64,000 bases of DNA, from positions 62,001 through 126,000 of the forward strand of contig JAILKS010000034.1 in NCBI GenBank assembly GCA_024693715.1, read 5' to 3'. The notes beneath the pieces were generated by a model. That model was not told the DNA's origin and made no database searches. It was given only the letters and a program-made list of their open reading frames with translations. This stretch comes from Treponema sp. (lineage in GTDB: Bacteria; Spirochaetota; Spirochaetia; Treponematales; Treponemataceae). A program made the position numbers and the translations under genes. Shown here in pieces: positions 1-64,000 of the stretch. Numbering within the stretch: the first letter of the stretch is position 1; each line of letters starts with the position of its first letter.

Positions 1-25
1 GCAAGTTCGATCCTTGCATGGCTCA
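1..25 (+). tRNA. tRNA 3' fragment (cut by window edge)
   Basis: Bases 1-17 form a T arm (5-bp stem around a TTCGATC loop), followed by a 7-base acceptor strand and an A discriminator at 25. No CCA is encoded. The anticodon lies outside the window, so the amino acid cannot be read. The acceptor strand implies a 5' end reading GAGCCAT, a type common in tRNA-Lys among others, but that is only a guess. Confidence 0.7.
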
Positions 26-66
26 AAAGCTTAAAAGATGTTTTAAGTCTAAAGCACAATTTCTAA

Positions 67-146
67 GCGAGAGTGGTGAAATTGGCATACACGCTAGACT
101 TAGGATCTAGTGCTTCGGCGTGAGGGTTCAAGTCCCTCCTCTCGCA
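67..146 (+). tRNA. tRNA-Leu (anticodon TAG)
   Basis: The acceptor stem GCGAGAG (67-73) pairs with CTCTCGC (139-145), with discriminator A146. The anticodon stem CTAGA/TCTAG (94-98 and 106-110) encloses a loop with anticodon TAG at 101-103, which reads CUA and related Leu codons. A long variable arm at about 111-121 marks it as class II, as expected for Leu. The T arm is at 122-138. CCA is not encoded. Confidence 0.95.
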
Positions 147-179
147 AAACACTTTTAAACTTTCAGAAATAATTTATCT

Positions 180-251
180 GCGGGAATAGCACAGTGGTAG
201 TGCGCCACCTTGCCAAGGTGGATGTCGTGGGTTCGATCCCCATTTCCCGCT
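180..251 (+). tRNA. tRNA-Gly (anticodon GCC)
   Basis: The acceptor stem GCGGGAA (180-186) pairs with TTCCCGC (244-250), with discriminator T251. The anticodon stem CCACC/GGTGG (205-209 and 217-221) holds anticodon GCC at 212-214. The T loop TTCGATC is at 232-238. CCA is not encoded. It lies 33 bases after tRNA-Leu and is probably cotranscribed with it. Confidence 0.95.
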
Positions 252-261
252 CTAAAGCAAG

Positions 262-295
262 GCGATTTGGACATAATCTGAATCGCTTTTTTTTT
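262..295 (+). terminator. Rho-independent terminator of the tRNA cluster
   Basis: A 10-bp stem (262-271 with 277-286, two G-T pairs) with a 5-base loop is followed by nine T (287-295). It ends the tRNA-Leu/tRNA-Gly transcript before the trigger factor gene. Confidence 0.85.
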
Positions 296-326
296 AATAA
301 TTTTCTTTTTATCAGGTAGGAAATAA

Positions 327-1679
327 ATGAAACTTTCAAAAGAATTTACAAAATTAGAAAAATCTGCAGTAAAGCTTACTGTAACTATCAGCAAAAATGA
401 TGTAAATGAAACTTACACATCTATCACAAGCAAATATGTAAAAAATGCACAGATTCCAGGATTCAGAAAAGGCCATGTTCCTGTAAAAATTCTTGAACAG
501 AAATATGGAGAAGCATTAAAAGCAGATACCTTCAGTGAATTAATTGATAAATCTCTCAATGAAATTTTTGATAATGAAACAGAAAACAGACCTCTTCCAT
601 ACGCACAGCCTGTTCTTGAAAAAATGCCTGAGCTTGATATGACAAAAGACCTTGTTTTTTCCGTAACATATGATACATTCCCTTCTGTAAAAGTAACAGA
701 ATTCGGTGGAATAAATGTTAAAGAACCACAGGTAACAATCGGTGAAGCAGAAATCAAAGAAGAATTAAAATCAATGCAGGAAAGAAATGCAATCGTTATG
801 GATAAAAAAGACGCCGTTGTTGCTAAAGACGATATCGTTACAATCAATTACTGCGAGCTTGATGAAAACAACAAGGAAATCAAGGATTCAAAACGTGAAG
901 ATTTCGTATTTACAGTAGGCAGTGGAGAAAACATCTATAAAATCGACAACGAAATCATCGGTATGAAAAAAGATGAAACTAAAGAAATCACAAAGAAATA
1001 TGCTAAAGATGATGCAGATCCTGAGCTTGCAGGAAAAACAAAGAAAATCAGCGTAACTGTAAAGGCTGTTAAAATCCGTGATTTGCCAAAAATCGATGAT
1101 GATTTTGCACAGGACTGCAATGAAAAATATAAAACTCTTGCAGACATGAAGGCAGACATTCAGCTTAATATGGAAAGAGCAAAAAACAGAAAGATTAAAG
1201 AGCTTAAAAACAATTCACTTCTTTCTCAACTCGTAGAAAAAAATCCATTTGAACTTCCTCAGTCTATGCTTGATGCAGAACTTGCAGGCCGCTGGAATAT
1301 GATGGCACAGCAGTTCCAGACAAGTCCTGAACAGCTTGAAAAGATGATTACAGCAAGTGGTCAGTCAAAGGAAACTATGCTTAAAGAATGGACTGGTGAC
1401 AGCGAAAAAATGCTTAAATCAAGAATTATAGTTGATTCTCTCATAAAAGAAAGAAATATCAGCGTAACTCCTGAAGAAATTGAAGCTGAATATACTAAGA
1501 TTGCAGAAGAAGGCGGAATCACTGTAGAAGAAGTAAAAAAACACTATGAAGATCCACGCTCAAAAGAATATTTAATTGAAGATGCAAAAGAAAACAAACT
1601 TTATGATCAGCTTTATAAAGAAGTAAAGGTATCAAAGGGAGATAAAGTTTCATTCAAGGATTTATTTGCCCTAAAATAA
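327..1679 (+). CDS. tig: Trigger factor, ribosome-associated chaperone / prolyl isomerase
   Basis: Trigger factor binds the ribosomal exit tunnel at L23 and shelters nascent chains in the cytoplasm. The 450-residue length is normal for the family. The N-terminal ribosome-binding domain has the GFRKG signature at residues 45-49. An FKBP-type PPIase domain spans about 160-255, and a helical C-terminal chaperone domain fills the rest. The start follows a purine-rich AGGTAGGA about 8 bases upstream. It lies directly before clpP and clpX, the classical tig-clpP-clpX order. No clear promoter was seen in the short gap after the tRNA terminator, so it may start inside 296-326 or depend on readthrough. 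Confidence 0.97.
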   Translation: MKLSKEFTKLEKSAVKLTVTISKNDVNETYTSITSKYVKNAQIPGFRKGHVPVKILEQKYGEALKADTFSELIDKSLNEIFDNETENRPLPYAQPVLEKMPELDMTKDLVFSVTYDTFPSVKVTEFGGINVKEPQVTIGEAEIKEELKSMQERNAIVMDKKDAVVAKDDIVTINYCELDENNKEIKDSKREDFVFTVGSGENIYKIDNEIIGMKKDETKEITKKYAKDDADPELAGKTKKISVTVKAVKIRDLPKIDDDFAQDCNEKYKTLADMKADIQLNMERAKNRKIKELKNNSLLSQLVEKNPFELPQSMLDAELAGRWNMMAQQFQTSPEQLEKMITASGQSKETMLKEWTGDSEKMLKSRIIVDSLIKERNISVTPEEIEAEYTKIAEEGGITVEEVKKHYEDPRSKEYLIEDAKENKLYDQLYKEVKVSKGDKVSFKDLFALK

Positions 1680-1714
1680 AAAATAAAGTGACAGTTTAAA
1701 ATTGATTTTATTAT

Positions 1715-1742
1715 TTGCTTTTTAAACTAAAAATATTATATT
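1715..1742 (+). promoter_or_regulatory. Possible sigma-70 promoter for clpP-clpX
   Basis: TTGCTT at 1715-1720 and TATATT at 1737-1742 are separated by 16 bases in the 84-base gap before clpP. The match is moderate and the region is AT-rich, so chance is possible. Confidence 0.35.
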
Positions 1743-1763
1743 TATAATGAAGGATAAAATAAT

Positions 1764-2354
1764 ATGAGCATTTACAATTTACCATACGTTATAGAACGAA
1801 CAGGCAACGGTGAAAGAACATCAGATATCTATTCACGCTTACTTAGAGACAGAATTGTTTTTATAAACGGTGAAATCAATGATGATACTGCAGATCTCGC
1901 AATTGCACAAATTCTGTTTCTTGAATCAGAAAATCCTGAAAAAGATATAAGTATTTATATCAACTCACCGGGCGGTTCGGTAACTGCAGGACTTGCTCTT
2001 TATGATACTATGCAATACGTAAAATGCGACATTCAGACTATATGTATGGGACAGGCAGCCAGCATGGCAGCTATCCTTCTTGCAGCAGGTACTGAAGGAA
2101 AAAGATATGCCCTTCCTTCATCTCGTGTAATGATTCATCAGCCAAGAGGCGGTGTTGAAGGACAGGAAAGCGATATTTCAATCCTTGCAAAAGAAATCAT
2201 AAGATTAAAAAAATTATCCATCGAATATCTGGCAAAACATACTAAAAAACCTTTTGACCAGGTTGCAGAAGATATCGAAAGAGATTTTTATATGACTGCA
2301 GAAGATGCAAAGAAATATGGTGTTATAGATCATGTAATGCCTTGCAGAAAATAA
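1764..2354 (+). CDS. clpP: ATP-dependent Clp protease proteolytic subunit
   Basis: Serine peptidase of family S14 that forms the tetradecameric degradation chamber fed by ClpX (or ClpA/C). The 196-residue length is typical. The catalytic triad is visible as Ser100 in GQAASMAA, His125 in MIHQP and Asp174 in IERD. The SPGGSV oxyanion-loop motif is at 68-73. The start is preceded by GAAGGA. clpX begins 10 bases after its stop, so the two are almost certainly cotranscribed. No prodomain is obvious. Confidence 0.98.
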
Positions 2355-2364
2355 GGACGGAAGG

Positions 2365-3636
2365 ATGAAAAGATTTAATAATTCAAACTGCTATTGTTTT
2401 TTCTGCGGAAAGCCTGCAGATGCTAACAGAAAATTAATTGCAAGCCCTACCGGTGCATTTATTTGCGACAGATGTATCTGTGTGTGCCAGGAAAAATTAA
2501 ATCTTGAATCAGCAGATCTTTCACCAATTGAATTAGGTGATGTCCCTACTCCACGTGAGCTTAAGGAATATCTTGACAGTTATGTTGTAGGCCAGGATGA
2601 AGCAAAAAAAGTTCTTTCGGTTGCCGTTTACAATCATTATAAGCGAATGTCGAGTGAAAATTTAAGTTCGCTGTCTGATGAAGATGCAGTTGTAATTGAA
2701 AAATCAAATGTTCTTTTGATAGGACCGACAGGAAGCGGAAAAACTCATCTTGCAAAAACACTTGCACAAAAATTAAAAGTTCCGTTTGCCATCGCCGATG
2801 CTACAACCCTTACAGAAGCAGGGTACGTTGGTGAAGATGTAGAAAATGTACTTTTGAAGCTTATCAATGCTGCAGACGGAAATATTGAAGCGGCACAGCG
2901 TGGAATTATCTTCATCGATGAAATAGATAAAATCTCAAGAAAAAGCGAGAACACTTCAATTACCAGAGATGTAAGCGGTGAAGGTGTTCAGCAGGCTTTG
3001 TTAAAAATCATTGAAGGAACTATTGCCAGTGTTCCGCCTCAGGGTGGTAGAAAGCATCCTAATGCGGAAATGCTTCAGATAGATACATCAAACATATTGT
3101 TCATACTTGGCGGTGCATTTGTAGGGCTTGATAAAATAATTGAACAGCGAACAAATGAACGTGCAATGGGCTTTGGTTCAAACGCAGGTCAGCTCACAGA
3201 AGAAGAAAAAATGAATCTTTTGAATCAGACAACACCTGATGATCTTGTAAAATTCGGACTTATTCCAGAATTAATCGGTCGTATGCCTATTACAGTTGCG
3301 TTAAAGGAACTGACAAAGGATGACCTTGTAATGATTCTTACAGAACCTAAAAATGCAATTACAAAACAATTCCAGGCTTCTTTTGCACTTGATGATGTTG
3401 ATCTTTCCTTTGATAAGGATGCAATTGAAGAAATTGCCAATGAAGCAATCAGACAGAAAACAGGAGCCCGTGGATTAAGAACAATAGTTGAAAAGATGCT
3501 TATGGATATAATGTATGAAATACCGGATATTCAGGGCAAACAGCAGATTAACATTTCAAAGGATATTGTTAAACAGAAAAATCATAAAAATATCAGGCAG
3601 CTTTTAAAACCTTTGCTTGAAGATAAAATCAGTTAA
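2365..3636 (+). CDS. clpX: ATP-dependent Clp protease ATP-binding subunit ClpX
   Basis: AAA+ unfoldase that delivers substrates to ClpP. An N-terminal zinc-binding domain has the pattern C11-x2-C14 ... C34-x2-C37. The Walker A motif GPTGSGKT lies near residue 120 and Walker B is [10 protein letters not shown]. The box with [11 protein letters not shown] and PPQGGRKHP is diagnostic of ClpX, as is the later ELIGRMP segment. The 423-residue length is normal. A good Shine-Dalgarno (GGACGGAAGG) precedes the start. The last 8 bases overlap the end of the convergent glycosyltransferase gene. Confidence 0.98.
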
Positions 3637-4747
3637 TTTTCAGAAGGTTGTTTATGCAGCGCAGGGTTTCCTGAACTGTATAATCCCAGCTGAATTGTTT
3701 AGAGCGTTCCAGCCCCTTTGTAATTTTCTTTTTACAGAGGGGTTCGTTTTTTTCTACCTGCTCAAGACAATCTGCAATCTGAACGAGATTATCAGAATCA
3801 AAATAAAAAGGAACATCATCACCAATTTCTTTCAAGGCTCCGCTTACCGAACAACAGATTGGTATCCCACAGGCCATTGCTTCCAGAATAGGAAGTCCCA
3901 CTCCCTCATTTATCGAAGGAAATACACAGGCAGATGCCCCGGAATTAATCTGTGCAAAGCTATCATGAGGAATATAACCGGTAATAAAGATATCACAAGA
4001 ATATTTTGAATTATATGCTGCCTTATGAACAATTTCAGAATAATCACCATCATTTCCAGAAATTACCAGACGATGCGGTGCATTGGTTCTATCTTTAAAA
4101 ATTTCAAAGGCTTTTATCAACTGAATATGTTTTTTATCTTCACTGGACAAAGATGAACCGTATACAAAATAAGGCTTTTTAATTGCGAACGGTTTTATCT
4201 CTACAAATTCAGATTCAAGATCAAGGGACGGAAAGAATTTTTTATGATCTATACCGTTATAAATTACATGTATTTTATTTTCAGGAATATCATTACTGAT
4301 TAAATCTTTTTTCAAGAAATCAGAAGCAGCGATAATAAAATCTACATTTAAAAGACCTTTTTTAATCCTTCTGAACGAACGTTTTCCATTCTGCTTGAGG
4401 ATATTAGATAAAATCGAATTAACAACTGCAACACTTTTTGTTTTAAATTTTACAGGGAATACATTTTCAATCGCAGGAAAAATTACTAAATCATATTTTT
4501 TCTTTTTAAGAAAAGAATGAATTTTATGTTTGTGCCATCTTTTTTCTGCACGCAAAGAATCATCAATATCTATGGAGCTGAAACTGAATTCCTTTTCAGA
4601 TTTATATGTATACCGGTCAAGCTCCGAGCCGAACAGTTCAAAATCAAAAGGAACGTTTCCCGGAAGATGCGAAATAAAATTTATAAGATATGAACCAAAG
4701 CCTGATTTTCCGTGCTCACAACCAAATGTATCTACAGCTATTTTCAT
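3629..4747 (-). CDS. GT4-type glycosyltransferase
   Basis: Family 1/4 (GT-B fold) glycosyltransferase of 372 residues. It probably transfers a sugar from a nucleotide donor to a surface glycan or glycolipid; donor and acceptor are unknown. The C-terminal donor-binding half contains the EGVGLPILE motif (E-x7-E) near residue 281, followed by AMACG, typical of GT4. The start MKIAVDTFG at 4747 is chosen over a longer frame reaching 4843 because it has AAGGA 6 bases upstream and looks like a GT-B N-terminus. It stands alone on the minus strand, overlaps the clpX end by 8 bases and is divergent from the helicase gene. No other polysaccharide genes are adjacent. Confidence 0.85.
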
Positions 4748-4771
4748 AATTGTCCTTTTTATTACATGTAT

Positions 4772-4780
4772 ATTATAGCA
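4772..4780 (-). promoter_or_regulatory. Extended -10 promoter for the glycosyltransferase
   Basis: On the minus strand the sequence reads TGC followed by TATAAT, an extended -10 element, with no good -35 box. The predicted start near 4765 gives a leader of about 18 bases that contains the Shine-Dalgarno. Confidence 0.45.
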
Positions 4781-4811
4781 GATTTTTGTCCAGTGTGCTA
4801 TATTTATTATT

Positions 4812-5930
4812 ATGCAGACAAATTCATTTTCGTTATTAAACAATTCGCTTCAGGAAAAGTTAAAGGCATTAAATATAAATGAACCTACAAAAGTACAGGA
4901 AAAAGTAATTCCACAAATTGCGGCAAAAAAAAATATTTTGTTTCAATCTGAAACAGGAACCGGAAAAACCTTCGCCTATCTTTTACCGGTTGTTAATAGG
5001 ATTGAAGAAGAACAGGATTCTAAACTGAGACTTCTTATTGTTGCACCGACCTTTGAACTTGCATCACAAATAAACGCCGATGCAAAATCAATAACACAAA
5101 GAAAAACAGCATTGTTAATCGGCGGCTCCCCTATCAAACGTCAGATTGAAACTCTTAAAGAAAAACCTCAGATTATCTGTGGCACTGCGGCACGACTCGT
5201 TGAGCTTATCCGCTTGAAAAAACTAAAAATCCAGGATTTATTCACATGTGTATTTGATGAATGCGACAGACTTATAAAAAAAGAATCCTTTGCCGATACC
5301 GAAGAATTAAGAAGTCTTTTACCGAAAGATACACAGCTTATTGGCTGTTCTGCCACCATTAACAATCCGTGTAAATTATTTTTCAATAATGTTGAAACAA
5401 TTGTTCTTCCAAACGAAGATGTCCTGTCAAAAAACATTACTCACTGGGCAATCTACAGTGAAAAACGTGATAAAATCGATACCCTCAGAAAATTTATTTA
5501 TGCAGCAAAACCGGCCAAAGCATTAATCTTTACCTCAAGATCTGATGAAGTAGAAAACATATATACAAAATTAAAATTTAAAAAGATTGAATGTATTGCC
5601 CTTCATGCAAAGGCAGAAAAACAGCTTCGAAAAGCGGCAATAGATAAATTCCGCAATGGGAAAATCAATATACTTATTACAAGCGATTTATGTGCGCGAG
5701 GTCTTGATATAACTGATGTTTCACACATAATTCAGATGGATTTACCGAATGATGATGATTTTTTCATTCATAGAAGCGGACGAACTGCACGTGCCGGAAA
5801 AAGCGGAATTAATGTCGTTATAGGCGATGAATTTGAAATGAAGCATTACGCTCAGCTTGAAAAAAAACTGGGACTTACAGTCTATCCGAAGCAGCTTCAT
5901 AATGGAATGATTACTGGACCGATACTATAA
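4812..5930 (+). CDS. DEAD-box ATP-dependent RNA helicase (short, DECD variant)
   Basis: Superfamily 2 RNA helicase of 372 residues. It carries a Q-motif-like segment near 22-30, Walker A SETGTGKT at 46-53, PTFELA as motif Ia, DECD at about 149-152 in place of DEAD, SAT (motif III), ARGLDI (motif V) and HRSGRTARAG (motif VI). It ends soon after the second RecA domain, so it lacks the basic tail that targets CsdA or DbpA-like proteins to rRNA. A role in RNA unwinding or ribosome assembly is inferred from the family. It is a single gene with no clear Shine-Dalgarno before the ATG. Confidence 0.92.
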   Translation: MQTNSFSLLNNSLQEKLKALNINEPTKVQEKVIPQIAAKKNILFQSETGTGKTFAYLLPVVNRIEEEQDSKLRLLIVAPTFELASQINADAKSITQRKTALLIGGSPIKRQIETLKEKPQIICGTAARLVELIRLKKLKIQDLFTCVFDECDRLIKKESFADTEELRSLLPKDTQLIGCSATINNPCKLFFNNVETIVLPNEDVLSKNITHWAIYSEKRDKIDTLRKFIYAAKPAKALIFTSRSDEVENIYTKLKFKKIECIALHAKAEKQLRKAAIDKFRNGKINILITSDLCARGLDITDVSHIIQMDLPNDDDFFIHRSGRTARAGKSGINVVIGDEFEMKHYAQLEKKLGLTVYPKQLHNGMITGPIL

Positions 5931-5959
5931 ATTACGTTCCACCAAAATGTAAGAATACA

Positions 5960-5988
5960 TTGAAAAAAGCATCTATAATCATTATAAT
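5960..5988 (+). promoter_or_regulatory. Sigma-70 promoter upstream of smc
   Basis: TTGAAA (5960-5965), 17-base spacer, TATAAT (5983-5988). The predicted start near 5995 leaves a leader of about 35 bases. It probably drives the smc to AI-2E transporter operon. Confidence 0.7.
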
Positions 5989-6029
5989 AGATAAGATATT
6001 GAAGATAAGGTTAACGGCGGAAAATACAG

Positions 6030-8987
6030 ATGTTTCTAAAAAGTCTTGACATATACGGTTTTAAATCATTCGCAGATAAGACTCATATTGATTTTGCAGA
6101 AGGAATTACGGCTTTATTAGGTCCGAACGGATGTGGAAAAAGTAATGTCGTAGATGCAATAAAATGGGTTCTTGCCGAAAACCGTTCAAAAAATCTCCGT
6201 GCAGAGAAAATGGAAGACGTTATTTTCAACGGAACAGAACGCCGTCCTGCATTAAATGCCGCTGAGGTTACCCTTACCCTTTCAAATGAAAATGGCCTTT
6301 TACAGATTGCAGATCCTGAAATTGCCATTACAAGACGCCTTTACCGTTCAGGTGACCAGGAATATTTTATAAACAAACGTCCTGCAGGTCCTACAGAAAT
6401 CCGTAAGCTTTTTATGGATACAGGCGTCGGTAAAGCAGCATATTCCGTAATGGAACAGGGAAAGATTGATCAGATTCTGTCATCTAAACCGGAAGACAGA
6501 CGTTATCTTTTTGAAGAGGCTGCCGGTATAAATAAAAGTAAAGCTGATTGTCTCGAAGCAGAAAGAAAATGCGAACAGACTCGTCTTAATATGCAGCAGA
6601 CCGAAATATCTTTGACAGAAATTAAACGTCAGTATGATACTTTAAAGGTACAGTCAGAAAAAACAATCAAATACAGAAAATTTAAAGATGAAATCGAACA
6701 ATATGAACTTGATTTGAACCTTCTGAAATTAAAAGGCTTTGTCCAGGATAAAGCGAGACGTGAAGAAGAGCTTAAATCTGTTCAGGAAAAACGTGATAAA
6801 GTACGAAAGGAAATTGAAGAAATAAATAACACAATTTCTGAAAACATGGATAAAGTAAAATCCATGCAGGAAGTCCTTTATACAAAACAGGCAGAGCTTC
6901 TTAGTATCGGACAGGAAAAGAATGGTAAACTTGAGCTCATAAAACAGCAGAATCAGCAGGCGTTAATAATAAAAGAAAAGATTAATTCTCTTGAAGGACG
7001 CAAATCAACTATTCAGGAAAGAATTGATAATCTTCAGGAAGAAATTGATGAGCATAATGCAAATCTTCATGCAAAAACAAAACAGCTCAATGATATTAAA
7101 ACGAACATTGAATCCTTTAACAATAACATTCAGATTTCCGGTTCACAGATTACAGATAATGACCGTCACACAGATACTCTTAGAATGCAGATTGTTCAAA
7201 AGGAAGAACAACGCAATGAGCTTCAAAAAGAGCTTGCCGCAATTACAGAAGATATAGTATCAAAACTGGATGAAAAACTAAAATCTGCAGGCTTCAGTGA
7301 AAAATCAATGAAGAATGCAAAGGAAGACCTTGATACAAAACTTCAGAAAATCAAAATCTTCATCAACGGAAGAAAAAACATTTTCTCTGATTTTCAAAAG
7401 CAGAAAAAAGATTCAGAAACTGTACTGACAGAAGCGGTAAAAGCATTCAACGAAGCGGAAAATCAGCTTGGTGAACTTGAAAAATCATATGAGACTTATA
7501 TAAAATCTTCACCGGCATTTATCATGGAATTTCTTTCACCACAGGGAATAATGACAAAAAAGCGCTCTGTAGATGAAAAAATCAGTGAAAATATCAAACA
7601 GACACAAGACCTTACAAAACAGATAGATGACCTTAAGGCGGCAAATACTGAGCTTTCAAAGAAAATTGAAGAATACAAGGAACTGTTGAATAAATTTAAA
7701 GTAAATGAAGTTCAGATGCAGGAACAGATTAAAGCCGCACAGGATCAGACATCTACCTTAAACAGACAGCTTGCAAGTGAAATGGCTACGTTACAAGAAA
7801 CAGAAGACGAACTTTTTACTGAAAACAAACGTTCACAGGAGCTTACAGAACAGATTAATACATATCAGGATGAACTTGCAGAAATTGAATATCGCGGTCA
7901 AAAGCTTGCACAGGAAATGTCTAAAATTGATGAAGAGATTGCAAAGGCTAATGACAGCGTGAGCGGTAAAAATGATAAGCTTGAAAGAAAGCGTGAAGAT
8001 CAGAATAAATATCAGGAACAATACGAAAAACTTACTTTAAGTCTTAATTCATCAGAGAATGATATAAAAAACATCAAACAGAATTTCCAGGACCAGCATT
8101 CAATCGATTTAATGCAGCATGAAGAAAGAATGTACAAAATAACAACACCTGTTTCGGAAATCAGAGATAAGCTTTTTACAGCGAAAAAGAATTTCTCTGG
8201 ACTTGGTACAGTAAACCTCATGGCTCCTGAAGAATTCAATGAAGTAAAAGACCGCTATGAAAAGATGAATAAAAACTACATGGATATTCAGAAATCTCTT
8301 GAAAACTTAATCCGTGTAAATGAGGAAATCAAATCTAAATCTGCCGAAATGTTCCTTGAAACATACAATCAGATTAAAAAGAATTTCCACAATATGTTCA
8401 GAAGACTATTCAACGGTGGTCGTGCAGAGCTTAAGCTTGCAGATCCTCAGAATATTTTACAGTCCGGTATTGATATTTACGCACAGCCTCCTGGAAAAAA
8501 ACTTGAAAATATCTCGCTTCTTTCTGGCGGTGAAAAAACAATGACGGCTGTTGCTCTGTTATTCGCTACATATCAGGTACGTCCAAGTCCTTTCTGTCTC
8601 CTCGATGAAATTGATGCTGCCCTTGATGACAAAAACGTTTCAAGTTTCGTAACTACTCTTGAAAGCTTTGCAAACGTTAGTCAGTACATCATTATTACTC
8701 ATAACAAAAAGACTGTAATGGGCGCTTCAACAATGCTTGGAATTACAATGGAAGAATCTGGTGTAAGTAAAATAATTGCACTCAAGCTTGGACAGGAAAT
8801 CGCAAAGGAAAAAGCTGAACCTCCGGTTGATTTCAAGGAGGAGGATGTTCCTGAGGAAGAAGGAATCGTAGTTCCACAAAGACCACCAAAACGAATCCAT
8901 AATGCAGATGGAACAATTACTGATCCGGTAATCGAAAATTTAAATAAAGAAAAAAATCAACAGGAAACCAAAAAAGAAGATAAATAA
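6030..8987 (+). CDS. smc: Chromosome partition/condensin protein SMC (short form)
   Basis: SMC ATPase that compacts and segregates the chromosome with ScpA/ScpB (neither is in this window). The N-terminal head has Walker A GPNGCGKS at 31-38. The C-terminal head has the signature LSGGEK near residue 832 and Walker B FCLLDEIDAALD near 855-866. Long Glu/Lys/Gln-rich coiled coils lie between. At 985 residues it is about 200 shorter than typical bacterial SMC (around 1,180). The only non-coil central segment I see is about residues 475-515, with no recognisable globular hinge. The next gene starts 6 bases after the stop. Confidence 0.95.
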   Translation: MFLKSLDIYGFKSFADKTHIDFAEGITALLGPNGCGKSNVVDAIKWVLAENRSKNLRAEKMEDVIFNGTERRPALNAAEVTLTLSNENGLLQIADPEIAITRRLYRSGDQEYFINKRPAGPTEIRKLFMDTGVGKAAYSVMEQGKIDQILSSKPEDRRYLFEEAAGINKSKADCLEAERKCEQTRLNMQQTEISLTEIKRQYDTLKVQSEKTIKYRKFKDEIEQYELDLNLLKLKGFVQDKARREEELKSVQEKRDKVRKEIEEINNTISENMDKVKSMQEVLYTKQAELLSIGQEKNGKLELIKQQNQQALIIKEKINSLEGRKSTIQERIDNLQEEIDEHNANLHAKTKQLNDIKTNIESFNNNIQISGSQITDNDRHTDTLRMQIVQKEEQRNELQKELAAITEDIVSKLDEKLKSAGFSEKSMKNAKEDLDTKLQKIKIFINGRKNIFSDFQKQKKDSETVLTEAVKAFNEAENQLGELEKSYETYIKSSPAFIMEFLSPQGIMTKKRSVDEKISENIKQTQDLTKQIDDLKAANTELSKKIEEYKELLNKFKVNEVQMQEQIKAAQDQTSTLNRQLASEMATLQETEDELFTENKRSQELTEQINTYQDELAEIEYRGQKLAQEMSKIDEEIAKANDSVSGKNDKLERKREDQNKYQEQYEKLTLSLNSSENDIKNIKQNFQDQHSIDLMQHEERMYKITTPVSEIRDKLFTAKKNFSGLGTVNLMAPEEFNEVKDRYEKMNKNYMDIQKSLENLIRVNEEIKSKSAEMFLETYNQIKKNFHNMFRRLFNGGRAELKLADPQNILQSGIDIYAQPPGKKLENISLLSGGEKTMTAVALLFATYQVRPSPFCLLDEIDAALDDKNVSSFVTTLESFANVSQYIIITHNKKTVMGASTMLGITMEESGVSKIIALKLGQEIAKEKAEPPVDFKEEDVPEEEGIVVPQRPPKRIHNADGTITDPVIENLNKEKNQQETKKEDK

Positions 8988-8993
8988 CAGTTT

Positions 8994-9338
8994 ATGGAAA
9001 TAAAGCAGTTTGCAGAAAATAATAAAATCAAATTATTACTCATCATTCTTGCAGCAGTTTTTTTAATGCTGATTATAACTCTTATTTCAGTTTCTGTATC
9101 AAAACATAAAAAAGAAGCACCGGATTATTCCAGAAAGAAAATCATATTAACTCAAGAGCAGCTTATTCCAGATGGACCGGAAGTTCAAAGAGATTACAAT
9201 ATAACAAGAAAAGAAAAAGATAAATGGTCAAAAGAAGAAATTGAGGAATGGTTTACAGTACCGAATGCAAATGACATTAAGTCTCTTCAAACGGCAGATG
9301 ATAATCTTATTTCTCAAATTCTGGGAGTGGCGCCATGA
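8994..9338 (+). CDS. Small single-pass membrane protein, unknown
   Basis: A 114-residue protein with one hydrophobic segment at about 14-34 after a short charged N-terminus, suggesting an inner-membrane anchor with a periplasmic C-terminal part. The rest is charged, with Lys/Glu-rich stretches and no motif I recognise. It starts 6 bases after smc and its end overlaps the next gene by 4 bases (ATGA), so it is translationally coupled inside the smc operon. The tight coupling to the following lipoprotein suggests a shared envelope role, but this is inference only. Confidence 0.75.
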   Translation: MEIKQFAENNKIKLLLIILAAVFLMLIITLISVSVSKHKKEAPDYSRKKIILTQEQLIPDGPEVQRDYNITRKEKDKWSKEEIEEWFTVPNANDIKSLQTADDNLISQILGVAP

Positions 9339-10924
9339 AAAAAATTTTTTGTTTAATATCAATTTCCGTTTTATTTGCTTCATGTGCTTCAACTTGGTTT
9401 AACAAAAATAAAAATGCTGATAAAAACAAGGAAGAAGGAACAGAAGAAAACATTCCTGTCTCATCCATCGAAATACCTCAAGCTCCGGAAGAAATTGAAG
9501 AGCCCCTTGTACGAGATTTAGAAACATCTTCACAAACAAATAATAAAGTGCAGGATAAATCATCACCAGAAAAAAATACACAAAAAACATCTGACATAAA
9601 ATCAAGTAATGTTAAAGCTGATAATACAAAAACAAACGAAGTAAAAACTGCAGATAATAAAACAGAAAAAACCGTCACTGATACAAAAAAAACACAAGCC
9701 TCTCCTTCATCTGCTAATAATACAAAAGCTTCAAATCAGACTTCTAACAGTAATTCAAAAACAACGAATCAGACAGCAGCATCAAGTTCAAAGACAACTA
9801 ATCAGACAGCAGCAAATAATAATAAATCAAATAATCCGCCAAATTATGCAAATCTGAATAATAAACAAAATCAGTCTGCAAAAAATGAAAGCACACAAAA
9901 AACACCTGACGTTTCAAACACAAAAACTGATGCAGCATCCCAGCCGGAAAAACAAAATACGTCTTCTTCTTCAAAGGATACGGTAAATAACAGGACAAAT
10001 GACAGTTATACAAAGATGACAGGAAAAGATTCCGGAACGACAAAAGGCAATGCAGAATATCCCGGTTTTGTAAAAGATGACATTGAACCTCCGAAAGAAG
10101 AAATGAACTATACACAGATTTACGAATCAAATGATTCGGCTGTTCCGTCAAGATCTGTAACTTTAAAACGAGGCGAACTTCTTCAGGTTATATATCCGGG
10201 TTCTGGATGGATTTATCTTGGTTCGTTATCTGAATATAACAATCTTGAAAGCCGGGGACGTAAGGTTGGCGATACACAGACAATATATACCCTGTATGCA
10301 AAGGATAAAGGAACTCAACTTCATCATTTTTACAAGACAGATAATCTTACCGGTAATTACATAGATGATTATCTTGAGGTTATTGTTCTGGATATAAAGG
10401 GTTCAATAACAACAAGCGTAAAAGCTCCTGATTATACAGGCTTTGTTCCAAAACAACCAGACAGACCGGCACTTGCTTCAACAAAAATTATTACAGATGA
10501 AAATCAACCCAAAAAAGATGAAATTGAAGTAATAAATGCCAATCAAAATGAAATACCGGATATTTCACAAATTATCGATGAAAAACCACAGGAAGAATCG
10601 ATACTCGAACAATCTGTTCAAATAAACACGGAAGAACTTTCTGCCAGTGAACTTTTGAAACTTACGAAGGAATACATTTCAAACAAGGATTACATCAATG
10701 CAAACAAGACCGTTAATCTTTTTTTAACAAAAGCTACTGACAGAACTGATGAAGGACTTTATCTCAAAGGGCAGATTCTTGAGGCAAACAGCAGCCTTAA
10801 GGATATAAAATCAGCTATTGAAACATACGAAAATCTTGTCCATAATTATCCTTCAAGTGCATTATGGGAAGATGCAAACAAACGAATAAAATATTTAAAA
10901 AGATTTTACATAGATATTTATTAA
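9335..10924 (+). CDS. Lipoprotein with low-complexity linker and C-terminal TPR-like domain
   Basis: A 529-residue exported protein. The signal peptide ends in a lipobox-like LFASC with Cys17 as the lipidation site. Residues about 25-245 are a Thr/Asn/Ser/Lys/Gln-rich linker that includes short repeats such as KTTNQTAASSS. A middle domain follows at about 260-360 (unrecognised, beta-rich by eye). The last 90 residues look like one or two TPR helices resembling YbgF/BamD-type lipoproteins (Y-x-NKDY-x-A..., then LKGQILEAN). The C-terminal similarity suggests a scaffold or assembly role at the envelope. It overlaps the small membrane protein by 4 bases; serS starts 24 bases later. Confidence 0.8.
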   Translation: MKKIFCLISISVLFASCASTWFNKNKNADKNKEEGTEENIPVSSIEIPQAPEEIEEPLVRDLETSSQTNNKVQDKSSPEKNTQKTSDIKSSNVKADNTKTNEVKTADNKTEKTVTDTKKTQASPSSANNTKASNQTSNSNSKTTNQTAASSSKTTNQTAANNNKSNNPPNYANLNNKQNQSAKNESTQKTPDVSNTKTDAASQPEKQNTSSSSKDTVNNRTNDSYTKMTGKDSGTTKGNAEYPGFVKDDIEPPKEEMNYTQIYESNDSAVPSRSVTLKRGELLQVIYPGSGWIYLGSLSEYNNLESRGRKVGDTQTIYTLYAKDKGTQLHHFYKTDNLTGNYIDDYLEVIVLDIKGSITTSVKAPDYTGFVPKQPDRPALASTKIITDENQPKKDEIEVINANQNEIPDISQIIDEKPQEESILEQSVQINTEELSASELLKLTKEYISNKDYINANKTVNLFLTKATDRTDEGLYLKGQILEANSSLKDIKSAIETYENLVHNYPSSALWEDANKRIKYLKRFYIDIY

Positions 10925-10948
10925 TCCGTCTAATCAAAGGGGGCAACA

Positions 10949-12226
10949 ATGTTAGACTATAAATTCATAAAAGACAATCTTGACGCAGTAAAACAGAATA
11001 TTATCAACAGAAATATGACTGCAGATGCAGATGCTGTAGTAAAACTTTATTATAAAAGAACTGAACTTGTAACAAAACTTCAGGGACTTCAGCAGAAACG
11101 AAATGAAAATGCAAATGCAATGAAGCAGAAGCTTGATAATGACAAACGACAGGAGCTCATTGCTGCCGGTAAAGCAATAAAGGAAGAAATATCTGCTGTT
11201 GAAACAGAAACTAAAGAAACTGAAAAAAAACTTGAAGAAGCAGCACGACAGATTCCTAATATGGTTCATCCTGATGTTCCAGTAGGTAAGCTTGATACAG
11301 AAAATCTAGAAGTAAAAGTTGTCGGTACTCCAAGAAAATTTGATTTTGAACCAAAGGATCATGTTGAACTTGGTGAATCACTTGATATAATCGACTTTGA
11401 CCGCGGAACAAAAGTTTCAGGACCAAAATTCTATTATCTTAAAAATGAGGCTGTTTTCCTCGAACAGGCCCTGATTATGTATGCTTTGAATACTTTAAGA
11501 AAGCATGATTTTAATATGTTCATAACACCTGATGTCGCTAAAGAAGATGTTCTTAAGGGAATCGGCTTTAATCCTCGTGGAAATGAATCAAACGTTTACT
11601 CAATCGAAGAAGAAGGGACATGTCTTGTTGCAACTGCTGAAATCACTCTTGGCGGTTATCATCAGGATGAGATTTTAGACAAAGCAAAGCTTCCGCTTCT
11701 TTATGGAGGATTAAGTCATTGTTTCAGACGTGAAGCAGGAGCTGCAGGTCAGTTCTCAAAAGGGTTATATCGTGTACATCAGTTCGACAAGGTAGAAATG
11801 TTTGCCTACTCTACTCCTGAACAGTCTGATGAGATTCACGAAAAGCTTCGTCAGATAGAAGAAGAAATATTTACAGGACTTGGACTTCCATTTCATGTTG
11901 TAGACACATGTACAGGAGATCTTGGTGCACCTGCTTACAGAAAGTGGGACCTTGAAGCATGGATGCCTGGACGAAACGGCGGTGAATACGGAGAAGTAAC
12001 TTCTACATCAAACTGTACAGATTATCAGGCAAGAAGATTGAACATTAAATACAAGGATGATGACGGAAAAAATAAATACGTTCACACCCTTAACGGAACA
12101 GCAATTGCAGTTGGACGAGCGATGCTTGCAATCCTTGAAAACTACCAGAATGCAGACGGTTCTGTAACAATTCCACCGGTACTTGTACCTTACTGTGGAT
12201 TTGATAAGATACTGCCAAAGAAATGA
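10949..12226 (+). CDS. serS: Seryl-tRNA synthetase
   Basis: Class II aminoacyl-tRNA synthetase charging tRNA-Ser. The N-terminal helical hairpin that grips the long variable arm covers about 1-110. Motif 2 appears as SHCFRREAG, the serine-site region contains GRNGGEYGEVTS, and motif 3 as GRAMLAILEN. The 425-residue length is normal. A GGGGG-type Shine-Dalgarno lies 7 bases before the ATG. The stop overlaps the ATG of the following transporter gene by 4 bases. Confidence 0.98.
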   Translation: MLDYKFIKDNLDAVKQNIINRNMTADADAVVKLYYKRTELVTKLQGLQQKRNENANAMKQKLDNDKRQELIAAGKAIKEEISAVETETKETEKKLEEAARQIPNMVHPDVPVGKLDTENLEVKVVGTPRKFDFEPKDHVELGESLDIIDFDRGTKVSGPKFYYLKNEAVFLEQALIMYALNTLRKHDFNMFITPDVAKEDVLKGIGFNPRGNESNVYSIEEEGTCLVATAEITLGGYHQDEILDKAKLPLLYGGLSHCFRREAGAAGQFSKGLYRVHQFDKVEMFAYSTPEQSDEIHEKLRQIEEEIFTGLGLPFHVVDTCTGDLGAPAYRKWDLEAWMPGRNGGEYGEVTSTSNCTDYQARRLNIKYKDDDGKNKYVHTLNGTAIAVGRAMLAILENYQNADGSVTIPPVLVPYCGFDKILPKK

Positions 12227-13287
12227 TGGAAAAAGACTATAGTAAACCAATCTTTTTTGTTCTCTTGTTTTTTGCATTTATCCTTATGGGATTCTTATGC
12301 AAGGTTTTGGCATCGGTTTTAATTCCGGTTGCAATTGCAATTTTAATGGCACTTGCCTTTTACCCCCTTGTACGCAACCTGGAAGTGAAGGCAAAAATCA
12401 ACTGGATAGCAGGCTCTCTGCTCACAGTTTTTGTAATTATTGTAGTCCTCTTTTTTGCTTCAGGCATTTTAGTAAAGGGCTTTTCTACAATTGCAAATGA
12501 ATACAGCAAGTATGAGACCCGCTTTATGTCAATCTACAAAATGATTGCCCAGCAGTTTAATCTTGCCATTGATGAAGAAAAAAGCTTTGCTACAAATATG
12601 TGGAATATTCTTGAAGTAAGAAAATATGTTCAGGACTTTGCCCTTGGACTTTCTTCCGGAGTTTTGAGTTTTAGTAAAAGCCTGCTGCTTATCTTAATTA
12701 TGTTTTCTTTTCTTTTGATAGAAATTAAAGGCTTTAAGCGCAGAATCACTAATGCAGTAAAAGACGAAAATAAGCAGACAATCCTTAATATTTCCCAGCA
12801 GATTGGTGAAGATGTAGTCCGCTTTCTTTCTATAAAGTTTTTTATTTCGCTGGCAACCGGTGTACTTGTTTATCTGGCAGCCCTTATAATTGGCCTTGAC
12901 TTTCCTATTGTATGGGCCTTTATTGCCTTTGTAATGAATTTTATTCCAACCTTTGGTTCAATTATCTCTACAATATTTACAACCATTTTTGCCCTGCTGC
13001 AGTTCTACCCTCATTACGGTAAAGTGATTTTCATATTCCTGTTTATGGTTGCCGTAAACTTTATTCTGGGACAGATTCTTGAGCCTCGTGTAGAAGGAGA
13101 ACGACTTGGACTTTCACCATTTGCAATCCTTGTAAGTCTTGCCTTGTGGGGTTATATCTGGGGCTTTATAGGTATGATTCTTGCAGTACCAATGATGGTA
13201 ATCATAAAGATTTTCTGCGATAACATTCCTTATTTGAATTTTGTTGCAGTGATTCTTGGTAATAAAAGAAGAATATCACACAAATAA
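12223..13287 (+). CDS. AI-2E family transporter (PerM/YdiK type)
   Basis: Integral membrane protein of 354 residues with paired N-terminal hydrophobic segments, a soluble middle and about five C-terminal segments, the layout of the AI-2E/UPF0118 family. Typical family stretches are visible, such as the PTFGSIIS region and the segment with ILEPRVEGERLGLSP. Members include the AI-2 exporter TqsA and Na+/H+ antiporters, so the substrate is open. The start overlaps the serS stop (ATGATGG; two adjacent ATGs). The 3' end overlaps the convergent gene by 12 bases. Confidence 0.9.
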   Translation: MMEKDYSKPIFFVLLFFAFILMGFLCKVLASVLIPVAIAILMALAFYPLVRNLEVKAKINWIAGSLLTVFVIIVVLFFASGILVKGFSTIANEYSKYETRFMSIYKMIAQQFNLAIDEEKSFATNMWNILEVRKYVQDFALGLSSGVLSFSKSLLLILIMFSFLLIEIKGFKRRITNAVKDENKQTILNISQQIGEDVVRFLSIKFFISLATGVLVYLAALIIGLDFPIVWAFIAFVMNFIPTFGSIISTIFTTIFALLQFYPHYGKVIFIFLFMVAVNFILGQILEPRVEGERLGLSPFAILVSLALWGYIWGFIGMILAVPMMVIIKIFCDNIPYLNFVAVILGNKRRISHK

Positions 13288-14196
13288 TCTCTTAGTTGCC
13301 TTTTCAAATAAGTAACGCAAATCCTCTTCCTGAAGAGTTGTGTAAACAAAATCAATACACTTGCGGCTTTTGTCATCATTTGTGTAAACGTTATTTACAA
13401 CGCAGGTAACAAAAATATCGCGCGAAAGAATAGGACTGTTTTTGATTGAAAAGCTCAATTTTAATCCATATTCATGTCCTGTCTCAAAATTATCAGATTC
13501 AATATCTGAAGACAAAACAATTCTCTCATGATCAACATATAGAATATTTAGAGGAAGAACTCTGTTTTCAATTGATTTAATTTTTTCTGCTTCTTTAAAA
13601 GTAAGATAATTACAGACAGGTATAAGCTGAATTCCTGTTCCTGCATTTTTTTCTTTTTTTGCAGCTTCAACAAATTTTTCAAGATAGTCCTTTGCGGCTT
13701 TCTGATTATCCAGTGGGATTGATTTCCACACCGGTCGTGAAAAAAGAGTCTCTTGCTCCCATGGAATGCAAAGTCTGTTTATATCTTTTTTTGAATTGTA
13801 CTCAAAATATAAAACTGCAGAAAAATCATAATCTATAGTTTCTTCTTCATCCTTTATACGATCAATTTTATCGGGAAGAAGAAGAACAAGACTGTCTTTT
13901 TCAGATTTCAATTCAGATATAAAAAATAATCCTACGTGATTAAAATAAAACTCTACCTTTACCGTTTTATTTTTATACTCCTTTACAATCTGCGGAGGAT
14001 TTTCAAGATATATCTTACCATTTTTATTTACTTTAAAATGCTCTGCCTTTAAAGCAACCGGAAAGATTTGAGATGAAACTGAATGAATTTCATCCTTATT
14101 CTCATCTGCCAGAGTAATTGTAACAGGAACATTACCGTCCATTAAATATTGTAAAACCAGCTCCCGTTCAATTCCAGATAATTTTTCATTCTGCAT
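13276..14196 (-). CDS. Unknown protein, possibly divergent PilZ-like
   Basis: A cytoplasmic protein of 306 residues with no signal peptide. The C-terminal 110 residues are beta-rich and end with CIDFVYTTLQEEDLRYLFE, which resembles the last strand and helix of PilZ domains. The diagnostic RxxxR and D/NxSxxG c-di-GMP motifs are not clear, so the call is weak. The start is the ATG at 14196, with GGTGGGA 7 bases upstream; a GTG at 14208 is also in frame. It begins 2 bases after the stop of the lipoprotein gene, so the two form an operon. If truly PilZ, it would fit with the EAL protein elsewhere in the window. Confidence 0.6.
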   Translation of the reverse strand: MQNEKLSGIERELVLQYLMDGNVPVTITLADENKDEIHSVSSQIFPVALKAEHFKVNKNGKIYLENPPQIVKEYKNKTVKVEFYFNHVGLFFISELKSEKDSLVLLLPDKIDRIKDEEETIDYDFSAVLYFEYNSKKDINRLCIPWEQETLFSRPVWKSIPLDNQKAAKDYLEKFVEAAKKEKNAGTGIQLIPVCNYLTFKEAEKIKSIENRVLPLNILYVDHERIVLSSDIESDNFETGHEYGLKLSFSIKNSPILSRDIFVTCVVNNVYTNDDKSRKCIDFVYTTLQEEDLRYLFEKATKRLFV

Positions 14197-14198
14197 AT

Positions 14199-14810
14199 TT
14201 ATTCCCACCTTAAGATATCAATCTGCTCAAAAAGATAATCAAAATCCCGTCTCGCAGAAATCTGAATATCAACTGAAAAATCAGTTCCAGTTAAACGTAC
14301 AGGCACTTGAATTAAATCAAAGCTTTCATCAAAACTACCGATTATGTATGATTTATATCCTTTATCTTTTTTAATTTCAATTAGATTCTGCTTAAAGAAA
14401 ACTGCATTAAATTTATAAGCATCAATAAAAACATCTTCCGGTATGGAATCAATATTTTTACAGAGTGCCGAGCAGAATTTATTTATATTAACCTTAAGCT
14501 TCTGAGGAATTTTTGAAACATCAAGATTTGCAAAACCAGGAATCGACGGATATACAGGAAGCTCTGATTCATTGATTATTGAAATAAGCGGCGGAGTAAC
14601 TTCAACATCCTGTTCAACATCAGACAAAGCAGGAACAGGATTTTTTAAAATCTGAGGATTAAGTTCCTTGGACCATATAACAGTCTTGCTTCGTTCTTCC
14701 AGTTGAGCTTTAAGAGTAGCATTTTCATCAAATGTTATTATTTTCTTGTCAGTTGAATTTTTACAGGAGATGAGGAAACACACAAGAAAAAAAACAAAAA
14801 TTTTTTTCAT
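14199..14810 (-). CDS. Lipoprotein of unknown function
   Basis: A 203-residue protein with a short signal peptide and lipobox LISC (Cys16), so it is probably lipid-anchored. The mature part begins with a charged stretch and shows no motif I recognise. A TATAAT sits 8 bases before the ATG with no Shine-Dalgarno, hinting at a very short leader, although no convincing -35 is present. It is followed at once by the PilZ-like gene. Confidence 0.75.
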   Translation of the reverse strand: MKKIFVFFLVCFLISCKNSTDKKIITFDENATLKAQLEERSKTVIWSKELNPQILKNPVPALSDVEQDVEVTPPLISIINESELPVYPSIPGFANLDVSKIPQKLKVNINKFCSALCKNIDSIPEDVFIDAYKFNAVFFKQNLIEIKKDKGYKSYIIGSFDESFDLIQVPVRLTGTDFSVDIQISARRDFDYLFEQIDILRWE

Positions 14811-14900
14811 CTGAAATAATTATATAATATTATTTAAAATAAAAAAAGACTTTGACTAATAAAGACCGGATCGACAGGGACAGTTTAGGTTTATCCGTCA

Positions 14901-14930
14901 AAAAATAAAAAAACCTGGCTTTTACCAGGT
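14901..14930 (-). terminator. Rho-independent terminator after tRNA-Val
   Basis: On the minus strand ACCTGG/CCAGGT forms a 6-bp stem (14913-14918 with 14925-14930) followed by a U-rich run (14901-14912). It sits 8 bases past the tRNA 3' end. Confidence 0.85.
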
Positions 14931-14938
14931 CTTCTTTA

Positions 14939-15012
14939 TGGGCAGTGAGAGGATCGAACTCCCGACATTCTGGGTGTAAACCAGACGCTCGTACCAGCTG
15001 AGCTAACTGCCC
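14939..15012 (-). tRNA. tRNA-Val (anticodon TAC)
   Basis: On the minus strand the acceptor GGGCAGT pairs with ACTGCCC, with an A discriminator at 14939. The anticodon stem TCTGG/CCAGA encloses a loop with TAC. A standard T loop TTCGATC is present. No CCA is encoded. It has its own promoter and terminator. Confidence 0.95.
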
Positions 15013-15033
15013 GTTCAAATTATTGATATATTA

Positions 15034-15062
15034 TTTATATCAAAAATCAAAAAACGTGTCAA
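15034..15062 (-). promoter_or_regulatory. Promoter of tRNA-Val
   Basis: On the minus strand TTGACA (15062-15057), 17-base spacer, TATAAA (15039-15034). The predicted start near 15027 is about 15 bases before the mature tRNA 5' end. Confidence 0.7.
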
Positions 15063-15092
15063 TAGCAAATAGCAAAAAATATAAAAATTACC

Positions 15093-15121
15093 TTGTCTCA
15101 CATCATGAGTTGTATTAAAAT
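15093..15121 (+). promoter_or_regulatory. Promoter of truB
   Basis: TTGTCT (15093-15098), 17-base spacer, TAAAAT (15116-15121). The predicted start near 15128 gives a leader of about 38 bases before truB. Confidence 0.5.
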
Positions 15122-15165
15122 AAAGCAATAAAATAATCAAAAAGTAGAATTATCCGGTAATTAAA

Positions 15166-16176
15166 ATGAACAGTGATGCCATTATTTTATTAGCAAAAAA
15201 ATCAGGACCAACCTCATTCGGTGCAATAAGCGATGTAAAAAGAGCTCTTGGAACGAAAAAAGTAGGACACACAGGAACTCTCGACAGCTTTGCACAAGGA
15301 CTTCTTGTTGTCTGTACAGGACGACTTACTAAACTGGCAGGTTACATCACCGCTTTTGATAAAAGCTATAGTGCAGTTATAAAATTTGGAGAAGAAACTG
15401 ATACTCTTGAATATACAGGAAACATAATCAGAAAAACACGCTGTCCGTCCCTGAAAGAGCTTACTGACGCAGTAAATACATTTACCGGTCCAATAACTCA
15501 AACTCCTCCTTTATTTTCTGCAATTCACATAGACGGTAAAAGAGCAAGTGATATTGCACGGCAAGGAAAAAATGTTCAAATGCCAGAACGGAATATTACT
15601 GTTTATAGTGCTCAAATAAAGGACACCTTGTTCAATGAGGATAATACTGTAAAATATGCTTTAATCGATTTTTCAGTTTCGAAGGGAACCTATATCAGAA
15701 GTCTTGCAAGAGACATTGCTGCTGCATGCGGTTCTTCTGCACATTTAATCGGCTTACACAGAACAAAGGTAGGCAGTTTTTCAATTGAAGCAGCCGCAGG
15801 ATATGAAAAGATTAAAAATTTTACGATAGATTCTGCAATTAATGAAATGAATGAAAATTTAAACAAAACAGATAAATCACAAAAAGAAAAACAAAATGAT
15901 AATGAAAAATTGAAAAAAGAAATTATAGACACCAGACAGGATTTTACTCAAGAATTATCTGTTTTATGCGGCTTCACAAATCTCACGCTTACCGATGATA
16001 AGGCACTAAAAGATTACTGTAACGGAAAACCCTTGCATTCTTCACTCTTCGATTTTAATCTTCATCAGCTTAAAAACAATTCTTTAGTTGCTGTTTTTGA
16101 TAAAAATAAAACCTTCCGTGGTCTTTTTAATAAAGACTCAGAAGGAAGGCTTCATCATAACTTCATAATTAATTAA
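15166..16176 (+). CDS. truB: tRNA pseudouridine(55) synthase
   Basis: Makes pseudouridine 55 in the T loop of tRNAs. The catalytic motif GHTGTLD carries Asp40. KSYSAVIKFG and the later GTYIRSLARDI segment are typical of TruB. At 336 residues it is longer than most; a Lys/Asn/Glu-rich insert at about 225-260 precedes a divergent C-terminal domain. It is normally found co-directional after rbfA, but here it faces rbfA with a 13-base gap and has its own promoter. Confidence 0.95.
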   Translation: MNSDAIILLAKKSGPTSFGAISDVKRALGTKKVGHTGTLDSFAQGLLVVCTGRLTKLAGYITAFDKSYSAVIKFGEETDTLEYTGNIIRKTRCPSLKELTDAVNTFTGPITQTPPLFSAIHIDGKRASDIARQGKNVQMPERNITVYSAQIKDTLFNEDNTVKYALIDFSVSKGTYIRSLARDIAAACGSSAHLIGLHRTKVGSFSIEAAAGYEKIKNFTIDSAINEMNENLNKTDKSQKEKQNDNEKLKKEIIDTRQDFTQELSVLCGFTNLTLTDDKALKDYCNGKPLHSSLFDFNLHQLKNNSLVAVFDKNKTFRGLFNKDSEGRLHHNFIIN

Positions 16177-16189
16177 AGTTTTATATGTA

Positions 16190-16573
16190 CTAATCTTTTT
16201 CTTCGGAAGATTCAGTCTTTTTCTGTTCGCGTTCAAGCTCATTCAGCTTTTGAACCATCTTAAAACCTTCCTTCATCCCTTCATCAATCTTAAATTGAAG
16301 TTTAGGAATCTGCCTGATTTTAAGTTTACCGGCAATTTCACGCTGAATAAAACCTGCAGCCGCATTAAGTCCGTCAACTCCAACTTTAAGCTGATGATCA
16401 GTCAGAAACGTAGATACATAAACCTTGGCATAACTAAGATCATTTGTAATTTCAACACGATTAATGCTTAAAAAAGTATTAACACGAGGATCTTTTACTT
16501 CACCACGAAGAATCAGCTGGGAAATTTCATCACGAAACTGATCATTCAGTCTCTGTAATCTGTATTGTCCCAT
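16190..16573 (-). CDS. rbfA: 30S ribosome-binding factor A
   Basis: A KH-fold protein needed for late 16S rRNA maturation and cold growth. At 127 residues it matches the family. The N-terminal pattern RLNDQFRDEISQLI and the central SYAKVYVSTF are typical. A charged tail follows the core. It starts 2 bases after infB and is the last gene of the rimP-nusA-infB-rbfA operon. Confidence 0.95.
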   Translation of the reverse strand: MGQYRLQRLNDQFRDEISQLILRGEVKDPRVNTFLSINRVEITNDLSYAKVYVSTFLTDHQLKVGVDGLNAAAGFIQREIAGKLKIRQIPKLQFKIDEGMKEGFKMVQKLNELEREQKKTESSEEKD

Positions 16574-16575
16574 TA

Positions 16576-19143
16576 TTATTCTCCCGCTTCTGAAGAAGCT
16601 TCTTTTTTCTTATCTGCTTTTTTTGCAGCTTCTGCTTCTTCTTCTGCAATAGTTTTACCAAGCTTCTTTGCAACTTCAATTATTTCGAATATTTCAAGTT
16701 TATCATCAACTTTAATATCCTGCCAGTTTTCAAGACCGATACCACATTCATAACCTGTACCGACTTCTTTTACATCATCCTTAAATCTCTTAAGAGATGA
16801 TATTTTTCCTGTAAATATAACAATTCCTTCACGTACAAGATGAACGCTTGCATTTCTTCGAACAACACCTTCAGAAACAGAACATCCTGCAATAATACCG
16901 ATTTTTGGAACCTTGAATGTATTTCTGACTTCAACCATACCGATAACTTCTTCTTTTGTATCAGGCTGAAGCATACCTTCCATTGCCTGCTGAATTTCTT
17001 CAACACACTTATAAATGATATTATATTTTCGGATTTCTACCTGCTCCTGCTCTGCCAAAGCTTTTGCCTTTGGAGTAGGACGTACATTAAATCCAATGAT
17101 GATTGCATTAGAGTCAGCTGCGGCAAGAGTAACATCGGATTCATTAATTGCACCGGCACTTGAGTGAATGACAGAAAGTCTGATTTCACGAGTTGAAAGC
17201 TTTTCAAGAGAAGCCTTAAGTGCTTCTGCAGAACCCTGAAGGTCTGCTTTAATGATAACCTTAAATTCTTTTACTTCACTTTCAGCAATATCTGTATAAA
17301 GTGATTCAAGAGTTGTTTTCTTAACTGCCTTGGCTGCTTCAAAACGTTTCAATTCCTGGCGTTTTGTTGAGATTGCTCGTGCATCTTTTTCTGTTTCAGT
17401 TACCTGGAACGGATCACCTGCATTAGGCATTTCTTCCATACCGAGAACTTCTACAGGAGTAGATGGGCCTGCTTCCTGAATACGGCGGCCTCTGTCATCA
17501 AACATAGCGCGTACACGACCGGAATAAATACCTGCAACAAAAGGATCACCCTGTCTGAGACATCCTCTCTGAATGATTACAGAAGATACAACACCTCTAC
17601 CCTGATCAACGCGTGATTCAAGAAGTTTACCTTCTGCACGACATTCATCATTTGCCCTTAATTCAAGCATTTCTGCCTGTAAAAGAATTGCTTCAAGAAG
17701 ATCATTAATACCTTCTTTTTTCAAAGCAGAAATATGAACATACTGAGTATCTCCACCCCATTCTTCAGGAGTTAATCCAAGTTCAGAAAGCTGTGTTTTT
17801 ACTCTATCAGGATTTGCTTCAGGTTTATCAACCTTATTAACAGCAACAATAATAGGAACCTTTGCATCCTTCGCATGACTTATAGCTTCAAGTGTCTGAG
17901 GCATTACACCATCATCAGCGGCAACAACAAGTACAACTATATCTGTTACCTGAGCACCTCTTGCACGCATCATTGTAAATGCTTCATGTCCCGGAGTATC
18001 AAGGAATGTAATTTTTCCTTTTGGAGTTGATACAGAATAAGCACCGATTGACTGTGTAATACCACCTGCTTCTCCTGCCGCAACATTCGCATGACGAATT
18101 GCATCAAGAGTTTTAGTTTTACCGTGGTCAACGTGTCCCATTACCGTAACAATTGGAGGACGAAGCTTTAATTCAACTCCATCATCTTTATCACTTTCAA
18201 TTACAGTTTCATCATAAAGAGAAACAAGATGAACTTCACAACCATATTCTGCGGCAAGCAAGGTGGCAGTGTCTGAATCGATAGACTGTGTGATTGTTAC
18301 CATCATTCCCATGCCCATAAGCTTGGCAATAACTTCACTTGCTTTCAAGTTCATCTTTCTTGCAAGGTCTGAAACAGAAATTGTTTCCATAATATCAATT
18401 GATTTTGGAACAACGCTTACAGGAGTTTCAACCTTCTTTTTCTGTTCAAAGAATTTATCATCGTACTGTTCTTCATCTTTACGATTATAAATCTGTTTCT
18501 TACCCTTGAACTGCTTTTTAGTAGACTGTCTTCCCTGATCAATTGGCGGTACAGAAGCGACATTTGTCTGTCTGCCTCTAAAGCCACCATTCTGACCATT
18601 TGAAAAGCGCTGCATATTTCCGTTTTGACCGGCTTTACCCTGTCTGTTTCCATCCTTATTAAAGCCGTTTTTATTAAAGCCCTGACGGTTATTATCTCTT
18701 TCTCTATTCTGATATCCCTGACGAGCCTGTGCACCACTAAAACCCGATGCCTGTCCTTCCTTATGGTATGAACGATTTACACCGGCATCCTTTTTATTGG
18801 CAAAATTACCTTTACCATTCTGTCGGGCCTTATTATCAGAAAGATTTCCTGCCTTAACATTCGGACGTGACGGATTTAATTCAAAGGTTTGTTTCTTAGG
18901 TTCAACAATTTCCTTGCTTTCATCCTTTTTAAGATCAACATCATGAGAGGCTTCTTTAGATTCACTTTTCTTAACAACAATATTCTTTTTCTGAGAATCT
19001 GTTTGTTTAACTGGAGCAGTCGTCTTTTTCTTTACTACAACAACACGTTTTTTTTCTGTGTTTAAAGAATTATCTTTTTCAGGACTTTTCTGCTGCTTTT
19101 TGTGAACTACAACTGCTGGCTTTTTTTCATTTTCTTCTGCCAT
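16576..19143 (-). CDS. infB: Translation initiation factor IF-2
   Basis: GTPase that brings fMet-tRNA to the 30S subunit. At 855 residues it has a long disordered N-terminus: a Lys-rich part at about 1-100, then an Asn/Gly/Arg/Gln-rich part at about 105-215. An IF2 N-terminal helical domain lies near 255-305. The G domain has G1 GHVDHGKT near 336-343, then DTPGHEAF and NKVD. The domain II, III and IV regions follow, ending with a normal C-terminal domain (GYECGIGLENW) and an acidic/basic tail. It lies 8 bases after nusA and 2 bases before rbfA. Confidence 0.98.
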   Translation of the reverse strand: MAEENEKKPAVVVHKKQQKSPEKDNSLNTEKKRVVVVKKKTTAPVKQTDSQKKNIVVKKSESKEASHDVDLKKDESKEIVEPKKQTFELNPSRPNVKAGNLSDNKARQNGKGNFANKKDAGVNRSYHKEGQASGFSGAQARQGYQNRERDNNRQGFNKNGFNKDGNRQGKAGQNGNMQRFSNGQNGGFRGRQTNVASVPPIDQGRQSTKKQFKGKKQIYNRKDEEQYDDKFFEQKKKVETPVSVVPKSIDIMETISVSDLARKMNLKASEVIAKLMGMGMMVTITQSIDSDTATLLAAEYGCEVHLVSLYDETVIESDKDDGVELKLRPPIVTVMGHVDHGKTKTLDAIRHANVAAGEAGGITQSIGAYSVSTPKGKITFLDTPGHEAFTMMRARGAQVTDIVVLVVAADDGVMPQTLEAISHAKDAKVPIIVAVNKVDKPEANPDRVKTQLSELGLTPEEWGGDTQYVHISALKKEGINDLLEAILLQAEMLELRANDECRAEGKLLESRVDQGRGVVSSVIIQRGCLRQGDPFVAGIYSGRVRAMFDDRGRRIQEAGPSTPVEVLGMEEMPNAGDPFQVTETEKDARAISTKRQELKRFEAAKAVKKTTLESLYTDIAESEVKEFKVIIKADLQGSAEALKASLEKLSTREIRLSVIHSSAGAINESDVTLAAADSNAIIIGFNVRPTPKAKALAEQEQVEIRKYNIIYKCVEEIQQAMEGMLQPDTKEEVIGMVEVRNTFKVPKIGIIAGCSVSEGVVRRNASVHLVREGIVIFTGKISSLKRFKDDVKEVGTGYECGIGLENWQDIKVDDKLEIFEIIEVAKKLGKTIAEEEAEAAKKADKKKEASSEAGE

Positions 19144-19151
19144 AAATTATC

Positions 19152-20618
19152 CTATTCCCCATCCTCTTCAAATTCAAATTCTACGCCACAATTCGGACAT
19201 TGTGTCATATCAAGAGTAATCTTTGCACCACATTCAGGACAGAAATATTCTTCAGCTTCATCAGAGTGTGCCTTTTCTGTTTTTTCTTCTGACTGGTCAG
19301 ATTCCTCTTCATCAACAAATTCTACATTTTCATTAATAAGTGCATTTACTGCATCAAGATCTTCTTTTGAAATACCTTCGAAATTAATTGTACCGTTATC
19401 ATAAGCTTCCACGAAGTCTTCAATCTGTTCAATTCCATTTTCTTTCAAAACTGCAGCAACATTAGCATCAACATTCGGTAATTCAGCAATAGTAGTAATT
19501 TCATCATATGCAGCTTCATCAGAGAAAAGATTCTGTGCAGTCTGAACTGTTGCAATATTAGAAAGATCCATTTCAGCAGCCTGTTCAACTGTCTTAACAT
19601 CGATGTTCCAGTCACAAAGCTTGTTTGCAAGACGAACATTCTGTCCCTGTTTACCGATTGCAAGAGAGAACTGTGTATCATCAACAATTGCAAGAGCCTG
19701 ACGTTTATCTGCATCAAGAATAAGAACCCTCTGAACCTGAGCAGGAGAAAGAGCATTCTTTATAAATACTGTAGGATCCGGATCCCATTTAAGAACATCA
19801 ATTTTTTCGTTCAATAACTCACGGATTACATTCTGAATACGAACACCTTTTAAACCTACACATGCGCCTACAGGATCAATTTCTTCCTTCTTTGTGTAAA
19901 CAGCAATTTTGGTTCTGTAACCGGCATCGCGTACAATCTTAGTAATTTCAATAGTACCGTCAGCAATTTCAGGTACTTCTTTTTCAAGAATTGAACTTAC
20001 AAGCTTAGGATCTGTTCTTGAAAGAATAAGCTGGATTCCTGATGATGTAGGTTTAATATCAACAATCAAAGCCTTGATTCTGTCATTCTTTTCGTAAAAT
20101 TCAAGCTTCGACTGATATTTTACAGGAAGGATTCCTTCAATACGACCGGCATTCCCTAAATCAACATAGATATTACCATTTCTTTCACGCTGATAATATC
20201 CGATTATTATTTCGCCGACCTTATCCTTATATTCATTCATAAGGGAAGTCTTTACACTTTCATTCAAGCCCTGATGTGCTGTCTGTTTTCCTGTTGAAAC
20301 TGCAGAACGTTCAAAATCAACCTTCGGATCAAGAAGAATATCAATTTCATCACCTTCTTCAACATCACCTGCAAGTTCCTTTGCTTCTTCAAGTTCAATT
20401 TCCTTTACAGGATCATAAACACCATCTAATACAGTTTTTCTTGCATATATAGAAACATCTGACATGTCATCGTTGAATTTTACGATAGCATTCTCATCTG
20501 TTCCAAAAGTTTTCTTATAAGCTGCTTTTAAAGCTCTTTCAATAGTCTGCCTTACTGAATCTTCAGAACAACCTTTTTCCTGAATCAGCTGGCGGATAGC
20601 TTCTGCCATTTCTGACAT
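19152..20618 (-). CDS. nusA: Transcription termination/antitermination factor NusA with C-terminal zinc ribbon
   Basis: Binds RNA polymerase and modulates pausing, termination and antitermination. The N-terminal domain (about 1-125), S1 domain (about 130-200) and two KH domains (about 205-345, including GQNVRLA) are recognisable. A helix-hairpin-helix-like region follows at about 370-430 with the pattern TTIAELPNVDANV. The last 31 residues hold CPEC ... CPNC (Cys460, 463, 474, 477), a probable zinc ribbon that E. coli and B. subtilis NusA lack. The 488-residue length fits a NusA with such extras. It lies 2 bases after rimP. Confidence 0.96.
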   Translation of the reverse strand: MSEMAEAIRQLIQEKGCSEDSVRQTIERALKAAYKKTFGTDENAIVKFNDDMSDVSIYARKTVLDGVYDPVKEIELEEAKELAGDVEEGDEIDILLDPKVDFERSAVSTGKQTAHQGLNESVKTSLMNEYKDKVGEIIIGYYQRERNGNIYVDLGNAGRIEGILPVKYQSKLEFYEKNDRIKALIVDIKPTSSGIQLILSRTDPKLVSSILEKEVPEIADGTIEITKIVRDAGYRTKIAVYTKKEEIDPVGACVGLKGVRIQNVIRELLNEKIDVLKWDPDPTVFIKNALSPAQVQRVLILDADKRQALAIVDDTQFSLAIGKQGQNVRLANKLCDWNIDVKTVEQAAEMDLSNIATVQTAQNLFSDEAAYDEITTIAELPNVDANVAAVLKENGIEQIEDFVEAYDNGTINFEGISKEDLDAVNALINENVEFVDEEESDQSEEKTEKAHSDEAEEYFCPECGAKITLDMTQCPNCGVEFEFEEDGE

Positions 20619-20620
20619 TT

Positions 20621-21094
20621 TTAAGCCTCCTCTTTAGTATAAATAAATTTTGCTTTTGCTATATCTTCATAAGAAACAGTTCTTTTCTCTTTATTGTCTG
20701 TTTCTAAGGTTACACTTTTATTGTCTGCAGATAAAATCTTTCCGCTAACCCAGTCAGTTACTGTTTTATCCCAGACTCTAACATCACGGCCTGTAAAAAT
20801 TGAAAACTCTCTTGCATTTTTTATGTTATGTTCAATACCAGGGCTTGTTAATTCCATGGAAGTATCTTCAGTTCCAAGCAGAGCCTGTAAACGTGAAAGA
20901 AGAGCCCTATGAACCTTTGCACAGTCATTTACACTGATATTTACATCAGGCTCAGAACCGGCAATCATTGCAGAAATCTTTGTGATAGTTTTGGAAGGAA
21001 CAATCTTCAAATCAACAAGCTTAAAATTCATCCCTTCAACTAACGCAGAGCATTCCTTAAAATATTTAATTTCACTGAAATCTGTATATTCCAT
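20621..21094 (-). CDS. rimP: Ribosome maturation factor RimP
   Basis: A 157-residue protein helping 30S assembly. The two-domain layout and the central pattern SPGIEHNIKNAREF (SPG then R-F) are typical of RimP. It is the first gene of the rimP-nusA-infB-rbfA operon. Upstream on the same strand are a promoter and a terminator hairpin 24 bases before the ATG. The Shine-Dalgarno is weak (AGGA). Confidence 0.93.
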   Translation of the reverse strand: MEYTDFSEIKYFKECSALVEGMNFKLVDLKIVPSKTITKISAMIAGSEPDVNISVNDCAKVHRALLSRLQALLGTEDTSMELTSPGIEHNIKNAREFSIFTGRDVRVWDKTVTDWVSGKILSADNKSVTLETDNKEKRTVSYEDIAKAKFIYTKEEA

Positions 21095-21117
21095 ATATTC
21101 CTATTAACCTGAACACC

Positions 21118-21147
21118 AAAAAAAAAGGACTCGGAAAAGCCGAATCC
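21118..21147 (-). terminator. Intrinsic terminator in the rimP-nusA leader (possible attenuator)
   Basis: On the minus strand an 8-bp stem (one G-U pair; plus-strand bases 21127-21134 with 21140-21147) is followed by nine U (21126-21118). No minus-strand gene precedes it within the window, since 21282 onward is plus. It lies between the predicted promoter and rimP, so it can act as a leader terminator for the operon. Confidence 0.65.
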
Positions 21148-21179
21148 ATTTTTAATATAAAATTAAAGATGTTAACTAT

Positions 21180-21208
21180 AAAATAACGTTTTTTTTAACG
21201 ATTGTCAA
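21180..21208 (-). promoter_or_regulatory. Promoter of the rimP-nusA-infB-rbfA operon
   Basis: On the minus strand TTGACA (21208-21203), 17-base spacer, TATTTT (21185-21180). The predicted start near 21173 gives a leader of about 80 bases that includes the terminator hairpin. Confidence 0.6.
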
Positions 21209-21246
21209 GCACGGATGAATTTATATAGAGAAAATATATTTTTTTG

Positions 21247-21276
21247 TTGACGAAGCGTATTTTTCAGACTTAAAAT
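21247..21276 (+). promoter_or_regulatory. Promoter of the E2-like gene; possible leaderless start
   Basis: TTGACG (21247-21252), 18-base spacer, TAAAAT (21271-21276). The -10 ends only 5 bases before the ATG at 21282, which has no Shine-Dalgarno, so the transcript may begin at or next to the start codon. Confidence 0.55.
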
Positions 21277-21281
21277 AAAAT

Positions 21282-22175
21282 ATGAGTGACAAAATAAAAA
21301 AAAGAAGACGACGGCTGGGTGACAGACCCGAGGGCAGAAGACTTCGTACATTAGAACCAATCAACGTAATAATTCCATTCATAATGAAAACCAGAAATGA
21401 TGCCAGTAACCTTTTCAGTGATGCTATTGAACTTTCGGCAATAAAAAAATATGTTCATGAAAAACGACATCAGGGAAAAGCAGGCTATAATGCAATGCAT
21501 GTTCTTGTTGCTTCCTACATCAGAAGTGTAGCAAAAAATCCAGGAATAAACAGATTTATAAACGGATACAGGATTTTTGCCAGAAAAAACATACAGGTAA
21601 TAATGGAAGTTAAAAAAGAACTTTCGCTGAATGCTCCTGCAACCATGTTAAAATTCAATTTTACTCCGGAAGCAACAGCCGATGAAGTTTATGAAAACAT
21701 GAATTCTAAAATCATGGAATATAAAAATGCAGAAGAAAAAAAATCATCCTTCGAAAAAGTAACAGGGATTCTCTGCAGTTTTCCGCGATGGATTTTTAAA
21801 ATGGCAATCGGTCTTTTAAAATTACTTGACTATTACGGAAAAATTCCTAAATTTCTGATTAATATAAGTCCTTTTCACGGTTCGCTTGTAATTACATCAA
21901 TGGCAAGTCTGAACATTCCTTCTATTTATCATCATCTGTATAATTTTGGAAATGTTCCTATGTTCATTTCCTTCAGTACGGCAAGACATGAAAATGCTGT
22001 CGATAAAAACGGAGAGCTTTTAAAAAAACATTTTCTTGACATTAAGATTACGACAGATGAAAGGATATGCGACGGACAGTATTTTGCATCGGCTCTTCAT
22101 GAATTAAGAAGATGTCTTAACAATCCTCATCTTCTTGATAATCCGCCGGATGAAGTTGTTGAAGATATAGATTAA
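21282..22175 (+). CDS. 2-oxoacid dehydrogenase E2 catalytic-domain-like protein, catalytic His missing
   Basis: A 297-residue protein with the chloramphenicol-acetyltransferase/E2 catalytic fold by eye. The segment FGNVPMFISFS followed by KKHFLDIKITTDERICDG aligns well with the E2 C-terminal signature (VPMFVSIG ... FDHRxxDG). The catalytic His of the DHRxxDG motif is Glu260 here. There is no lipoyl or E1/E3-binding domain; the first 25 residues are very basic (KKRRRRLGDRPEGRR). A central hydrophobic stretch lies near 160-185. It is a single gene between two promoters, not near other dehydrogenase-complex genes. It may be a non-catalytic or altered acyltransferase. Confidence 0.7.
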   Translation: MSDKIKKRRRRLGDRPEGRRLRTLEPINVIIPFIMKTRNDASNLFSDAIELSAIKKYVHEKRHQGKAGYNAMHVLVASYIRSVAKNPGINRFINGYRIFARKNIQVIMEVKKELSLNAPATMLKFNFTPEATADEVYENMNSKIMEYKNAEEKKSSFEKVTGILCSFPRWIFKMAIGLLKLLDYYGKIPKFLINISPFHGSLVITSMASLNIPSIYHHLYNFGNVPMFISFSTARHENAVDKNGELLKKHFLDIKITTDERICDGQYFASALHELRRCLNNPHLLDNPPDEVVEDID

Positions 22176-22207
22176 GAATAAAAGATAAAAACTGTTTTTA
22201 ATCTATC

Positions 22208-22236
22208 TTGAATTATCCGCATTTTAGCATTAGAAT
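22208..22236 (+). promoter_or_regulatory. Promoter of the MFS transporter gene
   Basis: TTGAAT (22208-22213), 17-base spacer, TAGAAT (22231-22236). The predicted start near 22243 precedes a clear AGAGGA Shine-Dalgarno. Confidence 0.6.
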
Positions 22237-22272
22237 ATTTTAATCATAAAAAAATTCAGAGGATTTTTTAAA

Positions 22273-23568
22273 ATGAAAAACATTCAGAACAAATGGTTAA
22301 GAGGAGCAATTCCTGCCCTTCTTCTTCATTGCAGTATCGGTACGGTATACTGCTGGTCAATCTTCAGCCAGGAAATTGCTGACTACATCGGTTTTTCAAA
22401 AGGTGCAGTAGAATGGGCTTTCAGCTTTGCAATTTTCTTCCTTGGAATGTCAGCTGCTTTCTTAGGCAGCCTTGTAGAAAAGAATATTCATAAGTCATCA
22501 CTTATAGCAGCAATCACATTTGCTCTTGGTATGGCTGGAACAGGCTTCTTTATCTGGTACGGAGGAACTCACCAGCACAGCGTACTTTCATTAATCGGTA
22601 TTTATATTTCATACGGATTTATAATGGGAATAGGACTTGGAACAGGTTATCTTTCTCCTGTAAAAACTCTGATGCTCTGGTTTCAGGATAAAAAGGGTCT
22701 TGCAACAGGTCTTGCAGTAGCAGGTTTCGGTGCTGCTAAAGCAATTGCTTCTCCTATCATGAGCAGAATGCTTAAAGGTCTTGGAGATGGTGGTGTTTAT
22801 AAAATGTTCTATATTCTTGCACTGGTTTATTTTGTAATGATGATGCTTGGTCACTTTATGCTTGCAAAACCGGAAGGCTGGATAGAGCCACAGAAAAAAT
22901 CAAAGGAAGAAGGAATTATTGCTACACTTAAAACAGAACCTATCGCTTCTTACATAGGTATCTGGCTCATGTTCTATATCAACATTACGTGCGGTCTTGC
23001 AATTATTTCTCAGGAAAAAATGATTGTAAAATGCGTAGGACTTGGCGCTTTTGCAGGAATTATTTCCACTATTTCTGCTTTGTTCAATGCAGGCGGACGT
23101 TTAGGTTTTTCTGCCTGGGCAGATAAAATGAAAGACAGAAATACTGTTTATAAATTAATTTTTGCACTTTCAATAATTTCTACATTAATTGTTTTATTCA
23201 CAAAGGGAATTGCAAATGGTGCCGGAAACGCAGCACTCATTATTTTTGTACTTGCATTAATATTTATCGTAAATGCAGGATACGGCGGCGGATTCTCTAA
23301 TGTTCCTACCCTTCTTTCAGATCACTACGGAATGGGTAACATTTCAGCAATTCATGGAATTACTCTTTCTGCATGGGCATTTGCAGGTTTAACTGGAAAT
23401 CAGATGGCATCATACATCGTAAACCATACAGGTAGCTTTATCGAAGTTGCAGGCGTAAAAGCAAATCCGACAGGATATCAGAACGTACTTATTGTAACTA
23501 CAATTTTATATGCAGTTGCAATGTGTTTGAGTCTTTTCCTTGTACGACCGATGAAAAAAGCAAAATAA
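22273..23568 (+). CDS. MFS transporter, OFA (oxalate/formate antiporter) family
   Basis: A 431-residue integral membrane protein with about 12 hydrophobic segments. The N-terminus (GTVYCWSIFSQEI) and the first-loop region followed by GTGYLSPVKT match the OFA branch of the major facilitator superfamily, whose best-known member is the Oxalobacter oxalate:formate antiporter OxlT. Many OFA members carry other monocarboxylates, and no formate- or oxalate-metabolism gene is adjacent, so the substrate is uncertain. It has its own promoter and a likely terminator located inside the end of the convergent gene. Confidence 0.88.
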   Translation: MKNIQNKWLRGAIPALLLHCSIGTVYCWSIFSQEIADYIGFSKGAVEWAFSFAIFFLGMSAAFLGSLVEKNIHKSSLIAAITFALGMAGTGFFIWYGGTHQHSVLSLIGIYISYGFIMGIGLGTGYLSPVKTLMLWFQDKKGLATGLAVAGFGAAKAIASPIMSRMLKGLGDGGVYKMFYILALVYFVMMMLGHFMLAKPEGWIEPQKKSKEEGIIATLKTEPIASYIGIWLMFYINITCGLAIISQEKMIVKCVGLGAFAGIISTISALFNAGGRLGFSAWADKMKDRNTVYKLIFALSIISTLIVLFTKGIANGAGNAALIIFVLALIFIVNAGYGGGFSNVPTLLSDHYGMGNISAIHGITLSAWAFAGLTGNQMASYIVNHTGSFIEVAGVKANPTGYQNVLIVTTILYAVAMCLSLFLVRPMKKAK

Positions 23569-23590
23569 GTTTATTAATTTTTTAATAAAA

Positions 23591-26500
23591 CTAATCATTC
23601 AGGCGGATTAAATTCATAACAAGAAGATATGAATTGTCCGCCTGTTTTGTTGAATTTATGATGAGAGAGATTTTATGATATTCCTTATTCTTAAAGCGGC
23701 TTTTGAATTCACACATAAAAGGAGTATCAGGTTCAGAAAGTACATGCGCTGCTGCATCTGAGAATATTCTTGCTTTATCCTTTGGATGAAGTAAATTATA
23801 TAAATCTTTTTCACTCCATCCTTTTACTTCTTCTTCCGTATAGCCGGTAAAGTGTATGAATTCTTTATTTACCTTGATGATACGAAGCTCGAACTGCTGT
23901 TTAGAAAGATGCTTCTCGTCAAATTTTACAAGACAGATAAGCTGACCAATTTCATCATTATCAGATTCCTGTTTAAGCTGATTTGACGTAATTCCCAGAG
24001 TTCCTTCAGATATTTTTTCATCCGTAACATCAGATAAAAGAACATACAAAAGGTGATTCGAATCATTATTTCCTATTTTCCAGATTATTGATTTTATCCA
24101 AAGAATGCTGTTTTCCGGATATTTTTTGTTCTGAGTAACACAGAATTCTTCCTTTTGAGAAACAGAAGCGACTCTAAGGATGCTTTTATAATCATTATTT
24201 CCATCTCTTTTGAGGAAGTTTTTAAGGTATTTTCTGATTTCCCTATTATCCTTGTTTTCAAGTCCAAATAATCTAAGACATTTCTGATTACATCGTAAAA
24301 GTTCAACAGAATCTGTAGTATCATTAAATTCAAGAATTGCAGCAGGTCCGGTAAACTGTTCAAACATGATGCTTTCATTCGAATCGGGATTAAAGAAATT
24401 TCTGAAATCAAAGAAAGTGCTCTGTTTATGATTTGCCTCGACCTTCGAAGTTCCATTTGATTCAAGAAGCGCTACAAACTGTTTTGAGCTTACAGGACGT
24501 GAAAAATAAAATCCCTGTAAAATATCACATCCGATTCCTTTTAAGAAAGAAACCTTTTCGTTTGACTCAACTCCTTCTGCAACCGTCAATAAATCGAGAC
24601 TATGAGCCATTCGTATTATTGAAGATACAATGTTACCACCCTTATCCATATTAGATTCATCACGAATAAATCCCATGTCAAGCTTAAGAATATCAATTGA
24701 AATATCCTTAAGAGTATTTAAAGACGAATAGCCGCTTCCAAAATCATCCATGGCGATTTTATAGCCAAGATCCTTGATTTTATTTATTCGCTCAATAATT
24801 TCATTTGAATCACTTATATAAGCGCTTTCTGTAATTTCAAAATGAATATATTCGGTAGGAATTTTATATTCATCTGTAAGACGTTTGATTGAATAAATTA
24901 AAGCATCTGATTCAAGACTGACACGTGAAATATTAATTGAAATCGGAACAAGTGGTATTCCTGATTCCATCCAGTGCTTTATAAGTGAGAAGGTTTTCTG
25001 CCATATAATTTTATCAAGAACACGAATAAAACCGTTTTTTTCTGCGACAGGAATAAATACAGATGGAAGAAGAATAGTACCGTCAGGCTTTTTCCATCGG
25101 CACAACGCTTCAGCACCGACAATTTTAAATGTCGAAGAACTGTATTGCGGTTGAAAATACATAATAAATTCATCGTTATCAAGAGCGCTTTGCATCTGTG
25201 CGGTGATTTCTGCTTCCTGAAGCATTTTATCACGATATTCCTTAGTAAAAACAGAAAATGTATTCTGAATTGAAGAAACCTGCTTATCCATAGCAATTGT
25301 CGCACAACCGAGAAGATACATAAGGTCTTCATCAGGACTTAAAGAATAAGTTATTCCAAAACGCATGGTTACTGGAATTTTCATGCCAAGAGAAGAACAA
25401 TCAAAATATTTTATATCTCTTAAACGCTGAAGATTTTCCGGTGTATTTTCTACAAAAAGCATGAAAGAACCGCCGCCTAGTCTTCCGCAAATACCGGTTG
25501 AACCTGCAACCTTTTGAAGATTACTTGAAATAATTCGCAAAACATTATCACCAATAGCAGAGCCGTACAAATCATTAATAACTTTAAAGCGGTTAATATC
25601 ACCTGTACATAAAAGAAAAGACTGATTTGGATTTTTCTGAAGAATGTTTGATGATTCCTGAATAAAAGTCGGACGGTTAGGAATTCCTGTAAGAATATCA
25701 ATTTTCAGACGATATTCCATTTCATCCTGCATGTAATGAATACAGTTTTCCTTTTTGTTATATCCGCATGCGATTGCCCTTGCCATTTCCTTGCAGCTTT
25801 TATAACCACACTGACCGCAGTTTATAGAGCGTTTTTCTTCAGTGGTCTTAAGCATTGCATTAAAAATCTCATTAAGAACATTTTTCGGTATAGTAAACGG
25901 CTGTGTGTATCTGTCTATATAAATTCGTTTAAAGTCATCGACATTTAACCCTTTAAAAAGCTCATTAAGAATATCCTGATTTTTTTCCCAGCTGTTTGCA
26001 CGGTTAAAAATTGATTTAGTTTCTTTATGAAGCTTATTTATATTTGAAACAATTTGAGAAGGCTTATAATACTTTTTATCTACACCTGCACATTCATAAC
26101 ATCCATTTAAGCAGGCTATTACTTCAGAATAAAGCGGTTGATCTTCCATGTATTCTTCACTCATCGAAAGACCAAGCATCTGGAAGGTATTAGGAGAAAG
26201 TCCAGTTAACTCCTGAATATATTCACCATAAGGTAAAAACAAAGATAAAAGGTCACGTACAGAACCCGGTAAGGTAGTAACGGCACCAATTCCTGTACTT
26301 ACAAGATCAGGTTCGGCACTTAAGCCTTCAAAGCGTTCTATATTGAAATTCAACCTGTCGATATAATTCATCATATGTTCGAAGGTCAAATTATAGTCAA
26401 TATAGTTATTTGTAGATTTAGATAATATTTCATCCTTTGCGGCAATACATGGACCGATATAAACAAACTTATTCGTATCTTTCAAATATTTTTTTGCATA

Positions 26501-27040
26501 GATTGCGGTACACATCATCGGAGAGTGAACAGGAATAAGTTTATTTCTCAAATACGGATAGAATAATTCAATATTATTAACAAGGGCTGGACAATTGGGA
26601 GAAATAAAAGCTCTTTCTACAGGCGGAAGCTTCTGGGCTTTTTTGATATAATCTATCGTTGCCCATAATGAGATTTCTGCTCCATAAGATGATATATATA
26701 TTTTATCAAGTCCCTGCTGCTTTAAATATCCAAGTATTTTATTAGAGTCATCTCCATAAACCATATAAAAGGAGGGAGAAATAATTGCAGATATTTTTTC
26801 ACCGCTTTCAAGTGCCCTGAAAAAATCAGAATCATCATCTATGAAATGACGTGCTTCCCGAACACAAGATTTTATACATTTACCGCAATGATTACACTTT
26901 ACCGGATCAACCAGAACAGAAGATTTACCGTTTTTAAAAACAGAAATATTCGCACCGATAATATTACAAAGAGAAATGCATTTATTACATGCTATACATT
27001 TATCATCTGTATAAATAAGCCCATTATTAAATCTTGCCAT
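23591..27040 (-). CDS. [FeFe]-hydrogenase-like sensor fused to GGDEF (degenerate), EAL and PAS domains
   Basis: An 1149-residue cytoplasmic signalling protein. In order: two [4Fe-4S] ferredoxin motifs (Cys15, 18, 21, 25 and Cys49, 52, 55, 59); an [FeFe]-hydrogenase large-subunit C-terminal domain (about 80-320) with H-cluster-type cysteines at 150 (SPNCPAL), 198 (GPCIAAKDE), 310 and 314 (ACLNGC); a small Fe-S domain with CGQCGYKSC at 408-416; GGDEF (about 445-600) reading GGGSF at 522-526, so cyclase activity is unlikely; EAL (about 605-860) with EALCRW at 644-649, DDFGSGYSSL and AEGVE, so c-di-GMP phosphodiesterase activity is plausible; and one or two PAS-like domains to the end. The hydrogenase loops differ from catalytic hydrogenases (TSCCP, MPCxxK, GGGQP) and resemble sensory ones. 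It follows the FIST gene by 24 bases. Confidence 0.9.
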   Translation of the reverse strand: MARFNNGLIYTDDKCIACNKCISLCNIIGANISVFKNGKSSVLVDPVKCNHCGKCIKSCVREARHFIDDDSDFFRALESGEKISAIISPSFYMVYGDDSNKILGYLKQQGLDKIYISSYGAEISLWATIDYIKKAQKLPPVERAFISPNCPALVNNIELFYPYLRNKLIPVHSPMMCTAIYAKKYLKDTNKFVYIGPCIAAKDEILSKSTNNYIDYNLTFEHMMNYIDRLNFNIERFEGLSAEPDLVSTGIGAVTTLPGSVRDLLSLFLPYGEYIQELTGLSPNTFQMLGLSMSEEYMEDQPLYSEVIACLNGCYECAGVDKKYYKPSQIVSNINKLHKETKSIFNRANSWEKNQDILNELFKGLNVDDFKRIYIDRYTQPFTIPKNVLNEIFNAMLKTTEEKRSINCGQCGYKSCKEMARAIACGYNKKENCIHYMQDEMEYRLKIDILTGIPNRPTFIQESSNILQKNPNQSFLLCTGDINRFKVINDLYGSAIGDNVLRIISSNLQKVAGSTGICGRLGGGSFMLFVENTPENLQRLRDIKYFDCSSLGMKIPVTMRFGITYSLSPDEDLMYLLGCATIAMDKQVSSIQNTFSVFTKEYRDKMLQEAEITAQMQSALDNDEFIMYFQPQYSSSTFKIVGAEALCRWKKPDGTILLPSVFIPVAEKNGFIRVLDKIIWQKTFSLIKHWMESGIPLVPISINISRVSLESDALIYSIKRLTDEYKIPTEYIHFEITESAYISDSNEIIERINKIKDLGYKIAMDDFGSGYSSLNTLKDISIDILKLDMGFIRDESNMDKGGNIVSSIIRMAHSLDLLTVAEGVESNEKVSFLKGIGCDILQGFYFSRPVSSKQFVALLESNGTSKVEANHKQSTFFDFRNFFNPDSNESIMFEQFTGPAAILEFNDTTDSVELLRCNQKCLRLFGLENKDNREIRKYLKNFLKRDGNNDYKSILRVASVSQKEEFCVTQNKKYPENSILWIKSIIWKIGNNDSNHLLYVLLSDVTDEKISEGTLGITSNQLKQESDNDEIGQLICLVKFDEKHLSKQQFELRIIKVNKEFIHFTGYTEEEVKGWSEKDLYNLLHPKDKARIFSDAAAHVLSEPDTPFMCEFKSRFKNKEYHKISLIINSTKQADNSYLLVMNLIRLND
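23601..23650 (+). terminator. Probable terminator of the MFS gene, inside the 3' end of the convergent gene
   Basis: AGGCGGA (23601-23607) pairs with TCCGCCT (23637-23643), and AATTCAT (23611-23617) with ATGAATT (23629-23635), giving a 14-bp interrupted stem. GTTTTGTT follows on the plus strand. The hairpin lies in the last codons of the hydrogenase/EAL gene. A separate AT-only hairpin at 23570-23589 is weaker. Confidence 0.5.
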
Positions 27041-27064
27041 TTCTACTATAAATATTTTATTACA

Positions 27065-28180
27065 TTATTCAAATATTGCAAGAGCCATTGTTAAATTAAG
27101 ATGGATAAAATCAAATTGTTCGCCATAACCGGAAAGACATATAAAGTTTTTATATGAATCCCGAAGCTGCTTTTCAAAGGGTTCAAGAAGCTCTTTTGTT
27201 TCAAACAACTTTGTTCTTGCGATACAATTAATAGCTATTGCAAATGAAGGATTCGAAACCTGGGCTAAAGTTTCTTCTTTCGTAGTAGACCAGACCTTCT
27301 GTACATCATCAAGATCAATTAATGAAACCTTTGTCTGATTAAATATCTGTGCAAGATACTGAATAGAATTATCTTTATTCACACAATTAGGCTCTGTCAA
27401 AAAAACTTCATCGCCAATAAGTCTTCCAACCGGATATCTTTTTATATTATCTGCAAAACGCTCTACATTCATCCCAAGTGCCTGAGAAAGTGCTTCTGCT
27501 GCAGGTTTACCGTCATATTCATAGACAATTCTTTTTTCACAATCTACTTCAGTAGCGGTAAAAATTTTATTGGACGGTTTATACAATGTTTCTTTATAAA
27601 GGGCTATTCTTCCATTCAAATTATGAATAAGTACAAAAACACATGTATTTTTATAGATTTCACCATTTAATGAAACTATTGAACGGTCTTCCCCATCCTT
27701 CGCTCCACTGGTACCTCCAATTAAAGGAATACCCATTCCACTTAAAACCTCATCGAAAGTATCAAGTACAAGTTCTTCTGCATAGGAAAATGCCGTAGAA
27801 AATTCAAGACAACAGGTGTTTGTACATACAGAAAGTGATGCAACTGCTTCTTTGATATGCCTTATATAATTTGCAGGATGATGATCTATTTCAAAAACTG
27901 CACCAGCTACACATTCAATGCCGGAAAAAACTGACAGTGCGGCAAAGCCGGTCTTTGAAATTGAATTATTACAAATGTTCATATAAGTTGTAGAACCAAT
28001 TGTAATAGCCTCTGGATAACGTTTTTTAATATTTTCTGCATAATACCAGAACACATCTACATCGGACGTAAAAACAATGAGCTTTGGAGTTTTTCCTACA
28101 CTGTCTATCTGTAAACAGACTTCCTCAAAAGCCTTTTCATAATTCTGATTATCTGAAAATGCCGTTATCGATCTACTCAC
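27065..28180 (-). CDS. FIST domain sensor protein
   Basis: A 371-residue protein with the FIST N and FIST C layout: the N-terminal part (about 30-225) contains YPEAITIGSTT and GIPLIGGTSGAKDG, and the C-terminal part (about 230-365) contains PVGRLIGDEVF and CLSGYGEQF. FIST domains are proposed small-ligand (possibly amino-acid) sensors found beside or fused to chemotaxis, histidine-kinase and c-di-GMP proteins. The start is GTG at 28180 with AGGGAG 8 bases upstream, overlapping the TAG of the upstream gene by one base (TAGTG). The hydrogenase/EAL gene follows 24 bases later, which suggests a shared signalling unit. Confidence 0.88.
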   Translation of the reverse strand: MSRSITAFSDNQNYEKAFEEVCLQIDSVGKTPKLIVFTSDVDVFWYYAENIKKRYPEAITIGSTTYMNICNNSISKTGFAALSVFSGIECVAGAVFEIDHHPANYIRHIKEAVASLSVCTNTCCLEFSTAFSYAEELVLDTFDEVLSGMGIPLIGGTSGAKDGEDRSIVSLNGEIYKNTCVFVLIHNLNGRIALYKETLYKPSNKIFTATEVDCEKRIVYEYDGKPAAEALSQALGMNVERFADNIKRYPVGRLIGDEVFLTEPNCVNKDNSIQYLAQIFNQTKVSLIDLDDVQKVWSTTKEETLAQVSNPSFAIAINCIARTKLFETKELLEPFEKQLRDSYKNFICLSGYGEQFDFIHLNLTMALAIFE

Positions 28181-29412
28181 TAGAAATCTCCCTGAAAATC
28201 AGTTCCTTGTATTTCTTCTAAAAGAAGTTCTCTCAATATTCCCGTATATATTGCGTTAATCAACATTTTATCATCTATTTTTTTATATTCAATCAATAAA
28301 ATATCCTTATAAAGATTTCCGTCCTTCATAAATTCATAACCTACAGGAATTGATTCTTCATATTCACCATCCCAAAAAACATAATATACGACATCAGACG
28401 GTAAATCTGAAAATTTATATTTTCCACGAACTGCAATTTCTACGTTTTTCTGTTCAGGATTAATATATTGTCCTGCCTTTTGACTATCAATGAAAGTCTC
28501 ACTTAAAAAAGAAATTGTAGTATTAACAACCGGTGAAGATGCTTTTTTGTAAGAGCGGTATTTTTTAGCAGAAATCTTATTTATACTTAGATTTTTTCCT
28601 AATTCATCCCAGTTTAATTCATTAATAAAGAGGCTGATTAGAAATTCTAGATCTTCATCAAGATTTTCACTTTGATTATCAAACAAAGAATCTTCGTTCT
28701 GTTCTGACTGAAAATCCTCAGGAAAACTGTCTTCAAAGGCGATATAATCCCAGTCTTTGTGGATATTTTCTTTTTTTTCTGCTTTTTTCGAAACGTTTTT
28801 TAAAAGTGTTTTATTGTAATTCATATCATAAATTACAGCCTTTGAATTACTTCCCTTAAAAGCATTTTTACCTATTTTGTCATAGTTATACATGTAAATC
28901 GCTATAAGATTTCTACAGTTTTTACATAAACCGTCAGGAATATTTTCAGAAAGAAAATCACCAAAATATACCCAGTAAAGATTTTCATGATCTGCAAAAC
29001 AATTGTCCGGCAAAAATCCGTAATCACGTGAATAATATGACGAAGAAAAATCTATACAGATTTTTTTATCCTTATTATCAATAAGATATTCCCTCAAATC
29101 ATAAAAATATGATTTATTCTGAACATCATTGAAATATATGTAATCAAAAGGACCGTAAAATTTTATGTCTGTATCTGCAATAAAAAGATTATGGATTTTC
29201 TGAATCATCCTTGTTTCGAAAAAATCACTGTTTAATTTTGAAAAGTCAAAATCATCTTCTAAAATCAAAGCATAAGAACCACCCGCTTCAAGACTATCAA
29301 GCACATACTCAAAATTATCAGGAGTTACATTTTTTTCTTCATAAATTGAATGAAGGGCAAACAAGCTGGTAAAGCAAAAAAGCAAATACAATACGATGAT
29401 TTTTCTCTTCAT
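28180..29412 (-). CDS. Exported protein with BspA-like leucine-rich-repeat segment
   Basis: A 410-residue protein with a signal peptide of about 20 residues (MKRKIIVLYLLFCFTSLFAL). Residues about 125-195 contain short units such as LPDNCFADHENLYWVYFG and IGKNAFKGSNSKAV, the pattern of LRR_5/BspA repeats. The rest is Asp/Glu/Asn-rich with no recognised domain. It overlaps the FIST start by one base and follows hisS by 23 bases, so it probably belongs to a hisS-led operon. An envelope or surface location is inferred from the signal peptide. Confidence 0.65.
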   Translation of the reverse strand: MKRKIIVLYLLFCFTSLFALHSIYEEKNVTPDNFEYVLDSLEAGGSYALILEDDFDFSKLNSDFFETRMIQKIHNLFIADTDIKFYGPFDYIYFNDVQNKSYFYDLREYLIDNKDKKICIDFSSSYYSRDYGFLPDNCFADHENLYWVYFGDFLSENIPDGLCKNCRNLIAIYMYNYDKIGKNAFKGSNSKAVIYDMNYNKTLLKNVSKKAEKKENIHKDWDYIAFEDSFPEDFQSEQNEDSLFDNQSENLDEDLEFLISLFINELNWDELGKNLSINKISAKKYRSYKKASSPVVNTTISFLSETFIDSQKAGQYINPEQKNVEIAVRGKYKFSDLPSDVVYYVFWDGEYEESIPVGYEFMKDGNLYKDILLIEYKKIDDKMLINAIYTGILRELLLEEIQGTDFQGDF

Positions 29413-29435
29413 AGCATTTTCCTTCTATAACAGTA

Positions 29436-30737
29436 TTATCCTTTAATTAAGGAAGCAGCCTTTTCAACTGTACAGGCATCGAAGCATTCTCTTGTTGCAA
29501 GTTTTTTTAATGTAAAAGTATTATTCTTTACATCATCTTCTGAAACTAAAATACCCCAAGGAATACTTTTAGCTTCAGTTAAATTATACTGCTGATTCAT
29601 TTTTTTTGCATCAGGAAAAACTTCGACATTGATATTTTTATTCCTCAATAAAGAAGCAATTTTCTGATAGTAAACCGACTGATTTTTATCTGTACAGAAA
29701 ATTTCAACATCAACATAACTTCCTTTATTACCGGTAATTCCAAGCTGTTCAAGACCAGCAATAAGACGGTCTAAACCAATTGACATACCTACTCCGGGAA
29801 GTCTTTCTTTCATGTAAAGGCCTGCAAGATTATCATAACGACCACCTGAACATATTGAACCGATGGATGGAAGTTCATCAAGAAAGGTTTCATAAACTAT
29901 GCCTGTATAATAATCAAGTCCGCGTGTAATAGCAGGATTAAGCACATAAGTATCTTCTATTCCGCTTGCCTTCATCATTTCATATATTTCACGAAGTCGG
30001 CATGTATCTTCTGCAGGACCACCGGCTTTCTTCTCAAGCTTATCAACAATTTCAAGGAAGCTTCCCTTTGTACTGATAAAATCAATAATTTCATCGGCTG
30101 TTTTTTCATCGTTACAGTAACTTAAAAGTTCTTTTTTTACTTCGTCCTGTCCGACTTTAAGAATTTTATCAACAGCACGTAAAATATCCTCTGATTTATC
30201 AATTACACCAAGCTTATCAAGGAAACGATTAAAAATACCTCTGTGATTAACATGAATCTTTATATTCTTTACATTTATTGCATTAAGTGCGCATTTCATT
30301 ACATTGAGAATTTCAAAATCTGATGCTGCACTATCTGAGCCGACTGTATCAACATCACACTGAATGAATTCACGATAACGACCTGCCTGTGGTTTTTCCC
30401 CACGCCATACTTTAGCAATATGATAACGCTTGAAAGGAAAACAAAGCTCTGCATAATGTTCAGCAGTATAACGTGCAAAAGGAACAGTTAAATCAAAACG
30501 AAGCGCTACATCACGTCCGCCATTATCCTGAAAACGGAATAACTGTTTTTCAGTTTCTCCATTGCTTTTTCTTAAAAGAATTTCTGAATACTCCAAAACG
30601 GGAGTATCAATCGGTACAAATCCGAATGAACGGTAAACATCTGTAATTTTTTCTACAAGTGAATCCCTGAAAATCTGATTTGAAGGAAGAAAATCACGAA
30701 AACCCTTTAAAATCTTTGGTTGAATTAAATTTGCCAT
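29436..30737 (-). CDS. hisS: Histidyl-tRNA synthetase
   Basis: Class II synthetase charging tRNA-His. It has motif 1 near the N-terminus (KGFRDFLP), motif 2 (FDLTVPFARY and RGEKPQAGRYREF), the HisA/HisB-type segments RGLDYYTG and CSGGRYD, and a C-terminal anticodon-binding domain. The start at 30737 (MANLIQPKIL) gives 433 residues. A longer frame to 30857 has no synthetase-like sequence and would overlap coaX. There is no Shine-Dalgarno and a -10 box ends 6 bases before the ATG, so it may be leaderless. Confidence 0.97.
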   Translation of the reverse strand: MANLIQPKILKGFRDFLPSNQIFRDSLVEKITDVYRSFGFVPIDTPVLEYSEILLRKSNGETEKQLFRFQDNGGRDVALRFDLTVPFARYTAEHYAELCFPFKRYHIAKVWRGEKPQAGRYREFIQCDVDTVGSDSAASDFEILNVMKCALNAINVKNIKIHVNHRGIFNRFLDKLGVIDKSEDILRAVDKILKVGQDEVKKELLSYCNDEKTADEIIDFISTKGSFLEIVDKLEKKAGGPAEDTCRLREIYEMMKASGIEDTYVLNPAITRGLDYYTGIVYETFLDELPSIGSICSGGRYDNLAGLYMKERLPGVGMSIGLDRLIAGLEQLGITGNKGSYVDVEIFCTDKNQSVYYQKIASLLRNKNINVEVFPDAKKMNQQYNLTEAKSIPWGILVSEDDVKNNTFTLKKLATRECFDACTVEKAASLIKG

Positions 30738-30743
30738 AAATAT

Positions 30744-30772
30744 ATAATATCTTAAAAATTTGTAAATTACAA
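30744..30772 (-). promoter_or_regulatory. Promoter of hisS, very close to the ATG
   Basis: On the minus strand TTGTAA (30772-30767), 17-base spacer, TATTAT (30749-30744). The start codon at 30737 is 6 bases past the -10, close to where transcription should begin. Confidence 0.5.
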
Positions 30773-30789
30773 TAAATCTGGGGTTTAAA

Positions 30790-31584
30790 ATGTTACTCGC
30801 ATTTGACATTGGAAACACGAACATAAAGGCAACTGTTTTTGATAATGATAAAATCATCTCACAATGGCGTATAACAACTGATGTAAAACGAACGGGTGAT
30901 GAATATTATTCAATATTACGTACTCTTTTAAAAGACGCTGCAATTGATTTTTCCAGAATTGATGATGCGATAATAAGCTCGGTAGTTCCAGCCCTCATTG
31001 GACCTTTTGTAATAGTTTCAACAAGAATTACAGATAAAAAACCGTATATTATAGAACCCGGCATTTACGATAAACTTCCGGTCAAAGTTCCTGAAACTGC
31101 CGTTCATGAAATAGGAACTGATTTACTTTGTGATGCAGTTGAAGCATGGAGTAAGTATAACGGTCCAGTTATTGTTGCAGATTTCGGCACTGCCCTTTCC
31201 TTTACAGCAATTGATAAAGATGCAAATATTGCAGGTGTTGCAATTGCACCAGGAATCAGAACTGCCTTTAATTCACTTTTTGCTAATACTGCACAGCTTC
31301 CCGCTGTTGCCCTGGATATTCCTCCTACAAGTCTTGGTAAAAATACAGTTGTTGCGATTCAATCAGGCATTGTTCTTGGATATAAAGGACTTGTTGAAAA
31401 TCTTATAAAACAGATGAAACAGGATCTTGAAAAAGAAACAAAAACACCGGCGCAATCAATCAAGGTTATTGCAACCGGTGGTCTTAACAGCATGTTACAG
31501 CCTATTACAGATATTTTTGATGATACAGACAAGAACCTCACATTAAACGGGATGCTCCGAATCTATAAATTAATATCTCAATAA
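30790..31584 (+). CDS. coaX: Type III pantothenate kinase
   Basis: First step of coenzyme A synthesis from pantothenate, CoaX type (ASKHA fold). The phosphate-1 motif FDIGNTNIK is at 5-13. The catalytic/ADP motif VADFGTALSFTAID and the later TGGLNSML are typical. The 264-residue length is normal. It is divergent from hisS; only a weak GGGG precedes the ATG. The convergent SPOR gene begins immediately after its stop. Confidence 0.95.
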   Translation: MLLAFDIGNTNIKATVFDNDKIISQWRITTDVKRTGDEYYSILRTLLKDAAIDFSRIDDAIISSVVPALIGPFVIVSTRITDKKPYIIEPGIYDKLPVKVPETAVHEIGTDLLCDAVEAWSKYNGPVIVADFGTALSFTAIDKDANIAGVAIAPGIRTAFNSLFANTAQLPAVALDIPPTSLGKNTVVAIQSGIVLGYKGLVENLIKQMKQDLEKETKTPAQSIKVIATGGLNSMLQPITDIFDDTDKNLTLNGMLRIYKLISQ

Positions 31585-33603
31585 TTATTTAATCCTTCGT
31601 ACAAATGCATCCTTATAGCCGTAAGCCTTGAATCTTTCAAGAACTGCACCGTATTCATCTACGGTTAAAGGACCGATTAATACCTGACTGCTGCCATTTG
31701 ATAACTGAATGACAACAACAGGATAATTTTTACCGTATTTTGAAATTATTTCTTTAATCAGTTCTTCATTTTTCAAAACAGCTATTTGAATATAATATTT
31801 GTTTGAAATCAATTTATCACTGACTTCGACAGGTGCATTATTTTCAGAAAGATCTATTGCCGGTTCTGCTTCCATCTCTTCAATTACATCTTCAATCTGT
31901 GGAACAAGAACTTCAACTTCATTTTTCTGAATTTCAGGTTCAATAATATTGATTGGCTCTTCAACTGTCTGTTCAGTTTCTTCTTCTACAATTTCTTCTT
32001 CAGCAGGAACTTCTTCAACCGGAAGCTCTTCTGCAGGTTCTTCAAGAGAAATGGCTTCTTCAACTTCATGAACATTCTCAGAAGATGGCTCTACAGTTTC
32101 TTCAACCGGTGTTTCTTCTGTAACTTCTTCCTGTGGAGTCTCTTCTTCAACAGGAAGCTCTTCTGCAGGTTCTACAATGACTTCTTCTTCTACAGGAGTT
32201 TCTTCAATCACTTCTTCTACAGGATTTTCTTCCTCAACCGGAGTTTCTTCGTCCGGTTCTTCTGCAGGTACTTCATCAGAAGGTTCTTCAAGAGAAATTG
32301 CTTTCTCAGCTTCTTCTTCTACAGGTTCAAGTTCCTCTGCCTCAAACTCTTCGGCTTCTACTGGCTCTTCTTCAACAATCTCTTCTGCAGAAGATTCTTC
32401 TGTTATTTCTTCCTGCGAAGTATCTTCTTCAACCGGAGTTTCTTCTTCAGGTTCTTCAGCGATAACTTCTTCCTGATTTTCTTCTTCTATAGGTTCAAGC
32501 TCATCTGCCTCAAACTCTTCTGCTTCTACAGGCTCTTCTTTAACAATTTCTTCTGCAGAAGATTCTTCCATTACTTCTTCCTGCGACGTCTCTTCTTCAA
32601 CCGGAGTTTCTTCTTCAGGTTCTTCAGCAATTACTTCTTCCCGATTTTCTTCTTCTACAGGCTCAAGTTCATCTGCCTCAAACTCTTCTGCTTCTACAGG
32701 TTCTTCTTCAACAATCTCTTCTGCAGGAGCTTCTTCTATTATTTCTTCCTGTGGAGTCACTTCTTCAACCGGAGTTTCTTCTTCAGGTTCTTCAGCAAAT
32801 ACTTCTTCCTGATTTTCTTCTTCTACAGGCTCAAGTTCATCTGCCTCAAACTCTTCTGCTTCTACAGGTTCTTCTTCAACAATCTCTTCTGCAGGAGCTT
32901 CTTCTATTATTTCTTCCTGTGGAGTTTCTTCTTCAACCGGTGATTCTTCTTCTGGTTCTTGTACAGGAGCTTCTTCTTCAGGCTCTTCTAAAGGTGTTTC
33001 TTCAATTTCCTGTGGAACTACAACTTCTTCTTCTATTATTTCTTCCTGTGGTTCAAAATCAACAGTTTCTTCATCATCATTTTCTTCAATTATGATTGTT
33101 TCAACTGGTTCTGAAGCTTCCGGCTCATCATCAATAAGCCATTCAACTTCATCTTCTTCCTTCGGTAAAACCTGATTATTTGTTTTTGGAGAAGAGTTTG
33201 TATTTTGCGGTAAATCTGAACTGTTAGCCTTTGCAATTACCGCAGAACCGTAAACCCGTTCATCCTGATTAGAACGCTTTGTAATTTTTACAATATTATT
33301 TGCATTAACATCGATTCCGATTGCCTTTGCCGCTTCCGGAGAAAGCATGATGGCTACACCTTCCGATGGATCTAATGCGCCGATTACAAGAATATCAACA
33401 GTCGTTTCACCGCTGATATTAGTTACACTGATGATATCACCAGGAAGATAACCTACAGTCTTTGCAAATAATCCCTGTGGAAATACACCTTCATCTACTA
33501 CAATGGCACGCCCGTCAAGCGAAGGACTGAGAGAATATACTTTTACACATAATGAAATCAAAAGAAAAAATATTGATAAAAACTCGAACTTTCTCTTTCT
33601 CAT
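31585..33603 (-). CDS. Exported SPOR-domain protein with long Glu/Pro repeat region
   Basis: A 672-residue protein. The signal peptide is about 1-25. An N-terminal domain (about 28-120, with GFLPGDIISVTN-like strands reading GYLPGDIISVTN) may be RlpA-like. Residues about 150-570 are a highly acidic Glu/Pro/Val region built partly from 56-residue tandem repeats. A C-terminal SPOR domain (about 600-672; starts KYYIQIAVLKNE, ends DAFVRRIK) is the type that binds denuded peptidoglycan at septa. A role in cell division or cell-wall binding is inferred from SPOR. The upstream 167-residue exported gene ends 14 bases before its start. Confidence 0.85.
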   Translation of the reverse strand: MRKRKFEFLSIFFLLISLCVKVYSLSPSLDGRAIVVDEGVFPQGLFAKTVGYLPGDIISVTNISGETTVDILVIGALDPSEGVAIMLSPEAAKAIGIDVNANNIVKITKRSNQDERVYGSAVIAKANSSDLPQNTNSSPKTNNQVLPKEEDEVEWLIDDEPEASEPVETIIIEENDDEETVDFEPQEEIIEEEVVVPQEIEETPLEEPEEEAPVQEPEEESPVEEETPQEEIIEEAPAEEIVEEEPVEAEEFEADELEPVEEENQEEVFAEEPEEETPVEEVTPQEEIIEEAPAEEIVEEEPVEAEEFEADELEPVEEENREEVIAEEPEEETPVEEETSQEEVMEESSAEEIVKEEPVEAEEFEADELEPIEEENQEEVIAEEPEEETPVEEDTSQEEITEESSAEEIVEEEPVEAEEFEAEELEPVEEEAEKAISLEEPSDEVPAEEPDEETPVEEENPVEEVIEETPVEEEVIVEPAEELPVEEETPQEEVTEETPVEETVEPSSENVHEVEEAISLEEPAEELPVEEVPAEEEIVEEETEQTVEEPINIIEPEIQKNEVEVLVPQIEDVIEEMEAEPAIDLSENNAPVEVSDKLISNKYYIQIAVLKNEELIKEIISKYGKNYPVVVIQLSNGSSQVLIGPLTVDEYGAVLERFKAYGYKDAFVRRIK
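32310..32956 (-). repeat. 168-bp tandem repeat (about four copies) coding for 56-residue Glu/Pro units
   Basis: Landmark sequences such as CTCAAACTCTTC recur at 32341, 32509, 32677 and 32845, exactly 168 bases apart, and ACCGGAGTTTCTTC recurs at 32432, 32600 and 32768. The encoded unit reads roughly EEETPVEE ... EEPVEAEEFEADELEPVEEE. The first and last copies are more divergent. The array can change copy number by slippage without a frameshift. Confidence 0.9.
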
Positions 33604-33617
33604 ATTCCCACCTTTTT

Positions 33618-34121
33618 TTAAGCTTTAATCGCTTTTAATATCTTATCAGTTATTTCTGAAGTAATATCTATAAAACTTGTATCCAGAAGGAGATTAATCT
33701 GTCGTGAAGTTTTTATTTCTCCAGCTTTTATCTTTTTTCCATTTTTACCGTTATAAACACTCCATTCAACTTTTTCCAGAAGTAAAGAATTATCATCATT
33801 ATAATCTACGCTGATATGAACATAATAATCAGACAGGCCTTCTTTAGCATCCTTTAAACCTTCTTTAATGACAGCTTTTTCTGTATTATCCTTGTCGATA
33901 TTCATGCTTGGAGAATTTGTTACAATAAATCCTTTGCTGAAAAATGCATCAAGAAGTTCATCTTCAAAAACATATGTTGATTCAATCAAATCTTCATGTC
34001 TTAGTTTATTATCAACATTTTCAAATTTCTGTACTATCTGAAAAGAAATCTGCTTTGCAAAACAAAGACTTCCTGTCAATATGAACATTAAGCTTAAAAT
34101 ATAGAATTTAATTTTCCCCAT
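33618..34121 (-). CDS. Small exported protein, unknown
   Basis: A 167-residue protein with a signal peptide of about 22 residues ending in CFA. The mature part mixes alternating hydrophobic/polar strands with acidic segments and has no motif I recognise. It lies 14 bases upstream of the SPOR gene on the same strand and is likely cotranscribed. A periplasmic or envelope role is only inferred. Confidence 0.7.
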   Translation of the reverse strand: MGKIKFYILSLMFILTGSLCFAKQISFQIVQKFENVDNKLRHEDLIESTYVFEDELLDAFFSKGFIVTNSPSMNIDKDNTEKAVIKEGLKDAKEGLSDYYVHISVDYNDDNSLLLEKVEWSVYNGKNGKKIKAGEIKTSRQINLLLDTSFIDITSEITDKILKAIKA

Positions 34122-34221
34122 AGTTACACCCCGTTTGAATTATAAAACATTATAAGGTTATCATTATTTTATTCGGCATGATTTTAACTCTTGTTTAGAC
34201 TTTTTATTAAAAAAATGTGAA

Positions 34222-34250
34222 TTGAGATTTTCGCTTTTGTGTATTATAAT
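34222..34250 (+). promoter_or_regulatory. Strong sigma-70 promoter of the sugar / molybdo-hydroxylase operon
   Basis: TTGAGA (34222-34227), 17-base spacer, perfect TATAAT (34245-34250). The predicted start near 34257 rules out a TTG start at 34256 and supports the ATG at 34274 with its AGGA Shine-Dalgarno. Confidence 0.75.
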
Positions 34251-34273
34251 TACTGTTGATTTCAGGAAATAAG

Positions 34274-35779
34274 ATGGAAAAAAGAATATATATAATCGGC
34301 GCTGGCTTTGCAGGACAGACAATTGCAGATGATATCAAAAGAAAAAAAATCTTCGGTAAAGTCAATGCCTTTCTGGATGATGATAAATCACTTATTGGAA
34401 CAACAATAGACGGAATACCGGTTTTAGGACCGATAAAATCTGTTGCTTCAATCCTCAATAATTCAGACATGGATGAAGCGATTATTGCCATTCCGTCGCT
34501 TACCGTAGAACAAACTAAAGAAATCTATGACACACTCAAAAAGAATAATTTTAATCATATAAAAATTCTTCCCGGAATAAGCCAGGTAATTGACGGTACT
34601 GCTCATTTTGTTCAGACACGTGAAATAAATCCTCTTGATATACTTGGAAGAACTCCTGTAACAATTTCCTTAAAACAAAGCCTTTCCTATTTACGCGGAA
34701 AACGAGTTTTAATTACAGGTGCAGGAGGCTCAATAGGTTCAGAGCTTGCCAGACAATTATTATCCGGTGGTGCAGAACGTCTTTATCTTTTCGGACATGG
34801 TGAAAATTCCATCTGTCAGATTTTCCGGGAGCTTAAGGTTTTACAGGCAGAAGGAATCGGTGAAAAAGCAACGATTGTTCCAATCATAGGAGATATGAGA
34901 GACAGACAATATGTTGATTACATCATAAAACACACAAGATGTAATGTCATATTTCACTGCGCTGCCTACAAGCACGTTCCAATGATGGAAGAAAACCAGG
35001 TTGCGGCAATAGAAAATAATGTATTCGGTACAAAAAATCTTCTTGATGCTGCAATTAAACATAATGTAAACCGTTTTGTCCTTATTTCGACAGACAAGGC
35101 TGTAGCACCGGTAAGTGTATATGGTGTTTCAAAAATGCTGTGTGAAAAACTTGTTCTTGATGCCGCAGCAAAAATAAAAGACAGTCATAACGCAATCATG
35201 TTCGTAAGATTTGGAAATGTACTTGGTTCAAGAGGTTCCATTTTACCTTTATTTCAAAATCAGATTAAGAACGGAGGTCCCCTCACTGTAACCGATGAAA
35301 AAATGGAACGCTATTTCATGACAATTCCGGAAGCCTGTTCTCTTGTTTTACAGACAGGGGGTGTTGGAGTAAACGGTCAGTCATATCTTCTGGATATGGG
35401 AGAACCTATTAAAATCATAGATCTTGCAAAACAAATCATTAAAATTTCAGGTCTTGAACTTGGAAAGGATATTGAGATTAAAATTGTCGGTGCAAGAAAA
35501 GGTGAACGCATTATAGAACCTTTGTGGCTTAAAGAAGAAAATCCTTCGCCTACAAAATACAAGAAAATTCTCACGCTTACAAACATTGAATATGACAAAG
35601 ACCGTCTGGAAACGCTTCTTGATTCTTTGTATCCTATTTGCTTTTATACACAAGGAAAAGAAAATGATTTCAGAAACCGAGAAAAACTTTTAAAGCTCTT
35701 GTGTGATGACTGCAAAACTTTAAATGATTTTTATGAAGAGATGAAAAAAGATAATCAACCAAGAACAGATATTTTATAG
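34274..35779 (+). CDS. Nucleotide-sugar 4,6-dehydratase (CapD/WbpM-like, soluble)
   Basis: A 501-residue SDR enzyme. Residues 1-135 are an N-terminal nucleotide-binding domain (IIGAGFAGQ), and 140-430 the catalytic domain with GAGGSIGSELARQLL and STDKAV. No transmembrane segments precede it, unlike WbpM or FlaA1. The family makes 4-keto-6-deoxy sugars from UDP-GlcNAc, the first step to diamino sugars. The catalytic region reads VYGVSK, a canonical YxxxK where many CapD/WbpM proteins have Met. The next gene, a DegT aminotransferase, fits the second step. It has its own strong promoter and starts the operon. Confidence 0.85.
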   Translation: MEKRIYIIGAGFAGQTIADDIKRKKIFGKVNAFLDDDKSLIGTTIDGIPVLGPIKSVASILNNSDMDEAIIAIPSLTVEQTKEIYDTLKKNNFNHIKILPGISQVIDGTAHFVQTREINPLDILGRTPVTISLKQSLSYLRGKRVLITGAGGSIGSELARQLLSGGAERLYLFGHGENSICQIFRELKVLQAEGIGEKATIVPIIGDMRDRQYVDYIIKHTRCNVIFHCAAYKHVPMMEENQVAAIENNVFGTKNLLDAAIKHNVNRFVLISTDKAVAPVSVYGVSKMLCEKLVLDAAAKIKDSHNAIMFVRFGNVLGSRGSILPLFQNQIKNGGPLTVTDEKMERYFMTIPEACSLVLQTGGVGVNGQSYLLDMGEPIKIIDLAKQIIKISGLELGKDIEIKIVGARKGERIIEPLWLKEENPSPTKYKKILTLTNIEYDKDRLETLLDSLYPICFYTQGKENDFRNREKLLKLLCDDCKTLNDFYEEMKKDNQPRTDIL

Positions 35780-35806
35780 AAAGGCAGAAACTGGAGATTA
35801 CGACAT

Positions 35807-37021
35807 ATGGCAGAAATAAAGGTTCCTTTTCACCGTGCATCAATTACTAAGGCAGAGAAAAAAGCTGTTTTAGACGTTCTTGATTCACACTGGCTCACTA
35901 CCGGAAAATACACCCTTGAATTTGAAAAAAAATTTGCAGCAAGTGTTGAAGATCCTGAAATTGCAGAAAAAAAAGGAAACGTTATTGCTCTAGCTGTAAA
36001 TTCAAATACTTCAGGGATGATTCTTGCTCTTGAAGCATGCGGTGTAAATGAAAAAAATGCCGTAATAACCACACCATATACATTTGTTTCAACTGCTGCC
36101 TGTGCCAGACATCTTGGTGCAGAAGTATTATTCGCAGATATAGAGGAAGATTCTTATAACATAGATCCTGCCAAAATCGAAGAAATTCTTAAAAAAGATA
36201 AAAAACATAAGGTAAAAGCAATTATTCCCGTACACATTGCAGGAAATATATGCAAAATGAAAAAAATCATGGAGCTAGCAGAAAAATATTCAACGGCAGA
36301 AAATAAAATATATGTAGTTGAAGATGCGGCACATTCTTATCCCTCGCCTACCGGCAACGGTTTTGCTGGTACAATAGGTGATGCAGGTGTTTTTTCATTT
36401 TATGTAACAAAAACAATTACTACTGCAGAAGGCGGTATGGTCTGTACAAGAAACAAAGATCTTGCAAAACGAATGACTGTCATGAGAATGCATGGCATGG
36501 ACAGAACTACATGGGACCGCTACACCTCATCAAAAGCATCGTGGGAATATGATATTATTGATGCCGGATATAAATTCAATCTGCCGGATGTTCTTTCTGC
36601 AATCGGTTACTGTCAGGTAGACCGTGCACAGCTATTTTATGAACAAAGGATGAAAATTGTCCAGAAATATAATAATGTCTTCAAAAACTATGATTTTCTT
36701 GAGCTTCCACCTGATTCTAAAGGAAATTCCTGGCATTTATATTTACTAAGAATTGTACCTGAAAAACTTAAAATCACACGTGATGAATTTGCGAAAAAAT
36801 TGCAGGAAAAAGGGATTGGTATTTCTGTACATTTTATTCCCCTGTTCCATTTTACCTATTGGAAAAAGCTTTATCCTGATTTTACGAAAGAAAAATATCC
36901 GAACGCCGAAAAGCAATACTCAAGGACTATATCGATTCCACTATTTCCGGAAATGACAAAAAAGCAGACAGATTATGTAATTAAAACTATAATTGAAACA
37001 GGATTAGAAAATAAAAAATAA
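35807..37021 (+). CDS. DegT/DnrJ/EryC1-family PLP aminotransferase
   Basis: A sugar aminotransferase of 404 residues. The PLP lysine is Lys202 in VTKTITTAEGG, and Asp173 (VEDAAH) pairs with the pyridine nitrogen. It likely aminates the 4-keto product of the upstream dehydratase (inference from order). It starts 27 bases after that gene; its stop TAA overlaps the ATG of the next gene by one base (TAATG), so coupling to the molybdo-hydroxylase subunit is strong. Confidence 0.9.
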   Translation: MAEIKVPFHRASITKAEKKAVLDVLDSHWLTTGKYTLEFEKKFAASVEDPEIAEKKGNVIALAVNSNTSGMILALEACGVNEKNAVITTPYTFVSTAACARHLGAEVLFADIEEDSYNIDPAKIEEILKKDKKHKVKAIIPVHIAGNICKMKKIMELAEKYSTAENKIYVVEDAAHSYPSPTGNGFAGTIGDAGVFSFYVTKTITTAEGGMVCTRNKDLAKRMTVMRMHGMDRTTWDRYTSSKASWEYDIIDAGYKFNLPDVLSAIGYCQVDRAQLFYEQRMKIVQKYNNVFKNYDFLELPPDSKGNSWHLYLLRIVPEKLKITRDEFAKKLQEKGIGISVHFIPLFHFTYWKKLYPDFTKEKYPNAEKQYSRTISIPLFPEMTKKQTDYVIKTIIETGLENKK

Positions 37022-39255
37022 TGGCAAAAAATAAGGAAGAAAATACAGTTCAGATTCGTTCTCTTGATGCAGACTTTTTTTACAGCGATATAGAAATGTC
37101 AGAAGCTTTATCTGCCGTTTTAATCCGAAGTCCGTCTCCTTCTGGAACAATTAAGAGCATTACGATAGATGAGCTTCCGGAAGGCTATTATCTTTTTTCT
37201 GCGGCTGATATTCCCGGTAAAAAATATTTTGAAATAAACAAAACTCCGATAAAAATCTTTGCATCTGACAATATCTCGTATACCGGCGAACCTGTAGGTA
37301 TTTTATGCGGACCTGATGAACATGTTCTCAAAGAGCTCCTTGAAAAAATAAACATAAACTTCAATGTTCAGAGTCTTGAATCTGCACTTAAAAATGTAAT
37401 CAATAATCAGAAAATAATGGCAGATAAAAACAAATCTTCTTCAGAGCTTTCATCCTTTGTATCACAGCTTAATGACATGCCGTCTTTGGACACAGTTCTT
37501 GATAAAACTCATGTTGAACAGAATGTTGAAGAAATAATTGCAAGCAGAGTTATAAAAACAGGAAAATATAAAAAATCACAGCTTGAAACTGCAGATAAAC
37601 TTTTGTTTAAAAACCTTCCGTACATTGTCGAACAGAAATGGTGTTTAAAACAACAGGCGCCTAACTGGGAAGAAACTACCGGAGCATTTTGTTTTTTCAG
37701 TGACAATATTATGTATGTTTATACTCCGACACGCTGGGTAAATTCAGTTATGGAAGCCGTAAGTGACGTAATAAAAATCCCAAAAGAAAATGTCGATGTA
37801 CATAAAACAAAAGTTTCCGGCATTTATTCAAAAGGTCTGCAGCTTACGACTCAGCTGACAACACAGGTTGCAGTTGCCGCTTATCTTACAAATAAACCGG
37901 TAAAATTGATTTTTACCCAGGATGAAGAGGACATGTTCCTTGCTCCCGGAATTGATGCGACATTTACCTACAAAACAGGTCTGTCCAAAGAAGGTGAATT
38001 AGTTGCGATGAACATCAATATTGAAATTGATGCCGGAAGCTCTAACCCCTTTGCACAGGAAATAACAGACAGACTTGCAATAGCTTCATGCAATTATTAT
38101 TCATGCAAGAATCTTTACATCAATGCATATTGTCATACTTCAAAAAAGCCTCCTACTTCAATTAATATTAAAAATGTTGAATCACAGGCTTTTTTTGCAA
38201 TTGAAAATCAGATTCAATCGTTAAGTCAACTGTCTCAATTCTATCCTGATGAAATAAGAAAGCTCAACATAACAAGAATTCCTTCGTTTCCGTTCCATCT
38301 CAACAATGAAAACAGAATAAATACTTTTGAAAGGGCAATAAAAATCAGTGACTTTAACCGTAAATATGCTTCATTCCACATGGATGCAATAGACCGTACT
38401 GAAAAAGGAACCACACCGTTTTTCGCACTTCCTTTGCGTGGAATTGGACTTGCAAGCGGCTACAATGTCAGCGACTACTACGGACAGTCAGCTATTACAA
38501 GCGACTGCAAAGTTACAGTAACCTTACAACAGGATAATAAAGTTATCATTCATGCAATAAAACCGTCATCAGTTATACAAGAGATGTGGAAAGAAACTGT
38601 AATGCAGACTCTGCAGATAAAAAAAGATAATATTTATATAGATTCAGATTTTCTTATAAATGAGATTCCTTCTGCACCTGATGATTCATTAAGCTCTATA
38701 GGAACAATGAATGAGCTTATAAAAAAATGCTGTCTTGAAATTCAGAAAAAAAGATTTCATAATCCGCTGCCAATATCATCACAAAAGGGACTTACCTCTT
38801 CTACAAAAAAAATCTGGGATAAGGATAAATTCCAGGGTAATCCTTACGGTGTTACATCCTTTGCAACTACAGTTGTTGAAGTTGAGGTTGATTCGTATAC
38901 CTTTAGTGAAAAAATCAAGGGAATCTGGATGACCATCGACTGCGGTGAACTTTTTGATGAAAGTGCCGCCTTACGAACCGTACGGCTTGAAATACAGCAG
39001 GAACTTGAAATGCTCGTAGAAGATAAAAACATTCCGTGCGATAACATCAACATAGAATTCATGCATTCTACCGAAAAATCAGGACAGATTGGCGGGCTTG
39101 TTCATAATACACTTCCTGCAGCATTTGCAGCGGCTTTATCACATGCGCTTATAACACAGCTTACAATGCTTCCATGTACCGAAAAACAGCTTTTCGAGCT
39201 TATTAAGGAAAGGGAAAAACAGAAAAATAAATCAGGAGAAAAAGATACACAATGA
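37021..39255 (+). CDS. Divergent xanthine-dehydrogenase-family molybdopterin-binding subunit
   Basis: A 744-residue protein with the aldehyde oxidase/xanthine dehydrogenase large-subunit layout: an N-terminal a/b-hammerhead-like part (about 10-110), then the molybdopterin domains. The family calls for GGGFGGK (Moco site), an RGFG segment and the GxGE catalytic Glu near the C-terminus. Here the first reads about SGIYSKG near 265, the RGFG segment is not recognisable, and the GxGE equivalent at 690-692 reads IGG, so the catalytic Glu is absent. The active site is therefore probably altered. It is coupled on both sides, to the aminotransferase by one base and to the [2Fe-2S] subunit by 4 bases. 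Confidence 0.75.
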   Translation: MAKNKEENTVQIRSLDADFFYSDIEMSEALSAVLIRSPSPSGTIKSITIDELPEGYYLFSAADIPGKKYFEINKTPIKIFASDNISYTGEPVGILCGPDEHVLKELLEKININFNVQSLESALKNVINNQKIMADKNKSSSELSSFVSQLNDMPSLDTVLDKTHVEQNVEEIIASRVIKTGKYKKSQLETADKLLFKNLPYIVEQKWCLKQQAPNWEETTGAFCFFSDNIMYVYTPTRWVNSVMEAVSDVIKIPKENVDVHKTKVSGIYSKGLQLTTQLTTQVAVAAYLTNKPVKLIFTQDEEDMFLAPGIDATFTYKTGLSKEGELVAMNINIEIDAGSSNPFAQEITDRLAIASCNYYSCKNLYINAYCHTSKKPPTSINIKNVESQAFFAIENQIQSLSQLSQFYPDEIRKLNITRIPSFPFHLNNENRINTFERAIKISDFNRKYASFHMDAIDRTEKGTTPFFALPLRGIGLASGYNVSDYYGQSAITSDCKVTVTLQQDNKVIIHAIKPSSVIQEMWKETVMQTLQIKKDNIYIDSDFLINEIPSAPDDSLSSIGTMNELIKKCCLEIQKKRFHNPLPISSQKGLTSSTKKIWDKDKFQGNPYGVTSFATTVVEVEVDSYTFSEKIKGIWMTIDCGELFDESAALRTVRLEIQQELEMLVEDKNIPCDNINIEFMHSTEKSGQIGGLVHNTLPAAFAAALSHALITQLTMLPCTEKQLFELIKEREKQKNKSGEKDTQ

Positions 39256-39755
39256 ACATACCGGTAACTTTAAACGGAAATAAAATGATAATTGAAGCGA
39301 ATCCTGATGAATCACTCATGAAAGTTTTGAGAACACAGGGCTGTTCATCTGTAAAATGCGGCTGTTCTCAAGGACACTGCGGCTCATGTGCTGTTTTACT
39401 TGATGATAATCCGGTCGCAACCTGTAAAATTCCTATCGGAATAATCCGCGATGGTGATATTGTAACTCTGGATTATTTTGCAAGAACAAAAGAATATTCA
39501 ATCATCATGCAGGGGTTTGATCTTGCAGGAATAAAGCTATGCGGTTACTGTAATGCAGGAAAAGTTTTTTCTGCCTATCAGATTTTAAAAATGAACAGAA
39601 ATCTCTCGCGAAACGAAATTGCAAATTTTGTAAATAATCTTTCACCATGCTGCACGGATATAAACACTCTTGTTAACGGTATTGTAATAGCACGTGAGAT
39701 TTACAACAAAGGATATGAAGAAATAATCAAGCGATATAAAAGAGGTAAAAAATGA
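39252..39755 (+). CDS. [2Fe-2S] subunit of the xanthine-dehydrogenase-like enzyme
   Basis: A 167-residue iron-sulfur subunit. The plant-type cluster has Cys38, 43, 46 and 58 (CSQGHCGSC). The second cluster keeps CGYC (Cys97, 100), but the usual CRCTGY reads SPCCTD (131-136), so one cysteine is Ser131 and the pair at 133-134 is adjacent. Whether the second cluster assembles is uncertain. It overlaps the large-subunit gene by 4 bases and the FAD gene by 4 bases. Confidence 0.85.
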   Translation: MNIPVTLNGNKMIIEANPDESLMKVLRTQGCSSVKCGCSQGHCGSCAVLLDDNPVATCKIPIGIIRDGDIVTLDYFARTKEYSIIMQGFDLAGIKLCGYCNAGKVFSAYQILKMNRNLSRNEIANFVNNLSPCCTDINTLVNGIVIAREIYNKGYEEIIKRYKRGKK

Positions 39756-40546
39756 AAACTGTTCTGCTTGCAAAAAACATTCCTGAACTCCTCTTTCAGA
39801 TTAACAACAACAAGGACATACGCGTTGTCGGAGGCTGTACAAACCTTACATCTGACCCCGAAAAGATTGTTTCAACACATGGCATTAAAGAACTTTCTCA
39901 GATTATCCGTCACGAACGCTACATAGACGCAGGTCCTGGCACAAAAATCATGCAGCTTATAAACGTAGGAGTTAATCACATCCCGCAGGTTTTATACGAT
40001 GCGTTAATAAGCATAGCTAATCCTCTTATACAGAACATCGCAACTATAGGAGGAAATATCTGTCATGAAGGACAAAAACTTACTCTTTTTGCACCACTTA
40101 TGGTTTTAGATGCAAAAATTGAATACAAAAATCAGACAGAAACTCATGTAGAATCAATCCTTAATTTCAAAAAGCTTCCGGAAAAATATATTCTTACAAA
40201 TATAAGGATTCCTATTCCTGATTCAAATATTTCAATTTTCAGAAGAATAGGACCGGAACATTCAATAAATGAGCAGTCTGCATCCTTTGCATTCATAGCA
40301 ACAACTGAAAAAAATACTCTGGTAGAAATGCATCTTGCCTTTGCCGGACCTTTTGCTTTCAGAAGCAGACAGTTAGAAAGCAACATCATGGGACATAAGC
40401 TTCCATTAACTAACAAGGATATTTCCGGAATAATGCAGACAATCGAATCAGAATTTAACGAAGCGTGTAAAGATCAGATGATTAGTGAAGTAATGATTCA
40501 GCAGTTTTTGAATCTTGCAAGATACAGTTTTGAACAATTAACTTAA
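39752..40546 (+). CDS. FAD-binding subunit of the xanthine-dehydrogenase-like enzyme
   Basis: A 264-residue protein of the CoxM/XdhB type. The FAD motif VVGGCTNL is near 26-33 and IATIGGNICHEG near 92-103. The C-terminal CO-dehydrogenase-flavoprotein-like domain is present. It passes electrons from the Fe-S clusters to an acceptor such as NAD. It is the last gene of the cluster; phosphohexomutase follows after 60 bases. Confidence 0.85.
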   Translation: MKTVLLAKNIPELLFQINNNKDIRVVGGCTNLTSDPEKIVSTHGIKELSQIIRHERYIDAGPGTKIMQLINVGVNHIPQVLYDALISIANPLIQNIATIGGNICHEGQKLTLFAPLMVLDAKIEYKNQTETHVESILNFKKLPEKYILTNIRIPIPDSNISIFRRIGPEHSINEQSASFAFIATTEKNTLVEMHLAFAGPFAFRSRQLESNIMGHKLPLTNKDISGIMQTIESEFNEACKDQMISEVMIQQFLNLARYSFEQLT

Positions 40547-40606
40547 TCACTTTAAAATTCAAAAAAAATAGGTTATTATAAATATATATAAATCAGGAGT
40601 TATAGT

Positions 40607-42352
40607 ATGGATAAATCAGAAATATTACAAAAAGCAAAAGATTATATCAATGCTGAGCAGGATAAAAGATTCAGCAGGGAAATTGAAGACTTAATCGCAC
40701 AGGAAAACTATACGGAGCTGGAAGACCGCTTCTATCAGACTTTGGAATTTGGTACTGGTGGACTTAGAGGCATTATGGGTGGCGGAACTAACCGCATGAA
40801 TACACTCGAAATCAACATGGCAACACAAGGACTTGCAAACTATGTAATAAAAGCATTTCCTGAAAAAGCTAAGGCAGGTACATTAAGTGCAGTTATTGCT
40901 TATGACAGCCGTTTAAACTCTGATGTTTTCGCAGAAGCAACAGCATTGATTTTCGCTGCAAATGGAATCAAAGCATATCTTTTCTCAAGCCTTCGCCCTA
41001 CTCCAGAGCTTTCCTTCGCAATCAGATCACTTAAGGCAGATACAGGCGTCGTAGTTACAGCATCTCACAACCCACGCATGTACAACGGATATAAGGCATA
41101 CTGGAATGACGGAGCACAGGTTATTGAACCTCATGATGTCGGGATCATTGAAGAAGTTAACAAAGTAAAAGAAGTAAAAACAATGACTCGTGTTGAGGCA
41201 ATCGCAAGAGGAAAACTTGAAATCATTGATAAAGAAATTGATGAAAAATTCTGGGATATGTGTAAGGCACAGCTTTTCCGCCCTGATCTCATCAAGGAAA
41301 AAGCAAAGGATGTAAGAATTGTTTATACACCATTGCACGGTACAGGAGCAATGCATGTTGAAAAGGTTCTTGGTGATTTGGGACTTAATATAATTACAGT
41401 TCCAGAACAGCGTGAACCTGATGGAAATTTCCCAACAGTTGAAAAACCAAATCCTGAAGAAAAGCCTGCACTTAAAATGGCAGTTGATCTTGCGATTAAA
41501 GAAAAAGCAGATGGTCTTATGGCAACTGACCCTGATTCTGACCGCTTCGGAACAGCTTTCCCTGATAAAAACGGAAATTTTGTATTGTTAAGCGGAAACC
41601 AGATGGGTGCACTTTTAATGGAATATGTATTCCTTTCAAGAAAAGAATTCAACAAAATGCCTTCAAATGCAGCATGCGTACGTTCTATTGTAACATCGCC
41701 GTTCGGTGATTATATCTGTAAAAAATTCAATGTTACTATGCTTGAATGTCTGACAGGTTTTAAATGGATCGCAAACGTAGAAGCAACCTTTGAAAAAAGC
41801 GGAAAATATGAATATGTTTTCGGACTTGAAGAAAGCTATGGTTATAAGATTGAAAAGGAAGTAATGGATAAGGACGGTGTTTCTGCTGCTGCAATGTGTG
41901 CCGAAATGATTTTATACTGGCGTTCTAAGGGAAAAAGTCTTCTTGAACATCTTGATGACATGTATAAAACATACGGATATTTTGAAGACCGTTCAATTTC
42001 ACAGAATTTCCCGGGTCAAAGCGGTGTTGCAACAATGAAAAACATGATGGCATCTTTGAGAACATCATCTCCTGCTACACTTGGAGGCCAGAAAGTTGTA
42101 AAAGTCAGAGATTTAATGAACGATCCTGAATTACCAAAGAGCAATGTACTTCAGTTCTATCTTGAAAGCGGAACAATCGTAAGTGCAAGACCTAGTGGAA
42201 CAGAACCGAAAATAAAGTTCTATATCAATTCTATGGTTCCTGCCGGTGATGGTTCAGATGAATGGCTTGCCCAGGCAAAAGAAAAAGCTGCAAAGCTTTG
42301 TGATGGAATTTCTGCAGATATTCAAAAAGTTATAGATGCAGCATCCAAATAG
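40607..42352 (+). CDS. Phospho-sugar mutase (phosphoglucomutase/phosphomannomutase type)
   Basis: A 581-residue alpha-D-phosphohexomutase that interconverts hexose-1- and -6-phosphates. The catalytic TASHNPRMYNGYK has Ser153, the metal loop ATDPDSDRFG is present, and the C-terminal phosphate-binding loop reads RPSGTEPKIKFY. The length fits the longer PgcA-like subgroup. An AGGAG Shine-Dalgarno precedes the start. It may supply glucose-1-phosphate for nucleotide sugars, and its end overlaps the start region of the exonuclease frame. Confidence 0.95.
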   Translation: MDKSEILQKAKDYINAEQDKRFSREIEDLIAQENYTELEDRFYQTLEFGTGGLRGIMGGGTNRMNTLEINMATQGLANYVIKAFPEKAKAGTLSAVIAYDSRLNSDVFAEATALIFAANGIKAYLFSSLRPTPELSFAIRSLKADTGVVVTASHNPRMYNGYKAYWNDGAQVIEPHDVGIIEEVNKVKEVKTMTRVEAIARGKLEIIDKEIDEKFWDMCKAQLFRPDLIKEKAKDVRIVYTPLHGTGAMHVEKVLGDLGLNIITVPEQREPDGNFPTVEKPNPEEKPALKMAVDLAIKEKADGLMATDPDSDRFGTAFPDKNGNFVLLSGNQMGALLMEYVFLSRKEFNKMPSNAACVRSIVTSPFGDYICKKFNVTMLECLTGFKWIANVEATFEKSGKYEYVFGLEESYGYKIEKEVMDKDGVSAAAMCAEMILYWRSKGKSLLEHLDDMYKTYGYFEDRSISQNFPGQSGVATMKNMMASLRTSSPATLGGQKVVKVRDLMNDPELPKSNVLQFYLESGTIVSARPSGTEPKIKFYINSMVPAGDGSDEWLAQAKEKAAKLCDGISADIQKVIDAASK

Positions 42353-42374
42353 AATACTCAAGGACTTTAAAAAA

Positions 42375-42905
42375 ATGCATCTGCTATATGAGGCAGGTGC
42401 AGTTTTTACTGCAATAGATACAGAAACAACATCAATTACTCCCAAAAACGGCAGGATAATGGAAATTGGGGCCGTAAAATTTGATAAGGACGGCATCATA
42501 TCTACATTTAACCAGCTTTTTAATCCTCAGTGCATAATTCCACCGTTCGTTTCACAACTTACAGGAATTACACAAAGGATGGTAATCACAAGTCCGCTTA
42601 TTTCAGAAAAGCTCCCTGATTTTATAAAAATGATTGAAAACACGATTCTTATTGCTCATAATGCACAATTTGATTTGAATTTCATCAACGCCGAATGCAT
42701 ACGCTTTGAGCTTGAACCGACTGGCAACAAAGCAATAGATACGCTTCAGTTTTCTCGATGGTTTTATCCGTCAATGGAAAAACACAAGCTTGATTATCTT
42801 GCTCAACAATTAAAAATAGACTCTGGTCATTCACACAGGACCTATGATGATGCAAATGCATGTATGCATCTTTTCGTTAAGATGTGTACTGAATCAAAAG
42901 ATTAA
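42375..42905 (+). CDS. DnaQ-like 3'-5' exonuclease (DEDDh)
   Basis: An exonuclease of the DNA polymerase epsilon/proofreading type. It carries AIDTETTSITPKNGRI (motif I, D and E), IAHNAQFDLNF (motif II) and SHRTYDDANAC (motif III, H and D), so the DEDDh set is complete. I choose the ATG at 42375 (176 residues) because AAGGA lies 10 bases upstream. An in-frame ATG at 42336 would overlap the mutase by 17 bases with no Shine-Dalgarno. Its end overlaps the convergent LysM gene by 4 bases. Confidence 0.9.
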   Translation: MHLLYEAGAVFTAIDTETTSITPKNGRIMEIGAVKFDKDGIISTFNQLFNPQCIIPPFVSQLTGITQRMVITSPLISEKLPDFIKMIENTILIAHNAQFDLNFINAECIRFELEPTGNKAIDTLQFSRWFYPSMEKHKLDYLAQQLKIDSGHSHRTYDDANACMHLFVKMCTESKD

Positions 42906-43765
42906 TTTCTCGGTGCTTTAGCCGGATCTATAGGATGTCCGTTCTGGAAAACCATAAAAGTAATCTGAGATTTACCGCTTATTGAATCAACACCGGCAGT
43001 TCCTATTTCTTTACCGAAAAGAACATAATCACCCTTCTTTACCTTTACGTTATTAACACCCATATATGAATAAATAATTCCTGTCTGAGACTGTACAAAA
43101 ATAACCTGTCCAAATCCACGGTAAACACCAATATACATTACAGTTCCTTCACGGATACAGGTAACTTTTTCATTTGCAGCTGCTGAAAGCTGAACTCCTG
43201 AAGCTTTTCCTTTTAACGTAGTAACTTTAGGATTTTTTACCGGCCACACGGTTGATGAATCTGCCTGAACTGTTTTGCCATAATTTCGTGTATCAGGAGC
43301 TTTTGTCGCAACTGCAGGTGTTTCCGTTGAAGTTTTTACAGATGTATCTTTAATCTTAAGTTTCTGTCCTACTTTTATGACTGTATTAGCATCAAGATTA
43401 TTGAGTGCAAGAAGTTCTGCAACTGTCATATTATTTCTTTTTGCAATCGAATAAAGTGTATCTCCTTTTACAACAGTATAAACTGTTGTTTTTACATTAA
43501 CGGTTGTTTTTGAATCATCAGTATTAAGTGCAACAGCATTATTAATATCAGCTTTTGGGATAATTAATTTCTGTCCTTCTTTTATGACAGTCTTATCTGT
43601 AATATTATTTGCAGAGCATAATTCCGCAACAGTAATCTGATATTTCCTGCTTATAGAATATAAAGTATCACCCTTCTGAACCTTATAGGAAGAATCAGCA
43701 TAAATAAAAGCGGATAATATAATAAACAATACAATTCCGATAGATATTTTACGTAAATTTCTCAT
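42902..43765 (-). CDS. LysM-LytM protein, NlpD-like with degenerate peptidase
   Basis: A 287-residue exported protein: signal peptide (about 1-24), two LysM peptidoglycan-binding domains (YKVQKGDTLYSISR at about 27-40, YTVVKGDTLYSIAK at about 96-109) and a C-terminal M23/LytM domain (about 190-287). The M23 zinc ligands are not clear: the final HxH region reads TFMVFQNGHPIDP and the first motif is absent. This resembles NlpD or EnvC, which activate amidases without cutting themselves. It is the last gene of the cheW-recN block, 40 bases after the HD gene. Confidence 0.88.
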   Translation of the reverse strand: MRNLRKISIGIVLFIILSAFIYADSSYKVQKGDTLYSISRKYQITVAELCSANNITDKTVIKEGQKLIIPKADINNAVALNTDDSKTTVNVKTTVYTVVKGDTLYSIAKRNNMTVAELLALNNLDANTVIKVGQKLKIKDTSVKTSTETPAVATKAPDTRNYGKTVQADSSTVWPVKNPKVTTLKGKASGVQLSAAANEKVTCIREGTVMYIGVYRGFGQVIFVQSQTGIIYSYMGVNNVKVKKGDYVLFGKEIGTAGVDSISGKSQITFMVFQNGHPIDPAKAPRN

Positions 43766-43805
43766 AAAATTATTATCGGAAAAAAATCGATTTTTTTTGA
43801 ATAAA

Positions 43806-45020
43806 TTACATCAAACTATGAAATAAACTGTAAACATTTATTCCGCTTATAATTTCATCTTTTTTATAATAATTCAAAAGTCCTTCACGACCGGTCACAA
43901 GATGAATTGAAGTAATTCCATGTTTTATTGAAATATCAGCTTCCATTAATGCCGAAAGATGATCACAAATACGGATTAATCTTCCATCAACCGGATTATA
44001 TTTTTCTTCATTATATTTAGAATTCAAATCATCGAAAGAAACAATCTCAACCTTACCGTCAACGTTTATTCTGTCAAAAAATTCATCGTTGGTAAAATAA
44101 ATTACCTCATCAACATAAAAATCACGCATTAAAGGAACAAGCTCTTTATTGACAATTTCATCCTCGATTTTCTTAACGATATTCGGAAGCTCGTTCGTTG
44201 CCTGCTTTACAGGAGATATAATGTCTCTTGTAACAGATTCAGGTAAATCATGAAAAAGAGCACTGAAAAAAGTATTAATAACACGTTTTTCGCACATCTT
44301 AACACTGCTTTCACGACCCATTAGCAGTGATAAAATTGCAACATAAAATGAATGACCTAAAACAGATGTGTGCGGTATGCGAGGAGTCTGATTCCATCTT
44401 GTCTGAAAACGAAGCTGTTCAATTTTCAAAAGAAAATCAAATTCCTTCTGACGAGTCATGAATTTCTGTAAGCCTTCAAGATCCAGATATGGCTGTATCC
44501 CTGATTTTAAATCTGCTTCAATATCTGCAAGGCGTTCTTTTTCGTTAACAACAGAAATCATTTCCAGTTCACGAAGTGTAGAAAACTTATGGGCAGCATT
44601 ATATATATGACGTGAAAGTTTTAAATCATCCGGAGTTTTAAAAGAACCGGCTTTCTGCCCTATATAGATTGTAAATTTAGAAAAAAGTTCATCATCTTTT
44701 ATAAGCTGCCTGTATTGATTCAATACCCATTCATTAAGACGCATATATTCAAGCGGAAATTCCTTCTTCAACTTCTGCTGAACAGGAGCCTTTATATCAC
44801 AAAGGGCAATTTTTTTAAGCAGATCAAAAAGTGAAGCATAAATCATCCAGTTCCAGTCAACTTTATTTCCCTTGTTTTCCTCAAACTTTCCGATTATATA
44901 GGCAATCACCATTTTTTCTGCAGCTTTATCCATTTCTACAAGATCAAACGGTCGGACAAGGTCATTCCATCTTTGAATAGAAAAACCTTCAAATATTTTT
45001 AAAACGAGATTTTTTTCCAT
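43806..45020 (-). CDS. HD-domain phosphohydrolase
   Basis: A 404-residue protein with an HD domain in the C-terminal half. The metal ligands are visible as His in VLGHSFYV, the HD pair in FHDLPE and an Asp in RICDHLSALME. The layout recalls YfbR/HDDC2-type nucleotidases or signalling HD hydrolases. The first half is helical and unrecognised. The substrate is unknown. It starts 18 bases after the unknown gene and 40 bases before the LysM gene. Confidence 0.8.
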   Translation of the reverse strand: MEKNLVLKIFEGFSIQRWNDLVRPFDLVEMDKAAEKMVIAYIIGKFEENKGNKVDWNWMIYASLFDLLKKIALCDIKAPVQQKLKKEFPLEYMRLNEWVLNQYRQLIKDDELFSKFTIYIGQKAGSFKTPDDLKLSRHIYNAAHKFSTLRELEMISVVNEKERLADIEADLKSGIQPYLDLEGLQKFMTRQKEFDFLLKIEQLRFQTRWNQTPRIPHTSVLGHSFYVAILSLLMGRESSVKMCEKRVINTFFSALFHDLPESVTRDIISPVKQATNELPNIVKKIEDEIVNKELVPLMRDFYVDEVIYFTNDEFFDRINVDGKVEIVSFDDLNSKYNEEKYNPVDGRLIRICDHLSALMEADISIKHGITSIHLVTGREGLLNYYKKDEIISGINVYSLFHSLM

Positions 45021-45038
45021 AACAATGCACTCTAACGA

Positions 45039-45842
45039 TTAATTGCTCAAGCCTTTTTTGTGATCTGCATCCATTTTGTCCTTCCAGACAACTGCTTTTT
45101 TCTTAACTTCTTCTGCCTGATCACTTTGACCTAAAACTATATATACTTTTCGCAATGCAAGAAGATATTTAATTGCATCACGCATATCATCAATTCGTCT
45201 GGTAGAAAGCTCATAACGGTCACGATAACCGTTTGCCGCATTATTCAAAAGCTTTATTATAAGTCTTATAAACAAAACTGTTGTCTCATAATGCTCAGAA
45301 CGAGGATCAAAATAATCCTTATTTGCTTCCTTCATATCAATAAGATTTTTTGTTACAGTTGTAAAACGCCCTTCAAGTTCAACAAAAGACCACTTCCATT
45401 TACTATTATCACCAAAGGCATCTTTTAAAACCTGAATGGAAAGTCCAAGCTTTCTGATAATCAAATAACGCCTGTCTATATCAACACTTGAAATTTTTTC
45501 ATGATAAGGTGCAAGATCTGAAAAAGGACAATCGATAAAGTTAGAAACAATTTCTTCAAGATAAATTATCGCTTTATATAAAATCTTTCTCGATTCATTC
45601 AAAGCATCATTATTTTTAACTTCCATTAATTTCAAAGAAACACTGTTTTGAGCTACATAAAGCGATGAAATATAAATCATATCCTCACACAAGGTGATTT
45701 TCTTTAATTCTAAATCAGCATCACCTTTATGCATGCTTGCAAGCATTGTTTTTTCTTTTGAAAGTATCTGAGCGATTTTATCTTTATATGGTTTAATTGC
45801 CTGTGCGTAATTCTCTCTTGTCTCTTCAGAAATTTTTGCCAT
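45039..45842 (-). CDS. Unknown helical protein in the recN operon
   Basis: A 267-residue protein rich in Lys/Glu/Leu with predicted long helices and no transmembrane segment or motif that I recognise. The ATG at 45842 is preceded by GGAGG (6 bases) and overlaps the recN stop by one base (TGATG), so it is coupled to recN. An in-frame TTG at 45845 is less likely. A role with RecN or the HD protein is possible but unproven. Confidence 0.8.
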   Translation of the reverse strand: MAKISEETRENYAQAIKPYKDKIAQILSKEKTMLASMHKGDADLELKKITLCEDMIYISSLYVAQNSVSLKLMEVKNNDALNESRKILYKAIIYLEEIVSNFIDCPFSDLAPYHEKISSVDIDRRYLIIRKLGLSIQVLKDAFGDNSKWKWSFVELEGRFTTVTKNLIDMKEANKDYFDPRSEHYETTVLFIRLIIKLLNNAANGYRDRYELSTRRIDDMRDAIKYLLALRKVYIVLGQSDQAEEVKKKAVVWKDKMDADHKKGLSN

Positions 45843-47581
45843 CAAAAACCTCCGCTGAATTTTTCTAACATCGATCGTGCGTGAATTAAAGACTGTTCTG
45901 TATCAGAATCACCTGACAGCATTCTCGCAATTTCCTGAATACGTTCATTACCGCACACTTCATGTACATTCGAAGATGTAATTCCACCGGAAACTGCCTT
46001 TTCAATCTTTATCTGATTATCGGCATAAACTGCAATACTCGCTAGATGTGTAATACAGAAAATTTGTCTGTTCTTTGCAAGGGATTTCATATGTGAACCA
46101 ACAGCTACTGCAACTTCACCACCAATTCCAGTATCAATTTCATCAAAAATCAAAGTATCTACACTGTCTGACTGAGCAAAAATTGTTTTTAATGCAAGCA
46201 TAACGCGTGAAAGCTCACCACCAGAAGCAATCTTTGCAAGAGGAAGCAAAGGATTTCCGGGATTCGCACTGATTAAAAATTCAATATTATCCTTTCCGTA
46301 TGGTCCGCAAATCTGCTCAACCTCAGAACCATTTTTTTCAGTAATGCTTACTTCAAAATGTGTTCCATTCATTCCAAGCTTTGAAAGAATCTGATCAACT
46401 TCAACATTCAATTTTATGGCAGCAGCCTTTCGTTTTTCAGATAGAATATTTGCCCGCTGTAAAATCTCATGTTCAAGCTGTCTTATTTCAGTTGCCAGAA
46501 CATCACGCTTATTATTACCGTCAGAATTTTCTTCAACATATTGTTTTGCAGAAGAAAGAAAATCAATTACTTCACTGAGCGGAGCATTTACGCTTGATGC
46601 GTATTTTTTCTTGAGATTATTGATTACCGAAAGTCTTTCCTGAACCTCAGAAAGTCTTGAAGGATCAAACACAAGTTTGTTTTTATATGATAAAAATTCA
46701 TCGGAAATATCAGATAATTCATAAAAAGCAGATTCAATTCTTTCATCAAGGGCAGAAACAGACTTATCCATCTCAACAACAACTGAAGATTCCCTTCGTA
46801 CTTTCTTTAAAAGCGGCACAATAGACATTTCAGATGATGAGAGCATTTCATTTATCTGTTCAACTTCAGAATATATTTTTTCGAAGGATAATAATCTTCC
46901 CTCTTCATCTTCAAGTATTTTGTCTTCATTTGGCTTAATATTTGCTTCAGATATTTCCTGAACTGCAAACGTCATCATATCAAGTTTTCGAAGACGTTCA
47001 GATTCAGACATTGAATATTCATTAAACTGATTTCTTTTAAAAACAAGCAGGGCATATCTTTTTTTGAACTCATCAACCTCTGAAAGAATTCCAGCCCGTC
47101 CATCAAGAAATTTTCTATGTTCAGAAACCTTCATCAGTGACTGATGCTCATGCTGACCGTGAATATCTACTAAAAACGATGAAAATTGTGCAAGATCAGT
47201 TCTGGTTACCGGAGTATCATTTATCCATGCTCCTGATTTACCGGAATCCCTTATAAATCTTCGTAAAAGAACTCTATTATTTTCAAGCGTTATTCCATGA
47301 AAATACAACCATTCATATGCATTAGAAGGTTCTTCATCTTCCTTAATACTAACAGGAGCTGAAGGGGGCTGCAGAAAGAAAACGCCGCTCACAGACGCTT
47401 CATTTTTTCCATTTCTGATTTGAGTTACTTCAGCTTTGCCACCTAACAGAAACGAAAGTGCGCCTATTAAGATTGATTTTCCGGCTCCCGTTTCACCTGA
47501 AAGAACAGTAAAACCGCGTTTAAATTCAAGATAATCTGATTCTATGAGAGCAAAATCTTTAATTGTTAATTCTTCAAGCAT
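45842..47581 (-). CDS. recN: DNA repair protein RecN
   Basis: SMC-like ATPase of double-strand-break repair. Walker A SGETGAGKS is at 28-36. Coiled-coil arms fill the middle, with the signature and Walker B (TLIFDEIDTGIGG) near 470-480. The 579-residue length is typical. It overlaps nadK upstream by 8 bases and the following gene by one base. Confidence 0.95.
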   Translation of the reverse strand: MLEELTIKDFALIESDYLEFKRGFTVLSGETGAGKSILIGALSFLLGGKAEVTQIRNGKNEASVSGVFFLQPPSAPVSIKEDEEPSNAYEWLYFHGITLENNRVLLRRFIRDSGKSGAWINDTPVTRTDLAQFSSFLVDIHGQHEHQSLMKVSEHRKFLDGRAGILSEVDEFKKRYALLVFKRNQFNEYSMSESERLRKLDMMTFAVQEISEANIKPNEDKILEDEEGRLLSFEKIYSEVEQINEMLSSSEMSIVPLLKKVRRESSVVVEMDKSVSALDERIESAFYELSDISDEFLSYKNKLVFDPSRLSEVQERLSVINNLKKKYASSVNAPLSEVIDFLSSAKQYVEENSDGNNKRDVLATEIRQLEHEILQRANILSEKRKAAAIKLNVEVDQILSKLGMNGTHFEVSITEKNGSEVEQICGPYGKDNIEFLISANPGNPLLPLAKIASGGELSRVMLALKTIFAQSDSVDTLIFDEIDTGIGGEVAVAVGSHMKSLAKNRQIFCITHLASIAVYADNQIKIEKAVSGGITSSNVHEVCGNERIQEIARMLSGDSDTEQSLIHARSMLEKFSGGF

Positions 47582-48416
47582 GAGGCCCTCCCGACCAGTT
47601 CATTTTTGAACGCAATGCATTGTAAAAATTATCTTTTGTACTGCAGATTAATTTTATCTTTTTTTCAATTGTTGTAATAATAATTTTATCATTCGTCTGT
47701 AAAGTCACAGGCTCCTGTCCGTCAACAATCATACAGATTTCTTTTGTCCTGCACGGTTGAATCACAATTTCTATTTTTCCTTCTCCATTTAAAACAATTG
47801 GACGTGAAGATAGAGAAAAAGAATTAATCGGAGTAAAAACAAAAGCATTCAAAGAAGGTTCAACAATCGGACCTCCTGCTGATGCAGAATATGCTGTAGA
47901 ACCTGTTGCCGTGCTGACAATAACCCCATCTGATTTCAATTTACAAAGATGATATGAATTATACGAAACATCAAGAGCTACCGTTCGTGCCGTATTTTTT
48001 GCACTGATTACAACATCATTCAAAGCATAAGATTTAGCGATGATTTTATCTTTACGATACAAATCAGCCTTAATCATTGTTCGTTCCTGATAAACTGCTT
48101 TATCATTCAAAAACAAATCAAGCTGTTTTTCCCATTCTTCTTTATTAATTGAAGCAATAAAACCAAATTCGCCAAGATTTATTGGAAAAATCGGAATGTT
48201 ATAATCTATACTGTTTCTTGCCGCATAAAGAACAGTCCCATCACCGCCCAAAGTAACGACAAAATCATATTCAGAAAAAGATGTATCATCACAAAAGCCA
48301 TCGTAACTTAATAAAACAACTTCATATCCCTTTTGTTTTAAAAAATCCGAAACCTTCTGCGAAAGAAAAAGAGATTCATCTTTACTTACATTAATCAAAA
48401 CAAGAACTTTTTTCAT
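47574..48416 (-). CDS. nadK: NAD kinase
   Basis: Makes NADP from NAD and ATP. The signature GGDG is at residues 57-60 (TLGGDGTVLYAAR), with NLGEFGFIA and later SDGVIVSTATGSTAYS. The 280-residue length is normal. The operon order is DegT-like - nadK - recN; the recN start lies inside the last codons of nadK. Confidence 0.96.
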   Translation of the reverse strand: MKKVLVLINVSKDESLFLSQKVSDFLKQKGYEVVLLSYDGFCDDTSFSEYDFVVTLGGDGTVLYAARNSIDYNIPIFPINLGEFGFIASINKEEWEKQLDLFLNDKAVYQERTMIKADLYRKDKIIAKSYALNDVVISAKNTARTVALDVSYNSYHLCKLKSDGVIVSTATGSTAYSASAGGPIVEPSLNAFVFTPINSFSLSSRPIVLNGEGKIEIVIQPCRTKEICMIVDGQEPVTLQTNDKIIITTIEKKIKLICSTKDNFYNALRSKMNWSGGPHA

Positions 48417-48428
48417 CGGATCCTTTTA

Positions 48429-49484
48429 TTACGGCAATGAACCTAAAACTTTAACAATCTTTGCGACTTCATTATGAGTCAATCTCGGATACAACGGAAA
48501 ATGCGCACAACGAAGCATAATAGATTTTGCATGAATACAGCCGGATGAAAGCTCATCCTTATATGCAATTATTGAATTTTCAAACGCAGGCTGAATCTCA
48601 ATTTCTTTTTTTGCAGCATATTGTTTGACATCTTTAAAAGAACTGCTTAAAAGCAAAGGGAAACAGCTCATTGTTGAGCCGTCCTCTCCTTCCCTTGCAA
48701 ACATCTTATGTCTACCGAGCATGCATACCTGCTGATACATAGCAAAAAATTCTTTACGTGTTTTTTCATTTCTTGCATATTCTCTTATCTGTACCCAACC
48801 AAGTGCACAATTTATATCAGGAAGAAGATCTGTAACAGGAGCTTCATCAACAAATTTCTTAAGAACAATCCATTCCCGTCTGCCTGGAGCCATTAAAACT
48901 GCTCCTCCACCTGCCGTAATAACATCTCTTTCTTCAAGTCCAAGAATTGTATATAAACCAAAAAGTCCTGCACGTTTCTGTTCAATATCACCGGTAGTTT
49001 CATTTTTTATATTTACTACCGCGCCGGCACTTTGAGAAATATCTTCTATAACCGGAATACCAATCTGTAATATTTCATTTAAATCAGATGGGACTATTCC
49101 TTCCGTTTCATGAAGAATTATAAGTTTACCGCCGTTTTTAGCAGCCTCTTCATATGTTTTTGCACTTACAAGCCCTGTCGCCTCTTCAACATCAAGAACA
49201 TATGGTTCATAGCCCAACTCTTGTGTTACCTGATACTGCCAGGCTGGAGCCAGTGCAGATAATAAAACCTTTGAACCTTTTTCGAGATCCAAGGATTTTA
49301 ATACATAACTAAGAGCTATTGCAGGACTTCTAAGGGCAACAGCTCCATCACATTTAAATGTCTCTTTAACCTGCTGAATCAAACGTGCGTTCAATTCACC
49401 TGGACCGATTTTTTCATCAACCATGCAAGTTAAAACTGCATCCATTTCTTTTCTTCTGATTGTTGTACTATATGTCTGTATCAT
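48429..49484 (-). CDS. DegT-family homologue lacking the PLP lysine
   Basis: A 351-residue protein with a DegT/DnrJ/EryC1 aminotransferase-like fold (SALAPAWQYQVTQELGYEPYVLD, then IPVIEDISQSAGA with Asp148). In the region where DegT enzymes carry the PLP lysine (SFYxTKxLTTGEGG), this reads GLFGLYTILGLEERDVITAGGG with no Lys; Leu181 aligns. Normal transamination is therefore unlikely. It follows cheW directly (TAA next to ATG) and precedes nadK by 12 bases. Role unknown. Confidence 0.75.
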   Translation of the reverse strand: MIQTYSTTIRRKEMDAVLTCMVDEKIGPGELNARLIQQVKETFKCDGAVALRSPAIALSYVLKSLDLEKGSKVLLSALAPAWQYQVTQELGYEPYVLDVEEATGLVSAKTYEEAAKNGGKLIILHETEGIVPSDLNEILQIGIPVIEDISQSAGAVVNIKNETTGDIEQKRAGLFGLYTILGLEERDVITAGGGAVLMAPGRREWIVLKKFVDEAPVTDLLPDINCALGWVQIREYARNEKTRKEFFAMYQQVCMLGRHKMFAREGEDGSTMSCFPLLLSSSFKDVKQYAAKKEIEIQPAFENSIIAYKDELSSGCIHAKSIMLRCAHFPLYPRLTHNEVAKIVKVLGSLP

Positions 49485-49955
49485 TTATTGATTGTCAATT
49501 ATTTTCATTAATTCATTTGCATTAAATAACTTCCGAGTATTAAGCATTACCAGATATGCATTCTCTTCGCGAATAACACCTTCAATATACTCAGAACCAA
49601 TACCACTTATCATCTGAGGAGGATCCTTTACATCCTCTCGTTTTACAGGAACAACTCTTGCAATTTTATCGATTATAATACCAATTTTATTATTATCAAT
49701 ATTAAGAATTATAAATCCGCCATCAAAATCGACTTCTGCCTTTGGCAAAGGCTTTATTCTAAATCTCTTATGCAAATCAATAATCGGAATAATTTCACCA
49801 CGAAGATTAATAATACCTTCAACATAATATGGAGCATTAGGTATAACACGAACATCCTGAAGACGAACGATTTCTTTTACATCCATAATGTTTACACCGT
49901 ATAATTCTTCACCAAGCTGAAACGTTACTAACTGAAATTGATCTTCGATAGCCAT
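49485..49955 (-). CDS. cheW: Chemotaxis coupling protein CheW
   Basis: A 156-residue SH3-like adaptor linking chemoreceptors to CheA. FQLGEELYGVNIMDVKEIV, YVEGIINLRGEIIPIIDL and the later VIREENAYLVMLN are typical. It has a promoter and an AGGAG Shine-Dalgarno. It begins a block that leads into the DegT-like gene, nadK and recN. Confidence 0.96.
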   Translation of the reverse strand: MAIEDQFQLVTFQLGEELYGVNIMDVKEIVRLQDVRVIPNAPYYVEGIINLRGEIIPIIDLHKRFRIKPLPKAEVDFDGGFIILNIDNNKIGIIIDKIARVVPVKREDVKDPPQMISGIGSEYIEGVIREENAYLVMLNTRKLFNANELMKIIDNQ

Positions 49956-49997
49956 AATTTCTCCTGTTGCTTCTTGTGATTAATTACTTATCTCTTT

Positions 49998-50026
49998 ATA
50001 ATAACTTTAAAATTAAGGTTTTGCAA
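49998..50026 (-). promoter_or_regulatory. Promoter of the cheW-nadK-recN block
   Basis: On the minus strand TTGCAA (50026-50021), 17-base spacer, TATTAT (50003-49998). The predicted start near 49991 gives a leader of about 35 bases with a good Shine-Dalgarno. Confidence 0.5.
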
Positions 50027-50053
50027 CATAAAGAATTTTATTCTAAAAACAAA

Positions 50054-50803
50054 TCAGTCAACAATAAAAATAGTTACTCCCTGTACAAATTCAACACCTC
50101 CCTGTTTCAAAACTAAAGAACAGCTTTCCAAAGTAGAGCCGGTTGTCGTTACATCGTCGACAACCGTTACTCTCTTAGGAAAAGCACCGCCAAAGGGTTT
50201 TAAGATAGATTTCAATTCTTTTTTGGTCTTTAAACGATAATTTTTACCCACTCCATCAATACGACTTTTTTTATCAAGGCCTTTTTGCTGAACAGATGAA
50301 ATCCGTTCCAGAACTTCTATCACCTTAAAACCAAACCAGTACTTCAAATAATTGCACAATTCGTCAATCTGATCCCAACCTTTCGATTGAATTTTACCAG
50401 GTCTTGGAGGAACCGGAACAATAAAATCCGCACCAATCCGTCTCAAAACTTCAGACATCAATTTCGCAAAAACAAAAGATAACGAACGTATTCCCTGGAT
50501 TTTCCAGATGAACATCAATTCCTTATTCCATAGCCTGTACGAAAACAAAGCAATAACCTTATCTGTCTTCCGTTTATCAACTCTTTGCCGACACTCAGAA
50601 CAAATCTTTTCAAAACTCAACAATTCTTTTCCGCAAATTTCACATCGTTGTACAGACAATAATTTATCCGCATTGAATAAATCCTGCAAACAATGATTGC
50701 AAATTTTCGAAGTTAAACAATTCCTTCCGCAAATAACACAAAACCCATCGCCATTTAAGATCCCATACAGCACACGGAAAAATTGTTTAATGAAATGTTT
50801 CAT
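50054..50803 (-). CDS. ComF-family phosphoribosyltransferase-like protein
   Basis: A 249-residue protein with an N-terminal zinc-finger-like region (several CxxC pairs, such as CVICG, CNHC, CEICG, CSEC) and a C-terminal phosphoribosyltransferase signature VTVVDDVTTTGST. ComF proteins act in DNA uptake or related DNA metabolism; here there is no competence cluster. The ATG at 50803 is favoured because the promoter at 50812-50840 predicts a start near 50805, making it leaderless or nearly so. A GTG at 50824 is also in frame but lies within the promoter. Confidence 0.85.
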   Translation of the reverse strand: MKHFIKQFFRVLYGILNGDGFCVICGRNCLTSKICNHCLQDLFNADKLLSVQRCEICGKELLSFEKICSECRQRVDKRKTDKVIALFSYRLWNKELMFIWKIQGIRSLSFVFAKLMSEVLRRIGADFIVPVPPRPGKIQSKGWDQIDELCNYLKYWFGFKVIEVLERISSVQQKGLDKKSRIDGVGKNYRLKTKKELKSILKPFGGAFPKRVTVVDDVTTTGSTLESCSLVLKQGGVEFVQGVTIFIVD

Positions 50804-50811
50804 CAGAAATA

Positions 50812-50840
50812 ATAATCTGTTCACACTATATATATGTCAA
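50812..50840 (-). promoter_or_regulatory. Promoter of the ComF-like gene, close to the ATG
   Basis: On the minus strand TTGACA (50840-50835), 17-base spacer, GATTAT (50817-50812). The ATG at 50803 is 8 bases past the -10 and lacks a Shine-Dalgarno. Confidence 0.5.
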
Positions 50841-50893
50841 AATTTGATAAAAAAAGGAAAAGATTTTAAAAAAAATTTTTTTTTTTTATAAAT

Positions 50894-53500
50894 TTAGCGG
50901 CCGGAAAGCTCTTTTTTCCATCTTGAAAGCAAACCAAGTGCATCAATTGGAGTCAGATTATCAATATCAGCAGAAAGGATTTCTGAAATGATTATCTCTT
51001 CATCACTAAAAAGACCTGGTGAAGAAAATTGATTTATCTTTTCAACAGGCATTTCTTTTTCTTCCGGAATAACCGGTTTATCTGTAGCAACAGACTGAAT
51101 ATGCTCCAATATTACATTTGCCCGTTTTATTACAGAATCAGGAATACCGGCAATTTTTGCAACATGAATACCATAGGAATTTTCAGTAACACCTTCAATC
51201 ACCTTTCGTTTAAAAATCAGGTTACCATCTTTTTGCTGAATATCAAGGCACTGCTTTTTTAATCTCGGATGTTCCATTCTGCCCAATTCATGATAATGTG
51301 TAGCAAACAAGGTCTTACATTTAATTGTATCAAGAAGATATTCACTCACGGAACGAGCAATGGCAAGTCCATCTTCAGTAGAAGTACCTCGTCCAACTTC
51401 ATCCATTATTACAAGCGATTTAGAGGTTGCAGAACGAAGTATATTGGCAGTTTCCATCATCTCTACTAAAAATGTTGATTCTCCTTTTGCCAGATTATCT
51501 GAAGCTCCAACCCTGCAGAAAATTCTGTCTATTATTCCGATACGGGCTTTTTGAACAGGAACGAAGGAGCCTGTCTGAGCAAGAAGTGCTATCAAAGCAT
51601 TCTGACGAAGATATGTACTTTTTCCTGCCATATTAGGACCGGTAATTAAATCAAACGAAGGAACTTCTGTTTTATCATCTGCACTTATAAATGTATCGTT
51701 AGGAATAAACTCACCGCTCGGCATATTTTTTTCAACAACAGGATGTCTTCCTCCCGTTACGTCAAAAACAGTAGATTCATTAATTACCGGACGGTTCCAG
51801 TTATTCTCAATTGCAGTAAATGCAAGATTCGAAGTAATATCAGTATTTGCAATTTCATCAGCGACCTGAAGAAGATAATTTATATGTTCATGAAGAGAAT
51901 TTCTGATTTCAAGATATAAATCCCGTTCAAGTTCAAGAATCTTTGTCGAAGATTCACTAAGCTCATGTTCGAGAGACTGAAGCTTTTCTGTCGTATATCT
52001 GTCCTGATTAACAAGAGCCCTTCTCATTATAAAATGTGATGGAACACTTGAAAGCTTTCCTTTTGAAACCTCAATAAAATATCCAAAATTATTTGTATAT
52101 TTAATCTTTAAATTCGGAATACCTGTATTCTGTCTTTCTTCAGCTTCATAATCAAGAAGAATCTTATTAAAGTTATCATGGATATTTCTGAAACGGTCAA
52201 GCTCTTCATCCCATTGGGCTTTAATGATTCCGCCTTCAGTAATTGATGTCGGAGGATCTTCAACTATAGAATGACTGATCAAATCTATTATTTTCAAAGC
52301 AGTTTGAGATTCAACAAACGAAAAATCATATTGATTAAGATATTCTTTTACACGTACCCATGTTTCAAGACTTACTCGAAGTGCCTGTAAATCCTTAGGA
52401 TGAGCCTTATCCATTGCAACTCTGGCTGCAAGTCGTTCTACATCAAGAATAGAAGATAAATCTGTCCTGATTTTATTAAGAAGAGTTCTGTCATTATAAA
52501 AAGACGCAATTCTACTCTGCCTGTCTTCGATTTGAGTAATATTTGTCAAAGGATATAAAAGCCAGTTTCGTAAAAGCCTGCTTCCCATTGCAGTTTTACA
52601 ATAATTCATGCAATCAAGAAGCGTAAAAGCAGATGACCCGTCAAATAGATTTTCTGTAATTTCAAGATTTTTTCTTGAGGAATCATCCATCATCAGAAAT
52701 TCATTATCTGAATATATATCTATAGATTTTATATGAAGAAGATTTGAATTTGTTGTTTTGTTAAGATAATCAATCAAAAAACCTGCAGGAACAATTTCGG
52801 CACTATGTTCATCTAACGAAAATGCCTTAAGTGAAACGGTATTAAACTGTTTCTGTAATATTTCTGTAGAAAGTGAAAGATTAAAATCCCAGTCAGGATA
52901 ATAGGAGGTTGAAATATCCGGATGAAGGCTAAGTGCAGCCTGAAGATCCTTATTATTTTTTAAAGATAAAGGAAGAAGAAATTCACGTGGAGAACAGCGG
53001 TTTAATTCCTTGGAAAAATTTTCATACATTTTATTTGCCGGCCAGGAGGTTGCCTTAAAGGAACCTGTCGTTACGTCAATAAAAGAAAAACCGGCACGTG
53101 TTTTTGTAATTGCAAGGGAAGCAAGATAATTTGCTTTATAACCGTCAAGATATTCGGTTTCTGTACAGGTTCCAGGTGTAATGATTTCAACAACCTTTCG
53201 TTCGGTTATCCCTTTTCCACCGCGTGGTATTTCACCAACCTGTTCACAAATAACAATTTTTTTTCCAAGCCGAAGAAGTCGTGCTATATATACTTTTGCA
53301 GCATGATATGGTATTCCGCACATCGGCATATTTACCCTGTGCGTTAAAGTTAAATTTAAAAGACGAGAGACTTCTACTGCATCATCATTAAACATTTCGT
53401 AGAAGTCACCAAGTCTAAAAAAAACTACTTCGTCTTTATACTGATTCTTCACCGACTGATACTGTTGCATCATCGGTGTAAGATTTTCGTCTTGAGCCAT
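50894..53500 (-). CDS. mutS: DNA mismatch repair protein MutS
   Basis: Recognises mismatches and binds MutL. The N-terminal mismatch-binding domain has GDFYEMF (the F-x-E motif). Walker A GPNMAGKS lies near 622-629 and Walker B LVIMDEVGRGTS follows; the 868-residue length is typical. The ATG overlaps the skp stop by one base (TAATG). It ends the tamB-bamA-skp-mutS series. A run of A/T between it and the ComF gene may end transcription. Confidence 0.97.
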   Translation of the reverse strand: MAQDENLTPMMQQYQSVKNQYKDEVVFFRLGDFYEMFNDDAVEVSRLLNLTLTHRVNMPMCGIPYHAAKVYIARLLRLGKKIVICEQVGEIPRGGKGITERKVVEIITPGTCTETEYLDGYKANYLASLAITKTRAGFSFIDVTTGSFKATSWPANKMYENFSKELNRCSPREFLLPLSLKNNKDLQAALSLHPDISTSYYPDWDFNLSLSTEILQKQFNTVSLKAFSLDEHSAEIVPAGFLIDYLNKTTNSNLLHIKSIDIYSDNEFLMMDDSSRKNLEITENLFDGSSAFTLLDCMNYCKTAMGSRLLRNWLLYPLTNITQIEDRQSRIASFYNDRTLLNKIRTDLSSILDVERLAARVAMDKAHPKDLQALRVSLETWVRVKEYLNQYDFSFVESQTALKIIDLISHSIVEDPPTSITEGGIIKAQWDEELDRFRNIHDNFNKILLDYEAEERQNTGIPNLKIKYTNNFGYFIEVSKGKLSSVPSHFIMRRALVNQDRYTTEKLQSLEHELSESSTKILELERDLYLEIRNSLHEHINYLLQVADEIANTDITSNLAFTAIENNWNRPVINESTVFDVTGGRHPVVEKNMPSGEFIPNDTFISADDKTEVPSFDLITGPNMAGKSTYLRQNALIALLAQTGSFVPVQKARIGIIDRIFCRVGASDNLAKGESTFLVEMMETANILRSATSKSLVIMDEVGRGTSTEDGLAIARSVSEYLLDTIKCKTLFATHYHELGRMEHPRLKKQCLDIQQKDGNLIFKRKVIEGVTENSYGIHVAKIAGIPDSVIKRANVILEHIQSVATDKPVIPEEKEMPVEKINQFSSPGLFSDEEIIISEILSADIDNLTPIDALGLLSRWKKELSGR

Positions 53501-54027
53501 TATAATCCTAATTCAGAAATAACATCGTCAGTAACATCAACAGAAGGACTATACCATAAAATTGCATTTGATTCCTGAAGGCTCAGAATCATACTATAAC
53601 CGCCGCTTTCAGCAACTCGTCCAAGTGTTTTATATAATTTTTTATAAAACTCATCTGAACTCTTCAAGTTTGCAAACATTGTTTCAAGCTCAACATTTTT
53701 TGCATTTGTGTATTCATTCAGGTATTCAACCTTTCGTGTTATTTCAGCAGCAACTCTCTGAGCGGCAGCATCATCGCCATTTTTATCATATTCAATTTTT
53801 TTCTGTTTAAGGTTTCTCAGCTCTTCAGTTCTTCTATTGATTTCTGCCTGAAACTCTTCCTTTTTCTTTTCATAGTTTCTTACAGGAGCAGAATTCTTAT
53901 AGTAAGCACTGTAAACCTTACTTGTATCTACAACTGCAAATTTTGTAATCTGCTGTGCAAAAGCACTAAAAGACATTGTAGATAAAACTGCAAAAACAGC
54001 AATCAATAATTTGTTGATTCTTTTCAT
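53500..54027 (-). CDS. skp: OmpH/Skp-family periplasmic chaperone
   Basis: A 175-residue protein with a signal peptide (about 1-24, ending FAQ), followed by the Skp pattern KFAVVDTSKVYSAY and long charged helices. Skp carries unfolded outer-membrane proteins to BamA. The ATG at 54027 is chosen because GAGGA lies 7 bases upstream; an upstream in-frame GTG at 54039 has no such site. It follows bamA by 15 bases. Confidence 0.9.
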   Translation of the reverse strand: MKRINKLLIAVFAVLSTMSFSAFAQQITKFAVVDTSKVYSAYYKNSAPVRNYEKKKEEFQAEINRRTEELRNLKQKKIEYDKNGDDAAAQRVAAEITRKVEYLNEYTNAKNVELETMFANLKSSDEFYKKLYKTLGRVAESGGYSMILSLQESNAILWYSPSVDVTDDVISELGL

Positions 54028-54042
54028 TTTATTCCTCACTGA

Positions 54043-56454
54043 TTATTTATTTGTCATATTAAATGAAAGTACAAACTGATATGGAGTATCAGCCATTTTC
54101 AAACTACCATTATCATAATGATATCGGAAAGTAAACATAAAGTGCAACGGCAGCTGTGGAATAAGAAGTCTAAGACCAGGTCCAAAGCTGAAGTAAAAAT
54201 CCTCAGGTTTTACACTTGTAAACATTTCCTGAATAGTCGGTTTTATAACTACCATATCATGGAAGAAATCGACACCAAGAATATTAGGCACAATAGGTAC
54301 CCTCAATTCAAGATTTGTACTCCACATAGCCTGTCCCTTTGCGGCAGAATTTCTGTAAAGCTCAACCCATCCACGACCATTGAACATACCGTCAATATAG
54401 ATTTTATTCGATTCACTGATTGTAGAATCACCAACCGGAATCAAGCCGGTAAAGCCTGTATATCCTGCAAGAACAGCCTTGAGAGTGTATTTTTCATTAA
54501 TAGGCCAGTCAAACAAAGTAAGATAACCTTCAAGCTTTGTATCAGACCTGAGGAAGAATTCCTTTTCAAGACCCGGAATAAGACCATACCATGAAAGTCT
54601 TTCACTTGCAAACCATCCCTTTGTAGGATCATAAGCCATATCACGATTATCTAAAGAAATATTTCCCCATAAACTGTTCAAGATTCCCCATCTGTTGGCA
54701 AACAGAGAAACACCAAGGTCTGTAGGAACAAAAAGTGATTCATCATAATTATAGCGTGTAAGACTGCTCGAAAGACCGCCGGTTGTAGTTACAATTGCAA
54801 AATTCGGGAACCATCTTTTACCGACAGATGAACCAAGACCGAAAGAATATCCCTCGTATTGAGAATAATTATAATACTGATCGAGTCCTAAATCCGGATC
54901 AAAGTGATTAACCTGTGCCTGAGTTGTTTTATGAGAAAAAGAAAGCGACTGTGAGAAGGAAATCGGAAGATCACCGAACCAGTTTTGTGAATAAGAAAGA
55001 TCTACAGTCTGTTCATTTTTAGCAAGCGTGAATTTTATGGAAGCTGCACGACCTTCACCAAAGAGATTAAGGTTATCAAAATTTGCATAAATTGAAACAG
55101 GGAAATCATCAGGTGAAGTAATTCCAGAAAAAGTCATACCCGCATTAAGAGTTGTGGTAGATTGTTCTTCAACAGCAAAAACAAGGTCTACAAGATCCTG
55201 TTCAGAACCGGCCTGAATGTCAGGAACGATGTTTGAAAAATACCTTAAGTTATAAAGATTTCTCATACCGTTAATAATTTTTTCGCGTGAAAAAACATCA
55301 CCTGGCTTTATAGGAATTTCTCGTTTAATTACATAATCCTTTGTTTTCTGATTACCCTTTACAATGATATTTTCAATGTGACTTCGGGTGCTTTCAAAAA
55401 TCTGAACCTTATAGGAAATCTCTTTTTTATCTACATCCTTTTCTGCAACTGGATTAATTTGTGTAGACATATAACCGTTTTCTACATAAAGAGTCTGAAC
55501 TCCAATTAAACCTTCCTGAAATTTAACGAGGTTGAAAATTTTTCCAGGCTGAAGCTTCTGAAGTGCCATAAGCTCTTCTGTACCGAAAATCTTATTACCT
55601 TCAAAGCTGATTCCTGAATATGTATACTGAGAGCCTTCCTGTATGATATAAGTGATTATAAGTTCTTCACGACGTTTTTCCTGATTTATCTGTCTGTCAA
55701 TCTTTACTTCAAGAATATTTGCATCTACATATCCGTTTTCCTGATAATAATTGATGATTACTCTTTTATCATATTCAAGGGTTGCAACCTGATAAGCACC
55801 ATTTCGCATAAAGCCTATTTCCTTAAGCTTAAGCTTACCCTTCAATGAACGTTCAGAAATGATTGAATTTCCCTGGAAATGGATTTCTTTAATTACCGTA
55901 TTGTTTCCTTCACTGATATTAAAGGTAACTGCCATTCCTTTTTCTGTTTTTTCAACATTATGAGAAACTTTGGCTCCTGTATAACCTTTTTCAATATAAT
56001 AATCACGGATAATTCTTTCATCCATAAGAATTTTAGTTTCAATATAAACATCTGATACTTTAGATTTTATTTTCTCACGAAGTTCACCGTTACGTATATC
56101 TAAGTTTCCGCTAAACGTAATTTCAGATATCTGCGGTTTTTCTGAAACCTGAAATTTTATGATTACATTATCCTTATTACGTTTATCATGCTCAGCATAA
56201 GGCTCAATATCATCAAAAAGATCAAGTGCATATAAACGGTCTACAATTTCTGAATAAACTTCTTCGTTGAATGGTTCTCCGATAAATGAACTCACAACAC
56301 CGACCAATTCAGATTTCTTAACATTTTTTAATCCGCTGAATTCTATTTTAGAAATGTTTTTATTCCAGAACCAGTCACTATCCTCTTCCTGAGCAGAAAG
56401 TGAAAATACTGCTAACATTGAGAAAAATAAAATTGAAAGCAAACGACGACGCAT
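54043..56454 (-). CDS. bamA: Outer-membrane assembly factor BamA
   Basis: Inserts beta-barrel proteins into the outer membrane. It has a signal peptide (about 1-21), POTRA repeats (about 28-420; repeated pattern ...KIEFSGLKNVKKSELV) and a C-terminal Omp85 barrel (about 430-803) ending in a beta-rich segment. The 803-residue length fits. T. pallidum Tp92/TP0326 is the counterpart in the same neighbourhood. It lies 34 bases after tamB. Confidence 0.96.
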   Translation of the reverse strand: MRRRLLSILFFSMLAVFSLSAQEEDSDWFWNKNISKIEFSGLKNVKKSELVGVVSSFIGEPFNEEVYSEIVDRLYALDLFDDIEPYAEHDKRNKDNVIIKFQVSEKPQISEITFSGNLDIRNGELREKIKSKVSDVYIETKILMDERIIRDYYIEKGYTGAKVSHNVEKTEKGMAVTFNISEGNNTVIKEIHFQGNSIISERSLKGKLKLKEIGFMRNGAYQVATLEYDKRVIINYYQENGYVDANILEVKIDRQINQEKRREELIITYIIQEGSQYTYSGISFEGNKIFGTEELMALQKLQPGKIFNLVKFQEGLIGVQTLYVENGYMSTQINPVAEKDVDKKEISYKVQIFESTRSHIENIIVKGNQKTKDYVIKREIPIKPGDVFSREKIINGMRNLYNLRYFSNIVPDIQAGSEQDLVDLVFAVEEQSTTTLNAGMTFSGITSPDDFPVSIYANFDNLNLFGEGRAASIKFTLAKNEQTVDLSYSQNWFGDLPISFSQSLSFSHKTTQAQVNHFDPDLGLDQYYNYSQYEGYSFGLGSSVGKRWFPNFAIVTTTGGLSSSLTRYNYDESLFVPTDLGVSLFANRWGILNSLWGNISLDNRDMAYDPTKGWFASERLSWYGLIPGLEKEFFLRSDTKLEGYLTLFDWPINEKYTLKAVLAGYTGFTGLIPVGDSTISESNKIYIDGMFNGRGWVELYRNSAAKGQAMWSTNLELRVPIVPNILGVDFFHDMVVIKPTIQEMFTSVKPEDFYFSFGPGLRLLIPQLPLHFMFTFRYHYDNGSLKMADTPYQFVLSFNMTNK

Positions 56455-56488
56455 AAAATACTCCTAATTAACTTTTTACAAACTTTTT

Positions 56489-59400
56489 TTAAAATGAAAA
56501 ATTCCATGACAGTGATACAGATGATGACGGGACATATTCATTATTCATCAATGCAGTTATGTCCGGTGCCATATTCCATCTTATATTTGCAATAGGAAGT
56601 TCAAGCTCAAGACCAAATTCAGGCTTTAACTGAAATCCCTGTGCCTTTGTCGGATCATTAACATCACCATTTTCAAATGAAAAATGAACCATTGCGTCAA
56701 CATATAATGCACTACCAAAGTACTTACCTATATAAACAGTTGAATTATCCAAAAAGTTACCGATAGAGATATTATCCTTAGAAAATAACCCGGATGATGA
56801 CATGTTTACAGTATTTTGTAATACATTTGTACGTACGGAAAATATATCAAAATTCATAAAATCACGCAACTTGTTTTCGAGCCCTCTGAAAACAAATGAC
56901 TGAAGAAGATAATCACCGGTTGTAACAACCATATCACCGATAGACGAAGAATCTCCGACAAGAATCTGTCCCAAAAGCGCACTGATTTCTTTTTCAGATT
57001 TAGCAGGAATTGAAGAAAAACGAGGATTAAAATCAAGAAGATACTGATTTTCTGCAATAAGAATAATCTGAATTGATTCACCGTTTTCATCTTTTTCACG
57101 GGTTTCTGCACGCAGGGAAATCTGAGGATTTGCGATTTCCTGTCCGTTGAACTTAATGCTTCCCTGCTTTATATAAAAGTTACGGTTTAACCATGAAACA
57201 TCACCTGATTTCAACTTAAGCAGACCGTCAATCGAATACTGCTGCGCTTCCGTATCTACATTAACTTTAATATGAGTATTCGGAACAAAAATACAGCGTA
57301 TAAACGGATTGAAGTTTAACATAACGTGAGTACCAAGCGTTACATCAAGATCACTTCTGACATAAATTCCCATATCCTTATCCTGAATAGGCGCTCCTCC
57401 CCTTGCAACAGCTATATCAGAAAGATTTGAAACAACAGATAATTCATCACCAAAAACCTTTCCGACAATATCCCAAGAATGTCTTTCACCCGAGATTCTT
57501 AAATCACAGGTAACATCACCCGAAACATTTACATACTGACTTGTAAATTTCAATGGAAGAGCTTCATTTTCAAGCGTTACAAACCTGGCTTCTACATTAT
57601 CAATGCTCCACTTATTGAGAAAGACTTTTCCGCCCATCCTGAATTTAGGAACATTCTTGATTTTATAAACATCATCACGAAGGGTGATTTCATTATTTGT
57701 TGCAATAATCATCATTTTATCTGTAGAAACAGGATGTTTAAAAACAGTCGGAAGATAAAATCTCGGATTTGCGATTGAAAGGACACCCTTAAACTCAGGC
57801 GTATCGAAATTACCGCTCATATTCAGATAGCCTTTTAAATATCCTGATTCAAGTAAAAACTGTTCATCAAGATAGAAAACAGCCATAACCTTCGGAAGAT
57901 TAACATTCAGATTCATAAGACGAAGATCTACTTTGTTATTCTTTATTTTTCCTGTAATATCTGCGGTTACTATATCCTTTGAATTTAAGGATGCCAGTAC
58001 TTCACCGTTTGACGGAATATATGAACCGACAAGCCCGATATTATCGGACGTAAAAATAGAAATAAGTTCTTTAGTACAGACTGCAGAAACATCAAATCCA
58101 GGATTCTGTTTCATGAATTTACCGGTTACCTTATCTGCCCTAAGCGTAATCATGGTGGATTCAGGAATTAATTCACCTTCTTTTTTTACCGAATCATAAA
58201 TCTTGAGAGTAAGCGGAATTTCGAAAAGCTTTTCACTTAAATCATTTGTAATTTCAAGCTGTGCATTAACCTTTCCTGTCATTGATTCAAGAGAAACAAC
58301 ACCTTCAATATCCTTGATTTCAAAGCTCGAATGATGAAGCTGAATGTTATTAATTGAAAGAGTTTTATCTTCAAGAAGTACTGAGCCGGTCGTTGTCAAA
58401 AGACTATTGCTTACTAAGGTTGTAAATTTTTCGATATTAAGTGCTGCATACGGATGCTCTAAAGTTCCAGTTAAATTTAATGTTGCAGTCAGCTCATTGT
58501 TCGCATTATGAACATTTGTAAATCTGTTTATGCTGAAATGTCTTATATCGAGCAGTGCATCTATGTATAAAGAATCAAGCATTGTCTGTGAATCAAGCTG
58601 CTTATGTCCTGGGTTAGATACATTTGCATCCATCGTTATAGTTTCATCTGTAAGTGTATTTTTAATAAGCATTTTCATTCCGGCAGAATCAAAAATACCC
58701 TCGTTGATGTTTATCATTATATCTGCAGAACCATTAAGAACTGAATACAAATCTGTATAAGTAATTGAATTCAATTGAGCGCCGTATTTTGTACCGCTGC
58801 CGGAAACAACAAGCTTTGGATTTGTTGAAGATGTTGCATCAGTTTTTTCAACCTCGAATCGTGAAAGAGAAATCTCCGGACCATTTTCTTTTGTATAATT
58901 AAAATCACAATCCATGGAGGTGATTACACCAAAATCGCCAAACTGAAACGGAAGAGCACCAATCGTAAGATGACCGAACATTTCTCCGTCCGATAACTGA
59001 AGCTGTAAATCAGTTCCATAATCTCCGGATACTGCAATTATATCACTCATTATAGTTCCGCTGAAATGATAAGGAATCGAAGAAGCGACTATATCGACAA
59101 GAAAGAACATATCGTGAGAATCACTCATTATATCTAATGAGGCAGTAGCACTGATTGTCTGTTTACCGTAAATTAAATCAAAACGATTCAACTGAATTGA
59201 TTCTTCATTACCGTTCACAGAAAGAAAAAGATACTGATTATCCTTCTTTGAGTTAGCTACAAGAACGTATGGTATATTGTATGAAACAGATTTTAAATCC
59301 GTAGAAACATACGCATCACCGGTAAAAAGATATGGTTCAGAAAAATTTCTTACTCCATTAAGCTTTGATGATATTTCTTCATCCGTAACCTGCTGAACAA

Positions 59401-60880
59401 GCTGAATTACACTCGCAATGCTTATGCTGTTCATAGCAACATTTGCCTGAACATAATTTGAAGCCTTCATGTAACTTCCGTCCACCTTTATTTCTCCGGG
59501 CTGAACGGAATCGGACATCGAATAATCAGAAACCTCAAGATTAAAATCATAAGAATCAAAACGAGGGATAAACTGAAGCTGAAGTGCTGTAAGTGATTTT
59601 TCACCGACAAATACCTGTGGCGAAAATGCCATAAAACCCTTGTCCAGAGGATCAAAATATATCTCTGTTGAAACTACAGTTTTATTCGGAAGCGTAAAAG
59701 TATCTGCATTTACAAAGCCTGAAAGCTTAAATGTCTGGAAAATAAAATTAAGCTCTGCATTTCCCTGACATGATGGACCCAGAACATTGAATTTTGAAAT
59801 ATTGATGAAATGGTCATTTCCATTCAACGCATAACTTACATCTGCTCCATCAGGAATTATCGCTTCAGGAATATGAACGGTTCCTGTGGATGTATAGCCC
59901 ATTTTATTTTCAGGAATATCATAATAATATTTTGCATTTACAGACAAAAAAGAATTTGCAAATTTATTAAACATATGTTTTTTCGAAACAGGATAAATAA
60001 TTTGCAGAGGATTAAGATGATCTGTTTTTATTTCCGCATCGAATTTCTGAGAGTCAATATCATAATAAAGCTGAACAAAATATGGATTTACAGATTGAAC
60101 AGTATGCGCCTCAATTTTTTTGTCATTGTAGGTTGCAAGCATTGAAAGTCTGTTCATCTTGAATTCACCGTTCGTTACGTCTGAAAGTTTTACTACAAGT
60201 GAAGAATTGTCTATAGTATTTAAGAAAGTACCGTTTGAATTAATTTTTCCCTTAAAAGTCATTCGGTTCTGTTTAACAAAAATAGAACCGCTTCCTTTAA
60301 GATTAAACTCAATGCTTCCCTTCTGTCTGGAATTATTAAGATTTATCTGCTTAATTTGTGCCTCGGCATTAACATGACGTTCATTATAAACGACAGATGT
60401 ATTTCTGATTGAAACAGATTGTGGAACATAATCAAAAAGACTTGAAATATCAAACTCGCTGGAATTTTCCTTTTGCGGAAGCTTTTCGCTTATAGTCTGA
60501 ACAACATTAAGAACCTTTTCTACATCTATTTTTGTCGCATTGATAGAAACGCTTCGTACAAAATTTTCATAATCACCTTTAAAAAGATTTTTAAACTTAT
60601 ATGATATTTTAATCTTTTTAACACTTAAAACAGGCTCTTCCGACTCATCGTTAAACTCCACTCCCTTTATATAAAATGCAGAAAAAATGGAAGGTGAAAA
60701 ACTGTTATATTTAAAATCAAGTCCTGTATAATCCTTTACCAGTTTTTTGAATTTTACAGTGTATTGTGTTACCGCCTCTTCAAGTTTTTTATATATAGGC
60801 CTTGATACACCAATTGTTACAAGACTTAAAATGAGAAAAATCGAAATTGCAATAATAGTCCTGTTAGACAGTTTTTTCAT
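56489..60880 (-). CDS. tamB: TamB-like translocation and assembly module protein
   Basis: A 1463-residue protein anchored by an N-terminal hydrophobic segment (about 8-28). The middle is a long series of beta-strand-rich AsmA/TamB-like repeats, and the C-terminal DUF490 domain ends in VSLSWNFSF, with a terminal aromatic typical of outer-membrane-interacting beta segments. It is thought to bridge the periplasm and help outer-membrane biogenesis or lipid transport. The ATG at 60880 is preferred; a GTG at 60895 is also in frame, and neither has a clear Shine-Dalgarno. It leads the tamB-bamA-skp-mutS operon. Confidence 0.9.
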   Translation of the reverse strand: MKKLSNRTIIAISIFLILSLVTIGVSRPIYKKLEEAVTQYTVKFKKLVKDYTGLDFKYNSFSPSIFSAFYIKGVEFNDESEEPVLSVKKIKISYKFKNLFKGDYENFVRSVSINATKIDVEKVLNVVQTISEKLPQKENSSEFDISSLFDYVPQSVSIRNTSVVYNERHVNAEAQIKQINLNNSRQKGSIEFNLKGSGSIFVKQNRMTFKGKINSNGTFLNTIDNSSLVVKLSDVTNGEFKMNRLSMLATYNDKKIEAHTVQSVNPYFVQLYYDIDSQKFDAEIKTDHLNPLQIIYPVSKKHMFNKFANSFLSVNAKYYYDIPENKMGYTSTGTVHIPEAIIPDGADVSYALNGNDHFINISKFNVLGPSCQGNAELNFIFQTFKLSGFVNADTFTLPNKTVVSTEIYFDPLDKGFMAFSPQVFVGEKSLTALQLQFIPRFDSYDFNLEVSDYSMSDSVQPGEIKVDGSYMKASNYVQANVAMNSISIASVIQLVQQVTDEEISSKLNGVRNFSEPYLFTGDAYVSTDLKSVSYNIPYVLVANSKKDNQYLFLSVNGNEESIQLNRFDLIYGKQTISATASLDIMSDSHDMFFLVDIVASSIPYHFSGTIMSDIIAVSGDYGTDLQLQLSDGEMFGHLTIGALPFQFGDFGVITSMDCDFNYTKENGPEISLSRFEVEKTDATSSTNPKLVVSGSGTKYGAQLNSITYTDLYSVLNGSADIMININEGIFDSAGMKMLIKNTLTDETITMDANVSNPGHKQLDSQTMLDSLYIDALLDIRHFSINRFTNVHNANNELTATLNLTGTLEHPYAALNIEKFTTLVSNSLLTTTGSVLLEDKTLSINNIQLHHSSFEIKDIEGVVSLESMTGKVNAQLEITNDLSEKLFEIPLTLKIYDSVKKEGELIPESTMITLRADKVTGKFMKQNPGFDVSAVCTKELISIFTSDNIGLVGSYIPSNGEVLASLNSKDIVTADITGKIKNNKVDLRLMNLNVNLPKVMAVFYLDEQFLLESGYLKGYLNMSGNFDTPEFKGVLSIANPRFYLPTVFKHPVSTDKMMIIATNNEITLRDDVYKIKNVPKFRMGGKVFLNKWSIDNVEARFVTLENEALPLKFTSQYVNVSGDVTCDLRISGERHSWDIVGKVFGDELSVVSNLSDIAVARGGAPIQDKDMGIYVRSDLDVTLGTHVMLNFNPFIRCIFVPNTHIKVNVDTEAQQYSIDGLLKLKSGDVSWLNRNFYIKQGSIKFNGQEIANPQISLRAETREKDENGESIQIILIAENQYLLDFNPRFSSIPAKSEKEISALLGQILVGDSSSIGDMVVTTGDYLLQSFVFRGLENKLRDFMNFDIFSVRTNVLQNTVNMSSSGLFSKDNISIGNFLDNSTVYIGKYFGSALYVDAMVHFSFENGDVNDPTKAQGFQLKPEFGLELELPIANIRWNMAPDITALMNNEYVPSSSVSLSWNFSF

Positions 60881-60986
60881 TTGTATACAATACACCCATT
60901 ATATCTTTTCTATTATAACAGAATTTTCGGTGTTATTGTAGTATAAAATTATAGAAGGAATTTTATTTTTATTTTATAATAAAAAC

Positions 60987-61589
60987 ATGGTACTTAAAAA
61001 CTTTATTGTGTTCGAAGGAATTGACGGAAGCGGTACAACAACACAAATAAAACTTCTTGAAAAAAGCAATCCTCAAAGATTTTTTTCAACCGCAGAACCT
61101 ACAGATTTACCGACTGGCAGATTTTTACGAAAGATGCTTAAGGGTGAATTCAAAGCAGATGAAAAAACAAATTCCTATCTTTTTGCAGCAGACAGATGCG
61201 AACACATTTACGGTAAGGATGGCATCATTTCAAAAATAAATGAAGGTAAAACCGTGATAAGCGACAGATATCTTTTTTCAAGCCTTGCCTATCAGGCATC
61301 TGGTGGAGCTAGGGATACAGCCGTACTTGTAAACAGTACCTTTCCTCTTCCTGAATATCTTTTTTATTTTAAAATAAATCCGGAAATATCTCTTTCACGC
61401 GTCGAAAAACGAAACGGCTCGAAAGAAATTTATGAAACTCTGGAAAAGCAGAAGAAAATTGCAGAAGAATACGAAAAAGTAATCACACAATATGAAAATG
61501 ATAAAAGCTGCCAGATGAAAATCATAAGAATCGATGCAGCAAAAACGATAGATGAAATATCACAAGAGATTCAGGCAATTCTCAAATAA
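60987..61589 (+). CDS. tmk: Thymidylate kinase
   Basis: Phosphorylates dTMP to dTDP. The P-loop reads GIDGSGTTT at 11-19, so the usual GxxxxGK lysine is Thr17. The rest of the signature is in place: VISDRYLFSSLAYQ and the LID-type segment after it. The 200-residue length is normal. There is no Shine-Dalgarno near the ATG, and a TATAAT (60975-60980) ends 6 bases before it, with a weak -35, so the mRNA may be leaderless. It is divergent from tamB. Confidence 0.9.
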   Translation: MVLKNFIVFEGIDGSGTTTQIKLLEKSNPQRFFSTAEPTDLPTGRFLRKMLKGEFKADEKTNSYLFAADRCEHIYGKDGIISKINEGKTVISDRYLFSSLAYQASGGARDTAVLVNSTFPLPEYLFYFKINPEISLSRVEKRNGSKEIYETLEKQKKIAEEYEKVITQYENDKSCQMKIIRIDAAKTIDEISQEIQAILK

Positions 61590-61636
61590 GAATAAATAAA
61601 AGTAAAATCTTAAATTAATCTGCCGATAATCAGACT

Positions 61637-62251
61637 GTGAAAAGATTTTTACTATGTTTTTTATTTATATCAGTTTTTCTTACTCTTCCATTAACAAAAG
61701 CAGACGCCTACATGGTAAAATATAAAGAGGATTATTACCGCTTATTTCATGTTCATTACCAGCAATATCCTGATGACTGCATGGAAAACATTTACTGGCT
61801 TGAAAAAGCGGTTCAGGCAGATTTCTGTAATCCGCAGTTTGTAGATTTTAAAGTAGTTTCGGAAAAGCAATGGGAAAAATACAGATACCTCTTTCAGATG
61901 CACCTGAACTTAAAACTCATTGAGCAGCACATAAGACTTGGACGCATCTACGATAAATACACTATATATTTTTATGATGCTCCGTTTAAAGAACAATATC
62001 TGAAAAATCTGGACAAGTGTCTTTCATGCTATAAAGCAGGTTTATATTACTGGAAAGAAGCAAAGCTCTGGTATGAAAAGGCAAATGCTCCATCCTTTTA
62101 TTTTCTTACAATCACAGAAAAACAGGGCTGGGAAGATGAACGTGAAAGAATCTTTACCGGTGAACTTGATTATGAAAAAATGCTGAACAGAGAAATCAAA
62201 CGGGTGGAAAAAAATATAAAACAACTTAACGAAATGTCAGAAAAATACTAA
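61637..62251 (+). CDS. Exported protein of unknown function
   Basis: A 204-residue protein with a signal peptide of about 24 residues, then a Tyr/Trp/Lys-rich helical mature part with several conserved-looking aromatic motifs (YWLEKAVQADFCNP). No domain is recognised. It starts at a GTG with no clear Shine-Dalgarno. The cysteine desulfurase follows after 13 bases. Confidence 0.7.
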   Translation: MKRFLLCFLFISVFLTLPLTKADAYMVKYKEDYYRLFHVHYQQYPDDCMENIYWLEKAVQADFCNPQFVDFKVVSEKQWEKYRYLFQMHLNLKLIEQHIRLGRIYDKYTIYFYDAPFKEQYLKNLDKCLSCYKAGLYYWKEAKLWYEKANAPSFYFLTITEKQGWEDERERIFTGELDYEKMLNREIKRVEKNIKQLNEMSEKY

Positions 62252-62264
62252 AATACACCTTACA

Positions 62265-63455
62265 ATGATTGATATAAACAGATATTTTGACTGGGCGGCT
62301 ACAAGTCCTGTAGATAAGGAACTTTTACAAAAAGCAGTAGACATCACAAGTGAAAACTGGGCTAATCCGTCAAGTACACATAAAGCCGGAAAGGATGCGA
62401 GTTTAATTCTTGATGAAGCCAGAAAACGTTGTGCAGATGTTCTTAAAGTAAAACCAGAAACAATTTATTTTACCTCAGGGGGAACAGAAAGTGATCAGAT
62501 TCCTCTTTTATCACTTCTTGCAAAACCATCAAAGGGGACAGTCCTCATAAGTTCAATAGAACATCCTGCCGTAAAGGAACAGGCACAATCACTTATAAAA
62601 TGCGGATGGAAAGTAATATCACTTCCTTCTGATGAATATGGAATCATAAGCGCAAAAACAGTTGAACAAAACCTTACTCCTGATACAATGCTTGTCTGCA
62701 TAATGGCTGTAAACAACGAAACAGGAATAATCCAGCCGATATATGAAATTGCAGATACAATCATAAAATGCTCACAGGGAAAACGAAAACCAAAGCTTCA
62801 CATAGACTGTGTACAGGCTGCAGGTAAAATACCACTCTATTTATCACATGAGGGCATAGATTCTGCTGCTTTAAGTTCACACAAAATCTGCGGTCCAAGA
62901 GGGACAGGCATCCTTTATTTAAAAGATAAAATTGAACCATTCTTAAAAGGCGGCGGACAGGAAAACGGAATAAGAAGCGGAACTGAAAATGTACTTGGAG
63001 CACTTGCTTTTTCATATTGTCTTGAAAAATATTATATGAACGGAAAAATCGAAGACGTTTTTACATCTGCTGATAAAAACACACAATACATGGATTATTA
63101 CAAAAGATGCAGCAGCTTCCTTGAAAAACTTTCTTCAATAAAAGATTGTACTATAATTCCTGCCGGACGAATGTCAAAAAATGAATGCTTTTCACCCTTT
63201 GTAGTTCAGGCTGCTTTTAAAAATATTCCAGGCAATGTGCTTTTACGGGCACTGGATGCAAAAGGATTTTACATATCAACAGGAAGCGCATGTTCTTCAA
63301 AGAAAAACTCACGTCCTGTTTTAGAAGCAATGCATGTAGAGCCGCATTTACAGGAAACCTCAGTTAGATTCAGCTTTGGGCCAGCCACAACCGATAAAGC
63401 GCTGGAAGAACTGGTGACAGCTGTAAAGGAAATTAATTCTCAATTCAATAAATAA
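62265..63455 (+). CDS. Cysteine desulfurase (NifS/IscS type)
   Basis: PLP enzyme that removes sulfur from cysteine for Fe-S clusters and tRNA thiolation. The PLP lysine is Lys207 in LSSHKICGPRG, with Asp181 and His206 nearby. The catalytic loop has Cys343 in STGSACSSKK. The 396-residue length is typical. No isc or suf scaffold genes are adjacent. It lies 13 bases after the unknown exported gene. Confidence 0.93.
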   Translation: MIDINRYFDWAATSPVDKELLQKAVDITSENWANPSSTHKAGKDASLILDEARKRCADVLKVKPETIYFTSGGTESDQIPLLSLLAKPSKGTVLISSIEHPAVKEQAQSLIKCGWKVISLPSDEYGIISAKTVEQNLTPDTMLVCIMAVNNETGIIQPIYEIADTIIKCSQGKRKPKLHIDCVQAAGKIPLYLSHEGIDSAALSSHKICGPRGTGILYLKDKIEPFLKGGGQENGIRSGTENVLGALAFSYCLEKYYMNGKIEDVFTSADKNTQYMDYYKRCSSFLEKLSSIKDCTIIPAGRMSKNECFSPFVVQAAFKNIPGNVLLRALDAKGFYISTGSACSSKKNSRPVLEAMHVEPHLQETSVRFSFGPATTDKALEELVTAVKEINSQFNK

Positions 63456-63464
63456 TTTCTATAT

Positions 63465-63493
63465 TTGCTTTTTATTTCAATTTATGCTAAATT
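63465..63493 (+). promoter_or_regulatory. Possible promoter of the DUF3276 gene
   Basis: TTGCTT (63465-63470), 17-base spacer, TAAATT (63488-63493). The predicted start near 63500 is followed by a GGAG Shine-Dalgarno and the ATG at 63522. Confidence 0.4.
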
Positions 63494-63521
63494 AATTTAG
63501 CTGCAATTCAGGAGTTTTATT

Positions 63522-63914
63522 ATGGGAGCACGTGGAGAATTATATACTACTCAAATCTATCTTGATAACCGTTCATATTTTTTCAACGTAAAAGAAAACA
63601 GAACTGGTGATGTATTCCTTCAGATTGTAGAAAGCAAAAACAGAGATGGAGCTGAACAGGACCGTCATCAGATTGCAATTTTTGCAGATGATATGCAGAA
63701 ATTTTTACAGGGCATGGAAAAATCCCTTGAATTTGTTGAAAAAGACAGAAAGCAGCGCCAGAAAGCAGCCAAAGAGAAAAAAGCCGCAAAAGAAGCAAAA
63801 TACGCAGCTTCCAAAAAGAAATATGTCGTAAAATCAGAAAAAAATTCTGACAAGGTAAAAAAGACAGGAAGAATTCACGTCGTAAGCAAAAGACCTGAAT
63901 CAATGGAAAAATAA
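63522..63914 (+). CDS. DUF3276 / PUR-alpha-like nucleic-acid-binding protein
   Basis: A 130-residue protein. Residues 1-75 match the PUR-like DUF3276 pattern (GELYTTQIYLDNRSYFFNV, then FLQIVESK). Spirochaete members such as Borrelia BpuR bind DNA and RNA and regulate genes. The C-terminal 50 residues are a Lys-rich tail (KKAAKEAKYAASKKK) likely to add nucleic-acid contacts. It has an AGGAG Shine-Dalgarno. rnhB converges 2 bases after it. Confidence 0.85.
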   Translation: MGARGELYTTQIYLDNRSYFFNVKENRTGDVFLQIVESKNRDGAEQDRHQIAIFADDMQKFLQGMEKSLEFVEKDRKQRQKAAKEKKAAKEAKYAASKKKYVVKSEKNSDKVKKTGRIHVVSKRPESMEK

Positions 63915-63916
63915 AT

Positions 63917-64000
63917 CTAATATTTAAACGACAGACGTTGAATCGGAGAAGGTCCTATATCCCTGCAGATTTTTATATGCTCTGCGGTAGGGTATCCTTT
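63917..64000 (-). CDS. rnhB: Ribonuclease HII, C-terminal part (cut by window edge)
   Basis: On the minus strand the last 27 codons read KGYPTAEHIKICRDIGPSPI followed by QRLSFKY and a stop. This matches the RNase HII end (GYxTxEH ... GPSPIHRxSF). The usual His after Pro-Ile is Gln here. RNase HII cuts RNA-DNA hybrids. Confidence 0.9.
   Translation of the reverse strand, partial: KGYPTAEHIKICRDIGPSPIQRLSFKY

Follow-up and report, generated by a model that had tools for sequence, protein, structure and literature searches.

A HydS-type [FeFe]-hydrogenase module fused to GGDEF and EAL domains in Treponema: a candidate Fe-S redox sensor for c-di-GMP hydrolysis

What would a hydrogenase module sense when it is attached directly to a c-di-GMP enzyme? 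The question is raised by one gene in a 64,000-nucleotide stretch of a Treponema sp. contig (the whole stretch analysed here, which we will call the window), whose product, P0001, carries ferredoxin clusters, an [FeFe]-hydrogenase H-domain and a further Fe-S site in front of GGDEF, EAL and PAS domains (Table 1). A sequence-only reading of this DNA had described such a chain, with GGGSF in place of the GGDEF motif and an intact EAL, and had proposed that hydrogen, redox or CO/O2 state could control c-di-GMP breakdown. The single 1149-residue chain with these modules is borne out by the reading frame, by Pfam and by orthologs, as are the motif replacement, the intact EAL and the direct fusion of hydrogenase to c-di-GMP module, the former being of HydS type; there are, however, two C-terminal PAS domains instead of one. 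The gene lies on the minus strand, which had not been given before, and runs from an ATG at 27040 through 1149 codons with zero internal stops. All domains score above the Pfam cut-offs except for Fer4, whose models match residues 14–61 slightly below them, with 8/8 ferredoxin cysteines present.

Table 1. Features of the fusion gene and of its probable partner, in window positions.
Feature	Residues	Positions	Strand	Basis
HydS-GGDEF-EAL-PAS-PAS fusion gene (P0001)	1149 aa	23591..27040	-	ORF reading, Pfam, orthologs
Two [4Fe-4S] ferredoxin sites (Cys 15, 18, 21, 25 and 49, 52, 55, 59)	1-75	26816..27040	-	
[FeFe]-hydrogenase H-domain, PF02906	82-314	26099..26797	-	Fe_hyd_lg_C 6e-25
PF04060 [4Fe-4S] site (Cys 408, 411, 416, 433)	406-434	25739..25825	-	Pfam 8e-7
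Degenerate GGDEF domain	447-587	25280..25702	-	Pfam 1e-19
GGGSF in GGDEF domain	522-526	25463..25477	-	
EAL phosphodiesterase domain, catalytic motifs intact	615-849	24494..25198	-	Pfam 4e-65
PAS domain 1	~890-1010	24011..24373	-	PAS_8 at 899-932, model
PAS domain 2	1052-1133	23642..23887	-	PAS_3/PAS_9, model
FIST-FIST_C protein, probable partner, directly upstream with a 24-nt gap	371 aa	27065..28180	-	

An unusual fusion may also arise from a frameshift or from an assembly error joining two genes. Both are excluded by the recurrence of the domain order in about 30 Treponema species, by a full-length identity of 87% to the closest ortholog (L043), and by low dN/dS between the two (0.066 for the whole protein, 0.059 for the hydrogenase part and 0.036 for EAL). 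Contamination of the contig is unlikely, since L043 shares the flanking genes. Of the 146 Treponema-level genomes searched, ~30 contain the same chain, and three of these fall in a second fusion clade; it was also found in 25 named Treponema/Spirochaetes contigs, but the two sets share most species and so are not independent. These proteins have 0, 1 or 2 PAS domains at the C-terminus and differ in length accordingly. An AlphaFold2 model, built from an alignment of the window protein and its relatives, has a mean pLDDT of 82.6 and a pTM of 0.49, the latter making the placement of domains unreliable; within it residues 1–377 resemble the CpI and CbA5H hydrogenase folds (VIA Z 33–37) and residues 607–863 resemble EAL structures (Z ~32).

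The sensory half combines the ferredoxin sites, H-domain and PF04060 Fe-S module that define HydS and is nested in the HydS tree. With group C HydS (TmHydS; HydDB C1–C3; M2f) it shares these sites, the third of them as Cx2Cx4CxnC, as well as PAS, the replacement of C299, M353 and M497, and the four ligand cysteines. It differs in its GGDEF-EAL output, which takes the place of a kinase, MCP or phosphatase, in having PAS after EAL, in an eroded diiron pocket in which the conserved [2Fe]-holding residues are not kept (Ala at K358 and Ser at A230), and in its FIST partner. HydDB divides [FeFe] group C into kinase-, chemotaxis- and phosphatase-linked types and has no c-di-GMP type; the neighbour of P0001 is a FIST gene, and not the histidine kinase, chemotaxis receptor or phosphatase of the C1–C3 linkages.

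In a tree built from 92 HydS modules (rows) P0001 falls within a 32-row clade (SH-aLRT 100) consisting entirely of GGDEF-EAL fusions, from Treponema and two Firmicutes. A second group of fusions, from three Treponema genomes (G004, G059 and G124), sits inside the Lachnospiraceae-type HydS and has a near-canonical GGDEF and diiron pocket, and a third, from Desulfosporosinus (L118 and L122), is found elsewhere in the tree. Judged from these separate positions, there were at least three origins of HydS-GGDEF-EAL fusions, so that HydS was coupled to c-di-GMP repeatedly. A Selenomonas HydS bears GGDEF alone, and the outputs of the remaining HydS scanned are MCP or histidine kinase-receiver, matching the HydDB description. 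At the phylum level a close match is present in 10 of 296 genomes from three genera, while a plasmid collection held only distant HydS relatives (<60% identity). The earlier remark that such a fusion is rarely described therefore holds for the literature searched, where we found no description (a weak negative, as subscription papers lie mostly outside those sources), but the fusion is not rare in genomes. We regard it, on domain and tree evidence, as a variant of sensory [FeFe] hydrogenases not yet described in those sources.

Is the active site still that of a hydrogenase? All 16 cluster cysteines (8 ferredoxin, 4 PF04060 and 4 [4Fe-4S]H) are invariant in 27/27 fusion proteins, and the H-cluster ligands C150, C198, C310 and C314, equivalent to CpI C300, C355, C499 and C503 (numbering assigned by motif, via a Treponema group A enzyme), are invariant in 26/26 aligned members. 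The kept C503 is the cysteine that bridges to the diiron unit and also ligates the cubane. For the surrounding pocket we compared a set of residues, placed by motif, that are based on the solved structures of CpI and of the D. desulfuricans enzyme. The equivalent of K358, the lysine that binds a cyanide of the diiron unit, is Ala201 in P0001 and is lysine in only 16/26 main-clade fusion proteins, compared to 55/55 of the other HydS and to 16/16 and 17/17 of the enzymes in groups A and B, respectively. The A230 position is alanine in 2/26 fusion proteins and otherwise S, D or E (Ser in P0001), compared to alanine in 53/55 other HydS and 33/33 group A and B enzymes, and Met at the Q325 position is found in 4/26 (P0001 included) as against 55/55 other HydS. 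F417 is replaced by Thr in P0001, and P231 is kept. Mean retention is 0.34 for the pocket columns and 0.67 for other conserved non-cysteine columns (p=0.009), in a clade whose overall divergence is also slightly higher (mean identity 0.42 vs 0.50). The diiron part of the H-cluster pocket in the fusion clade is thus eroded as far as alignment can tell, and the suspicion that H-cluster ligands might be lost applies to this pocket, which in P0001 is changed at K358, A230 and F417, and not to the four cysteines. No data on K358 mutants were found in the literature searched.

The maturases add to this picture. HydG and HydF are each present in 32/146 genomes of the genus, and both are absent from 21/27 main-clade fusion genomes, including three that are 99% complete (G015, G077, which consists of 2 contigs, and G105); G226 and G415, also 99% complete, are without HydG as well. 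Some of these absences are binning gaps, since G034, G074 and others have a canonical HydA but no HydG. An expected link between loss of K358 and absence of HydG was unsupported (Fisher p=0.67).

The strongest alternative is that P0001 is a true sensor of H2 (or CO), in which its own HydEFG would load a full H-cluster despite the alanine and H2 turnover would control the EAL domain. The genome of the window species does encode HydE, HydG and HydF (C16), together with the end of a group A6-like HydA at a contig edge, so the H-cluster could be made here. TmHydS, a sensory enzyme, takes up the H-cluster while deviating at C299, M353 and M497, with the ligands and the residues hydrogen-bonding to the [2Fe] unit kept (PMC10055695), and relatives with a nearly full pocket occur together with HydG (G007, with APPMK, and G337). 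P0001, however, deviates from the canonical pocket at further positions than TmHydS does, K358, A230 and F417 being all altered, and in G034, the sister with 87% identity, the pocket is the same and HydG and HydF were not found in the genome. We therefore consider this alternative unlikely, though it deserves to be kept in mind: the window species may sense H2, but this is the less likely case. Given the eroded pocket and the maturases missing from most fusion genomes, it is doubtful that an H-cluster senses H2 or CO here, and sensing of redox, O2 or NO via the [4Fe-4S] clusters fits better.

The FIST gene preceding the fusion gene had been overlooked. Its product scores above the Pfam cut-offs (FIST_N 75.1 bits, FIST_C 37.6 bits), and its model (pLDDT 93) resembles the FIST part of FBXO22 structures, while a sequence search of the PDB gave zero matches. 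A FIST gene occurs in 26/27 fusion genomes compared to 65/119 others (p=1.5e-5), and the two genes are adjacent in 20/27. A comparison of the wider neighbourhood across loci revealed nothing conserved beyond FIST. A hybrid histidine kinase precedes FIST in 5 loci of one subclade, 2-oxoacid:ferredoxin oxidoreductase genes lie downstream of the fusion gene in another subclade, and a downstream MFS gene recurs in 6 loci. A 410-aa ORF upstream of FIST recurs in L043 and L063 only and so was left out of the system. A scan for promoters and terminators gave no signal exceeding shuffles.

Could FIST then be the real sensor, with the hydrogenase half serving mainly to support the EAL protein structurally or to supply it with electrons? 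In other systems EAL enzymes are controlled by FIST proteins, which work with NO in the case of NosP and with heme in that of CdpA (PMC8846402), and NosP systems likewise include a hybrid histidine kinase (PMC12570481), so the association and the kinase in one subclade would suit a NosP-like sensor of NO or heme. However, the FIST here reaches 110.5 bits with the NosP model NF041558, against a curated cut-off of 450, its neighbour is a hydrogenase-EAL protein, and its special residues are cysteines: among 27 linked FISTs C123 is present in 25, C124 in 27, C180 in 23, C214 in 24 and C319 in 27, and there is no invariant histidine. In 29 unlinked Treponema FISTs the residues at positions 123, 124, 180 and 214 are F, A, A and mostly P/V/I, respectively, and only C319 is common to both sets. 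What the clade-specific cysteines suggest is less a classical NosP heme site than one for a metal, an Fe-S cluster or thiol chemistry. Strict conservation of every cluster cysteine of the hydrogenase part, at the low dN/dS given above, is also hard to reconcile with a merely structural role, and we regard FIST as the sole sensor as improbable.

On the output side, neither P0001 nor any other Treponema member has lost an EAL catalytic or metal residue (EAL, N, E, DDFG, K, E, Q). The GG(D/E)EF signature is lost throughout the main fusion clade, and by its motif the GGDEF domain of P0001 should be unable to act as a cyclase. The GTP-contact motif GDINRFKVIND is kept in P0001, and the corresponding GDxNxxKxIND segment is mostly kept in the main clade; its retention along with loss of the signature would suit GTP binding without catalysis. 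Four PilZ matches were found in the same genome. A catalytically silent c-di-GMP receptor of the FimX/LapD kind, as hinted by the degenerate GGDEF and by destroyed EAL motifs in one distant Firmicutes member (L109, the only such case), is very hard to maintain given those intact motifs and the structural comparison, in which active phosphodiesterases such as MorA come ahead of FimX and LapD.

We therefore favour, with a probability of roughly 55%, the reading that P0001 is a HydS-derived Fe-S redox sensor which, with its FIST partner, controls c-di-GMP hydrolysis. A more specific version, which we hold tentatively and at somewhat less than even odds, is that of a diiron-free, maturase-independent four-cluster sensor driving c-di-GMP breakdown, whose FIST has gained its own Cys-ligated metal or Fe-S site, a fate like that of Nar1 but turned to signalling. 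P0001 would be a cytoplasmic sensor-phosphodiesterase built on group C HydS, and its H-domain would hold only a [4Fe-4S] cluster without the CO/CN diiron unit, similarly to eukaryotic Nar1. The chain of clusters would report either the redox state of ferredoxin or damage caused by O2 or NO, and the signal may travel via the PF04060 segment and helix 434–446 to the GGDEF-EAL pair, which GTP would prime. FIST would add a second signal through its Cys-ligated metal or thiol site. With the signal on, c-di-GMP is proposed to become lower (in a looser form, to fall or rise), and as a consequence motility and attachment would follow redox state.

Parts of this arrangement have precedents. Sensor-GGDEF-EAL phosphodiesterases such as DosP and MorA, the best sequence and fold matches, also have a degenerate or regulatory GGDEF before an active-type EAL. 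DosP senses O2 by a heme-PAS, in contrast to the hydrogenase-derived Fe-S module here. The closest functional parallel for an H-domain lacking [2Fe] is Nar1/CIAO3, which retains the [4Fe-4S]H site together with a proximal cluster but has no [2Fe], in an organism where the maturases are absent (PMC12621388); it is, however, an Fe-S trafficking factor without c-di-GMP domains. Group 2c [NiFe] hydrogenases have been proposed to act via c-di-GMP (PMC5037454), but these are unrelated enzymes, linked to a cyclase and not fused to a phosphodiesterase.

A broad census of c-di-GMP stimuli names no hydrogenase or Fe-S input. In rumen and gut habitats H2 traffic feeds methane formation, and the fusion family would tie the fermentative redox (or H2) status of the spirochaetes living there directly to the messenger that governs motility and attachment. 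Since one family contains members with intact and with eroded pockets, the route from a hydrogenase to a sensor of something other than H2 becomes testable.

The arrangement in which an MFS transporter gene of the oxalate/formate-lactate family converges with the gene for the HydS-GGDEF-EAL-PAS-PAS fusion is found in the window and in six related loci. In one subclade (the five loci listed in the table) the FIST gene, directly upstream of the fusion gene, is overlapped or abutted by a membrane hybrid histidine kinase-receiver gene. The FIST and fusion pair is also present in Lachnospiraceae bacterium G11, where the EAL domain reads GGEVKCHW and ISDFG, has lost every catalytic motif and resembles that of a receptor or a decaying copy.

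Coordinates of neighbouring and compared features
Feature	Position	Remark
MFS transporter	22273-23568	convergent with fusion gene
SPOR-domain protein	31585-33603	long acidic Glu-rich repeats
Phe-rich ORF	32068-32943	spurious; strand opposite SPOR-domain gene
Hybrid histidine kinase-receiver	about 3100-4866 in L053, L056, L057, L060, L061	upstream of fusion gene
FIST and fusion pair, G11	L109:4850-9429	
HydA remnant	L002:1297-1686	truncated by contig edge

Besides the fusion, the window's genome has a single Fe_hyd_lg_C (H-domain) match, which covers the C-terminal end of a HydA similar to group A6. Fe_hyd_lg_C proteins occur in most of the genus set (124 of 146 Treponema genomes), whereas the maturase HydG is found in only 32; many are ~490-510 aa long and group B-like (L153, L155, L156, L157 and the genus table). 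In several near-complete HydG-less genomes their L1 motif is CCS, not CCP, and their L3 motif VMSC, which suggests that these H-domain proteins may also be maturase-free.

Follow-up and report, generated by a model that had tools for sequence, protein, structure and literature searches.

The locus lies in a window of 64,000 nucleotides from a Treponema sp. genome and holds four genes, all on the minus strand. Their order is hisS (29436-30737), a gene for an exported-looking protein of 410 amino acids (28180-29412), a gene for a FIST protein of 371 amino acids with a GTG start (27065-28180, identified by Pfam) and a gene for a protein of 1149 amino acids (23591-27040) with Fe-hydrogenase-like, GGDEF, EAL and PAS domains, identified by domain matches, orthologues and alignment and here called HYDEAL. 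hisS sits 23 bases upstream of the second gene, whose reading frame overlaps FIST by one base, and a gap of 24 bases separates FIST from HYDEAL; an earlier note on this DNA had given the same FIST coordinates, gap and overlap, and the positions of the open reading frames bear them out. Within 22200-31700 no terminator-like sites were found and promoter-like sites were at chance level (40 seen versus 40.9 ± 6.1 in shuffled sequences), so a single transcript across the locus is possible, and the gene at 28180-29412 may be a co-transcribed neighbour of FIST. The product of this gene had been labelled an LRR protein, a label without Pfam support: the protein gave no Pfam match up to E 0.01 and no LRR match up to E 1, and the only two matches up to E 1 were both weak and unrelated. 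On visual inspection its start resembles a signal peptide, and one or two stretches look LRR-like. On the opposite strand, an MFS transporter gene of the lactate/oxalate-formate type (22273-23568) converges on HYDEAL, with 22 bases between the two gene ends, and a gene of this kind occupies the same position in 8 of the 16 Treponemataceae FIST-HYDEAL pairs described below.

The N-terminal part of HYDEAL has the layout of the sensory [FeFe] hydrogenases of groups C and D. Two ferredoxin-type [4Fe-4S] sites (Cys 15, 18, 21, 25 and Cys 49, 52, 55, 59; 26849-27007, minus strand) were located by alignment; the H-domain (Pfam Fe_hyd_lg_C; 26099-26797, minus strand) was identified by Pfam, alignment and fold and keeps the cubane cysteines 150, 198, 310 and 314. 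A Cx2Cx4Cx16C Fe-S motif (Cys 408, 411, 416, 433; 25742-25819, minus strand; by alignment) adjoins the GGDEF domain and corresponds to what is described, in the accessible text of PMC8163306, as the extra site of the group C/D enzymes. Besides the ferredoxin-type sites and the Fe-hydrogenase large subunit, Pfam found a small FeS domain. The ferredoxin-type cysteines are invariant in 27 of 27 orthologues, and none of the 16 Fe-S cysteines is replaced in any of the 26 FIST-linked rows of the residue comparison. Over residues 1-380 the predicted fold of the module (pLDDT 90.3) corresponds to that of [FeFe] hydrogenases (best Z 37.3, 350 residues aligned). Thus the "hydrogenase" of HYDEAL is a fold, and hydrogenase activity is only putative.

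Three further regions, all encoded on the minus strand, follow this module. A GGDEF domain (25280-25702; Pfam and motif check) is degenerate, with GGGSF in place of the GG(D/E)EF motif of active diguanylate cyclases, and the intact motif was found in 0 of 26 FIST-linked rows. The EAL phosphodiesterase domain (24494-25198; Pfam and residue check) has its catalytic residues intact: E644, N703, E735, D765, D766, K786, E822 and Q842, which we take to be the catalytic set, are present in 51 of 51 rows. The C-terminal PAS region (23642-24346; Pfam) consists of a weak PAS_8 match at residues 899-932 and PAS_3/PAS_9 matches at 1052-1133. Among the paired HYDEAL orthologues, 16 of 27 are longer than 1000 amino acids and the other 11 (853-878 amino acids) end after the EAL domain. 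Because the EAL residues are intact and the GGDEF domain is degenerate, the likely output is c-di-GMP breakdown, and on the simplest reading HYDEAL would be a phosphodiesterase with an allosteric or structural GGDEF domain. A c-di-GMP network is likely in this organism, since its genome contains 17 GGDEF matches.

The FIST protein consists of a FIST N domain (PF08495; 27506-28078, minus strand) and a FIST C domain (PF10442; 27113-27502, minus strand), both over the Pfam cut-off (FIST 75 bits, FIST_C 38 bits), and it is the only FIST match in its genome. Sequence searches of the PDB with the protein, alone or as a profile, returned nothing credible, whereas a fold search found matches. The model (pLDDT 94.2) resembles the FIST domain of FBXO22 (Z 22.2, 255 residues aligned), a eukaryotic ubiquitin ligase in which the domain is protein-binding; lower matches were three-repeat "Toblerone" hydrolases and chorismatases (Z about 12). 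These matches agree with the published FBXO22 structure as far as the accessible text describes it (PMC11185555). All 27 FIST proteins compared have Cys124 and Cys319, and 26 of the 27 have His360, which is no more than suggestive of a ligand site formed by these residues.

We then surveyed the neighbourhood of the two genes. In 195 genomes of the family, some FIST match was present in 57 and a match of more than 180 bits in 20, the next best score being 120 bits. HYDEAL comes directly after FIST on the same strand in 16 of the 20 genomes with this type of FIST; three genomes have both genes apart from each other (G023, G144, G140), and the remaining one (G129) carries FIST but no HYDEAL orthologue. 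Named genomes were also scanned for relatives of the Fe-S module; the best 80 of 383, which were examined, came from Treponema, T. bryantii and T. porcinum among them, and from Bacillota, chiefly Lachnospiraceae. An EAL domain is present in 33 of these best 80 of 383, and in 18 of the 33 FIST lies directly upstream; five of the 18 loci belong to Lachnospiraceae (L142, L143, L145, L151, L153), and T. bryantii is also among the carriers of the pair (L132, L133). The other 15 of the 33 have HYDEAL without an adjacent FIST, although two of them have too little upstream DNA for a FIST gene to be seen. When the two sets were merged, at least 27 distinct FIST-EAL pairs were obtained from Treponemataceae and Lachnospiraceae, all with both genes on the same strand; the distance from the FIST stop to the conserved HYDEAL Met ranges from -1 to 74 bases.

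The surroundings of these pairs vary between genomes. hisS and the exported protein precede FIST only in the window and in a sister genome, G097, whose FIST is 86% identical to that of the window and has a 69% relative of the 410-residue protein upstream; both genes are therefore placed outside the conserved module. A conserved hisS-LRR-FIST-EAL operon was considered and rejected, as the order recurs only in this one sister genome. The earlier note had proposed that FIST is coupled to the EAL protein, and had named separate promoters together with the lack of a conserved neighbourhood in related genomes as the finding that would speak against it. What is conserved, across two phyla and in differing surroundings, is the FIST-EAL part of the neighbourhood, which supports the coupling, while the hisS and "LRR" part is confined to the two genomes just named. 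In six T. bryantii-like genomes (L063-L067, L070) the gene immediately upstream of FIST, which overlaps it or is separated from it by a few bases, encodes a hybrid histidine kinase; the HisKA, HATPase and REC domains of the kinase were checked in two of the six.

The remaining 47 of the best 80 of 383 relatives have no EAL domain: 44 carry an MCP chemoreceptor domain and three are incomplete. The MCP proteins, from Lachnospiraceae and Treponema, share the N-terminal module of HYDEAL, but their output is a chemoreceptor, and no FIST was found near any of the 44 loci, 1200 bases of upstream sequence being present in only 37 of them; nor was FIST found near the three incomplete relatives. FIST and HYDEAL do lie side by side, and their adjacency is both conserved and specific to proteins with the EAL output. 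Treponema of the gut and rumen and some members of the Lachnospiraceae carry the two genes next to each other, and therefore the two probably form one two-part sensor. The opposing explanation, that they are no more than neighbours, regulated or mobilized together, whose products neither touch nor work together, draws on the three genomes in which both genes persist apart and on the frequent occurrence of HYDEAL without FIST. It sits poorly with so many closely spaced pairs on one strand, which recur in two phyla although their surroundings differ, and with the limitation of the pairing to the EAL output, and we regard it as the least probable of the readings considered here. Downstream of distant FIST paralogues of the family (about 25% identity; L097-L099, L101, L116 and others) comes a gene for a soluble MCP protein, confirmed in three cases. 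The most telling regularity in this sample is that FIST and the Fe-S module are each linked to chemotaxis on their own, but are found together only where the output is EAL.

The association was also followed in trees. The tree of the Fe-S module contained 105 rows, after nine rows with identical H-modules had been merged (114 to 105) and L202 (347 amino acids) had been excluded, as it was from the residue comparison. On this tree the FIST label changes 9 times, compared with a mean of 23 in shuffles, and 0 of 500 shuffles were as low; nine rows with short upstream sequence were unscored for FIST. Distances between FIST proteins and between H-modules are correlated (Mantel r 0.93, 27 pairs, including L067, which is nearly identical to L066, and L131, whose FIST start is uncertain). 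Among 313 distant comparisons r was 0.64; 0 of 2000 permutations reached the observed correlation, which shared descent confounds and can explain in part. In neither tree do the rows from Lachnospiraceae group as a single clade (4 and 3 changes), although the starred branches force only 1 and 2, and the joins of long branches in the module tree are unsure. Horizontal transfer of the pair between the phyla was considered and is not claimed.

What the Fe-S module senses was approached through the residues around the [2Fe] site. In an alignment to CpI, the position of Lys358, a residue with a role at the [2Fe] site, is Ala in the window HYDEAL and that of Cys299 is Asn; by the replacement of the lysine the protein departs from the sensory [FeFe] hydrogenases. 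The Lys358 equivalent is kept in only 9 of 26 FIST-linked rows (lost in 17), in 17 of 23 other EAL rows and in all 54 remaining rows, which comprise 46 rows without an EAL match, two of them incomplete so that the output domain is not visible (L171, L183), and 8 Treponema HydS; the lysine is thus kept in the MCP relatives. The M353 and M497 positions are also changed in the HYDEAL module. According to the accessible text of PMC8163306, changes of the C299, M353 and M497 type also occur in the working sensory hydrogenases TmHydS and TamHydS, and TmHydS, with M353 and M497 exchanged and in a subclass without C299, is still a hydrogenase. The C-terminal cluster of TamHydS is reported to have given no H2 response (PMC13104023, accessible part), which calls its role as a relay into question. 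In the open-licence literature, no paper was found on K358 together with FeFe hydrogenase. The [2Fe] site thus looks relaxed in this clade.

HYDEAL could nevertheless be a true H2 sensor of the group C type, in which a full H-cluster drives the EAL domain and FIST is a secondary modulator. The sensory-hydrogenase layout including Cx2Cx4Cx16C, the invariant cubane cysteines and the [FeFe] hydrogenase fold (Z up to 37) all agree with this, and so does the presence of HydE, HydF and HydG in the window's own genome. Such a sensor is made less likely by the loss of the lysine near the [2Fe] site here and in most FIST-linked rows, and by the distribution of the maturases, HydG being over the cut-off in only 5 of 27 pair genomes. 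Among 19 genomes with the pair or with both genes, HydE, HydF and HydG were all over the cut-off in the same five, and in the other 14 none of the three was.

We do not take the absence of HydEFG as proof that there is no H-cluster. Motif-intact [FeFe] hydrogenases are kept in seven of the 14 genomes without HydEFG over the cut-off, these being the seven with loci read (L216-L219 in G097, G186, G039 and G023; L220, L222 and L226 in G086, G095 and G090), so maturase absence does not prove H-cluster absence and that argument was rejected. These hydrogenases, with groups named by resemblance, are group-A-like with a HydB-like neighbour or group-B-like, and both T. bryantii isolates are included; either the maturases were missed or the H-clusters are made in another way. 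The window's genome contains a group-A-like hydrogenase fragment at a contig end (L115, G000:C64). On the residues described above, a redox or gas sensor built on Fe-S clusters seems likelier for HYDEAL than an H2 sensor.

For the FIST protein, the nearest published systems, as far as their texts are accessible, are those around NosP and CdpA, and the statement of the earlier note that FIST domains are tied to c-di-GMP proteins is indeed in print for both NosP-NahK-NarR and CdpA (PMC8846402). NosP-NahK-NarR consists of a FIST sensor, a kinase and a GGDEF-EAL response regulator, so that there, as here, a stand-alone FIST protein is genetically tied to c-di-GMP breakdown (PMC8846402, PMC12570481); NosP, however, binds haem and acts via the kinase, whereas the present FIST gene adjoins the phosphodiesterase gene itself. 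In Vibrio cholerae CdpA, FIST-FIST_C and EAL form one protein and the FIST part controls EAL, similarly to what we propose, but CdpA is fused and haem-inhibited (PMC8846402, accessible text); in the present pair the FIST protein stands alone, and its EAL neighbour is equipped with an Fe-S module. These precedents raise the possibility that FIST is a NosP-like haem-based NO sensor controlling the adjacent phosphodiesterase, as NosP does via its kinase. The NosP model covers the whole FIST protein and the hybrid kinase gene upstream of FIST in the six T. bryantii-like genomes fits the comparison, as does the published action of NosP on c-di-GMP enzymes; the match, however, reaches 110.5 bits against an NCBIfam equivalog cut-off of 450. 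Furthermore, ferrochelatase was found in none of the 27 pair host genomes, compared with 8 of 14 controls; to sense NO through haem, the protein would depend on haem taken up from outside or obtained in some other way. The human FBXO22 FIST is described, in the accessible text, as having no obvious ligand pocket and as binding BACH1 in a haem-insensitive manner (PMC11185555). Together, the failed NosP cut-off and the missing ferrochelatase argue against haem binding, and we consider the NosP-like sensor somewhat more doubtful even than the H2 sensor.

We favour, with a probability of roughly 55%, a two-gene FIST-HYDEAL module in which an Fe-S-gated phosphodiesterase receives a second input from a docked, haem-independent FIST protein. 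HYDEAL would be a soluble c-di-GMP phosphodiesterase with an intact EAL domain driven by the degenerate GGDEF domain. Its N-terminal input would be a module of the sensory-hydrogenase type with four predicted [4Fe-4S] sites, namely the two ferredoxin-type sites, the cubane of the former H-cluster and the Cx2Cx4Cx16C site next to GGDEF. The [2Fe] subsite has probably been lost from the module in this clade, and instead of H2 the module may sense redox changes or a gas to which Fe-S clusters are vulnerable. FIST, with its three-repeat "Toblerone" fold, would be made together with HYDEAL and dock on it, adding a second, haem-independent input that would raise or lower EAL activity; this input may be the binding of a small ligand or may come from a conserved cysteine that reacts. 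Co-transcription, physical contact, the direction of control and both signals are what we infer from sequence and predicted folds. The suggestion of the earlier note that the FIST and hydrogenase domains are two inputs to the same EAL output is reasonable in view of the published ties between FIST and c-di-GMP, provided that "hydrogenase" is read as a fold.

The favoured module shares two [4Fe-4S] sites, the H-domain and Cx2Cx4Cx16C with the group C/D sensory hydrogenases TmHydS and TamHydS (PMC8163306, accessible text). It differs from them in the fusion to GGDEF-EAL, in the loss of the Lys358 equivalent and in a PAS region that is far C-terminal or absent. More tentatively, and with less confidence than in the module itself, it may stand for a class of phosphodiesterases gated by a former hydrogenase that has lost [2Fe] but retains every [4Fe-4S] site and serves as a redox or gas sensor, working only with a haem-free FIST that supplies the second signal; the pair, which occurs in both Spirochaetota and Bacillota of the gut, may have been exchanged between these phyla. 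No mention of hydrogenase, iron-sulfur or Fe-S was found in the accessible part of a census of c-di-GMP sensors (PMC8846402), and in the open-licence literature no paper was found that names the FIST domain and hydrogenase together. If the reading is correct, c-di-GMP signalling in common gut anaerobes would receive an input that derives from a hydrogenase. FIST, a domain of uncertain ligand, would gain a partner in hosts in which no ferrochelatase was found, and therefore the haem and non-haem roles of FIST could be separated directly.

Elsewhere in the window, a gene at 31585-33603 encodes a protein of 672 amino acids with long Glu/Pro-rich repeats between more ordinary ends.
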